Of a stretch of DNA of 47,930 nt, positions 1-47,930 are shown in pieces. This DNA is from Nitriliruptoraceae bacterium (GTDB lineage Bacteria; Actinomycetota; Nitriliruptoria; Nitriliruptorales; Nitriliruptoraceae), in assembly GCA_020832455.1 (NCBI GenBank), contig JAFIEQ010000013.1:1-47930 (forward strand), read 5' to 3'. Within the stretch, counting starts at the first letter, position 1. Each line of letters starts with the position of its first letter. The position numbers were made by a program, and so were the translations under genes. Below the pieces are notes generated by a model. The model did no database searches, was not told the origin of the DNA, and was given only the letters and a program-made list of their open reading frames with translations.

Positions 1-60
1 CCCCCCCCCCCCCCGCCCGCCGGGCCGGCCCCCCGCCCCCCGGGGCGCCCCCCCCGCCGC
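1..60. other. Low-complexity C-rich sequence, probable contig end or artefact
   Basis: First 60 nt are almost only C and G, with runs such as C14, CCCCCC and CCCCCCCC, unlike the codon-structured DNA that follows. Confidence 0.7.
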
Positions 61-78
61 ATGTGCACCACGATCAGG

Positions 79-594
79 TCACTCGACGGTGATGGTGATG
101 GTCTCCGTGTCACCGAACGCCACGTGGGCGCCGTCACCGAGCTGGATGCACAGGGTGTACTCGCCCGGCTCGAGATCGAGCTCACCCTCGGTCGAACCGT
201 CCCCGAAGTGCAGGTAGCCGGCCTCGGCGTCCTCGTCGCTCGGACCCGGGATGACCTCACCGGTGTCCGCACACGGGATGTCGCGCATGATGTGGAAGTG
301 GGCCTCACCGACGGCGGGTGCGCCGGCGGGGACGATGTCGACGCCCTCGGATTCCATCTCGACCGCGACGGGGGTGGACACCGTGTCGCCGTCCGAGAGG
401 TTGCCGAACGAGGCGGCGCCGGACTGCTGGTCGACGGAGTAGCCCTCCTCGGTCTCCATGTCCATGTCGTCGTGGTCGTCGTCGGCCGCGTCGTCACCGC
501 CGCAGGCGGCCAGGGCGAGCGCGAGCGACGCCGCGATCGCGGTCAGGCGGAGCCGGCGGGTCCGCGTGGAACGGGTGCTGTCGATGGTGCGCAT
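79..594 (-). CDS. Secreted lipoprotein, DUF4399-like
   Basis: 171 aa; signal peptide with lipobox LALAACGG; acidic D/H/M-rich linker; AHFHIMRD...LCIQLGDGAHVAFGDTETITI fits DUF4399. Confidence 0.75.
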   Translation of the reverse strand: MRTIDSTRSTRTRRLRLTAIAASLALALAACGGDDAADDDHDDMDMETEEGYSVDQQSGAASFGNLSDGDTVSTPVAVEMESEGVDIVPAGAPAVGEAHFHIMRDIPCADTGEVIPGPSDEDAEAGYLHFGDGSTEGELDLEPGEYTLCIQLGDGAHVAFGDTETITITVE

Positions 595-696
595 GGGAAG
601 CCTCCCCCAGATAGCCGGCCCACACCGGTCGGTGTGAGCCTACGAGCTTCGTAGGAGGCGAGGTGCGGGGATGACGCTGCGGGCCTGGTGCGCCGG

Positions 697-1476
697 TCAG
701 GTGCGGCTCCCGCCAGCGCGCGCCATCCGCGACGCGACGGCCCGGTAGAGCGGCGCCGCGACGTGGCGCAGCACCACGAACGCCCGGTACCACCGTGGCA
801 CTGTGCGTTCCGTCGAGCCGCGCACGATCGCGTCGTGGATGGCGACGGCGACGAGCTCCGGTTGCCCGACCAGCCGTCCCATGGGGGAGCGCTTGATCTG
901 GGCCTGGGTGAAGCCCTCGGTCTCGATGAAGCCGGGGTTCAACTGGCACACCGTGATCCCCCGGTGCGCCCACGACAGCGCGGTGGCCTCGCTGAAGCCG
1001 ACCAGGGCGAACTTGCTCGCCGCGTAGGCCGCCGGGCCGATGCCGAGCTTCCCCGCGACCGACGCGACGTTGATCACCCGGGCGGGTGCGCTGCGCTCCA
1101 GCAGGGCTGCGAACGCGGCCATGCCCCGGATCGGACCGGACAGGTTGACGTCCAACGTCGCCAACGCGTCGTCGAGGTCGTCGCGCCCATCGAACGTGCC
1201 GCCCCCGATGCCGGCGTTGTTGACCAGCACGTGGCAGGCCCCGTACTCCGCGTCGACCCAGGCGGCGAGCGCGTCCATCTGTGCGGTCGAGCGCACGTCG
1301 GCGACGTAGGGCCGGATGGATGCCCGCCCGGCGGCCAGTTCGACCAGTCGATCCTCGCGCCGCGCGACGGCCACGACCGTCATCCCGGCGGCGGCGAGCC
1401 GGCGGGTCGTCGCGGCGCCGATGCCGCTGGACGCGCCGGTGACCACGGCCACCTTGCCTGCTGGGTCGAACCGCAC
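697..1476 (-). CDS. SDR family NAD(P)-dependent oxidoreductase
   Basis: VAVVTGASSGIGAATTRRLAAAG (TGxxxGIG), NNAG, YAASK; GTG start inferred inside the longer ORF 697-1620. Confidence 0.88.
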   Translation of the reverse strand: MRFDPAGKVAVVTGASSGIGAATTRRLAAAGMTVVAVARREDRLVELAAGRASIRPYVADVRSTAQMDALAAWVDAEYGACHVLVNNAGIGGGTFDGRDDLDDALATLDVNLSGPIRGMAAFAALLERSAPARVINVASVAGKLGIGPAAYAASKFALVGFSEATALSWAHRGITVCQLNPGFIETEGFTQAQIKRSPMGRLVGQPELVAVAIHDAIVRGSTERTVPRWYRAFVVLRHVAAPLYRAVASRMARAGGSRT

Positions 1477-1614
1477 GGAGGTGCCTCCTCGTCGTCGTCG
1501 GGCGTCAGCCTGACAGACCGGCGCCCGCGGCGGGCGGTCGCCCGGCCGATGGTGCATCCTGCCGCCCGTTCGTCCGCCACGCGGTGGATGGCCCACCGAC
1601 GATCGGGATCGCCC

Positions 1615-2301
1615 GTGCACGACGCGTCACGCCTGCCGCCGCTCGAGGCGACCGTCCGGCGCCGGGTCCGGCTGGCTGCCTGGGCGGGCATCGTCGGGCT
1701 GCTGCTCTACATCGGGGGGTGGTTCGTCGCGGGGCTGACCGCGCCCGGGTTCGACCCCACCCAGCAGGCCATCAGCGAACTGTTCGCCCAGGGGGTGGCG
1801 TGGCGCGTCCGTGGGCCGGTCGTCGTCGGCCTACTGGTGTCCGGCGCCGCGCTCGTGGCGTTCGCCTGGGCCGTGGACCGCACCGCCCCCGGGCGGGGCC
1901 GCGCCGGGCCGGCGCTGATCGCGCTGGCGGGCGTGAGCACGCTGCTGGTCGTCGCGGCGCCGTGCAGCCCCGGATGCCCCGGGACCGGCGCGTCCGGGAT
2001 CGACCTGGCCCACACGTTCGTGGCCGGGACGGGTTACCTGTCGCTGGCGCTGGCCCCGCTCGTGCTCGCCTGGCGGCTGCGGCCCCACTGGGCGCTCGGT
2101 GCGGCCGTGTCGGCGGCCATCGGCGGCGCCTCGCTGGTGGGGTTCGCGGTCCGCTACCTCGACGTGGTCACGGCGGTGCCGGGGCTGCAGCAGCGGGCGG
2201 TGAACACGCTCGCGGACGTCTGGTACCTGCTCGCGGCGGTCTGGATCCTGCGGGTCACCCGGGTGGCGTCGGTCAGCCGGGGTGGGACCGGGAGGGGTTG
2301 A
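1615..2301 (+). CDS. DUF998-like integral membrane protein
   Basis: Multiple hydrophobic helices with FDPTQQAISELFAQG near the N terminus; GTG start inferred. Confidence 0.7.
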   Translation: MHDASRLPPLEATVRRRVRLAAWAGIVGLLLYIGGWFVAGLTAPGFDPTQQAISELFAQGVAWRVRGPVVVGLLVSGAALVAFAWAVDRTAPGRGRAGPALIALAGVSTLLVVAAPCSPGCPGTGASGIDLAHTFVAGTGYLSLALAPLVLAWRLRPHWALGAAVSAAIGGASLVGFAVRYLDVVTAVPGLQQRAVNTLADVWYLLAAVWILRVTRVASVSRGGTGRG

Positions 2302-2482
2302 GGCGTTCGCGGGCACGCGCCTGCGCGAGTGCGCGTTCGAGCGCCGTGATGCGCTGCACGAGCGTGTCACGCGTGCCGCTGCCGTGGTGGGGCGGCGCCT
2401 CGCGCAGGAAGCGGCGTGCCTCGTCGAGGTCAGCAGCGATGCGGGCGCTGCTGCGAGGGGCCGGGGCGTCGGGAGCGGTCAT
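2273..2482 (-). CDS. Small hypothetical protein
   Basis: ORF with plausible ATG (MTAPDAPAPRSS...); helical, charged; overlaps the 3' end of the upstream gene tail-to-tail. Confidence 0.5.
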   Translation of the reverse strand: MTAPDAPAPRSSARIAADLDEARRFLREAPPHHGSGTRDTLVQRITALERALAQARARERLNPSRSHPG

Positions 2483-2536
2483 GGCTGCATCCTGCCCGGC
2501 GCCGTTCCGCGGTGCGAGTCGCACCCGTGCCCGCGC

Positions 2537-3406
2537 TCAGGGCAGCAGCAGCGCCCGGGGGTCCAGTCCGACGGCCACCGCGTCGGCCAACTGCTGGATC
2601 GTGCGGCCGTCCGCGTGGTGGACCGCTGGCGCGGCGGCGCGGTGTCGCGTGAGGATCTCCGGCGGCACGTACCCCAGGTGCAGCAACACCTTCGTCGGCG
2701 CGGGGGTCGACTGCAGCCGGAGGTAGCCGTAGCCGAGCGCCCGCTCGGCATCGTCCTCCACGGGCACGACCACGATCGCCACGTCCCCGGCGTCGATCAG
2801 GTCCCCGCGACGCGTGACGGTGTCGCCCGCCGCTGTGAGGATGGCCCGCACGAGGTCCACGTGGTCCCGGGGATCGACCAGCAGGGCGTGGACCTGCGGC
2901 GGGAGCCGGTAGCGCGCCGCGGCGGGTCGCCCTCCCAGCGGTTCGATCGGCGGGGGTGGCGTGTCGGGCGCGGCCGGCTCGAGCGCGCGTGGCGGCGCAC
3001 CACCGCCGGCCCCCGGGCGGACCGGCGATGGGGCGTGTCGGCGGGCGAGGTGCGGCTCGTGCAACACCTCGGGGAGCGCGATCACGCGGGGGGTCGCGTT
3101 GCGAGCCAGGCGCAGCACCCGGTGCCCGCTCGCGTCGACCACCTCGGCGTGTGCCAGGGTCGGATCCTGGGCCAGTGCCCGGGCCGCCAGCGTCTCCGCG
3201 AGACGTTCGGCGGCCTCCGCGTCCGCCTCTTCCAGCGTGAGCGGCAGGGTGATCAGCTCACCTCGCCGTACGGGCCGTTCGACCTCGCGCGCCCCGACGA
3301 TCGCCGCGCGGCCGGGCCGCGCCCAGATCCACAGACCGAGGGCGACCGTGCCGAAGATGGTCGAGACCGTCGCCCAGGTCAGCAGCATCGTCAGGCGGAT
3401 GTCCAT
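2537..3406 (-). CDS. Hypothetical membrane-anchored protein
   Basis: MDIRLTMLLTWATVSTIFGTVALGLWIWA N-terminal helix followed by a soluble region. Confidence 0.6.
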   Translation of the reverse strand: MDIRLTMLLTWATVSTIFGTVALGLWIWARPGRAAIVGAREVERPVRRGELITLPLTLEEADAEAAERLAETLAARALAQDPTLAHAEVVDASGHRVLRLARNATPRVIALPEVLHEPHLARRHAPSPVRPGAGGGAPPRALEPAAPDTPPPPIEPLGGRPAAARYRLPPQVHALLVDPRDHVDLVRAILTAAGDTVTRRGDLIDAGDVAIVVVPVEDDAERALGYGYLRLQSTPAPTKVLLHLGYVPPEILTRHRAAAPAVHHADGRTIQQLADAVAVGLDPRALLLP

Positions 3407-3658
3407 GATCGCGCCGATCGTCGCTACGAAGCGATCCGGGGGCCGGCGTGCGCGGGATGCAGCGGGTGGCCCGACCGGTGTCCCCAGCATCCGTCACGGG
3501 TCGGGTCGCGTCCAGGGACCAACGTCCCGGCGGCAGCGTCACGGGACGCGCGACCTCCGGTGGCCGGGCGACGGGTCGAGCGGGTCGGGGGACCGTCGGT
3601 TCGTGCGCGGGTCGCATCCGGAGTCCTGAGGCCGCGCGCTCTCTCTATCGTTCCGCGC

Positions 3659-4837
3659 GTGGAACCGACCCGGCTGTTCTCCCGCCAGTACTCGCTCGTC
3701 GCCGCGGCGACGTTCCTGTTCTTCACGGCGTTCGGGGCGTCCCTGCCCGTCCTGCCCCGGTACGTGGTGGACGTGCTCGGCCACGGGGATGCGGCGGTCG
3801 GCATCGTGTTCGCGGTCTACGCGGCGGCAGCCGTCGTGGTCCGCCCGTGGATCGGCCGGGTGGGTGACCGGTCCGGCCGGCGCATCCTGGTCCTCGGTGG
3901 CGCGGCGCTGACGGGGCTGGCGCTGCTGGGTCACCTCGCGGCGACCTCGCTCGAGCTGCTGGTCCTGATGCGCGTCCTCGCCGGTGCCGGTCAGGCGGCG
4001 GTCGTGGTCGGGTTCAGCACCCTCTCGGTCGACCTCTCGCCGCCCGAACGACAGGGGGAGGGGGCGAGCTACGTCATGGTCGCGCTGCAGCTTGGCCTGG
4101 GGTTCGGGCCCGTGCTCGGTGAGCTCGCCCTACGCGTCGGGGGCTACGACCTGGTGTGGATCGCCTCCGCCGTCGGGTGCCTGGTGGCGTTCGCGATCGG
4201 GGCGATGCTGCCGTCGCTCCCGAGCAGTCGGACCCTGACGGCCCGGGGGCTGTTCCACCCGGCGGCGATCCGGCCCGGCATCGTGCTGTGGCTCGGCACG
4301 CTGGGGTTCGTGGGCTTCCTCGCCTTCGTGCCGCTGTACGCCGCGGAGATCGGGGTCGCCCAGGTCGGGCTGCTGTTCCTGCTGTGTTCCGGGACCATCG
4401 CCATCGTGCGCACCCTGGGGGCGAAGCTGCCCGACCGGTTGGGTGCGGTCCGGCTCGGGAGCATCGGGCTGAGCTTCGTGCTGGCCGCGATGCTCGTGCT
4501 CGGGTTGGTCCCGACCGTGGCGGGGCTGGTGACCGCCACGCTGTTGCTCGGGTTCGGTGCGGCGATCGTGGCACCGTCGATGGTCGTCGCGGCCGTCCGG
4601 GGCGTGCCCGAGGGCGAACGCGCGCGGGTCATGTCGACCTTCACGATGTTCCTGGACCTCGCGTCCGCGATCGGACCGTTCGCGCTCGGGCTGGCCGCCG
4701 CCTCGACCGGGTACGGCCCGACCTTCGTCGTCGCCGGCCTGGCCGCCGGGCTCGGGCTGGTGCTGCTGCGGGTGTGGCTCGCGCCCCGGTTGCGTGTGGC
4801 GCCCTCGGGCGACGCGCTGCCCGGGACGGTCGGCTGA
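3659..4837 (+). CDS. MFS transporter
   Basis: 12-TM pattern; GRVGDRSGRRILVLGG loop motif; GTG start inferred. Confidence 0.88.
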   Translation: MEPTRLFSRQYSLVAAATFLFFTAFGASLPVLPRYVVDVLGHGDAAVGIVFAVYAAAAVVVRPWIGRVGDRSGRRILVLGGAALTGLALLGHLAATSLELLVLMRVLAGAGQAAVVVGFSTLSVDLSPPERQGEGASYVMVALQLGLGFGPVLGELALRVGGYDLVWIASAVGCLVAFAIGAMLPSLPSSRTLTARGLFHPAAIRPGIVLWLGTLGFVGFLAFVPLYAAEIGVAQVGLLFLLCSGTIAIVRTLGAKLPDRLGAVRLGSIGLSFVLAAMLVLGLVPTVAGLVTATLLLGFGAAIVAPSMVVAAVRGVPEGERARVMSTFTMFLDLASAIGPFALGLAAASTGYGPTFVVAGLAAGLGLVLLRVWLAPRLRVAPSGDALPGTVG

Positions 4838-4841
4838 GCCG

Positions 4842-5120
4842 GTGGCCATCCTCGTCGACCCCGCGGTGTGGCCGCACCGCGGCCGCCGGTTCGCCCACCT
4901 CGTCAGCGACCGCTCCTACGACGAACTGCACGCGTTCGCCGACCGGCTGGGCCTGCAGCGGCGCTGGTTCCAGGGGGACCACTACGACGTGCCGGACACC
5001 GTGCGGGCCCAGGCGATCGCGTTGGGCGCCGAAGCGGTCAGCGCGGAGGAGCTGGTGCGACGGTTGCGTGCCGCGGGGCTGCGGCAGCGCTCGCGGATCG
5101 CGAGGTTGCCGGGGGAGTGA
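4842..5120 (+). CDS. DUF4031 domain protein
   Basis: VAILVDPAVWPHRGRRFAHLVSDRSYDELHAFADRLGL...FQGDHYDVP; starts 4 nt after the MFS stop. Confidence 0.8.
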   Translation: MAILVDPAVWPHRGRRFAHLVSDRSYDELHAFADRLGLQRRWFQGDHYDVPDTVRAQAIALGAEAVSAEELVRRLRAAGLRQRSRIARLPGE

Positions 5121-5129
5121 CGCTCGTGG

Positions 5130-5172
5130 GCCGGTGCCAGGCGCAGCGCACCGCGCCCGGCGCGGCGCACCG
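5130..5172. terminator. Possible bidirectional terminator hairpin between convergent genes
   Basis: CCGGTGC (5130-5136) pairs with GCACCGG (5166-5172), with nested GCGCC/GGCGC; no T tract. Confidence 0.3.
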
Positions 5173-5189
5173 GTCGCAGCGTGCCGGGC

Positions 5190-5396
5190 TCAGAAGGTGT
5201 CCGGGTCCTGGGCGACCAGACGTCGGGTCCGCACGTTGCGCTGCCGCAGGGACAACCCCACGATGAGCCCGACCACCCCGCCGACCATCATGATGAACCC
5301 GACGACCTGGATGTCCAGGCCTGCCAGGTCGATCCTGACCGCGAAGGCCAGGATCGCGCCGAGCACGATCAGGCCGATACTTCCACCGATGGTCAT
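5190..5396 (-). CDS. DUF6458-like small membrane protein
   Basis: MTIGGSIGLIVLGAILAFAVRIDLAGLDIQVVGFIMMVGGVVGLIVGL, two TM helices. Confidence 0.8.
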   Translation of the reverse strand: MTIGGSIGLIVLGAILAFAVRIDLAGLDIQVVGFIMMVGGVVGLIVGLSLRQRNVRTRRLVAQDPDTF

Positions 5397-5609
5397 GGCC
5401 GCGTCTCCTCGTCACCGGAAGGGTGGATCCACCGACGTTCGCGGACCCAGGACAGCGGCCGACCGCTGAGCCCACTCACCGTAGGGCGGTTCGGCTCGCA
5501 CGCCCCGTCGTCCGTGCGCGCCGCGTCCGCCGCCCCCGCAGCGCACACCGAGCGGTGCACGGCCCACCTCGACGATCGGCTCGCGTGTGGCGACCGATCC
5601 GGGTCGGCC

Positions 5610-6578
5610 TCAGGGGGACGGGCGGCAGGTCTCCACGTAGTCGGCGAAGTCGAAGTCCTCGAGGAACGACGCCATCGCGGCGTACCCGTCGGCGAACAGG
5701 TCGTGCTCCTCGCCGACGTCGAGGTCGAAGGCGTTGACGCCGGACAGGTCCACACGCACGGTGCGCCGTTCGTCGCACGTGGTGGTCGGCTCCAGCAGAT
5801 CGTTCGCGTCGAGCATGGCGTCCACGATCATGCGGGCCAGCGCCAGGCCCCCGTCGGGGACGTCCTGGTCACCGCGGGGCCGCGACAGCAGCCGCACCCC
5901 GAAGGTCGGCCAACGCGGCGGCTGACCGTCGCGACGATCCAGGACCGTGACCGGGAACCCCGTCGCGAGGCCGCCGTCGATCAGCAGTCCCTGACGTCCG
6001 GTGTCCCGGTTGCCGATCCGCACCGGGTCGTAGACGAACGGGATCGACATCGAGGCACGCACGGCCTGCGCCACCGGCTGCGCGTCCGGGTCGAGGTCGT
6101 AGCGCTCGTAGTCCCAGGGCAGGCGCACCACCCGGCGTTGCAGGACGTCGAGGCAGCGGACCACGAGCCGGTAGCGGCGCTCCGGCGGCGCCGTGTGGTC
6201 GGCGTCCGGGACCCGCAGGTCACCGAAGGTCCGCACGCCGTGCTCGTCGAGGATCTCCTCGATCCAGGCCAGCGGGTCGACCGCCTCCGTCCCGAACCGC
6301 TCGACGAGTCGGCCCACGCCCCGTCGGCTGCGCAGTCGCTCGAGGACGTCGGCGGTGATGAAGCCCCGCAGATCCAGCGCCTCGAACAACTCGCGCAGGG
6401 TCGCGCCGTCCACCCCCGCGATCGCGAACGCACCGGCGATCGCGCCCGCCGAGGCGCCGGCCGCCCGCACGGCCTGGTAGCCCCGCTCCTCGAGGGCGGT
6501 CAGTGCGCCGATGTGGGCCACGCCGCGCACGCCCCCGCCACCGAGGACGAGGTCGCAGCGCTTGTCCGACGCGGTCAT
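5610..6578 (-). CDS. Patatin-like phospholipase family protein
   Basis: GGGGVRG oxyanion motif, GASAG nucleophile elbow, DGG. Confidence 0.88.
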   Translation of the reverse strand: MTASDKRCDLVLGGGGVRGVAHIGALTALEERGYQAVRAAGASAGAIAGAFAIAGVDGATLRELFEALDLRGFITADVLERLRSRRGVGRLVERFGTEAVDPLAWIEEILDEHGVRTFGDLRVPDADHTAPPERRYRLVVRCLDVLQRRVVRLPWDYERYDLDPDAQPVAQAVRASMSIPFVYDPVRIGNRDTGRQGLLIDGGLATGFPVTVLDRRDGQPPRWPTFGVRLLSRPRGDQDVPDGGLALARMIVDAMLDANDLLEPTTTCDERRTVRVDLSGVNAFDLDVGEEHDLFADGYAAMASFLEDFDFADYVETCRPSP

Positions 6579-6763
6579 GGCCTCCCGTTCACGCGCGCGG
6601 GAAGGTAGCGGCCGCGGGCGCCCGGCCGGTGTCCACGGGGCCGGAACGGCCACGCGGGCTGGGTACCGTCAGCACCCGCGGACGGGCCCTGGCGTGCCCG
6701 GGCCCGGCCGCTGGCGGGGCTCGCCACGTCCGCCCGTCACCGCCCGCCCGTCCAAGGTCCGCC

Positions 6764-7345
6764 GTGCCCTCGATCACCGCCCTGCAGGGCGAACTCGGGC
6801 GTGCGATCTTCCTGCTGCTGGTCGTCGGGACGCTCGCCGTGTTGTGCCTGGCGGTGACCGCCCTGCGTCGACGCGGGGCCCGCCGGACCGCCGCGCTCGT
6901 CGCCCGGACCGCGTTGGCCGTGGTCCTCGTCGGCGTGGCCTCGTTGACCCTGGTGGGCGTCACGGGGATCGGGCAGGCGCCCCGGATGCTGATCCTCGAC
7001 CCGGTCGAGGGCGCCATGGGCTGGGGGCGGATCGCCTGGCGGCCTGTGGTCGACAACGTGGCGCTGTTCGTCCCGGTCGGCGCGGTGGCCACCGCGGTGT
7101 GGTGGCGCCGTTCGCCCGCGCTCGTCTGGTTCGGGTGCGTGCTGCTGTCCGCCGGCATCGAGACGTTGCAGTTCCTGGTGCCGATGGGACGCGTGGCGAA
7201 CATGGCCGACCTGCTCGCCAACGCCCTCGGTGCGCTGCTCGGGGTGGTCTTGGCGGTGTCGCTCGGCGTGCGACGGGTCCCGGCTCAGCGCTCGCTGGAC
7301 AGGACCTCGACGCCCAACCCGAGCGCGGTCAGACGCTCGAGGTAG
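6764..7345 (+). CDS. VanZ-like family protein
   Basis: TM protein with NVALFVPVGAV...SAGIETLQFLVPMGRVANMADLLANALGALLG; GTG start inferred. Confidence 0.82.
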   Translation: MPSITALQGELGRAIFLLLVVGTLAVLCLAVTALRRRGARRTAALVARTALAVVLVGVASLTLVGVTGIGQAPRMLILDPVEGAMGWGRIAWRPVVDNVALFVPVGAVATAVWWRRSPALVWFGCVLLSAGIETLQFLVPMGRVANMADLLANALGALLGVVLAVSLGVRRVPAQRSLDRTSTPNPSAVRRSR

Positions 7346-8562
7346 GGCTGCCCCAACCCGATGGCGGGGGTCACCACCCCGGTCAGCGCGGGGGCGTCCG
7401 CACCCAGTGCGGGATGGCGGTCGGTGGCGACGTCGAACGCCAGCGACCGGGCCGCCTCGCCGAGCATGCGCGAGGTCTCCGTGTAGCCCGGATCACCGCC
7501 ACGCATCCGCGTCACCAGCCGCAGAGCCCCGGCATCGGCGACGAAGCGCACCTCGAAGCGGCTGCGTGCCCGCCGCGCGGCGTCGGGGCCCTCCCCGCTC
7601 GACGGCAGCGCGCGCTCCAGCAGCCGCCGGGTCGGTCCGGTGCGCGCCAGGACGGCCGCGGCCCCGATGACCCCGACCCCGGCGACCACGGTGGGCAGCC
7701 GGCGCACGCGGGCGTAGTGCCCGTAGCGGAAGGCCGTCCCGTATCCGGGCAGGACCGCCGCGGACCGACGCACGATCAACGGATCGATCGTCGGGAGCGG
7801 GACGCCCCAGCCGCTGCCTTCGAGCAGTCGGTGCAGCCCCACGTCGACCGTGCGCACGGGACGGACCGGGTCGGGCAGGGTCACGGCGGTTCCCGGAGCC
7901 GGTTCGATCCGGGAGCTCGACCGCGGCCCCTCGGCGATCGCCTCCAGGGCGGAGGCGGCGGTGCCTCCGGAGACCCGACCCTGGCCGCGGACGTAGGCGC
8001 GGATGGTGATCGGTACGTCGTCGGGGAGGTGGGCGACCGTGGCGAACACCCCGAGGTCGTGGGGGACCGAGTCGAACCCGCAGCAGGTCACGATCCGGAT
8101 CCCGGCCGCACGTGCGGCGTCGTCGTAGAGCGACCGGATGCGGGCGACGAACGCCGGCTCCCCGGTGATGTCGGCGTAGTCGGTGCCGGTGTGCACGCAC
8201 GCCTCGACGACGGCTTCGCCGACGCGTCGGTAGGGCCCGACGGTGGTGGCCAGCACCCGTGTCCGGGCCGTCAGCGCGTGCAGCGACGGGTCATCGGTCA
8301 CGTCGGCCACCACGACGTCGGGTCGTGCCGCCGCGCCGTGGCTCGTGGCCAGCTCGTCCGCGATCGCCTCGAGCCGGGCGCGGTCCCGCCCCGCGATCGC
8401 CCACGTCGTCCGCGCGCCCTGCCGGGCATCGTCGGCCGCGGTGGACGCCAGGTGTTCGGCGACGAGCCGGCCCGTGAAGCCGGTCGCGCCGAGCAGCGCG
8501 AGGTCGAACTCGCGTCCGGTGGCCGACCGGGCTGGGGCCTCACCCGCGGGGCTCACAGCCAC
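7285..8562 (-). CDS. Saccharopine dehydrogenase NADP-binding domain protein (trans-acting enoyl reductase-like)
   Basis: FDLALLGATGFTGRLVAEHL...YADITGEPAFV...CCGFDSVPHDLG. Confidence 0.85.
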   Translation of the reverse strand: MAVSPAGEAPARSATGREFDLALLGATGFTGRLVAEHLASTAADDARQGARTTWAIAGRDRARLEAIADELATSHGAAARPDVVVADVTDDPSLHALTARTRVLATTVGPYRRVGEAVVEACVHTGTDYADITGEPAFVARIRSLYDDAARAAGIRIVTCCGFDSVPHDLGVFATVAHLPDDVPITIRAYVRGQGRVSGGTAASALEAIAEGPRSSSRIEPAPGTAVTLPDPVRPVRTVDVGLHRLLEGSGWGVPLPTIDPLIVRRSAAVLPGYGTAFRYGHYARVRRLPTVVAGVGVIGAAAVLARTGPTRRLLERALPSSGEGPDAARRARSRFEVRFVADAGALRLVTRMRGGDPGYTETSRMLGEAARSLAFDVATDRHPALGADAPALTGVVTPAIGLGQPYLERLTALGLGVEVLSSER

Positions 8563-9920
8563 CGTCCCGGGTTCAGGATGCCGGCCGGGTCCAGGGTGCG
8601 TTTGATCGCGCGTTGGACGGCGAGGTTGCCGGCACCGACCTCGCGCTCGAGGAACGGCGCCTTGATGGACCCCACGCCGTGCTCGCCGGTGATCGTCCCG
8701 CCCAGCTCGAGCGCCGCGACGAGGATGTCGTCGAACGCGCGCAGCGCCGCGGCGCGGGCGTCGTCGTCCCCGCGTGGCACCAGCAGCGTCGGGTGCATGT
8801 TGCCGTCGCCGGCGTGGCCGAAGGTGAACACCCGTGCGCCGTGTCGGTCCGCGGCCTTCTCGATGGCTCCCAGCAGCTCCGGGATGCGCGAGCGGGGCAC
8901 GCCGACGTCGTCCCAGATCGGCTCCCCGAGCTCCTCGAGCGCCGGTCCGGCGAGCCGGCGTGCCTGCAGCAGTGCCTCGGATTCCTCTGGGTCATCGGTG
9001 AAGGCGGTGTAGCTCGCTCCGGCCTCGTCGCACAGCGCGGCGGCACGCTCCACCTCGACCCGGCGCAGCGGCTCCGGGCTGTCGGACTGGATCAGCAGCA
9101 GCGCGGCCGCGTCCCGGTCCAACCCCATCCGTGCGTGGTCGTCCACGACCACCACGGTGGCGCGGTCCATGATCTCCATCAGCGACAGCTGCAGTCCGGA
9201 CGCGGTGATGGCCGCCACGGCGTCGCCCGCGGTCCCGAGGGTGGGGAAGAAGGCCACCATCGTGCTGGTGCCGCTCGGCGCGGGTCGCAGCCGCAGCCGG
9301 ATGCGGGTGACGATGCCGAGCGTGCCCTCCGACCCGACGAACAGCCCCGTCAGGTCCAGTCCCGCGACGCCCTTGATGGTGTCGTGCCCGGTCTCGATCA
9401 CGGAACCGTCGGCGAGCACCACCTCGAGACGCTGCACGTAGTCCCGGGTGACCCCGTACTTCACGCAACACAGGCCGCCGGCGTTGGTGGCGATGTTGCC
9501 GCCGATCGAGCAGTAGGCCTTGCTCGCCGGATCCGGGGGGTAGAACAGCCCGTGCGGCGAGGTCGCCGCGGAGATGTCGGCGTTCATCACGCCCGGCTCC
9601 ACGGTGACGGCCTGGTTGGCGCCGTCGATGTCGAGGATGCGGTCCATGCGCTCCAGCGACAGGGTCAGGGCCCCGTCCACCGCCTGCGAGCCGCCGCACA
9701 AGCTCGAGCCGGCGCCACGCGGGACGATGCCGACCCCGTGGGCTCCGGCGATCCGCACGGCAGCCGCGACCTCGGCGGTGGAGGTGGGGAACGCGGCGGC
9801 CACCGGGTGACCCGGCGTCAGCCAGCTGGTGCGGTCGTGCCGGTAGCCCTCGAGCACGTCCGGGTCGGTGACCACCGCCCCGGACGGCAGCGCGGCCGCG
9901 AGTTCGTCGACGAACGGCAT
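8553..9920 (-). CDS. FAD-binding oxidase, GlcD/D-lactate dehydrogenase family
   Basis: PRGAGSSLCGGSQ FAD site; GGNIATNAGGLCCVKYG; C-terminal GEHGVGSIKAPFLEREVG. Confidence 0.88.
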   Translation of the reverse strand: MPFVDELAAALPSGAVVTDPDVLEGYRHDRTSWLTPGHPVAAAFPTSTAEVAAAVRIAGAHGVGIVPRGAGSSLCGGSQAVDGALTLSLERMDRILDIDGANQAVTVEPGVMNADISAATSPHGLFYPPDPASKAYCSIGGNIATNAGGLCCVKYGVTRDYVQRLEVVLADGSVIETGHDTIKGVAGLDLTGLFVGSEGTLGIVTRIRLRLRPAPSGTSTMVAFFPTLGTAGDAVAAITASGLQLSLMEIMDRATVVVVDDHARMGLDRDAAALLLIQSDSPEPLRRVEVERAAALCDEAGASYTAFTDDPEESEALLQARRLAGPALEELGEPIWDDVGVPRSRIPELLGAIEKAADRHGARVFTFGHAGDGNMHPTLLVPRGDDDARAAALRAFDDILVAALELGGTITGEHGVGSIKAPFLEREVGAGNLAVQRAIKRTLDPAGILNPGRWL

Positions 9921-10064
9921 GGGCGGCTCCCTGCTGGCGGCGGGCGTGACCGGCAGGGTAGGGCCGGGACGCCGCTGAACCTCACGGACCCGGCACTGGA
10001 CCCGTCCGTCCCGGGCGCCGGACGCTACCGTCTGGGCCTCGTGGCGGACAGGGAGGCCAACGCC

Positions 10065-11132
10065 GTGACCGGGACCGAGGACCACGCGAGCAGCACGTCG
10101 TCGGGCACGTCGCCCGCCGGCGCCGCCACCGGACCCAGCGGTGCGTTCGGCACCGTCGCGGCCCCGTTCATGGTGGTCAGCGAGGCGGTCGACGGCGTCT
10201 ACTCGGCACCGAAGGCCGAGGCGACCGCGGAGGTCGCGATCCACCCCTTCGCCCACGCCCTGCACTACGGCAGCGCCTGCTTCGAGGGGCTCAAGGCCCA
10301 CCGCGGGGTCGACGACGTCGTGCGGCTGTTCCGACACGAGCGTCACGTGGCGCGGATGCGCCGGACGGCGCAGCTGCTGCACCTGCCGCCGCCGCCGGCG
10401 GAGCTGCTCGAACAGGCGATCGTGATGGCGACCGCGGAGAACCTCGAGGTCGCGCCGCCGTCGCCCGGCGCCCTGTACCTGCGCCCGTTGCTGCTGGGCA
10501 CCGAGCCCAACATCGGCGCGGCCGCGGCGCCGTCGGCCACCGCGCTGCTGCTGGTGCTGGCCTCCCCGGTCGGGGACTACTTCGCGGCCGGCGCGGCCGC
10601 GCTGACGCTCAAGCTGGAGACCTCCCTGCCACGGACCACGCCGCAGTTCGGAGAGGCCAAGGCGGGGGCCAACTACGTCATGGCGCTCGGCCCGACGCTC
10701 GCGGCCCGCGCGGAGCACGGGGCCGCGCAGGTGCTGTTCGCGCCGGACGGTGTCGTCCAGGAGACGGGTGCGGCGAACTTCCTGCTGCTCGACGACGGGC
10801 GCGTCGTCACCCCACCGCTGGATTCCTCGTTCCTGCACGGGGTCACCCGGGACTCGATCCTGCAGCTCGCCCGCGACCTCGGCTACCGGGTCGAGGAGCG
10901 TCGGCTCACCGTCGACGAGCTCGTGCGCTGGCCCGGCGAGGCAGCTCTGGCCGGTACGGCCGCGGTCCTCGCCGGGGTCGGCCGGTTGATCACCGATGAC
11001 GGGCCGGTCACCTTCGGTGACGGGACCGCGGGCCCCAACACCACCCGGCTGCGCGAGGCACTCGTCGCCATCCAGCGCGCCGAGCGAGCCGACGCGCACG
11101 GATGGCTGACCGAGGTCCCCGCCGAGCGGTGA
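10065..11132 (+). CDS. ilvE: Branched-chain amino acid aminotransferase
   Basis: Class IV aminotransferase: HALHYGSACFEGLKA, LYLRPLLLGTE, KAGANYVMAL, ETGAANFLLL, GTAAVLAGVGRL; GTG start inferred (10041 is an alternative). Confidence 0.85.
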   Translation: MTGTEDHASSTSSGTSPAGAATGPSGAFGTVAAPFMVVSEAVDGVYSAPKAEATAEVAIHPFAHALHYGSACFEGLKAHRGVDDVVRLFRHERHVARMRRTAQLLHLPPPPAELLEQAIVMATAENLEVAPPSPGALYLRPLLLGTEPNIGAAAAPSATALLLVLASPVGDYFAAGAAALTLKLETSLPRTTPQFGEAKAGANYVMALGPTLAARAEHGAAQVLFAPDGVVQETGAANFLLLDDGRVVTPPLDSSFLHGVTRDSILQLARDLGYRVEERRLTVDELVRWPGEAALAGTAAVLAGVGRLITDDGPVTFGDGTAGPNTTRLREALVAIQRAERADAHGWLTEVPAER

Positions 11133-11153
11133 CGGGTCCCGACCCGCGGTCGT

Positions 11154-12095
11154 TCAGGGCATCGCCAGGCCGTGGGACACCCCGGTCAGTTCCTCGGTCG
11201 CCGTCCACAGCGCAGCGGCCAGCCCGGGGTCGCGAGCCGCGCTGGAGCGGTCGACCTCGGTGGGGAAGCCGCGCATCTGACCGGGCCCGTCCGGGCCCCA
11301 GTAGGACCCGCCGGGGACGTCGGGGGCGACGGTGGCGTAGAGCTGGGGCAGCACCCCCCGCGATGCCGGCTGCGCGATCACGCGGTTGCCCAGGCCCGAC
11401 AGCACCCCGGTCGCCCGGGATCGCAGCCCGCCGCCCATCGTCGGCCCGGTGGTCTGCAGGGCGGTGTTCGCGTAGCCCGGGTGCGCGGCGACGGCGATCG
11501 CGGTGTGGCCGCTGGCCTCCAAGCGGCGCTGCAGCTCCGCGGTGTACAGCAGGTTCGCGAGCTTCGAGCGGCCGTAGGCGGGCCAGCGCCGGTAGGTCGT
11601 GCGCTCCCAGTTGAGGTCCGCGAGGTCGATGCCCCCGATCCGGTGCGCACCGGAGGACACCACGACCACGGGCCCCTGTGCCTCGAGCACCGCGGGCAGC
11701 ACACCCGCCACGAAGGCGGCGTGGCCGAGGTGGTTCACCCCGAACTGCAGCTCGAACCCGTCGCGGGTCCGGGTGAGCGGGGGCGCCATGATCCCGGCGT
11801 TGGCGACGATCGCGTCGATCCGCCCGTGCCGGTCCAGCAGCGTCGCGGCAGCCGCGGCGACGCTGGTCAGGTCGGCGAGGTCGAGCGGCAGGTTCTCCAT
11901 CGAGGCCGCCGGCGTGCGGTGGTGGATGCGGTCCATGACCTCGGCGGTCTTGGTCGCGGAGCGGGTCGCGAGCACGACGTGGGCCCCGCGGGTCGCGAGC
12001 GCGATGGTGGTCGCCTCACCCAACCCGGAGCTGGCACCGGTGACCACGTAGGTGTGGCCGTGCAGGTCGGGGACGTCGTCGGCGGTCCAGGGCAT
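11154..12095 (-). CDS. SDR oxidoreductase of the retinol dehydrogenase/protochlorophyllide reductase-like class
   Basis: VVTGASSGLGEATTIALA, VANAGIMAPP, FGVNHLGHAAF, YGRSKLANLLYTAELQRRL. Confidence 0.85.
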   Translation of the reverse strand: MPWTADDVPDLHGHTYVVTGASSGLGEATTIALATRGAHVVLATRSATKTAEVMDRIHHRTPAASMENLPLDLADLTSVAAAAATLLDRHGRIDAIVANAGIMAPPLTRTRDGFELQFGVNHLGHAAFVAGVLPAVLEAQGPVVVVSSGAHRIGGIDLADLNWERTTYRRWPAYGRSKLANLLYTAELQRRLEASGHTAIAVAAHPGYANTALQTTGPTMGGGLRSRATGVLSGLGNRVIAQPASRGVLPQLYATVAPDVPGGSYWGPDGPGQMRGFPTEVDRSSAARDPGLAAALWTATEELTGVSHGLAMP

Positions 12096-12176
12096 GAGGT
12101 GGGCCTCGTCGGTCGGGATCGGTCGGGGTCGTTCGGGCCGGGTTCGGGTGCGCGCGACCCGCTGGTGCGGTACCCC

Positions 12177-12191
12177 CGACCATACGACCAT
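12177..12191. repeat. Short direct repeat CGACCAT-A-CGACCAT in the divergent heliorhodopsin/SDR intergenic region
   Basis: CGACCAT at 12177-12183 and 12185-12191. Confidence 0.6.
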
Positions 12192-12287
12192 CGAACGATC
12201 GCGAACACCGGGCGGCCACGCCGACGCGAACCGGGTGGTGCGACGTCGAGCGGGGTCCTCACCGGGCCTGCGCGGGAGGGACCGGAC

Positions 12288-13070
12288 ATGACCACGAGCA
12301 CGACCACGACCCCACCACGTGAGGTGCGCTACGCGCGGCTGCGCCGCTTCAACGTCGTCGTGGGGCTGCTGCACCTCGGCCAGGCGGTGGTCCTGCTCGC
12401 GCTGGCCAACGACCTCGCCCTGCCCGTGTTCGCGACGTTCCTCGAGGACGATCCGGTGGAGCAACAGGGGATCGGGACCCCGGAGCTGATCTTCGAGCTG
12501 CCGATCGCGGTGCTGGTCGCGATCTTCGTGCTGTTCGCGGCCGCCGACCACCTGCTGGTCGCCGCACCGCGGATCAAGGACTGGTACGAGCGCAAGCTCG
12601 ACGCCCGCGCCAACTACGCCCGCTGGATCGAGTACTCGGTCTCCTCGTCGATCATGATCGTGCTGATCGCGGCGTTCGTCGGGATCTGGGACCTGGCCGC
12701 GGTGGTGGCGATCTTCGCGGTGAACACCACCATGATCCTGTTCGGGCTGCTGTGGGAGCGCACGGTGACGCCGGGGCCCGGCGCCGACTGGTCGGCCTTC
12801 TGGTTCGGCACCTTCGCCGGCGCGGTGCCCTGGGCGATCCTGGGGTACTACCTGTTCGCGCCCGACGCGGACATCCCCGGCTTCGTCTACGCCATCTACG
12901 GGTTCCAGCTGGTGCTGTTCTGGTCGTTCGCGGCCAACATGGCCCTGCAGTACGCCCAGGTCGGGCGCTGGCGCGACTACATCTTCGGGGAGTACGCCTA
13001 CATCGTGCTCAGCCTGGCGGCGAAGACGCTGCTCGCCTGGCTGATCTTCGGCAACGTGCTGCGGAGCTGA
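12288..13070 (+). CDS. Heliorhodopsin
   Basis: 260 aa, 7-TM pattern; TM3 motif RWIEYSVSSSIMIVLIA; TM7 LSLAAKTLLAWLIFGN with Schiff-base Lys K246; E115 at the counterion position; H88 and S242 at expected positions. Confidence 0.93.
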   Translation: MTTSTTTTPPREVRYARLRRFNVVVGLLHLGQAVVLLALANDLALPVFATFLEDDPVEQQGIGTPELIFELPIAVLVAIFVLFAAADHLLVAAPRIKDWYERKLDARANYARWIEYSVSSSIMIVLIAAFVGIWDLAAVVAIFAVNTTMILFGLLWERTVTPGPGADWSAFWFGTFAGAVPWAILGYYLFAPDADIPGFVYAIYGFQLVLFWSFAANMALQYAQVGRWRDYIFGEYAYIVLSLAAKTLLAWLIFGNVLRS

Positions 13071-13179
13071 CCCGACGGCCCGCCGGCCGGGCTGCTCCGG
13101 TACCCCCTCGGTCGACCCCCGGCCGGTCCGGCGCGCATTAGCCTCGGGCGGGCAGCGTCCGCCGACCGAGGATCCGATC

Positions 13180-14028
13180 GTGGCCAACCCCGTCTACGCC
13201 TCGATCATCGGCGCGTGCATCACCTCGTTCCAGCTGTTGCGCTGGAAGGTCGACGTCCAGGGCAGCCAGTACATCCCGCCGATCGGTGGGGCGGTGATCG
13301 CCACGAACCACGTCGGCTACCTCGACTTCGTGTTCTCCGGCTACGGGGTGCGCGAGCAGGGCAAGCGCCGGCTGCGATTCGTGGCCAAGCGCGAGGTGTT
13401 CGACCATCCGGTCACCGGTCCGCTGATGCGCGCCATGGGCCACGTGCCCGTCGACCGCGGCGGCAACACCGGCGCCGCGTTGGCCGAGGTCGCCCGCAAC
13501 CTGCAGGCCGGCGAGTTGGTCGGGATGTTCCCCGAGGGGACGATCTCCACCTCGTTCGTGCCGTTGGCCGGCCGTCCCGGCGCGGTCCGGATGGCGATGG
13601 ACGCGGAGGTCCCGCTGATCCCGGGCGCCGTCTGGGGGACCCAGCGCATCTTCACCAAGGGCCGCAAGGTGAGGCCGGCTGTGGGCACCCACATCACCGT
13701 GCGGTTCGGGCCGGCGGTCTCCTACCGCGCCGACGAGGACGCGATCGACGTCCACGAGCGGCTGATGGGTGCCATCGGTGCGCTGGTCGACGAGGCGCAG
13801 CGCACCTACCCACAGCGCCCCGAGGACGACGCGGACCGCTGGTGGTTGCCCGCCCACCTCGGCGGGACGGCGCCCACCCCGGACGAGGCGCGCCTCGTCG
13901 CCGAACAGGAGGCCGCGGAGCGTCGGGCCCGGCGTCGGGGATCGAGCGCGAGCGGCACGACGCCGTCGTCGAGCGCGGCCGCCGACGCCGACGATGCGGA
14001 CGACGCCGGGCCCTCGGCCCCCGCGTGA
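13180..14028 (+). CDS. 1-acyl-sn-glycerol-3-phosphate acyltransferase (PlsC-like)
   Basis: NHVGYLDFVF (HX4D-like), FPEGTIS; GTG start. Confidence 0.85.
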   Translation: MANPVYASIIGACITSFQLLRWKVDVQGSQYIPPIGGAVIATNHVGYLDFVFSGYGVREQGKRRLRFVAKREVFDHPVTGPLMRAMGHVPVDRGGNTGAALAEVARNLQAGELVGMFPEGTISTSFVPLAGRPGAVRMAMDAEVPLIPGAVWGTQRIFTKGRKVRPAVGTHITVRFGPAVSYRADEDAIDVHERLMGAIGALVDEAQRTYPQRPEDDADRWWLPAHLGGTAPTPDEARLVAEQEAAERRARRRGSSASGTTPSSSAAADADDADDAGPSAPA

Positions 14029-14906
14029 CGCCGAGCGCCCCCGGCGCGTCGTCCGACCCGGGCCGCGGGTCGACGGGCGCGGCCCGCAGCACGTCGGGCA
14101 CGGCCCGCGTGATCCGCATCACCGATCCGCAGGACGAGCGGCTCGCGGACTACGCCGCACTGACCGACGCGGCGCTGCGCAAGCGCTACGAGCACCAGCA
14201 CGGTGTCCTGATCGCGGAGGGGCCGAACCCGGTGCGCGAGGTGGTCGCCTCGGCCTACCCGTTGCGTTCGGTGCTCATCGCCGAGGAGCGTCTGTCCGCG
14301 ATGGCGGACGTGCTCGCGGCCATCGATGCCCCCGTCTACGTCGTCGACCGCGATCTGCTCTACGAGGTGGTGCGCTTCAAGCTGCACCAGGGCGTGATCG
14401 CCTGTGCGGGCCGGCTGCCGCCCGCGGAACCGTCGACCGTGACGGCCGCCGCGCAGCGGCTCGCGGTGCTCGAGGGCGTCGGCGATCACGAGAACCTCGG
14501 CACCCTGTTCCGCTCGGCGCGGGCGCTCGCCATCGACGCCGTCGTGCTCGGACCGGGCTGCGCGGACCCGCTCTACCGGCGCAGCGTCCGGGTCTCCATG
14601 GGCCACGTCCTGCACGTCGCGCACACCCGGGTGCCCGACATCGTCGAGGTGCAACGCGACCTGCAGGCCGACGGCATCACCACCCTGGCCCTGACCCCCG
14701 CCGCGGACGCGACCGACCTGCGCGACCTCGAACTCCCGGCCGGTGCCCGCACCGCCGTGCTGCTCGGCGCGGAGGGACCGGGTCTCAGCGACGCCGCGCT
14801 CGCGGCCGCCGATCACCGCGTACGGATCGCGATGCACGCCGGGGTCGACTCGCTCAACGTCGCGATGGCCGCGACGGTCGCCTTCGCCCACCTCGCCCCC
14901 CGCTGA
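14025..14906 (+). CDS. TrmH/SpoU family RNA methyltransferase
   Basis: VLEGVGDHENLGTLFRSA, VLLGAEGPGLSD, DSLNVAMAATVAFAHL; GTGA overlap with the preceding stop. Confidence 0.87.
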   Translation: MTPSAPGASSDPGRGSTGAARSTSGTARVIRITDPQDERLADYAALTDAALRKRYEHQHGVLIAEGPNPVREVVASAYPLRSVLIAEERLSAMADVLAAIDAPVYVVDRDLLYEVVRFKLHQGVIACAGRLPPAEPSTVTAAAQRLAVLEGVGDHENLGTLFRSARALAIDAVVLGPGCADPLYRRSVRVSMGHVLHVAHTRVPDIVEVQRDLQADGITTLALTPAADATDLRDLELPAGARTAVLLGAEGPGLSDAALAAADHRVRIAMHAGVDSLNVAMAATVAFAHLAPR

Positions 14907-15021
14907 GGGCACCGCCCGTGCGCCATCGCCCCGGCGCCACCGCTCGCGTCCCACCGCTCGCGTCCGGTGGACCGGGCCGCCCCACCGGTGGATGATGTCC
15001 CCGGCGGTCAGGGAGGCGGGC

Positions 15022-15952
15022 ATGGGTCGAGTCGAGCGTGGGCGGGCCGCGCAGCGCGCCCGGCTCGAGGCGGCGGAGTCCGAGGTCTTCGCCCACTACC
15101 GCGTCGAGGCCACCTCGGAGGCGCTCGTGCTCGCCGACCCGGCGGTCACGACGCGGGTCGTGCGGCTCGGGTCCGGACCGGCCACCGTGCTGCTCCACGG
15201 CGGTGGGATGACCTCGACGGTCTGGGCGCCACTGCTGCCGTACCTGCGCGGTCGCTCGCTGTACCTCGTCGACCTGCCGGGCTGCGGTCCCGGGGATGCG
15301 TTCGACTACCGGGGGGGTCGACCTGCCCCGGCACCAGAGCGCGTTCGTCGGATCGGTCCTCGACGCGCTGGAACTGGAGCAGCCCGCCCTGGTCGGTGCG
15401 TCGCTCGGGGGTTGGTTCGCGCTTCGCTTCGCGGTCGATCACCCCGAGCGCATCGCGGCGCTGGCGCTGATCACCGCGCCGGCGATGGCGTTGCCCGGCG
15501 CGCGCATGCCACTCGTCATGGCGTTGCCCAGCACCTGGCTCGGGCGGCAGCTCGGGGCCGTGTCCCCGCCGCCCTCGGCGAGGATGATGCGTCGGACGCT
15601 GGCGTCGATCGGTGGCAAGGGATCGGTCGACGGGGCCCCGAACGCCATGTTCGAGGCGTTGGGTGCCGCGATGTCGCTCGCCACCCCGACCGTCGCGACC
15701 CTCGACATGTGTCGGTGGCGCACGCCGCACGCGCACCTGCAGGTGACCGACGCGGAGCTGGCGGCCTGCCCGGTACCCGTGCTGCTGGTGTGGGGTGAGC
15801 AGGACATCGTGCAGGGCCCCGAGGCGGGGGCCCGGGCCGCTCGCGTGCTCCCGCACGGTCGGCTCGAGGTGCTGCCAGGCGGTCACGGCCTGTGGTTCGA
15901 GCACCCGCAGCGGTGCGGTGCGCTCCTCAGCGACTTCCTGGGGACCGCGTGA
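15022..15952 (+). pseudogene. Alpha/beta hydrolase, frameshifted at a G7 run (or sequencing error)
   Basis: N-terminal half (VLLHGGGMTSTVWAPLL...DLPGCGPGDAFDYRG) is in one frame; C-terminal half (HQSAFVGSVLDALELEQPALVGASLGGWFALRFA...LLVWGEQD...GGHGLW) is in another; frames join at GGGGGGG 15311-15317. Confidence 0.85.
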
Positions 15953-16128
15953 GGGCGGCCGGCCCCCGTCGGCGTCCCCGCGTGATCGCGCTGGGGAGCA
16001 GTCGCGCGCCCGACGGGCTGCAACGGCCGCGGTTATGCACTGCTATGGGTCGCGGTCCAGCGGCCGCGGCGCTGACGGGAGTCCAACGCTGCAGCACGGC
16101 CCGCGACCTCCGCGAGGCAGGCAGCGTG

Positions 16129-16173
16129 GTTGCGTAGCGATCGCCGCACCCAGCGCGGCCATCGCTACGCAAC
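16129..16173. repeat. Long inverted repeat / hairpin upstream of higBA
   Basis: GTTGCGTAGCGAT (16129-16141) and ATCGCTACGCAAC (16161-16173), perfect 13-bp arms, plus inner GCCGC/GCGGC after one mismatch. Confidence 0.85.
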
Positions 16174-16238
16174 GCCAGTGATGGCCAACCGCTAGAGCGA
16201 GTCCGGGCTGGTGTCGTCCCGCTCGACTGTTGCGGCGG

Positions 16239-16379
16239 TCAACGGTGCTGGCGGGCTTGTTCGACGAGGTGGCGGGTGGCGATGGCGGCGGCTTGGTGGG
16301 CGTTGTCGCAACGCTGCGCTACCACGCGTGACCAGACCTGATCATCAACACCGGACGCTGCGGCCAACCGTCGACGTGC
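16239..16379 (-). pseudogene. Orphan C-terminal coding fragment (about 46 aa, no start codon)
   Basis: Minus-strand frame reads ARRRLAAASGVDDQVWSRVVAQRCDNAHQAAAIATRHLVEQARQHR*; protein-like, but preceded by an in-frame stop. Confidence 0.35.
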
Positions 16380-16410
16380 TCATTACGCGAGACCCCCGGG
16401 CTGCCGATCC

Positions 16411-16446
16411 TTGCAGATTGCGCAATACGCAACTCCAGGGTAGGGT
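16411..16446 (+). promoter_or_regulatory. Putative higBA promoter/operator
   Basis: TTGCGC (16418) - N17 - TAGGGT (16441); the -35 overlaps the palindrome ATTGCGCAAT (16417-16426) and TTGCG-N5-CGCAA (16418-16432). Confidence 0.45.
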
Positions 16447-16464
16447 CGTAGAGGGAGGTTTCGA

Positions 16465-16740
16465 ATGGAGATGGAGTACGGCGACGAGGCCACGCGCCAG
16501 CTCCACCTCGAGGGCATCAGCTACGGGAAAGGCTTCGACAAGCAGGCGCTCATGCGACTGAATCGGATCAAGGCTGCCGTCGATCAGCGCGACCTCAGCG
16601 CCCTGAAGGGCAACCGGTTCGAGAAGCTCAGAGGCGACCGGGCAGGGAGCTACTCCATCCGCATCAACGACCAGTGGCGCATCACCTTTCGGATCGAGAA
16701 CAACCGGGCACTCGATGTGACCATCGAGGACTACCACTGA
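16465..16740 (+). CDS. higB: HigB/RelE-type mRNA interferase toxin
   Basis: GKGFDKQALMRLNRIKAAVDQRDLSALKGNRFEKLRGDRAGSYSIRINDQWRITFRIENN. Confidence 0.9.
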   Translation: MEMEYGDEATRQLHLEGISYGKGFDKQALMRLNRIKAAVDQRDLSALKGNRFEKLRGDRAGSYSIRINDQWRITFRIENNRALDVTIEDYH

Positions 16741-16753
16741 GAGGCGAACCACG

Positions 16754-17017
16754 ATGACGACGAAGGTGAGCTTGGCCATCCACCCGGGCGAGCACATCGC
16801 CGATGAACTCGCCGAGCGCGGCATGACCGCTGCCGCGCTTGCCGTGGCCATGGGTGTCGATGCCGGGCGCGTGTCACGGCTGGTCAACGCGCAGGTCTCC
16901 GTGACCGGGGACACGGCAATCCGGCTCGCGGATGCCTTCGGGACCTCCGCCGAGTTCTGGATGCGCCTCCAAGGCGACTACGACCTCGCCCGAGCACGTG
17001 AGGCGCGTGTCGCCTGA
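16754..17017 (+). CDS. higA: HigA-family antitoxin (XRE HTH)
   Basis: IHPGEHIADELAERGMTAAALAVAMGVDAGRVSRLVN...SAEFWMRLQGDYDLARA. Confidence 0.92.
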   Translation: MTTKVSLAIHPGEHIADELAERGMTAAALAVAMGVDAGRVSRLVNAQVSVTGDTAIRLADAFGTSAEFWMRLQGDYDLARAREARVA

Positions 17018-17086
17018 CCAGCATCAACCTCGCTCAACGCGACGGCTCCGGGTGTCGAGCGCTGCACGTGGGTAAGCAAGCCGGTT

Positions 17087-17125
17087 GGGGCGTGTGGTTG
17101 CCCACAGCAACGAACCACACGCCCC
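17087..17125. repeat. Long inverted repeat / hairpin downstream of higBA
   Basis: GGGGCGTGTGGTT (17087-17099) and AACCACACGCCCC (17113-17125), perfect 13-bp arms, 13-nt spacer. Confidence 0.88.
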
Positions 17126-17225
17126 GATGTCACGCCGAGCAACCGGGTAGAACACGCCCGTTGGCGCGCGATCGGGATCCGACGACCTCGCAACGCGAAC
17201 TCACGGGGCCCTTCGGCACCGGGAC

Positions 17226-18713
17226 TCAGGCAGCGAGTTCGTCGAGATCGGTGATCGAGGCCAGCTCCCCGTCGAGGGTGAGCCGCAGCTCGTAGGAGCG
17301 TTCGCGCAGGTCGACGCGCAGCTCGGCCACCTCGTCGTCGTGGGTCCAGCGCATCGCGAGCTGACCCTGGTCGTGGCCCTCGTCGAGCAGCTCCCACGTA
17401 CCCGCGAACGCGGGGTGGGTGTTGCGCAGGCGGCAGGCAGCCAGCAGCCGCTGGACGACCGGCTTGCGCAGGGCCTGCTCGACCTCCTCGGCCGTGTAGT
17501 GGTGCCGGTTGATGTCCCGGCCGACCCCGGTGCGTTGCAGCAGTTCCACGTCGTTGTGCCCGGCGAGCAGCCCCACGTAGTAGATCTGCGGCACACCGGG
17601 CAGCCACAGTTGCAGCAGCCGGGCGATGAGGTAGTTGCGGCGGCTCGCGCCCAGCGCGTCGAAGAAGGTGCAGTTGACCTGGTAGAGGTCGACGTTGGAG
17701 GCGGCGGCGCCGGTCGCGAGCCGTGAGGTGTCGTGCGAGTGCTCGTGGATCCCCTCCACGAGCGCGTCGATCTCGTCCGCGTCGAGCAGGCCGAGGTGCG
17801 CCACGTCGGCGGTGTCCGGGCCGACGTCGATCACCCCGATGCCGTCGTGGGTGTCGAGGACCGTCACCGCGTTGCGCGGCCGGATCTGGCACCAGTGCCG
17901 CAGCCGTTCGGCGTTGCCGGTGTACAGCGCGTGCAGCACCAGCGGCGGCAGCGCGAAGTCGTACACGTGGTCGACGCGCGCGGCGATCTCCACCTGCCTG
18001 CGCCAGTAGCTGTGGACCTCGACCAGGATGGCGATGCCCCGCTCGTGGGCCCGGGCCGTGAGCTCGTCGATGAACGCGAAGGTCTCCTCGGTCATGAACG
18101 ACGAGGTCCCTGGCGTCTTGATCGCGTACCCGATGGCGTCGAGACGGACCACCTCGATGTTGTGGTCCCGGAAGCGGTCCAGGATGGAGTCGAGGTAGGC
18201 GACCCCCTCCGGCGAGCGCACGTCGATGTCGATCTGGTCGGTGGTGAACGTCGTCCACACGATGCGCCTGGAGCGGTCCGCGAGCTGCACCGGCGTCAGC
18301 GGCAGACCGGGCCGCGGCCGGTAGATCCGCGTGAGCAGGTCCTCGCTCGCGCCGTCGGGGAACACCCGGTCGAGGGTCAGGAACAGCCCCGCCCACGCGG
18401 AGTCCTCCCCGTGGGCGAGGAAGTCCTGGAACTGCGGCGAGGCGGACGAGATGTGGTTGACGATCAGGTCGGCCATGATCGGGGTGTGGGCCCCGAGCGC
18501 CTCCACGTCCGCCCAGGTCCCGAGCCGCGGGTCGACCGCCCGGTGATCGGCCGGATCGAAGCCCGCGTCGGCGCCATCGATCGGGTCGAAGAAGGGCAGG
18601 ACGTGCACGCCGCCGAAGGCCCCGGCGAGCGGACCCGCCAGCATCCGGTCCAGGCCGGGAAGGTCGCCGGCGAGGCGATCCGCGTAGGTGATGAGCTGGA
18701 CCTGGTTGCGCAC
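17226..18713 (-). CDS. GH13_18-type sugar phosphorylase (sucrose phosphorylase-like)
   Basis: [74 protein letters not shown] start inferred. Confidence 0.86.
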
Positions 18714-18793
18714 GCTGGAGCCGTCCACGGTCGTCGCACGGGTGAGGGCGTCGTGCGAGCCTAGGCGCGGGATCGTGGCACTAGCCTCCGAGC

Positions 18794-19249
18794 ATGCCCG
18801 ATCCGCACCCACTCAGCTCCGCCGCCGCGTCGAGCGCCGCGTCGACGACGATCGACGTGCGCTTCTACGAGCTCGACCCCTACGGCCACGTGAACCACGG
18901 CGTCTACCTCAACTACTTCGAGGTGGCCCGGATCGAACTGCTCGATGCGATCGGGTTCGGCCTGCCCCGGCTCGGGGCGCTGGGGTTCCACCTCGTGGTG
19001 GTGGAGGCCAGGGTGCGCTTCCACGCACCCGCCCACGCGGGCGACCGGTTGACGGTGACCAGCCGCCTGCGCTCGTTGCGGCGTACCTCGGCGGTGTGGG
19101 ACCAGACCCTCGACCGCGCCGGGACCGTGATCGCCACCAACGAGGTGCGCTCGGGCATCACCGACACCACGGGACGCCCCACCGCCGCCCCACCCGAGCT
19201 GCTGGAGGCGTTGGCGCCGTTCCGCATCGACGACGACAGGACCAGCTGA
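18794..19249 (+). CDS. Acyl-CoA thioesterase (hotdog fold, YbgC/4HBT-like)
   Basis: [29 protein letters not shown]. Confidence 0.85.
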
Positions 19250-20136
19250 TGACGAGCACCGACCTGCCCGCGCACGCCGGCGGCACCTTCGAGCTCGGCG
19301 GGGACCGATCGGTCCACCGCATGGGCTACGGGGCGATGCGCATCACCGGTGAGGGCGTGTGGGGCGAACCGCAGGACCGTGACGCGGCCATCGCGTTGCT
19401 GCGGCGCGCCGTGGAGCTCGGCGTCGATCTGATCGACACCGCGGACAGCTACGGGCCGTTCGTCTCCGAGGAGCTGATCCGCGCGGCGCTGCACACCGGC
19501 GGCACCGACCCCACCGACGCCTACGGCGGCGTGGTGATCGCCACCAAGGCCGGCCTGATCCGGACCGGTCCCGGCGAGTGGCACACGCTCGGGCGGCCCA
19601 CCTACCTGCGCTTCGCCTGCGAGATGAGCCTGCGCCGGCTCGGCGTGGACACCATCGAGCTGTTCCAGCTGCACCGCATCGACCCGGAGGTCGCCGCGGA
19701 GGATCAGTTCGCCGAGCTGCAGGCCCTCAAGGACGAGGGCAAGATCCGCCACATCGGGCTGTCCGAGGTGAGCGTGGAGGAGCTCGAGCACGCCAGCACC
19801 ATGATCGACGTCGCCAGCGTGCAGAACCGCTACAACCTGCTGGACCGCGGCTCGGAGGCGGTGCTCGACGCCTGCGAGGCGGCCGGCATCGGCTTCCTCC
19901 CGTGGTTCCCGGTGGCGACGGGCGATCTGACCCGCCCCGGCGGGCCGCTCGACGCCATCTGCGCGGAGACCGGTGCCAGCCCGGCCCAGGTCGCGCTGGC
20001 GTGGTTGCTGCACCGCTCCGCGGTCATGCTGCCGATCCCCGGCACCTCGCAACGCGCCCACCTCGAGGAGAACCTCGCGGGTGCCGGGGTGTCGCTCAGC
20101 GCGGCGCACCTGGCCACGCTGGACCAGGTCGGCTGA
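19249..20136 (+). CDS. Aldo/keto reductase
   Basis: [40 protein letters not shown] overlap with the upstream gene. Confidence 0.88.
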
Positions 20137-20143
20137 GCCGCCC

Positions 20144-21649
20144 ATGGCCACGCTCAGCGGTCTGGACCTCGAGCGGCCGCCACGCTTCGGTCCGGCGCGG
20201 TGGGTGGTGGCGATCCTCGCCGCGCTGCTCATCGGCTTCTGCTGGCTGCAGATCCTCGACCTCGACGGGATCGAGGTCGCGCAGGTGGACGCCGACGGGG
20301 TGCCGGTGACCCTGCTCGTCCCGCCGGAGGCCGACGGGCAGGGCGTGGTCGTCGCCCACGGGTTCGCGGGTTCGGCCACGCTGATGCGATCGACCGCGCT
20401 GGCGATGGCCCGCCAGGGGCTGGTGGTCGCGGTCCCCGACCTGTCGGGGCACGGGGCCAACCCGACCCCGCTGGCGCGTGACGACGACGGTGCGCAGCAT
20501 ACCGCCGACGTCCTCGCCGCCCTCGACGTCCTCGCCGCCCAGCCCGACGTCGACGCCGATCGGCTGGGCGTGCTCGGGCACTCGATGGGATCCGGCGCCG
20601 TCCTGCGCGCCGGGATCGAGGCCCCGGAACGCATCGCTGCGGTCGTCGCGGTGTCACCGACGGACGCACCGGTGACCGCGGAGCTGCCCGAGAACCTGCT
20701 CCTGCTGGCTGGGGAGCTCGAGGGACCCTTCGTGGCCAACGCCGAGCGCCTGCTGGCGGCCGCCGGCGGCCCCTCGGACGACCTCGCGGCGGCGCGCCAA
20801 CAGGGGCAGGCGCGCGAGCTGACCCTGATCCGCGGGGTCGAGCACCTGTCGATCCTGTTCAGCCCGACCATGCACGACGAGGCGGCCCGGTGGCTCACCA
20901 CCCCCGACGGCGCGGTCGGGACCGACACCCGTGAGGCACCCGTCGCACCGATCGCCTGGTGGCTCGTGCACCTGCTGGCCGTGCTCGCCCTCTGGCGCGC
21001 CCTGGCGCCCGTGCTCGCCGAGCGGGTGCTGCTGGGGGGCCACCGGGGGCAGCCGGTGGTTGGGCTGCTGGCCGGCACCGTCGCGAGCACCGTGGTCCTC
21101 GCGATCGTGGGAACGGTGGTACCGCTGGACGGCGTCCTCGGGATGCTCATCGGACCGGCCTTCGTGTGCTGGCTCGCACTGGCCGGAGTGGTCTGGCTGC
21201 GGATCGGGCACCGTCCCGGCCCTCCCGGCGCCCGTGACCTCGTCTGGGGGGCGGTGGCGCTCGGTGTCCTGGTCGCGGCCTTCGGGGCGCTCGCCCCGCA
21301 GGTGTGGCTGCCGTGGTTCCCCAGCGGGGCGCGGGTCCTGATCGCCGTGGTCGCGGCCGCGGCCCTGCTGCCCTGGGCCGTGGCCTGGGCCGCGACCGTG
21401 CACGACCGTCGGGGGCTCGCCGGGTTCGGCTGGTGGGTCCTGATCGGGCTGGTCGTCACCGTCGGGGTCACGGTCGCTGCCGGCGTGGTCGAGGGCCTGG
21501 GGTTCCTGACGCTGATCGCGCCGACCATCCCGGCGGTGCTGGGCCTGGTCCAGCTCGTCACCGCGCCGTTGCGGCGACCCTGGGCCGCGGCGATCGCCCT
21601 GGCGGGGTTCCTGGGCTGGACCGTCGCGGTGCTCTTCCCCCTGGGCTAG
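20144..21649 (+). CDS. Alpha/beta hydrolase fused to a C-terminal polytopic membrane domain
   Basis: N-terminal TM; VVVAHGFAGSATLM, VLGHSMGSGAVLRAG, then several TM helices from about residue 265. Confidence 0.78.
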   Translation: MATLSGLDLERPPRFGPARWVVAILAALLIGFCWLQILDLDGIEVAQVDADGVPVTLLVPPEADGQGVVVAHGFAGSATLMRSTALAMARQGLVVAVPDLSGHGANPTPLARDDDGAQHTADVLAALDVLAAQPDVDADRLGVLGHSMGSGAVLRAGIEAPERIAAVVAVSPTDAPVTAELPENLLLLAGELEGPFVANAERLLAAAGGPSDDLAAARQQGQARELTLIRGVEHLSILFSPTMHDEAARWLTTPDGAVGTDTREAPVAPIAWWLVHLLAVLALWRALAPVLAERVLLGGHRGQPVVGLLAGTVASTVVLAIVGTVVPLDGVLGMLIGPAFVCWLALAGVVWLRIGHRPGPPGARDLVWGAVALGVLVAAFGALAPQVWLPWFPSGARVLIAVVAAAALLPWAVAWAATVHDRRGLAGFGWWVLIGLVVTVGVTVAAGVVEGLGFLTLIAPTIPAVLGLVQLVTAPLRRPWAAAIALAGFLGWTVAVLFPLG

Positions 21650-21721
21650 GGCGTCGACCCACCCGGCAACTAGCGTGCGGCCGGGCGCCGGCCGGGGTGC
21701 CCTCGAGGTGGGGAGTGACGG

Positions 21722-22579
21722 ATGCAGATCCGAGGCAGCGTGGCCGTGGTCACCGGGGGTGCGCACGGCATCGGCGCGGCGATCGTCGAGGCGCTCGTGG
21801 ACGCCGGGGCCGCCGGGGTGCTGGTCGCCGACCTCAATCAGGTCGGGGCGCAGCGGCTGGTGGATGCACTGCCCCGGCCGGCCGAGCCGGGGCAGGACCC
21901 GGGCGGCGCCGACCCGCAGGTGCAGTTGCTCGCCCACCACGTCGATGTCGCCGACCCGCACGCCGTCGCCGCGATGATCGACCGCGCCGAGCGGGCACTG
22001 GGTCCGGTCGATCTCGTCGTGTCCAACGCCGGCATCGGGACCGGCGCCGGCCTGGATGCGCCGTTGGAGGCGTGGACCCGCTCGTACGAGGTCAACGTCC
22101 TGGCCCACGTCCACGCCGCCCGGGCGGCACTACCGGGGATGCTGGAGCGCGGAGGCGGGGCGTTCGTCCACACCGCCTCGGCGGCGGGGCTGCTCACCAT
22201 GGTGGGCGACGCGCCCTACGCCGTGACCAAGCACGGAGCGGTCGCCTTCGCCGAGTGGCTGGCGCTCACCTACGGCTCGCGGGGGATCCAGGTCGGGTGC
22301 CTGTGCCCGCAGGGCGTCGAGACCGACCTGCTCCGCAACGCCGTGGGCAGCCTCCCCGAGCAGGTGGTGCGTGCCACGGGCCCGGTACTCAGCCCGGAGG
22401 AGGTCGCCGCCGCGACCGTGGCCGGGATCGAGGACGGTCGTTTCCTGATCCTGCCCCACCCCGAGGTCGCGACCCACGTGCGTCGCAAGGCGGAGGACCC
22501 CGAGCGGTGGTTGGCGGCGATGCGGGCGCTGTCGGACCAGCTCACCGCGGGGTCGACGCCCCCGCCGAGCGCCGACTGA
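21722..22579 (+). CDS. SDR family oxidoreductase
   Basis: VAVVTGGAHGIGAAIVEALV, VSNAGIGTG, YAVTKHGAV. Confidence 0.88.
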   Translation: MQIRGSVAVVTGGAHGIGAAIVEALVDAGAAGVLVADLNQVGAQRLVDALPRPAEPGQDPGGADPQVQLLAHHVDVADPHAVAAMIDRAERALGPVDLVVSNAGIGTGAGLDAPLEAWTRSYEVNVLAHVHAARAALPGMLERGGGAFVHTASAAGLLTMVGDAPYAVTKHGAVAFAEWLALTYGSRGIQVGCLCPQGVETDLLRNAVGSLPEQVVRATGPVLSPEEVAAATVAGIEDGRFLILPHPEVATHVRRKAEDPERWLAAMRALSDQLTAGSTPPPSAD

Positions 22580-22919
22580 CCGCCCGCATCGGCCCGAGTT
22601 CCTCCAGGCGCCGGACGAGCGGCAGCGACTCGAGCCAACCGGCCGGCGCCGGAGTGGTGCCGTGCAGTGCCCGGTGCAGGACGTGGCGCTGCTGGCGCAG
22701 CCAGGCCAGCGCCGCCGCCCGCTGATCCGGGCTCAGGTCGGTCGGGCGGACCAGGGTCCCCGGCTCCCCGTCGCGCAGGAACGCCTCCCAGGACCCCCGG
22801 AGCACCCAGGTGTCGGGGTCCTGGAGCAGCTCCTCGAGTCGGGCTCGCTGGTCCTCGTCCAGCCGGCGGGGGACCGCCCGACGCGAGCCGGGTGCGCTGG
22901 TGCGGATCGTCGAGGTCAC
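22542..22919 (-). CDS. Hypothetical protein
   Basis: 125 aa ORF filling the gap between convergent and codirectional genes; charged helical sequence; stop-end overlaps the SDR by 38 bp. Confidence 0.55.
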   Translation of the reverse strand: MTSTIRTSAPGSRRAVPRRLDEDQRARLEELLQDPDTWVLRGSWEAFLRDGEPGTLVRPTDLSPDQRAAALAWLRQQRHVLHRALHGTTPAPAGWLESLPLVRRLEELGPMRAVSRRSAGASTPR

Positions 22920-23839
22920 GTCCCGCTCCCGTCGCTCGCCCGGCTCGGGTCGCCCTCGGCCCAGGAGGCGGCGATCGCGGCCATGGCGTCCGCGAAGCCG
23001 ACCAGCGGCGTGACCTCCAGCGCCCGGCCGAGACGGGAGGTGTCGTAGCGCCCCTGCCAGGGTTCGCCCTCGGCGGGCTGGGGGACCACCTCGTCGCCGA
23101 ACAACGCCGCGACCGCGTCGAGGTAGTCGCCGACCTCGACGTGCCCCCCGACGACGTTGACCACCTCGAGGACGGGCCGGTCCACGGCCGCGAGGATCGC
23201 GGCCGCGAGGTCCTCGACCGCGACGAAGCCGAAGGTGCTCGCGCGGGGTCCGGGTACGGGCTCGCCGTCACGCACGCGCCGTGGGACCTTGGTGCCCCAG
23301 GTCGAGGTCGGTCCGGGTCCCAGCACCGCCGGCGGGCGCAGGATCGCGGCCGTGAGCCCGCTCGCGATCCCCTGTTCGACCTCGCGCTCCGCCTCGGCCT
23401 TGGTCACCGCGTAGGCGCTCCCGGAGCTGGTCACGGTGGGGGCGCCCGCGTCCGCGGAGACCAGTGGCGCGTCCTCGGCCAGCACGTCCGAGCCGGCCGC
23501 ATCCCGGTCGTAGACCGACGTGGTCGAGACGTGGACGAAGCGGGACACCCGTGCCGTCGTCGCCGCACCGACCAGGGCGCGGGTGCCGTCCCGGTTGACC
23601 TGTCGAGCGGTGTCCAGGTCCGGACCGGCCGTCGCGGCGGCGTGCACCACCGCGTCGACGTCCTCGACCGCACCGGGATCGATCGTGGGCAGGTCGACCG
23701 GTCGCACGGTGGCGCCGATCGCGGCGAGTTCGGGGGCCGCACGACGGGTGAGGGCGACGACGTGGTCGCCGCGTTCGAGCAGCGACCTGGCGACGTGGGC
23801 GCCCACGAACCCGGTGGCGCCGGTGACCGCGATGCGCAC
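22916..23839 (-). CDS. NAD-dependent epimerase/dehydratase
   Basis: MRIAVTGATGFVGAHVARSLLERG; YAVTKAEAE. Confidence 0.88.
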   Translation of the reverse strand: MRIAVTGATGFVGAHVARSLLERGDHVVALTRRAAPELAAIGATVRPVDLPTIDPGAVEDVDAVVHAAATAGPDLDTARQVNRDGTRALVGAATTARVSRFVHVSTTSVYDRDAAGSDVLAEDAPLVSADAGAPTVTSSGSAYAVTKAEAEREVEQGIASGLTAAILRPPAVLGPGPTSTWGTKVPRRVRDGEPVPGPRASTFGFVAVEDLAAAILAAVDRPVLEVVNVVGGHVEVGDYLDAVAALFGDEVVPQPAEGEPWQGRYDTSRLGRALEVTPLVGFADAMAAIAASWAEGDPSRASDGSGT

Positions 23840-23980
23840 GCGCGTCCTGTTCGCTCGGGGAGCCCGACCGTAGCGGCGCCCGTGGCGCTTCGGTCGGCCG
23901 GCCGGGTGGTCGCGCCACGGTGCCCCACCGGTGCGTAGGCTCGCCGCAACGGGACCGAGAGCCGATCAGGAGCGCATGAC

Positions 23981-24949
23981 GTGGAGATGGAGTACCGCCG
24001 ACTCGGTGATGCCGGACTGAAGGTCAGCGTGCTGAGCTTCGGATCGTGGGTCACCTTCAAGAGCCAGCTCGACGTCGACCGTGCCGTCGACTGCATGGCC
24101 GCTGCGTTCGATGCGGGGGTGAACTTCTTCGACAACGCGGAGGCCTACGCGGGTGGTGAGTCCGAGCGGATCATGGGCGAGGCGTTCCGCAAGCTCGGCT
24201 GGGCGCGTCACGAGTACGTCGTGTCCTCGAAGTACTTCTGGGGGCTGCACGACGGGCCCAACAGCCGGCACACGCTGAACCGCAAGTACCTGCTCGAGGC
24301 CATCGACGGCACCCTGGAGCGCATGGAGCTCGACTACCTCGACCTCATCTACTGCCACCGGGCGGATCCCGACACCCCGATCGAGGAGACCGTCCGGGCG
24401 ATGTCGGACGCCATCGAGCGTGGCAAGGCGCTGTACTGGGGGACCTCGGAGTGGAGCGCGGACGAGATCCGCGCCGCCTGGGAGATCGCCGATCGTCACG
24501 GCTGGCACAAGCCCGTGGTGGAGCAGCCGCAGTACAACCTCATCCACCGGCGCAAGGTGGAGCGCGAGTTCGCCCGGCTCTACGAGGACATCGGGCTCGG
24601 GACCACGATCTGGTCGCCGCTGGCCTCCGGGCTGCTGACGGGCAAGTACCTCGACGGGATCCCCGAGGGGTCGCGCGCGGGGCTCGAGGGCTACGAGTGG
24701 TTGGCGGAGTCCCTCGGTGATGGTCGCTACGACCAGGCGATCCGGGAGTTCGCCGAGGTCGCCGATGGCTACGGCTGCACCATGGCGCAGCTCGCCATCG
24801 CGTGGTGCGCGGCGAACCCGGACGTGTCGACGGTCATCACGGGCGCGTCCCGGGTCGAGCAGGTCGAGGAGAACATGAAGGCGCTCGAGGTCCTCGACGA
24901 GCTCGACGACGATGCGGTGGACCGCATCGCGGGGATCTTCGAGGACTAG
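23981..24949 (+). CDS. Aldo/keto reductase (potassium-channel beta-subunit-like)
   Basis: [66 protein letters not shown]. Confidence 0.88.
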
Positions 24950-25052
24950 GGGTCCGAGGACGAGGGGTCGAGCCCGGAACCCAGGTGTCGCCGGCGGTGC
25001 GGCGCCCGGGTCCGGGGGTCGGCGCGCCGCGTTCGCCGGTCGGTCCGGGCGC

Positions 25053-27365
<2,313 letters not shown>

Positions 27366-27369
<4 letters not shown>

Positions 27370-28088
27370 CGGCGCCGGCTCGTGAGGAGCTGCGACGCGT
27401 CCTGGCAGAGACGGTCGGCACCGCGTTCCTGTTGGCCGCGATCGTCGGCTCCGGCATCGTCACCCAGACCGACGGTGCCGCCTCGGCGCAGCTGTTCCAG
27501 CACACCATCGTGGTCGGTCTGGCGCTGACCGCGCTGATCCTCACCTTCGGTCCCGTGTCCGGCGCGCACTTCAACCCGGTGGTCACGCTGGCCGATGCCT
27601 GGTTCGGCGGGATGCCCTGGTCACGGGTCCCCGGCTACGTGGCCGGGCAGATCGTCGGCGGCGTCCTCGGGGTGGCCGTGACCAACGCGACCTTCGCGCG
27701 CGCCGCCCTGGAGGTGGCGACCAACGAGCGTGGGGGCCTCGCCGTGGCGTCCGGCGAGGTCATCGCGACCTGCGGGCTGCTGCTGGTCATCTTCGGGCTG
27801 GTCCGCTCCGGCGGTGGCGGGCCGGTGGTCGCCGGCGCGGTCGGGGCCTACATCGCGGCCGCGATCTACTTCACCTCGTCCGCGTCGTTCGCCAACCCGG
27901 CCGTCACCATCGCGCGGATGCTGTCCGACACCTACACGGGGATCGCGCCGGTCCACGTCCCGGGCTTCTTCCTCGGCCAGGCCCTCGGCCTGGTGCTGGC
28001 CGTGGCCCTGGTGACGGTGCTGTTCGACCCCGTCCCCGAGGAGGCCGCGGCGGTGGTCGTGCCCCAGCAGACGACGCCCGAGCCCTGA
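27366..28088 (+). CDS. MIP/aquaporin family channel (AqpS-like)
   Basis: 6-TM; SGAHFNPVVTLADA and SASFANPAVTIARMLSDTYTGI half-helix motifs; GTGA overlap with the ArsR-ArsC gene. Confidence 0.9.
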
Positions 28089-28127
28089 ACCGAGCCCTGA
28101 ACCGAGCCCCGCACCGAGCCCCGAACC
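28080..28127 (+). repeat. 12-bp tandem repeat x4 spanning the aquaporin stop codon
   Basis: GAGCCCTGAACC x2, GAGCCCCGCACC, GAGCCCCGAACC. Confidence 0.9.
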
Positions 28128-28139
28128 GGAGATCCCATC

Positions 28140-28550
28140 ATGTCCGACATCCCGTCCGTGCTGTTCCTGTGTGTCCACAACGCCGGCCGGTCCCAGATGG
28201 CCGCCGGGTTCCTGCGCCACCTCGGCGAGGGGCGGATCGACGTGCTGTCGGCCGGCTCCGATCCGGCCGACACGGTCAACCCGGCCGCGGTCGAGGCCAT
28301 GCAGGAACGTGGGATCGACATCGCCGGGCAGACCCCCAAGCGGTGGGACGACGCCACGATCGAGGTGGCGGACGTCATCATCACGATGGGCTGCGGCGAC
28401 ACCTGTCCCGTGTTGCCCGGCAAGCGCTACCTCGACTGGGAACTGGCCGACCCCGCGGGCAAGGGCGTGGACAGCGTCCGGCCGATCCGGGACGAGATCG
28501 AGCAGCGCGTCCGCGGCCTGATGGGCGAGCTCGGCGTACCGGCGAGCTGA
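28140..28550 (+). CDS. arsC: Arsenate reductase, low-molecular-weight phosphatase family
   Basis: VLFLCVHNAGRSQMAAGFLRHL, VITMGCGDTCPVLPGKRYLDWELADPAGK. Confidence 0.92.
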   Translation: MSDIPSVLFLCVHNAGRSQMAAGFLRHLGEGRIDVLSAGSDPADTVNPAAVEAMQERGIDIAGQTPKRWDDATIEVADVIITMGCGDTCPVLPGKRYLDWELADPAGKGVDSVRPIRDEIEQRVRGLMGELGVPAS

Positions 28551-28581
28551 CGGCCGCGCCTGCCCTGCCGCCGAGGCGTCG

Positions 28582-29520
28582 CTACGGCGCCGACGAGGCC
28601 AGTGCCGCGTGGACCGCGTGCGCGGCATCGAGGACGTCGGCGCGCACGACGTAGCGGGTGATGCCCCAACGGTCGCGGTACCCGCGCAGCTGCTCGGCGA
28701 TCCGATCGGCGGTGCCCACCCAGACAAACGGCGCGGCTAGGACCTGCTCGACCGTGAGTCCCGGGATGCGCTGCGTGAGGGCGGCCGCGGCGGCCTCGGC
28801 GTCGGTCGTGATCTCGACGTGCTGCACCAGGGCCTCGAGCTGCGGCGTGCGCCCGGCCTCCTCAGCCGTCGCGTGGACGTGCTCGATGGAGGCGCTGATC
28901 TGCTCGGGGGCCCACCGCACCTCGTGCGTCCGGCCGTCGGCGAGGGTCCGACCGAGCCCGGCCAGGCCGACGACGTCCGCCCGCTCGGCCGCGACACGCA
29001 GGACCCGTCGGCCGTTGCCGCCCACCGTGAGCGGGACCGGCTGGCGGACCGGTCGCGGCTGAGCGAGTCGTGCACCCTGCAGGGTGAGGTGTCCGCCGGC
29101 GAGGGTGACCTCCTCGCCGTGCAGCAGGCGCCGGGTCGCGTCGAGGAGTTCGATCATCCGCTCGACGCGTTCGCTCGCTCCGGGGTAGGGCACCCCGCGC
29201 ATGCGCCACTCCGCCGGGGTGTGTCCGGCCCCGATCCCGAGCACGGCGCGGCCCGCGGAGACGAGGTCGAGGGTCGCGACCTGCGACGCCAACGCGAGCG
29301 GCTCCCACGCCCCGGCGTTGACCACGTAGCTGCCCAGTTCGAGCCGCTCGGTCACGGCGGCTGCCGCGGCCAGGGCCACGAAGGGTGCGGCACCCGTCCC
29401 GGGATGATCGGCCACGAACAGACGATCGAAACCGAGCTCCTCGACCCGGCGTGCGAGGGCGGACCAGTCCGATGTGCGCACCGGATCGCCCTGCACCCCG
29501 ATGGATAGCTCGTCGCTCAT
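28582..29520 (-). CDS. LLM-class F420-dependent oxidoreductase
   Basis: SIGVQGDPVRTSDWSALARRVEELGFDRLFVADHPG, LDLVSAGRAVLGIGAGHTPAEW. Confidence 0.85.
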   Translation of the reverse strand: MSDELSIGVQGDPVRTSDWSALARRVEELGFDRLFVADHPGTGAAPFVALAAAAAVTERLELGSYVVNAGAWEPLALASQVATLDLVSAGRAVLGIGAGHTPAEWRMRGVPYPGASERVERMIELLDATRRLLHGEEVTLAGGHLTLQGARLAQPRPVRQPVPLTVGGNGRRVLRVAAERADVVGLAGLGRTLADGRTHEVRWAPEQISASIEHVHATAEEAGRTPQLEALVQHVEITTDAEAAAAALTQRIPGLTVEQVLAAPFVWVGTADRIAEQLRGYRDRWGITRYVVRADVLDAAHAVHAALASSAP

Positions 29521-29707
29521 GCCCGCAACGTAGGCGGACGCGATCCCCGTGCGGGTGACGTGCAGACCTCCGGTCGGACACCGGGTCACCGTTGCACCGG
29601 CTGCGCGCAGGACGGTTCGCTAGCGTCGGTCATCGAGGGCCCGCCGTGCGGTCGATGCCGAGCGGGGGTCCCCATGACCTCCGGACAACGAGCGGGAGCA
29701 CAGGCAC

Positions 29708-30355
29708 ATGCGCGGCGACATCATCCTGGTCGGCGACGAGCACCGGGCGGCCGCCACGGCCATCATCGATCACCTCGTCGACGAGATCCAGGCCACCGAG
29801 CGACGGTTCACGATGACGGTCGCCGGCGAGTCGGGGAGTGGCAAGTCGGAGATGGGCCGCGCGCTGGCCGACGAGTTGGGCGAGCGCGGCATCGAGGCAG
29901 CGGTCCTGCAGCAGGACGACTACTACGTCCTGCCGCCGCGGTTCAACGATGCCGCACGTCGTGCGAACACCGCCTGGGTCGGGACCACGGAGGTCCGCCT
30001 CGACCTGCTCGACGAGCACCTGCAGGCGGCGCAGGAGGGCGCGGACGAGGTCGTCAAGCCGCTGGTCATCTACGAGGACAACCGCATCGACGAGGAGACG
30101 GTCTCGTTGGCCGGCGTCGAGGTCGTCATCGCCGAGGGCGTCTACACCTCGCTGTGCGACCACGTCGACCGGCGGGTCTTCATCGCCCGCAACCGGCTGG
30201 AGACGATGGAGCACCGCATGAAGCGGGGACGCGAGGAGTTCGACCCGTTCATCGAGGAGGTCCTCGTCACGGAGCACGAGATCATCTCCAAGCACCGGGA
30301 GTTGGCTGACGTCGTCATCTCCAAGGAGTACGACGTCGAGTTCATCGAGCGATGA
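29708..30355 (+). CDS. Uridine kinase / phosphoribulokinase-like P-loop kinase
   Basis: Walker A AGESGSGKSEMGRAL; LQQDDYYVLPPRF; VIAEGVYTSL. Confidence 0.82.
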   Translation: MRGDIILVGDEHRAAATAIIDHLVDEIQATERRFTMTVAGESGSGKSEMGRALADELGERGIEAAVLQQDDYYVLPPRFNDAARRANTAWVGTTEVRLDLLDEHLQAAQEGADEVVKPLVIYEDNRIDEETVSLAGVEVVIAEGVYTSLCDHVDRRVFIARNRLETMEHRMKRGREEFDPFIEEVLVTEHEIISKHRELADVVISKEYDVEFIER

Positions 30356-32451
30356 CCGATGCCGGGCTCCCGTCGTTCGCCGCGTACCGCGACGGCACCC
30401 GCTCCTTCGTGCCCGGGCTGCGGCCACAGGATGCGCTCGCGATGCCGCTCGGCGACGTGCTCGACCTGCTCCGAGTTCGCCACGGGGCCGCGGTCGATGT
30501 CGCGCTGTCGAACGACGCGGTCGACCTCGACGCCGACCTCGCCGAGCTGCCGCCCGCGGTGCGCTCCCCGGTCGCCGACCGCCCCGACAGCTCGTGGCTC
30601 GCGCGGACCAACATGGTGGGGATCAACCTGCGGACCGTGGGTGATCTCGGCAACGTGGTCAAGTACGGGCTGACGTTGCCGGGCGCGTTCGACGCGGTCC
30701 AGTTGCTGCCGTTCTGGGAGTCCGGCGTCGTCAAGAGCCTGTACGGGATGGCGAGCTGGCACCTCGATCCCGCGTTCTTCTCCGAGGAGCTCTACGAGCA
30801 GGCACCCGGCCTCGATTCCATCGGCCGGCAGCTGCGTGCCGTGTCCAACCTGCTGCACGTCACCGGGCGCACGGTCGGGCTCGACGTCGTGCCGCACACC
30901 GACCGGTTCTCCGAGCAGGTGCTGGCCAACCCCGCGCTGTTCGAGTGGATGCACATCCGCGAGCACCGCATCGTCGACCACACCGATGCGGTGCTCGAAC
31001 AGGCCGTACACGCCATCGCCACGTGGCTCGGTGAGCGCGGCCCGGCGCTGGCCGGCGAGACGTTGCCCGCCGACGCGGACGAGCTGTTCGCGCTGGACGA
31101 GGCCGCCCGCCTCCGGCTGATGTTCGGTGATCCGGGCGACGCCCACGGGCGGACCGAACGACGCATCGACCTGGTCAAGTACGTCAAGTGGTTCGGGCTC
31201 GAGCCGGTCCCGGCGACGATGGCGCCCCCGTTCCGGGGGATCGAGATCGACCCCGATCCCGACAAGATGGTCATCGACGAGCACGGCATGCAGTGGCCGG
31301 ACATCGTCATCAGCGAGCCGCAGTTCATGTCCCGGGTGTTCTCCCCGATGGCTCGCTACAAGCTCTACGAACGCGTCGACGAGAACCGTGACTGGGTCGT
31401 GGATTTCGATCGTCCGCGGCAGGAGACCTGGGACTACATCTGCGAGCACTACGCCCGCACGCGCCACATCGGCAACTTCGACTTCATGCGTGGCGACATG
31501 GCGCACGTCCAGATGTGCCCCGACGGGGTGCCCGCCGACCAGGTGGACGAGCACTACGACATCCACCGCGCCGTGAAGCGCCACATCCAGCGGGTCCACG
31601 ACGCGCCGTGGTTCGCCTCGTTCGCGGAGGCGTTCCTCCACGCGCGTGACGTCTTCCAGTACGGCGAGGAGTTGGACCACCTCGAGGCCGCCGAGGCCGA
31701 CGTCGTGCTGGGCGACCTGCAGTCGACCGTCGTCGGTGACGAGGAGTACCTGCCCCGGTTCCGTCGCTACCTCGACGACCTGGTCACCCGCCGCGCCGTG
31801 CCGGCCTACACCGTGATGACCGCCGACAAGGACGACCCCCGGTTCGACGCGTTCTACCGCGCGGGCAACGAGGCGCGGATGATGACGGCGCTGCTGTTGC
31901 CCGACATGCCCTCCTACGTCGGTCTCGGGTTCGAGATCCGCGACGTCCATCACGAGCCGGCGCCCAACGAGCACTACACCAAGCCGTTCGTCTTCGAGGA
32001 GACGGGCGACTCCAACGTCTTCCCGTCCAAGGCCCGCTTCTCCGACACGTACGTGTGGGGCACCAACGACGCGCTGTTCGCGCGCCTCACCGCGATCCGG
32101 ACCGTCGCCGAGGACCTGCTCGCCGAGTTCGGCGACGAGGCACGCACCCGCTGGCTGCTGCCACCGGACGCGACCGGGTTGCGCGGCCTGGTGGCGTGGA
32201 CGCAGGTCCCCGAGTCGCTGCCCGTCGGTGCCCGACCACACCTCTGCGTCGTCAACTACGACCTCGAGGCGAACTCCGGCTACCTCGGGATCCCGGCGCT
32301 GCCCGCCGCCGCGACGCTGGTCCCGATCTTCTCCACGCTCGGGTCCGACGCCCTGGACCCGACACCCGTCGGACACAACGGCTACGTGCATCGGCTCGAG
32401 GACGTGGCCCCCGGTGAGGGGCGGATCTACGTGATCGAGACCCGCAGCTGA
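30352..32451 (+). CDS. Divergent GH13-like TIM-barrel enzyme, specificity unknown
   Basis: AVQLLPFWESG, GLDVVPHTDRF (region I), DFMRGDMAHVQ (region II, D382), SFAEAFL (region III, E426), MTADKDDPR (region IV, D492); ATGA overlap with the kinase. Confidence 0.72.
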   Translation: MTDAGLPSFAAYRDGTRSFVPGLRPQDALAMPLGDVLDLLRVRHGAAVDVALSNDAVDLDADLAELPPAVRSPVADRPDSSWLARTNMVGINLRTVGDLGNVVKYGLTLPGAFDAVQLLPFWESGVVKSLYGMASWHLDPAFFSEELYEQAPGLDSIGRQLRAVSNLLHVTGRTVGLDVVPHTDRFSEQVLANPALFEWMHIREHRIVDHTDAVLEQAVHAIATWLGERGPALAGETLPADADELFALDEAARLRLMFGDPGDAHGRTERRIDLVKYVKWFGLEPVPATMAPPFRGIEIDPDPDKMVIDEHGMQWPDIVISEPQFMSRVFSPMARYKLYERVDENRDWVVDFDRPRQETWDYICEHYARTRHIGNFDFMRGDMAHVQMCPDGVPADQVDEHYDIHRAVKRHIQRVHDAPWFASFAEAFLHARDVFQYGEELDHLEAAEADVVLGDLQSTVVGDEEYLPRFRRYLDDLVTRRAVPAYTVMTADKDDPRFDAFYRAGNEARMMTALLLPDMPSYVGLGFEIRDVHHEPAPNEHYTKPFVFEETGDSNVFPSKARFSDTYVWGTNDALFARLTAIRTVAEDLLAEFGDEARTRWLLPPDATGLRGLVAWTQVPESLPVGARPHLCVVNYDLEANSGYLGIPALPAAATLVPIFSTLGSDALDPTPVGHNGYVHRLEDVAPGEGRIYVIETRS

Positions 32452-32488
32452 CCGTGGCGCCGCCCCCGGTGATCACATCGGGCATCGG

Positions 32489-33181
32489 TCACGTGGCGAC
32501 CGTGCTGCCCTCGTCCGCGCGTTGCTCGACCAGGTACGCACCCACGATGCCGGCGAGGGTCGCGAAGACGACCACGGAGAAGCTGCCGAGCACCACGTCG
32601 AGGATCCGCCCGATGCCCGCCAGGCCCGTGGTCTGACCGGTGATGGTCACCATCGCTGCCCGGTAGAGCGCATCGGCATAGGACTCGACGTCGCCGAGTT
32701 CGAACAGCAACTGGCTGGCCGCGAGGATGGTGATGAGGGTCACCGCCCCCAGCCACGCGACCCGGCCGCGCAGCCGCCGCCCGGCGGTCCGCGTCGCGCG
32801 CAGCGCCGAGGACAGGATCCGACTGGCGCGGAACAGGCGCAGGACCCGCACCGCCCGGAGCGCCCGGAAGATCCGCAGGAACGGCAGCACGAGGAAGATC
32901 AGCTGCCACCAGTTGCGCCGCAGGAACCGACGGCGCGACGGGGCCACGGTGAACCGCAGGGCGAACTCCGCCGCGAACAGGGCCACGATCAGCCAGGTGG
33001 CGATCTGGAAGGTGGTCCCGAGCGTCCCGTCCGGTTCGACGATCGTCTCGGCGAGGACGAGCAGCAGGAACGCGATGCCCAACGCGGACATCGGGGCGTC
33101 CAGGCGGTCGGCGATCTGATCGGCGAGGCGTTCGCGTTCGTCGTGGGGGAGCGTGCGCAGCGTCGCATCCTGCTCGTCCAT
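32489..33181 (-). CDS. Voltage-gated-like ion channel protein with atypical filter
   Basis: 6-TM layout; S4-like RIFRALRAVRVLRLFRASRILSSALRATRTAGRRLRG; pore-loop region TITGQTTG. Confidence 0.8.
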   Translation of the reverse strand: MDEQDATLRTLPHDERERLADQIADRLDAPMSALGIAFLLLVLAETIVEPDGTLGTTFQIATWLIVALFAAEFALRFTVAPSRRRFLRRNWWQLIFLVLPFLRIFRALRAVRVLRLFRASRILSSALRATRTAGRRLRGRVAWLGAVTLITILAASQLLFELGDVESYADALYRAAMVTITGQTTGLAGIGRILDVVLGSFSVVVFATLAGIVGAYLVEQRADEGSTVAT

Positions 33182-33388
33182 CGGATCCTCCGGATCGGGT
33201 CGTGGCATCTCGCCGCACGGCACGGTCGTCCGCCGATGGGGCGCGTCGACGCCATGGCTAGCACGCGCGGCGGGCGCCCGTCCGCCGGAACACACCACGA
33301 TCCGGGCGAGATCGAGGCGTACGATCCGGCGTTCCCGCGGTGAGGCCTCGGTGCGACCGGGCACGTCGGGAGCAGGACCGGGACGACC

Positions 33389-36238
33389 GTGGGGCGGGGG
33401 CGAGTCGGCTGGCGTCACGTGACGGGCGTGCTGACGCTGCCGTTGTTGCTGGTGACGAGCGTGGGCGGCGTCCTCGAACCGGCAGCCGCTGATGAGGCGA
33501 GCGAGCCCGCGGAACTGCACCACGTCGTCGTGATCGACGGGCTGATGGCCTCGGTGGCGGCGGACCGCGGGCTCGGTGACGTCCTCCAGAGCTACGGCAA
33601 CGACCAGATCATCACCGTCAGGGGCCAGGCCGGTGACCGGTCCGGCTCCGTGACGTTCCCCCGGGACCTCACGGTCGGCCGCCACGGCACGGAGGTGCTC
33701 GACCGCGGTTTCTCCGTCCACCTCGCCGACGACCGGGCGTGCGCCCCTCGGACGCTGTCGCTGGACGTCGAGGAGTTCGAGGCCCGCGGCGAGCAGCCCC
33801 GGATCTCGGCTGCCTTCGAGATCGAGTGCGTCGAGCCGGGCATGCGCGTCGCCGGGCTCGTGCGCTTCGGGACCGCCGTCCCGGTCGAGGCCGTCGCGGC
33901 GCCGCCGGTCCGTCCGCAGCCGCGCACCCTCGTCGGCGCTCCCGAGGTCCGCCGTGAGGTGGTCGTCCGGAACCTCGGCGCCGAGGCCGTGACCCTGCCC
34001 GCCGCCGCCATCGGCACGGTCGTGCAACCGTTGACGGGCGGCGTGGCTCCGGGTGCCGCCGACTGGCGGGTGGTCGCGGACGGCTGCCAGGCGGCGCCGC
34101 TGGCGCGGGGCGGATCCTGCAGCGTCGAGGTCGGGTTCCGCCCCGGTGCGGCCGGGCCCCGGTACGCACGCCTCGTGATCGATGACGCGCGGCTGGGCCT
34201 GCGCTCGACCGTCCTGGCGGGCTACGGCCGCGTGCTGCCGCCGCCCCCACCGCTCGATCCGTTGGCCGAGAGCCTCGGCCGGGTCGCGATCACGTTCGGC
34301 CAGCCGGTCACCACCGACGCGAGTCTGACCGCGGTGGTGGTCCGCCGCCGGGTCGCGGACGGCGGGACGTGGGCCGACCTGACGACCCTGCCGGCCCCGA
34401 TCTCGGATCGAACGACCCACGTCGACGCGACGGTCACGCCGGGGGTGCGCTACGAGTACGCGTTGGTCTCCGTCGGCGAGGACGGTCGCGGGCCGCAGGG
34501 ACCGTCGCGGGTTGCGACCAACGCGCGCAGTGACGTGCTCGGGTTGGTGAACGGGGAGACCGCGGTCGGGATGCGGGCGGCAGGTCAGCCGCTCGACTGG
34601 CTCGCCGTGGCCGGGGAGCGGTCCCGCCTGGCGGTGGCGCCCTCGCCCGACGGGCGTTGGGTCGCCGAGGCGCGAGGGTGGCGCGGGGATGCCGACCTGT
34701 GGAAGCGGCCAGCGGTCGGTTCCGGCAAGCCGCTCGCGCTGACCGACCTCCCGGGCGAGAGCATCGACCCCGCATGGTCCCCCGACGGACGGACCATCGC
34801 GTTCACCAACGTGGTCGCCGGGACGCGATCGGTGTGGACGGTGCCGGCGGGCGGAGGCACGCCGAGGAAGGTGCGTGACGGGGTCGCCAACCCGAGCTGG
34901 GACCGTGACGGCCGACACCTGTTCGTCGAGGACCACCGCCCGGGCAGCGGCAGCCTCGCGGGGTTGGTGCGGCTGTCGCTGACCGGCACCCTCGAGGCCG
35001 TCCCGGGTGGGTCGCTTGGGCGCGAACCGGCCGTCTCGCCGGACGGTCGGTTCCTCGCCTACACCGTCCCGAACAGCAGGAACGAGACGGTCGTGGTCGT
35101 GATGAACCTCGGGCGCGAGGGCCAGGGCCATGCATGGGCGTCGAAGCAGGCGTACACGGCCCCGTCCTGGAGCGTCGATGGTCGCCGACTGGTCGTCGAG
35201 GTCACCACCGATCCCGGGACGAGCCGCCGCAAGCGGGGACTCGGCACGTTCACCGTCGCGACCGGCAGCGGCGGCGACCCGGTGCTCACGCGACAGGGGA
35301 CCGACCTCGTGTCGCTCGACGTCGCCGCACCCGCGCCGCGAGCGTTCGGCGTGCACCTCACCTCGGCGCCCGCACGGACCGGGCCGGCGGCGAGCGTGGG
35401 CTTCGGGGTCTGGCAGGCGCCGTCGGGCACGAGCGTGACCTGCAGCCTGAACGGTGCGAAGGCGCAGCCGTGCTCCTCGCCGTGGAAGGGGTCCGGGCTC
35501 GCGACGGGACGGCACCGGCTCGTGATCGAGGCGCGCGAGCTCTCGGGCGTCCGGACGGTCACCTCGCACGTCTGGGACGTCGACGCGACGGCACCCACGG
35601 TCACGGTCACGGCGCCACCGCGGGTGACCCTCGGGGACCGTGTGGGCATCAGCTACCGGGCGAGCGACGCGAGCGGCGTCGCCAGCTACGACGTGCGCAC
35701 CCGTGTGGCGCGCTCCGACGGTGCCTTCGGTGACTGGGTGCTCCCCGCGGGTTGGCAGGGCACGACCGCCACCGCTCGCAGCGTGGCGATCGTCCGCGGA
35801 CGCGAGGTCTGCGTCTCCGTGCGGGCACGCGACACGCTCGGCAACCGCTCGGCGTGGAGCGCGCCACGCTGCACCTCCCGTCCGTTGGACGACCGATCGC
35901 TGGCGACCTCGTCCGGCTGGTCCCGCGGGACCGGTTCGTCGTTCCTCGACGGCACCATCACCTCCACGACGCGTGCCGGCGCGGAGCTCACCCGCGGCGA
36001 GGTCCGTGCCCGCCAGGTCTCCGTCATCGCCACACGCTGTCCGACCTGTGGGACCGCCGACGTGTTCATCGGCACCACCCGCGTCGGACGTCTGGACCTC
36101 ACCGCGCCGACCACGCGGCGGCAGCAGGTCATCGCGCTGCCGGTGCAACCGGCGGTGCGCACGGGCAGGCTCACGATCCGCACGACCTCCTCGGGCCGGC
36201 CCGTCGCCATCGACGGGGTCGCCGTGCGCCGGAGCTGA
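33389..36238 (+). CDS. Large secreted multidomain protein (ASPM/SPD-2/Hydin-like, PD40 beta-propeller, Ig-like)
   Basis: Signal peptide; SCSVEVGFRPGAAGPRYARLVI; SPDGRWVAEAR, SPDGRTIAFTN, SPDGRFLAYTVP repeats; VTVTAPPRVTLGDRVGISYRASDASGVASYDVR. Confidence 0.75.
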   Translation: MGRGRVGWRHVTGVLTLPLLLVTSVGGVLEPAAADEASEPAELHHVVVIDGLMASVAADRGLGDVLQSYGNDQIITVRGQAGDRSGSVTFPRDLTVGRHGTEVLDRGFSVHLADDRACAPRTLSLDVEEFEARGEQPRISAAFEIECVEPGMRVAGLVRFGTAVPVEAVAAPPVRPQPRTLVGAPEVRREVVVRNLGAEAVTLPAAAIGTVVQPLTGGVAPGAADWRVVADGCQAAPLARGGSCSVEVGFRPGAAGPRYARLVIDDARLGLRSTVLAGYGRVLPPPPPLDPLAESLGRVAITFGQPVTTDASLTAVVVRRRVADGGTWADLTTLPAPISDRTTHVDATVTPGVRYEYALVSVGEDGRGPQGPSRVATNARSDVLGLVNGETAVGMRAAGQPLDWLAVAGERSRLAVAPSPDGRWVAEARGWRGDADLWKRPAVGSGKPLALTDLPGESIDPAWSPDGRTIAFTNVVAGTRSVWTVPAGGGTPRKVRDGVANPSWDRDGRHLFVEDHRPGSGSLAGLVRLSLTGTLEAVPGGSLGREPAVSPDGRFLAYTVPNSRNETVVVVMNLGREGQGHAWASKQAYTAPSWSVDGRRLVVEVTTDPGTSRRKRGLGTFTVATGSGGDPVLTRQGTDLVSLDVAAPAPRAFGVHLTSAPARTGPAASVGFGVWQAPSGTSVTCSLNGAKAQPCSSPWKGSGLATGRHRLVIEARELSGVRTVTSHVWDVDATAPTVTVTAPPRVTLGDRVGISYRASDASGVASYDVRTRVARSDGAFGDWVLPAGWQGTTATARSVAIVRGREVCVSVRARDTLGNRSAWSAPRCTSRPLDDRSLATSSGWSRGTGSSFLDGTITSTTRAGAELTRGEVRARQVSVIATRCPTCGTADVFIGTTRVGRLDLTAPTTRRQQVIALPVQPAVRTGRLTIRTTSSGRPVAIDGVAVRRS

Positions 36239-36287
36239 GCGACCCGTCCACGCGCTGCTGTCCGGTCCAGCCCGCCTCGGACGAGCG

Positions 36288-36890
36288 TCAGCCAGGCGCC
36301 CCGGTCCGGCGTCGTCGGCGTCGTTCGCGTCGTGCCGCGAGCCCGCGGCGGGCGGCGCCGAACAGGGCGACCACGACCGCCGTCCCGGCCACGAGCAGCA
36401 CCAGGACCAGCGCCAGCGCGAGCAGGGGGTTGGTCACCGCGAACCAGACCACCACCGCCACCAGGCCGTCCTCGACCAGGCTCGCGCCGATGTTGCTGGC
36501 CGGTTCCGGTGAGCTGTTGATGGCCAGCCGGCTGGTGGCCTTCGCCGCGTGCGCGGCGAACGCGAGCCCACCCGATCCCGTCGCGGCCAGGGCCTGCGAG
36601 ACCGAACCCGCATCCCCCGACAGCACCGCACCGAGCGCCGCCGCGCCGAGCGGACGGATCACGGTGTGCACCGTGTCCCAGACGCTGTCGAACCACGGGA
36701 TCTTGTCGGCGACGAACTCGAGCGCGAACATCCCGAGGGCCACGACGAGGATGTCGGTCCGTGTCAGGGACTCGGGCACGTCCGCGACCCCGGTCCGCCC
36801 GAGGATGCTCAGCAGCGCGACGACCCCGTAGAGGTTGATGCCCGACGCCCATCCGGAGCCGGCGACCAGTCCGAGCAGGGCCGTGTCCAT
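36288..36890 (-). CDS. DUF4126 family membrane protein
   Basis: GLVAGSGWASGINLYGVVALLSILGRTG...FVADKIPWFDSVWDTVHTVIRPLGAAAL. Confidence 0.8.
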   Translation of the reverse strand: MDTALLGLVAGSGWASGINLYGVVALLSILGRTGVADVPESLTRTDILVVALGMFALEFVADKIPWFDSVWDTVHTVIRPLGAAALGAVLSGDAGSVSQALAATGSGGLAFAAHAAKATSRLAINSSPEPASNIGASLVEDGLVAVVVWFAVTNPLLALALVLVLLVAGTAVVVALFGAARRGLAARRERRRRRRTGAPG

Positions 36891-38296
36891 CAGCGCGTCC
36901 CGTGGACCGTGAGCCGCCGGTGGACCGCGTCCTCGACGAGCCCGTCGAGCCGATCCGGTGCGAGGCCGGCGTCGCGGACCAGGCTGCTGGCGACGAACGC
37001 GACGTCCGTGCGCCGCTCGAAGCGACGCAGCACCTCGCCGGGGTCCACGCCGTCCAACGCCCCGGCGCTCGCCAGCCGCGTGACGGCGCGCCGCCGCTGC
37101 CAGCCGGCGGGGATCGCGTCGAGGAGCTCGACGGCGAGCTCCCACCGCAACGGTGCGAGGGTTTCGGCGTCCAGCAGCTGCAGTCGCGCCATCGCCTGGT
37201 CACAGCCGCGCAGCGCCCGGGCGAGCTCGTCGCACCGTGCACGCTCGGATCGCGTCCCGGTGTCCCCGGACGCCGAGGCACCACCGTCGGGCTCGGGCGC
37301 CGCATCGTCGGCCAGCGCCCGCAGGTCGCGGCCGGGATCGGCGGGCGAGCCGACCGGGACGGGGGCCGTGCCGTCCTCGGTGGGGGTCCCGTCGCGATCG
37401 CCGGGTTCCGTCCCACCGTCGGCGGCGCCGTCATCGCTCGCGTGGTCGTCGGAGGGAGCCTCGGCGGCGGGTGCCGCGGCCGCCGCGGTGACCCCGACCT
37501 CGGCCAGCTCGGCACCCACGAGGTCGGCATCGACCAGATCGGCCGCCCCGAGCTCGATGCCGCCGAGCTCGATGCCGCCCAGTTCCGTGCTCCCGAGGTC
37601 GATGTCCCCGAGCTCGGTGGATCGCGACCCGCCGTCGTCCGTCCCGCGCTCGTCGGGCAGGCGGTCGAGCTGGGCCTGCTGATCGGCCAGCCGTCGCTCC
37701 GCTGCGGCGAGGCTCTCGTCGGGATCCGTGGGACCGTCGTCGGTGTCGTCGGTCCGCGCTCCCGCACGCGACGCCCCGGCAGCCCCAGCGGCCCCGGCGG
37801 CCACCGCCGCGGCCGTGGCGGCCCCCGGCGGGGTCAGGCCACCGGCATCCTGGGGTGGTGTCGAGCGGTCGGGGGCGGCCCACGACGCGTCCGGCGGCGC
37901 CGGCTCGCCCGCGTCCCCGGATGGCTCGGGCGCCCCGGGTGGCGGCGGCGGACCGGCCAGGTGGCGGTCGATCGACTCCTGGACCATCTGGGCCCGTGCC
38001 TGCGGATCGCGCAGGTCGTCGACGAGCCGAGCGAGGTCGTCGTCCTCCATGTACAGCAGCTGGTCCGCGATCCCACGTACCTGCTCGGCGTCCAGGGTGC
38101 CCCCGCTCGACTCCTCGAGCTGGGCGGCGATCTGCGGGGCGCCCCGCTCACTGAGGGCGCGGGCGAGCAGGCGCCGTTCGTCGGGGGTCAGGCCCCGCAA
38201 CAGCCGGACCGCCTCCGCCAGGATGCGCCCACGACCGAACATCCCGTCGGCCTGTCGCCAACGGTCGAGCAGCGCCGCGACCTGTTCGACGGGCAC
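36890..38296 (-). CDS. Hypothetical protein with disordered linkers and pentapeptide-like repeats
   Basis: 468 aa; 3 nt downstream of the flotillin stop; helical N terminus, Pro/Ala linker, STELGDIDLGSTELGGIELGGIELGAADLVDADLVGAELAEV. Confidence 0.75.
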   Translation of the reverse strand: MPVEQVAALLDRWRQADGMFGRGRILAEAVRLLRGLTPDERRLLARALSERGAPQIAAQLEESSGGTLDAEQVRGIADQLLYMEDDDLARLVDDLRDPQARAQMVQESIDRHLAGPPPPPGAPEPSGDAGEPAPPDASWAAPDRSTPPQDAGGLTPPGAATAAAVAAGAAGAAGASRAGARTDDTDDGPTDPDESLAAAERRLADQQAQLDRLPDERGTDDGGSRSTELGDIDLGSTELGGIELGGIELGAADLVDADLVGAELAEVGVTAAAAAPAAEAPSDDHASDDGAADGGTEPGDRDGTPTEDGTAPVPVGSPADPGRDLRALADDAAPEPDGGASASGDTGTRSERARCDELARALRGCDQAMARLQLLDAETLAPLRWELAVELLDAIPAGWQRRRAVTRLASAGALDGVDPGEVLRRFERRTDVAFVASSLVRDAGLAPDRLDGLVEDAVHRRLTVHGTR

Positions 38297-38299
38297 GGC

Positions 38300-39733
38300 T
38301 CAGTCCTCGTCGTCGAACTCGCCGTCGACGTCGCCCTGCCCGGTCAGCCCCCGCAGCAGCGCCGCGAGGTCGACCCCGGACAGGTCCTTGACGATCGGCA
38401 CGGTGGAGGACAACGCCTCCGTGACGTCCCCGGTGAGCTTGGACACGCCCGTCCCGGCACCGGAGCCGTTGGAGATGATCGTGGTCTTGCCGGCGCGTGA
38501 CAGCGGCTCGGACGCGGCGGCGACCACGTCGGGCAGGACCTTGAGCGCCTCGAGCGACAACCCGCCCTCGGTGTAGGCGGCCAACGCCTCGGCGAGCTTG
38601 CGCCGCGAGGTGGCCTCCGCCTCACCACGGGCCAGGATCGCCGACGCCTCGGCCTCCCCGGTCTCGCGGAGCCGTGCTGCCTCGGCGCGGGCCTCGAGCT
38701 CGATCGCCTCCGCCGCACGGGCGCGACGGATCTTGGAGGCCTCCGCCTCCTGCTCGGCCTGGAAGCGCTCGGCCTCCGCGCGGCGTTCCTGGGCGAACTT
38801 GTCGGCCTCGGCGCGCTCACGCACCGTCGCGTCCAGCTCGCGGCGCTGGCGCTCGGCCTCGCGCTCGGCGATCTGGATGTCCTGGACCTTGGTCTCCATC
38901 TCCCCGGCCTTGAGCGCCCGGGCGTTGGCGACGTCGACCTCCTCCTTGATGGAGGCCTTGCGCAGGCTCAGTTCGCGTTCGGAACCGGCGACCTCGGCCT
39001 CGACCGACAGGCGGCGACGCTCCTTCTCCAGCCGGGCGTCCTCCTCCTGCAGCGAGGCATCCCGGTCGTTGTTGGCCTGGGAGATACGCGCGTCACGACG
39101 GGCGCGCTCGATCTCCGGCACACCCAACGCGTCGAGGTAGCCGTTCTCGTCGGTGATCGACTCGAACACGAACGACAGGAAGGCGTAGCCGAGGCTCTGC
39201 AGCTCGTCGGCCGCCTTGGACTTGAGGTCCTCGGTGAAGCGGGCCTGATCGGTGTAGAGGTCGACGACCGACAGGCCGGCCACGATGGTGCGCAGGTGAC
39301 CGGAGACCACCTTGGTCAGCGCGTCCTGGATCTCCGCGACCGACATGCCGAGGAAGTTCGATGCGGCCATGCGCACGATCGGGAAGTCGGTCTCGCGCTC
39401 CGCGGGCGTGACCGGGACCTTGACCGTGGCGGTGCCGTTGACGTTGATCGGGGTGCGCTGGTCACCGGCGAGCACGCCGCGCAGCTGCACGTCGAGCTGC
39501 ATCGCGTGCAGCGGGAAGGTCGATGCCTCCTCGATGAAGGGGGTCACGAACGTCCCGCCACCGACGATGACCCGGAACCCGTCCCGGTCCTTCTTCGCCC
39601 GGCGCCCGTAGACGATCAACGCCTCGTCGGGGCCGATACGGCGGTAGCGGCGGCGGTAGACGAGCCACAGGATCAGCGCGGCGAACGCGAACAGCAACCC
39701 GTAGCCGAGGACGGTGATGAACGTCTGGATCAC
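38300..39733 (-). CDS. Flotillin/SPFH domain protein
   Basis: N-terminal TM; GGGTFVTPFIEEASTFPLHAMQLDVQL; heptad E/A/R-rich domain; GEAEASAILARGEAEA; GTG start. Confidence 0.9.
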   Translation of the reverse strand: MIQTFITVLGYGLLFAFAALILWLVYRRRYRRIGPDEALIVYGRRAKKDRDGFRVIVGGGTFVTPFIEEASTFPLHAMQLDVQLRGVLAGDQRTPINVNGTATVKVPVTPAERETDFPIVRMAASNFLGMSVAEIQDALTKVVSGHLRTIVAGLSVVDLYTDQARFTEDLKSKAADELQSLGYAFLSFVFESITDENGYLDALGVPEIERARRDARISQANNDRDASLQEEDARLEKERRRLSVEAEVAGSERELSLRKASIKEEVDVANARALKAGEMETKVQDIQIAEREAERQRRELDATVRERAEADKFAQERRAEAERFQAEQEAEASKIRRARAAEAIELEARAEAARLRETGEAEASAILARGEAEATSRRKLAEALAAYTEGGLSLEALKVLPDVVAAASEPLSRAGKTTIISNGSGAGTGVSKLTGDVTEALSSTVPIVKDLSGVDLAALLRGLTGQGDVDGEFDDED

Positions 39734-40719
39734 GCGGGCGACTCCCCCTGGGTGGTCGGATCGATCGGGGTGGTCCGGTCGATCGGACGCTGTGGACCAC
39801 GCACCGTACTCCGTCCGTGGCGCCGCCGCGGGAGCCCCCGACCGGGTGCGTCGCGCCCCGGGGCGCGGTCCCCGGGTACGTCGTCCGGGTGCGTGTGGTC
39901 CCCGGACGGGCGATCCGCGGACGCGGGGTCCCACATGCGGTCGCCGACGGTGAGCAGCGCATCGAGGTCGCGGGCGGGCAGCACCAGGAACGCCTCGGCG
40001 GCACCCGTGCCCCCGCGGGTCGCCAACGAGCGCCAACGCGCGAGATCGATGGCCGCCTGCAGATCGAACGCCTGCGCCGCCGTCACGTGCGCGCGCAGCG
40101 CCGCGTGCTTCGCGGCGAGCGTCGCCGTGACGTCGATGACGTGGCTCGGCTGCGGGATCGGCGTGTGCGCCTCGTAGCCCCAGACGTGCTCGTGGTCCGG
40201 GAGCGCGGCGGCGACGGCCCGCGTGACCGCTCGGTGATCGGCGTGCCGCTCGAGCGCCCACGGCGTCAGCACGAGGTCGGGGCGGTCCTCGGTCGCGATG
40301 CGACGGATCGCGCGGGCGATGTCCGGGACGTGATCGGCGAGGTGACCGTCCGGCAGGCCCAGCGCGATCGGGGCCGGTAGCCCGAGTCTGGCCGCGGCGA
40401 TGCCGGCCTCCCGCCGTCGTCGGGTGGCGATCGTGCGCGTGGGCAGCACCGGGCCGATCGAGGCCTCGCCGTCCGAGACCAGCAGGAAGCTCACCCGGGT
40501 GCGCGCCGCCGTCCACCGGGCGACGGTGCCGCCGCAGCCGATCGATTCGTCGTCGGGATGGGGCGCGAGCAGCAGGACGTGGCGGGCACGCGGCAACGTG
40601 CCGAGCGGCAGCCCGGGCAACCCCAGCGACCCGAGTGCCAGGGCACCCGCCACGAACCCACCCGAGGATCGCGGTCGCAGCCGAGCAGCCGTGCGGAGCA
40701 CGGCCCGGGGCAGCATCAT
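39730..40719 (-). CDS. PIG-L/LmbE family de-N-acetylase
   Basis: LLLAPHPDDESIGCGGTVARW; LTPWALERHADHRAVTRAV. Confidence 0.9.
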   Translation of the reverse strand: MMLPRAVLRTAARLRPRSSGGFVAGALALGSLGLPGLPLGTLPRARHVLLLAPHPDDESIGCGGTVARWTAARTRVSFLLVSDGEASIGPVLPTRTIATRRRREAGIAAARLGLPAPIALGLPDGHLADHVPDIARAIRRIATEDRPDLVLTPWALERHADHRAVTRAVAAALPDHEHVWGYEAHTPIPQPSHVIDVTATLAAKHAALRAHVTAAQAFDLQAAIDLARWRSLATRGGTGAAEAFLVLPARDLDALLTVGDRMWDPASADRPSGDHTHPDDVPGDRAPGRDAPGRGLPRRRHGRSTVRGPQRPIDRTTPIDPTTQGESPA

Positions 40720-41894
40720 GCGCGGGCGAGACGGTCGTGGGGTCTGGCGTGTGGTGTCGGGCGCCCGGCGCCGTGACGTGTCAGCATGGCCGCCACCGTG
40801 CGGTCCCAGCGGTACTCGGCGGCACGTGCCCGGGCAGCGTGACCACGCACCTGTGGATCGATCCGACGGACCGCGAGCACCGCCTCGGCGAGCCGTTCGC
40901 CGTCGGCGTCGGCCGTCGCACCCGCCGTGGTCACGCGTCGCTGCGGGCTCGGGATACCCAGCAGGGCCGGCACGGCGCCGGACGCGACGGTGACCACCGC
41001 CAGGCCGCAGGCGAGCGCCTCCAGGGCCGCGAGCCCGAAGGCTTCGGTCGGACACGTCGCGAGCGCGACGTCCGCGCCCACGAGCGCGGCCGCGACCTCT
41101 CGAGCGGCCACGTGCCCGCGGAAGGTCACCGGCAGCCGGTCCTGGCGTACCCGCGCTTCCAGCCGGGGACGCAACGGGCCATCACCGATCAGGACGAGCT
41201 CGTGGTGGACACCCCGGCGGACCAGGGCGTGGGAGACGTCCAGGGCGAGTCCGGGACGCTTCTCCCGGGAGAGCCGCGCGACCTGGACCAGTCGCAGGAT
41301 CCCGGCAGACGCCGCGTCCGCGCCACCCGTCGAGCCCGGATCGAGCGGTCGGAAGCGCGCGGGGTCGACACCGAGCGGGATGACCTGCACCCGCGGGTCG
41401 CCCCGGAACCCCTCGGCGCTGTAGGGACTGGCGACGACCACGCCACCGACACGTCGGATCAGCCGGCGGTTCGCCGCCCGTTCCATCATCGGTGCCAGGA
41501 CGCCGAGGTGGGCGACGTGGCGCAGCGTCGTCTCGAGGCGTTCGTGGACCACCAGCGTGGTCGCGATCCCCTGCCGGGCGGCCCAGGGCGCGACCCATGG
41601 CAGGGTGAAGCGGTCGTGGATCTCGATCGCATCGGGCGCCATCGAGCGCAGCGTCCGGCGCACGAGGGTCCGGTCGGTCAGCACCCGGTAGCCGCCGGAG
41701 TTCGGCAGGCGACGCCCCGGCAGTTCGATCCAGTGGGTGCGATCCGCACGGTGCTCGGAGGCGGGCCGTGAGCCGGGGACCACCACCACGCGCTCGTGGC
41801 CGGCGCGCAGGTAGCCCTCCCCGAGCCGTTCCACGACGGTCCGGATCTCACCCGAGGTGGGGGTGATCAGGTTCGCGAGCTGCAGGATCCGCAT
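40716..41894 (-). CDS. Glycosyltransferase family 4
   Basis: TPTSGEIRTVVERLGEGYLRAGH; VIPLGVDPARFRP; RLSREKRPGLAL; CPTEAFGLAALEALACGLAVV. Confidence 0.9.
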   Translation of the reverse strand: MRILQLANLITPTSGEIRTVVERLGEGYLRAGHERVVVVPGSRPASEHRADRTHWIELPGRRLPNSGGYRVLTDRTLVRRTLRSMAPDAIEIHDRFTLPWVAPWAARQGIATTLVVHERLETTLRHVAHLGVLAPMMERAANRRLIRRVGGVVVASPYSAEGFRGDPRVQVIPLGVDPARFRPLDPGSTGGADAASAGILRLVQVARLSREKRPGLALDVSHALVRRGVHHELVLIGDGPLRPRLEARVRQDRLPVTFRGHVAAREVAAALVGADVALATCPTEAFGLAALEALACGLAVVTVASGAVPALLGIPSPQRRVTTAGATADADGERLAEAVLAVRRIDPQVRGHAARARAAEYRWDRTVAAMLTRHGAGRPTPHARPHDRLARA

Positions 41895-41896
41895 GC

Positions 41897-43042
41897 TCAG
41901 GCCGCCACGGACGGGCGGGACGCAGCAGCTGGGCGCACGGCTCGGGGTCGAGTCGCCCTGGCGATGACGTCGGCGTAGTGCCCCTCCAGCTCGTCGATGA
42001 CGCGGTCCCAGGACCGGTCGAGGACGCTGTGGCGGGCCCGTCGTCCGTAGGCGAGCCGCGCGTTGGGGGAGATCGCCAGGGCGGCGACCGCCTCGCGCAA
42101 CGCGAACGGGTCGTCGGGATCGACCAGCAGACCGGTGCGACCGCCGGTCACGAGGTCGACCGGTCCACCGACCGCCGAGGCGACGACGGGGACGCCTGAG
42201 GCCAGTGCCTCCTGCACCGCCTGCGAGAAGGTCTCGTGGCGGCCCGGGTGGACGAACACGTCCAGGTCCGCGTAGGCCCGCGACAGCGCCGTCCCGTCCA
42301 ACGCGCCGGTGAACCGGGCGAAGGGGAGTCGTCGTTCGAGGCGTCGGCGCTCGGAGCCGTGGCCGACGATCACCAGCTCGATCCCGGGGACGTCGCGCAG
42401 GACGGCGAGCCGTTCGAGGCGCTTCTCCGGGGCCAACCGCCCGACGTAGCCGACCCGGACCGGCGTGCCCGCTCGAGGCAGCGCACGGCGACGGTGTGCG
42501 GGGGAGAACGCCTCGAGGTCCACGCCTCGGCCCCACCGGTGGACATCGGTCAGGCCGTGCCGCTCCAGGTCGTCGACGGCGGCCCGTGACGGGGCCAGGG
42601 TCCGGTCCGCGGCCTCGTGCACCCGGCGCAGGTACCGCCACAACGGGCCGGCGACGGATCCGAGGTGGTACTGGCTCGCGAACCCGGCGAGGTCGGTCTG
42701 GTAGATCGCGACGCTGGGCAGGCCCAGGTCCCGGGCGATGACGGCGCCACGGGCCGCCACCGATGCCGGCGAGGCGAGGTGGACGACATCGGGTGCGTGG
42801 CGGGCCAGCGTTCGGCGCAGCTGCGGCGTGGGCAGACCCAGGGGGAAGTCGCGGCACAGCGGCAGCGGGATGGCCGGCAGACGGACGACCGGGATCCCCC
42901 GGTGGGTGTCGGGTCCCGGTCCGGGCGCGATCACGAGGGGATCGTGGCCGCGCTGCGCGAGGTGTTCGATCACCATCCGGACCGACCGGCTGACCCCGTT
43001 GACGGTCGGGAGGAACGACTCCGTGACGACCGCGATCCTCAC
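41897..43042 (-). CDS. Glycosyltransferase family 4 (alpha-mannosyltransferase-like)
   Basis: VRIAVVTESFLPTVNGVSRSV; RWGRGVDLEAFSP; YVGRLAPEKRLERL; HETFSQAVQEALASGVPVVAS; GTG start. Confidence 0.9.
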   Translation of the reverse strand: MRIAVVTESFLPTVNGVSRSVRMVIEHLAQRGHDPLVIAPGPGPDTHRGIPVVRLPAIPLPLCRDFPLGLPTPQLRRTLARHAPDVVHLASPASVAARGAVIARDLGLPSVAIYQTDLAGFASQYHLGSVAGPLWRYLRRVHEAADRTLAPSRAAVDDLERHGLTDVHRWGRGVDLEAFSPAHRRRALPRAGTPVRVGYVGRLAPEKRLERLAVLRDVPGIELVIVGHGSERRRLERRLPFARFTGALDGTALSRAYADLDVFVHPGRHETFSQAVQEALASGVPVVASAVGGPVDLVTGGRTGLLVDPDDPFALREAVAALAISPNARLAYGRRARHSVLDRSWDRVIDELEGHYADVIARATRPRAVRPAAASRPSVAA

Positions 43043-43191
43043 GCCAGTACCGCCGTGCGGTCGCGCTCGGCGTGGTGGTGCGTGCCGGGACGGGCGTCCG
43101 GCTGGTCGCACGGCCCGGTGGGGGTCGCGTCCGGCGGTCGGACCGAACGCAGCGGGCGGGCCAGGGTGACCCGCTCGACGCGGCGGCCCAT
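43039..43191 (-). CDS. Small uncalled ORF (50 aa) between the GNAT-like and GT4 genes
   Basis: MGRRVERVTLARPLRSVRPPDATPTGPCDQPDARPGTHHHAERDRTAVLA*; starts 3 nt after the GNAT-like stop; TGA overlaps the GTG start of GT4 (GTGA). Confidence 0.4.
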   Translation of the reverse strand: MGRRVERVTLARPLRSVRPPDATPTGPCDQPDARPGTHHHAERDRTAVLA

Positions 43192-43194
43192 GAG

Positions 43195-43965
43195 TCAGGT
43201 GAACGTCCGGTTGGGCTGACGGTGCACCACGGATGCGCCGGCCCGGGCCGCCGCCGCGAGGGACCGACCCGCGGGGACCGTGACCTCGCCGTACCAGCCG
43301 GGCAGTCCCGCGGCGGCGACGGCGGCGTCCATGGCCGCGACCAGGTCGAACCCGACACGTCGCGCCCTGGCGGACCGAGCCAGGTTGATGTGGGCGTGCG
43401 CGGGGAACGGTGGACGCGGTCCGCGGCGCCACGCCACCCACCCGTCGTGGATCCGCAGGCGTACGAACCGCCGTGCGTCCCCGCGGATGCGGCCGGTGGC
43501 CACCCCGAGTCCGGCGTGCACCACCCAGCCGAGCGCCTGGCGGGTCTGGTGGCGTCGGTGGGCCTGCTCGTCGAGGCAGCCGAGGAGGTAGCCGACGATC
43601 GCGTCGTCGTCCTCGACCACGATGACGAGGCCATCGGACAGGTAGGCGTCCAGACAGAGCCGCTCGTAGCGTGCCAGGCAGTCGCGGGCGCCGAGTACCG
43701 AACCGGGCAGCGGGTCACCCGCCAGGATCGTGGTCCGGAACAGGGCGCGGATGGCGAGGTGGTCCGTGGGGCGGGCGGGTCGGAGTCGGGGGCGCGGCGT
43801 CGGTAGGTCGACGGATGGGGCGGTGGGTCCCACGGTCGGTCGGTCGGTGGGTCGGTCGGCGGCGATCGTGGAGGGCACGGAGCGTTCGGACACCACGGGT
43901 CCCGTTCGTCGGATGCTCCGACTCCACCGCGTCCGGGTGAACGCGGCACGGACACCGGGTGACAC
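43195..43965 (-). CDS. GNAT-like acetyltransferase
   Basis: LRPARPTDHLAIRALFRTTI...IVVEDDDAIVGYLLGCLDE...LGWVVHAG...AHAHINLARSARARRVGFDLVAAM; start uncertain. Confidence 0.6.
   Translation of the reverse strand: MSPGVRAAFTRTRWSRSIRRTGPVVSERSVPSTIAADRPTDRPTVGPTAPSVDLPTPRPRLRPARPTDHLAIRALFRTTILAGDPLPGSVLGARDCLARYERLCLDAYLSDGLVIVVEDDDAIVGYLLGCLDEQAHRRHQTRQALGWVVHAGLGVATGRIRGDARRFVRLRIHDGWVAWRRGPRPPFPAHAHINLARSARARRVGFDLVAAMDAAVAAAGLPGWYGEVTVPAGRSLAAAARAGASVVHRQPNRTFT
43833..43856. repeat. Tetranucleotide repeat (CGGT)6 with one mismatch
   Basis: cggtcggtcggtcggtgggtcggt; encodes PTDRPTDRPT on the minus strand. Confidence 0.9.
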
Positions 43966-44071
43966 GCGACCGGTGTCGACGTGACCTGATGGTGGCCGTC
44001 ACCGAACGGTCATCCGCCCGTGACGTGGCCGTCCCGCGACCGGGCCGTCCGGCTCGTCGGACCGGGGGAGG

Positions 44072-45436
44072 TCAGCTCCGGGTCGCGTCCGCGATCCCGT
44101 CTGCGAGGTCGACGTAGAGCTGGGCGGACAACCCGAGCGAGGTCGTGTCGATGCGTTCGTCGTGACCGTGGAACCGACGCTGGAACTGGGCCAGGGACAT
44201 CGACGGGTCGTACATGCCCGCGCCGTAGCTCGGCACGCCGCGCATCCGGAAGAACGCGGCGTCCGTCCCGCCGACGACCATCCACGGCAGCACCTCGGCG
44301 CCGTCGTGGACCGCGGCCGCCCGCCGGGCCAGCAGGTCGAACATCGGGGTCTCGATCGGGGAGCGCGTCGCGGTCCGCCCGTCGATCACCGGGGTGACGG
44401 TCACCCGGTCGGCGAGGTCCCCGAGCGCGTCGGCGACCATGCGGTCCACGTCGGCCTCCTCGACCCCGGGCAGGGTCCGGATGTCGATGTCGAGTTCCAC
44501 GGTGTCGGGGATGACGTTGGTCTTGATCCCGCCGCGCACCATGTTGGGGGAGAAGGTCGTGTGCACGACCGCGTGGGCGTAGCCGGCCTGGCCGGCGTCG
44601 AGCGCCCCGATCGCCTCGCGCACCCGGCCCGGGTCGAGCAGCGCCTCGCGCAGCGCGTCCGGGACGTCGAGGCCGGCGACCCAACCGGTCCAGAACGAGT
44701 GCAGCTGCGGTGCCGGGTCGTAGGCGTCGATGCGCCGCACGACCTCCGCGGCGGTGACCAGCGCGTTGTCCGCCCCGAACGGCATGGAGCCGTGGCCGGG
44801 AGTGCCGTGCACGGTCAGCCGCCGCCAGGCCACCCCCTTCTCCGCGGCGGCGAACACGACCCGCATACCGTCCGGCGCGTCGAGGGTCATCCCGCCCGAC
44901 TCCGTCAGCACGTAGTCACATGCGACCTCGTCCCAGGCGTTGGCGCAGATCCAGTTCGCCCCCCAGGTACCGCCCGCCTCCTCGTCGGCCACGGCCAGGA
45001 ACCGCACCGTCGACGCCGGCGGTCGCCCGCGGGTCGCGAGGTGGGCGAACGAGGTGGCCATCGCCGAGGTGAGGTTGAGCATGTCGACCGCACCCCGACC
45101 CCACACCTCGCCGTCGATCAGCTCCCCACCGAAGGGGTCGTGACGCCACTCCGCCGCGTTGACGGGGACGACGTCGGTGTGGCCGAGCAACAGGATCGTG
45201 GGCGCGTCCGGGTCGCTGCCCGGCAGGGTGTGCACCACGCTGCGGCGCCCCGGGAGCGGCTCGAAGACCGTGCGTCCGACGCCCGGGAGCCCGTCGAGCG
45301 CGTCGTCGATCACGCTCGCGTTGCGGTGCTCCTCACCCGAGCCCGGGGTGCCGTCGTTCACGCAGGCGCCGCGGATCAGCGCCTGCAACAGCTCGGTCGT
45401 CGGACCGGTCAGGGGCGGATCGGCGCGGCGTGACAC
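44072..45436 (-). CDS. M20/M25/M40 family metallopeptidase
   Basis: ILLLGHTDVVPVNAAEWRHDPFGGELIDGEVWGRGAVDM; VADEEAGG; GGTDAAFFR. Confidence 0.92.
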   Translation of the reverse strand: MSRRADPPLTGPTTELLQALIRGACVNDGTPGSGEEHRNASVIDDALDGLPGVGRTVFEPLPGRRSVVHTLPGSDPDAPTILLLGHTDVVPVNAAEWRHDPFGGELIDGEVWGRGAVDMLNLTSAMATSFAHLATRGRPPASTVRFLAVADEEAGGTWGANWICANAWDEVACDYVLTESGGMTLDAPDGMRVVFAAAEKGVAWRRLTVHGTPGHGSMPFGADNALVTAAEVVRRIDAYDPAPQLHSFWTGWVAGLDVPDALREALLDPGRVREAIGALDAGQAGYAHAVVHTTFSPNMVRGGIKTNVIPDTVELDIDIRTLPGVEEADVDRMVADALGDLADRVTVTPVIDGRTATRSPIETPMFDLLARRAAAVHDGAEVLPWMVVGGTDAAFFRMRGVPSYGAGMYDPSMSLAQFQRRFHGHDERIDTTSLGLSAQLYVDLADGIADATRS

Positions 45437-45539
45437 GTGTCGGGCACCTCGGGTGGGGTCCGGACGAGACTAGGCCCCGCCGGGGACCATCCGGACGACG
45501 GCACCGTCCCGCCCGACGAGGTCCCCGCGAGCGTCGCAA

Positions 45540-45905
45540 TCAGCCGCGGCCGAGCAACGTCTCCAGCCCCCAGGACACCAGCGACATGATGATCGCGGCC
45601 AGGAAGGTCCAGCCGAAGCCGTCGCTGACCAGCCCGAGGTCGAGTGCGCCGGAGATCGCGACCACCAACGCCAGCACGATGGCGTTGACGACCAACAGGA
45701 ACAACCCGAGCGTCAGCACGATCGCGGGCAGCGACAGGACCGTGAGGATCGGTCGCACGATCACGTTGACGACGCCCAGGATGAGGGCGATCACGAGGAA
45801 CGCCGGGATCGACCCGTCCCCGAACTCGAAGTCGAAGCCGTCGAGCAGGGTGACCGCGACCCACAGCGCAGCGGCGTTGATCAGCACACGGATGACGATG
45901 CCCAC
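45540..45905 (-). CDS. Phage holin family (4_2-like) small membrane protein
   Basis: Four TM helices, ILGVVNVIVRPILTVLSLPAIVLTLGLFLLVVNAIVL. Confidence 0.85.
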   Translation of the reverse strand: MGIVIRVLINAAALWVAVTLLDGFDFEFGDGSIPAFLVIALILGVVNVIVRPILTVLSLPAIVLTLGLFLLVVNAIVLALVVAISGALDLGLVSDGFGWTFLAAIIMSLVSWGLETLLGRG

Positions 45906-45999
45906 GGTTGCTCCCGCTGGTCGGCGTTCGGGCGCACGCTAGTCGCGCCGGCTCGTCGCCTCCTACCGTCGTCCCCCGACCGACGACCGGGACCCCCCC

Positions 46000-46443
46000 A
46001 TGGGCCGCATGCGCCACCTCGATGTCGCCGCCGAGTTCCCGGCGGCGCCGACCGCTGCGTGGCGTCTGCTGGTCGACACCCGCACCTGGTCGAGCTGGGG
46101 TCCGACCATCCTCGACGTGGCGTGCGATCCGCCGCTGATCGGGCCGGGCCGCCACGGACGGATCCGCACCGTCGCGGGCGTGTGGGTGCCCTTCGAGGTC
46201 ACGGGGTTCGAACCCGGGGTGAGCTGGCACTGGCGCGTCGCCGGGGTCCCGGCCACCGGACACCGCGTGGAGCCGACCGCCACCGGCGTGCGGGTGGTGT
46301 TCGAGGTCCCCGTGCTCGCCGCGCCCTACACCGCGGTGTGCCGGCTGGCCCTGCGCCGCATCGGCCGGGTGCTCGCCGACCCGGTCGATCCCGACGCGGA
46401 CGACGACGCAGGCACGGACCCGGACTCGGCGGAGCGCTCGTGA
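46000..46443 (+). CDS. SRPBCC family protein
   Basis: MRHLDVAAEFPAAPTAAWRLLVDTRTWSSWGPTILDV...GRIRTVAGVWVPFEVTGFEPGVSWHWRV. Confidence 0.82.
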   Translation: MGRMRHLDVAAEFPAAPTAAWRLLVDTRTWSSWGPTILDVACDPPLIGPGRHGRIRTVAGVWVPFEVTGFEPGVSWHWRVAGVPATGHRVEPTATGVRVVFEVPVLAAPYTAVCRLALRRIGRVLADPVDPDADDDAGTDPDSAERS

Positions 46444-47930
46444 CCCGCGACTGGCGGGCGGGCATGGCGGCGGACCCGTTGCCCGTGGACGCGGTGCTCG
46501 ACCGGATCGTCGCCCACGTCCGCGACCACCGACGCCTCGTGCTGGAGGCGCCACCGGGGGCGGGCAAGACCACCCGTGTGCCGCTCGCCCTGCTGGACGC
46601 CGATCCGCCCGGACGGATCGTGGTGCTCGAACCGCGCCGGGTGGCGGCCCGGGCCGCGGCGGCACGCCTGGCCGCGCAGCTGGGCGAACCGGTCGGCCAG
46701 ACGGTCGGTGTCACCACCCGCGAGGACCGACGGACCTCCCGGGCGACCCGGATCGAGCTGGTCACCGACGGCATCGTGCTGCGTCGGCTCCAGCGGGACC
46801 CCGGGTTGGCGGGCACGGGCGTGCTGGTCTTCGACGAGTTCCACGAACGCCGCCTCGACGCCGACCTCGCGCTCGCGTTCGCGTGGGAGACCCGGGGCGC
46901 GCTGCGCGACGATCTGGCCCTGGTCGTCGCGTCGGCGACCCTGCCCGGGGCACGCATCGCGGCCCTGCTCGACGACGCGCCGATCGTGCGCGCGGAGGGC
47001 CGCACCTTCCCGGTGGCCACCGAGCACCGCGACCGGGTGGACGTGCGGGCGCTGCCCGAGGAGGCGGCACGCACGGTCGTCGAGGTGCTCGACGACCCGG
47101 CCACCACCGGGGACGTGCTGGTGTTCCTGCCCGGCGTGCGCGAGATCGGTCGCGCCACCCGCGCCCTGGCCGGGATCACGGGCACGGACGTCGTGGTCCT
47201 GGCGTTGCACGGCCGGTTGTCCGGCGACGAGCAGGACCGCGCGTTGCGTCCGGATCCCCAGGGCCGGCGCAAGGTCGTGCTCGCCACCGACGTGGCCGAG
47301 TCCAGCCTGACCATCGACGGCATCCGGGTCGTGGTCGACGCGGGGCGGTCCCGCGAGCCCCGCTTCGATCCGGCGACGGGGATGGGCGGCCTGGTCACGG
47401 TCCCGGCCTCGCGCGCCAGCGCCACGCAGCGGGCCGGCCGGGCGGGACGCACCGCGCCGGGCCGGGTGGTGCGGCTGTGGCCGGCGCGCGAGCACGCGGG
47501 ACGTGATGCCGCCCCGCGTCCGGCGATCGCGACCGACGATCTGACGGCCGCCGCGCTCGAGGTGGCGGCCTGGGGGGCCGAGGTGGCCGAGCTGGCGCTG
47601 TTGGATCAGCCGCCCGACGCCGCCTGGGAGGGTGCCACCGCCACGTTGCGCGAGCTCGGGGCGATCGACGGCGCCGGCCGGATCACCGCGCACGGTCGGC
47701 TGTTGGCCGACCTGCCCGTCCACCCCCGGGTCGGGCACCTGCTCATCCACGCCCGGGACCGCGGCACGGGCAGGCTCGGGACGGAGCTCGCGGCGGTGCT
47801 CGGCGACCGGGACCCGCTGGCCACCTCACCCACCGCGCCGTGCGCCGACCTGGCCGCCCGCGTGCGGGTGCTGCGTGGCGGTCAGGCGCCCCCGGGGACC
47901 CGGGTCCGCCGCGCCGCGCTGGCCCCTGCC
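46440..47930 (+). CDS. hrpB: ATP-dependent helicase HrpB, partial (runs off window)
   Basis: LEAPPGAGKTTRVPLALL (Walker A), VFDEFHERRLDADLALA, ASATLPG, VVLATDVAESSLTIDGIRVVVDAG, QRAGRAGR; GTG start overlaps the SRPBCC stop; absent from the ORF track because no stop is reached. Confidence 0.93.
   Translation, partial: MTRDWRAGMAADPLPVDAVLDRIVAHVRDHRRLVLEAPPGAGKTTRVPLALLDADPPGRIVVLEPRRVAARAAAARLAAQLGEPVGQTVGVTTREDRRTSRATRIELVTDGIVLRRLQRDPGLAGTGVLVFDEFHERRLDADLALAFAWETRGALRDDLALVVASATLPGARIAALLDDAPIVRAEGRTFPVATEHRDRVDVRALPEEAARTVVEVLDDPATTGDVLVFLPGVREIGRATRALAGITGTDVVVLALHGRLSGDEQDRALRPDPQGRRKVVLATDVAESSLTIDGIRVVVDAGRSREPRFDPATGMGGLVTVPASRASATQRAGRAGRTAPGRVVRLWPAREHAGRDAAPRPAIATDDLTAAALEVAAWGAEVAELALLDQPPDAAWEGATATLRELGAIDGAGRITAHGRLLADLPVHPRVGHLLIHARDRGTGRLGTELAAVLGDRDPLATSPTAPCADLAARVRVLRGGQAPPGTRVRRAALAPA

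Follow-up and report, generated by a model that had tools for sequence, protein, structure and literature searches.

The window considered here is a stretch of 47,930 nucleotides from a Nitriliruptoraceae bacterium, in which an open reading frame (ORF) of 260 codons with an ATG start is flanked on the left by genes for a glcD-type FAD oxidase (− strand), a branched-chain aminotransferase (+ strand) and an SDR oxidoreductase (− strand), and on the right by genes for a PlsC-type acyltransferase and a SpoU methyltransferase, both on the + strand (Table 1). Elsewhere in the window are two genes, the first for a HigB-like toxin and the next for a Cro/C1-type HTH antitoxin-like protein (16465-17017, + strand), likely a type II toxin-antitoxin pair, and a sucrose phosphorylase gene (17226-18812, − strand; TIGR03852, 419 bits, above cut-off). 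The sole Pfam match of the ORF was PF18761 (heliorhodopsin; 298.6 bits, E 3.8e-89, cut-off 26.7 bits), the NCBIfam heliorhodopsin equivalog NF038020 scored 284.5 bits against a cut-off of 100, and the best PDB sequences found by phmmer were 48C12 (6su3, E 1.5e-55), a Thermoplasmatales heliorhodopsin and one further heliorhodopsin. No match to PF01036 was obtained, which places the protein outside the type-1 microbial rhodopsins as Pfam defines them. By all sequence tests applied, the ORF encodes a heliorhodopsin (HeR). A previous sequence-only reading of this DNA had named an HeR gene at this position in a genome of actinobacterial type and had proposed comparing HeR and type-1 profiles; that comparison bears it out, the TM3 and TM7 peptides it quoted are found in the translation, and the nearest titled relatives of the protein belong to Nitriliruptoraceae MAGs. 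Because codon differences from an 82%-identical relative pile up at third positions (84, versus 35 at first and 29 at second positions), the gene appears to be under purifying selection, and on this codon pattern we regard it as intact and selected.

Table 1. Position of HeR, its functional residues and its neighbors in the window, and of the two other rhodopsin genes of the same genome (G000).
Feature	Position	Strand	Remarks
SDR oxidoreductase (PRK06197 subfamily), left neighbor	11154..12095	-	NF004846 322 bits, cut-off 268
SDR-PlsC interval holding HeR	12096..13179	+	1084 bp
GGGAGGG, ribosome-binding-like stretch	12274..12280	+	7 nt 5' of HeR ATG
Heliorhodopsin (HeR), 260 aa, 7 TM	12288..13070	+	PF18761, NF038020, phmmer to 48C12 6su3
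H29 (48C12 H23)	12372..12374	+	H in 113/125 sequences
H88 (48C12 H80)	12549..12551	+	H in 114/125 sequences
E115, Schiff-base counterion position (48C12 E107)	12630..12632	+	Invariant, 125 sequences
S242 (48C12 S237), Ser of SxxxK motif	13011..13013	+	Invariant, 125 sequences
K246, retinal Schiff-base lysine (48C12 K241)	13023..13025	+	Invariant, 125 sequences
PlsC-type acyltransferase, right neighbor	13180..14028	+	PF01553 107.7 bits
Type-1 rhodopsin, DTE motif (by eye)	G000:C3:20823-21473 (L171:5668-6513)	+	Best PDB matches xanthorhodopsin-like
Type-1 rhodopsin, NDQ (sodium-pump) motif (by eye)	G000:C113:14896-15606 (L172:5798-6670)	+	PDB matches sodium-/chloride-pumping rhodopsins

The Glu counterion, E115, is present in helix 3, and helix 7 carries the SxxxK motif with the retinal lysine, S242-K246. 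The 48C12 equivalents that the sequence-only reading had given for E115, K246, H88 and S242 proved right in the alignment, where H29 is a further match beyond these four residues (Table 1). If the N terminus is cytoplasmic, the loops, with limits set by hand, hold 13 K/R inside versus 1 outside, and because of this positive-inside charge distribution an inverted topology with the N terminus in the cytoplasm is predicted. The AlphaFold model consists of seven long helices, with a mean pLDDT of only 65.9. The ten best PDB fold matches of the model were all heliorhodopsins, and its global packing is poor (TM of ~0.49 to 48C12). As for color, mutants described in PMC7807009 concern two color-tuning positions of natural HeRs, Q213 and A240 of 48C12, which correspond to M218 and A245 in the window protein; read against those mutants, these two residues lead us to expect an absorption maximum of roughly 535-550 nm, in the green.

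The closest solved relative is 48C12 (PDB 6su3, 6su4, 6uh3), with ~44% full-length identity. The two proteins have in common the Schiff-base Lys, the counterion Glu, the His pair and the SxxxK motif, whereas M218, L208 and W212 stand in place of Q213, F203 and N207 of 48C12, the GPPG stretch in loop 1 of 48C12 is DDPV in the window protein, and the surroundings of the two genes are unlike each other. TaHeR, from a Thermoplasmatales archaeon (PDB 6is6, 7u55), agrees in fold and in retinal-site residues, but is archaeal and only 34% identical. Much closer are the HeRs of Nitriliruptoraceae MAGs (L002-L008), with 69-82% identity, which occupy differing genomic sites except among the closest kin; around the window protein there is a well-supported family-level clade of 14 members. 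The isolate names of the nearest titled relatives start with CSSed and T1Sed, which suggest soda-lake sediment.

An HeR match was found in 35 of the 66 genomes of the class, with an apparently intact gene in 34 of these, and in 108 of the 396 genomes sampled across the phylum. Because HeR is this common (34/66 intact in the class; 108/396 in the phylum) and its distribution has already been surveyed (PMC8612252), the window protein is an ordinary representative of an established family. No HeR was found in viral contigs and phages, and plasmids yielded two matches, both under 50% identity. A separate observation concerns G049, a 61%-complete assembly with three HeR genes (C311, C347 and C438) from two distant clades of the tree.

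Relatives were searched for orthologs of the genes on either side of HeR, and the surroundings of these orthologs were read. The SDR and PlsC-type genes are direct neighbors without HeR in a genome of the same genus (G048) and in G061 and G039, with gaps of ~260, 133 and 102 bp, respectively, versus 1084 bp in the window; in G040 the aminotransferase and PlsC-type genes adjoin, with neither SDR nor HeR between them. No HeR remnant was detectable in the corresponding intervals of these four genomes, all of which carry HeR at other sites. Judging from these empty sites, HeR most likely entered as a single gene between the SDR and plsC-type genes. Neither end of the insertion could be placed, because the intergenic DNA gave no alignment above shuffled controls, and no promoter or flank in common with other HeR loci emerged.

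The history of the HeR gene also differs from that of its surroundings. Between the window and G061 the HeRs are 82% identical and the concatenated neighboring proteins 65%, whereas between the window and the same-genus G048 the values are 69% and 75.5%, respectively. In a tree of 125 HeRs, the window protein groups with those of G036, G061, G062 and G065 (100/91) and not with that of G048, which groups with G039 (100/95), and the HeRs of the family fall in several separate places. Because of this tree and the identity contrasts, the window HeR was most likely acquired horizontally, within the family; in a small tree of neighboring genes the fork of the window stays open, with no grouping with G048 resolved. 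The alternative is an ancestral HeR at the window site that the relatives later lost, in place of an insertion. Such loss is real, as G062 has a decayed HeR scar where the copy of G048 is intact, but we consider this alternative unlikely for the window, whose site holds no detectable remnant in any of G048, G061, G039 and G040, and whose HeR identity pattern contradicts vertical descent.

Turnover of HeR is evident at other loci as well. At the position of the HeR of G048, the flanks in G062 retain 87-89% DNA identity with only short HeR fragments between them (L210; G062:C88, about 20416-20640), and the intact HeR of G062 lies on a different contig. A terminator-like inverted repeat, GTGCTCCGGTC...GACCGGAGCAC, spans the HeR stop codon in G048 (L045:7900-8060) and is kept in the G062 scar. 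G047 carries a broken copy only (L076; G047:C1:1725526-1725901), which gives partial matches, is interrupted by a TAG in frame and is split close to its 3' end.

The genome of the window (G000; assembly 93.08% complete) encodes three rhodopsins, HeR and two type-1 rhodopsins matching PF01036 (Table 1). The sequence-only reading had left the source of retinal open, and this holds genome-wide: searches for phytoene synthase (PSY), CrtI, Blh/Brp and an RPE65-type oxygenase gave no match in the 93%-complete G000. Relatives including G048 have a Blh-CrtI-PSY-cyclase-like cluster, in which CrtI and the cyclase are named by their position and size, and a single cluster could possibly be missing from G000 at this level of completeness. 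Within the class, Blh/Brp (PF15461) tracks type-1 rhodopsins and not HeR, being present in 11 of the 23 genomes with a type-1 rhodopsin versus 0 of the 43 without (p-value: 1.3e-6, kin included), so that all 11 Blh/Brp genomes carry PF01036. HeR is the only rhodopsin in 13 class genomes (the one-contig G040 among them), where Blh/Brp occurs in 0/13 and an RPE65-type gene in 4/13, and of the 108 HeR genomes in the sample of the phylum only 8 have a Blh/Brp match, as judged by one Pfam model. This dissociation between HeR and the known retinal enzyme is new here.

The lack of any match to these four kinds of gene in G000 raises the alternative that the opsin is made but stays mostly without retinal in this organism. 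We think this quite improbable: the assembly may lack a cluster of the kind seen in the same-genus G048, the retention of three intact rhodopsin genes speaks for a supply of retinal, and Aurantimicrobium minutum has a functional rhodopsin and retinal without the known genes (PMC7734400).

Regulated partners have been reported for several HeRs, namely glutamine synthetase for AbHeR, photolyase for TfHeR and an ABC transporter for OcHeR (PMC9529153, PMC9769723, PMC11109279); the reported partner of AbHeR sits in the same operon, and the work on OcHeR was guided by HeR neighbors. By analogy with these enzymes and transporters, proposed as partners of the HeRs they adjoin, the window HeR might regulate the protein of an adjacent gene, either the divergent SDR or the downstream PlsC-type acyltransferase. 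The ten neighbor groups listed for co-transcribed HeRs include SDR and alpha/beta hydrolase (PMC11109279), and SDR genes directly adjoin several HeRs in our set, including that of G025. Nevertheless, such regulation appears very unlikely, as the SDR gene of the window is divergent from HeR and not co-transcribed with it, and the SDR-PlsC pair occurs without HeR in three relatives whose HeRs lie elsewhere. When Pfam counts for immediate HeR neighbors were compared with those for control genes three or more away, SDR genes showed no significant enrichment (8/189 versus 2/101; p-value: 0.50). The SDR had initially appealed to us through its PRK06197 subfamily, which presumably resembles retinol dehydrogenases, and it was rejected both as a partner and as a retinal-handling enzyme, given that it adjoins PlsC without HeR in relatives and that SDR genes are not enriched beside HeR. 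The alpha/beta hydrolase found downstream of HeR in 9/99 cases versus 2/101 controls (p-value: 0.03, uncorrected, kin included) was set aside as irrelevant to the window, whose alpha/beta hydrolase lies further off. HTH-cupin genes were also seen upstream of HeR in 10 loci, kin included. Because SDR and PlsC adjoin without HeR in relatives, the genes adjacent to the window HeR are most likely not its partners, and in this the window HeR differs from AbHeR and OcHeR. Its lack of conserved neighbors argues against a local partner and gives no proof of a distant one. The evidence from empty sites against partnership with neighbors is new here.

Same-strand neighbors within 60 bp are few across the 125 HeR loci (7/106 downstream and 8/99 upstream, with our own gene caller), and HeR neighborhoods vary even among close orthologs in the family; for these two reasons we read the gene as a stand-alone unit. 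The interpretation that we regard as probable is that it encodes a functional HeR, a green-absorbing photosensor that stands alone and acts in trans, and that it was horizontally acquired and inserted alone. All-trans retinal, taken up or made by an unrecognized route, would be bound at K246 and isomerized by green light (~535-550 nm), and a slow photocycle without pumping would then alter the cytoplasmic face of the protein, the change being passed to a cytoplasmic partner that would be encoded elsewhere in the genome. That the protein is instead a light-driven ion transporter, a proton channel or pump, has a precedent in the viral V2HeR3, which transports protons (PMC9448325), but seems very unlikely for a protein with residues of the bacterial 48C12 type in a genome that already holds two pump-type type-1 rhodopsins.

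Studies of what HeR does have relied on its gene neighbors. In this group adjacency by itself is no evidence of partnership, because in close relatives the two flanking genes lie side by side with no HeR between them. Where HeR obtains its retinal can also be tested in this class, with 13 HeR-only genomes without Blh/Brp set against 11 Blh/Brp genomes that all have a type-1 rhodopsin. More broadly, we tentatively suggest, as a view that is plausible though somewhat short of probable, that HeR in this class may be a portable one-gene photosensor, gained, lost and regained at varied sites independently of its neighbors and of the known retinal enzyme, and that HeR-only bacteria would then either scavenge retinal or depend on a retinal-forming enzyme yet to be described.
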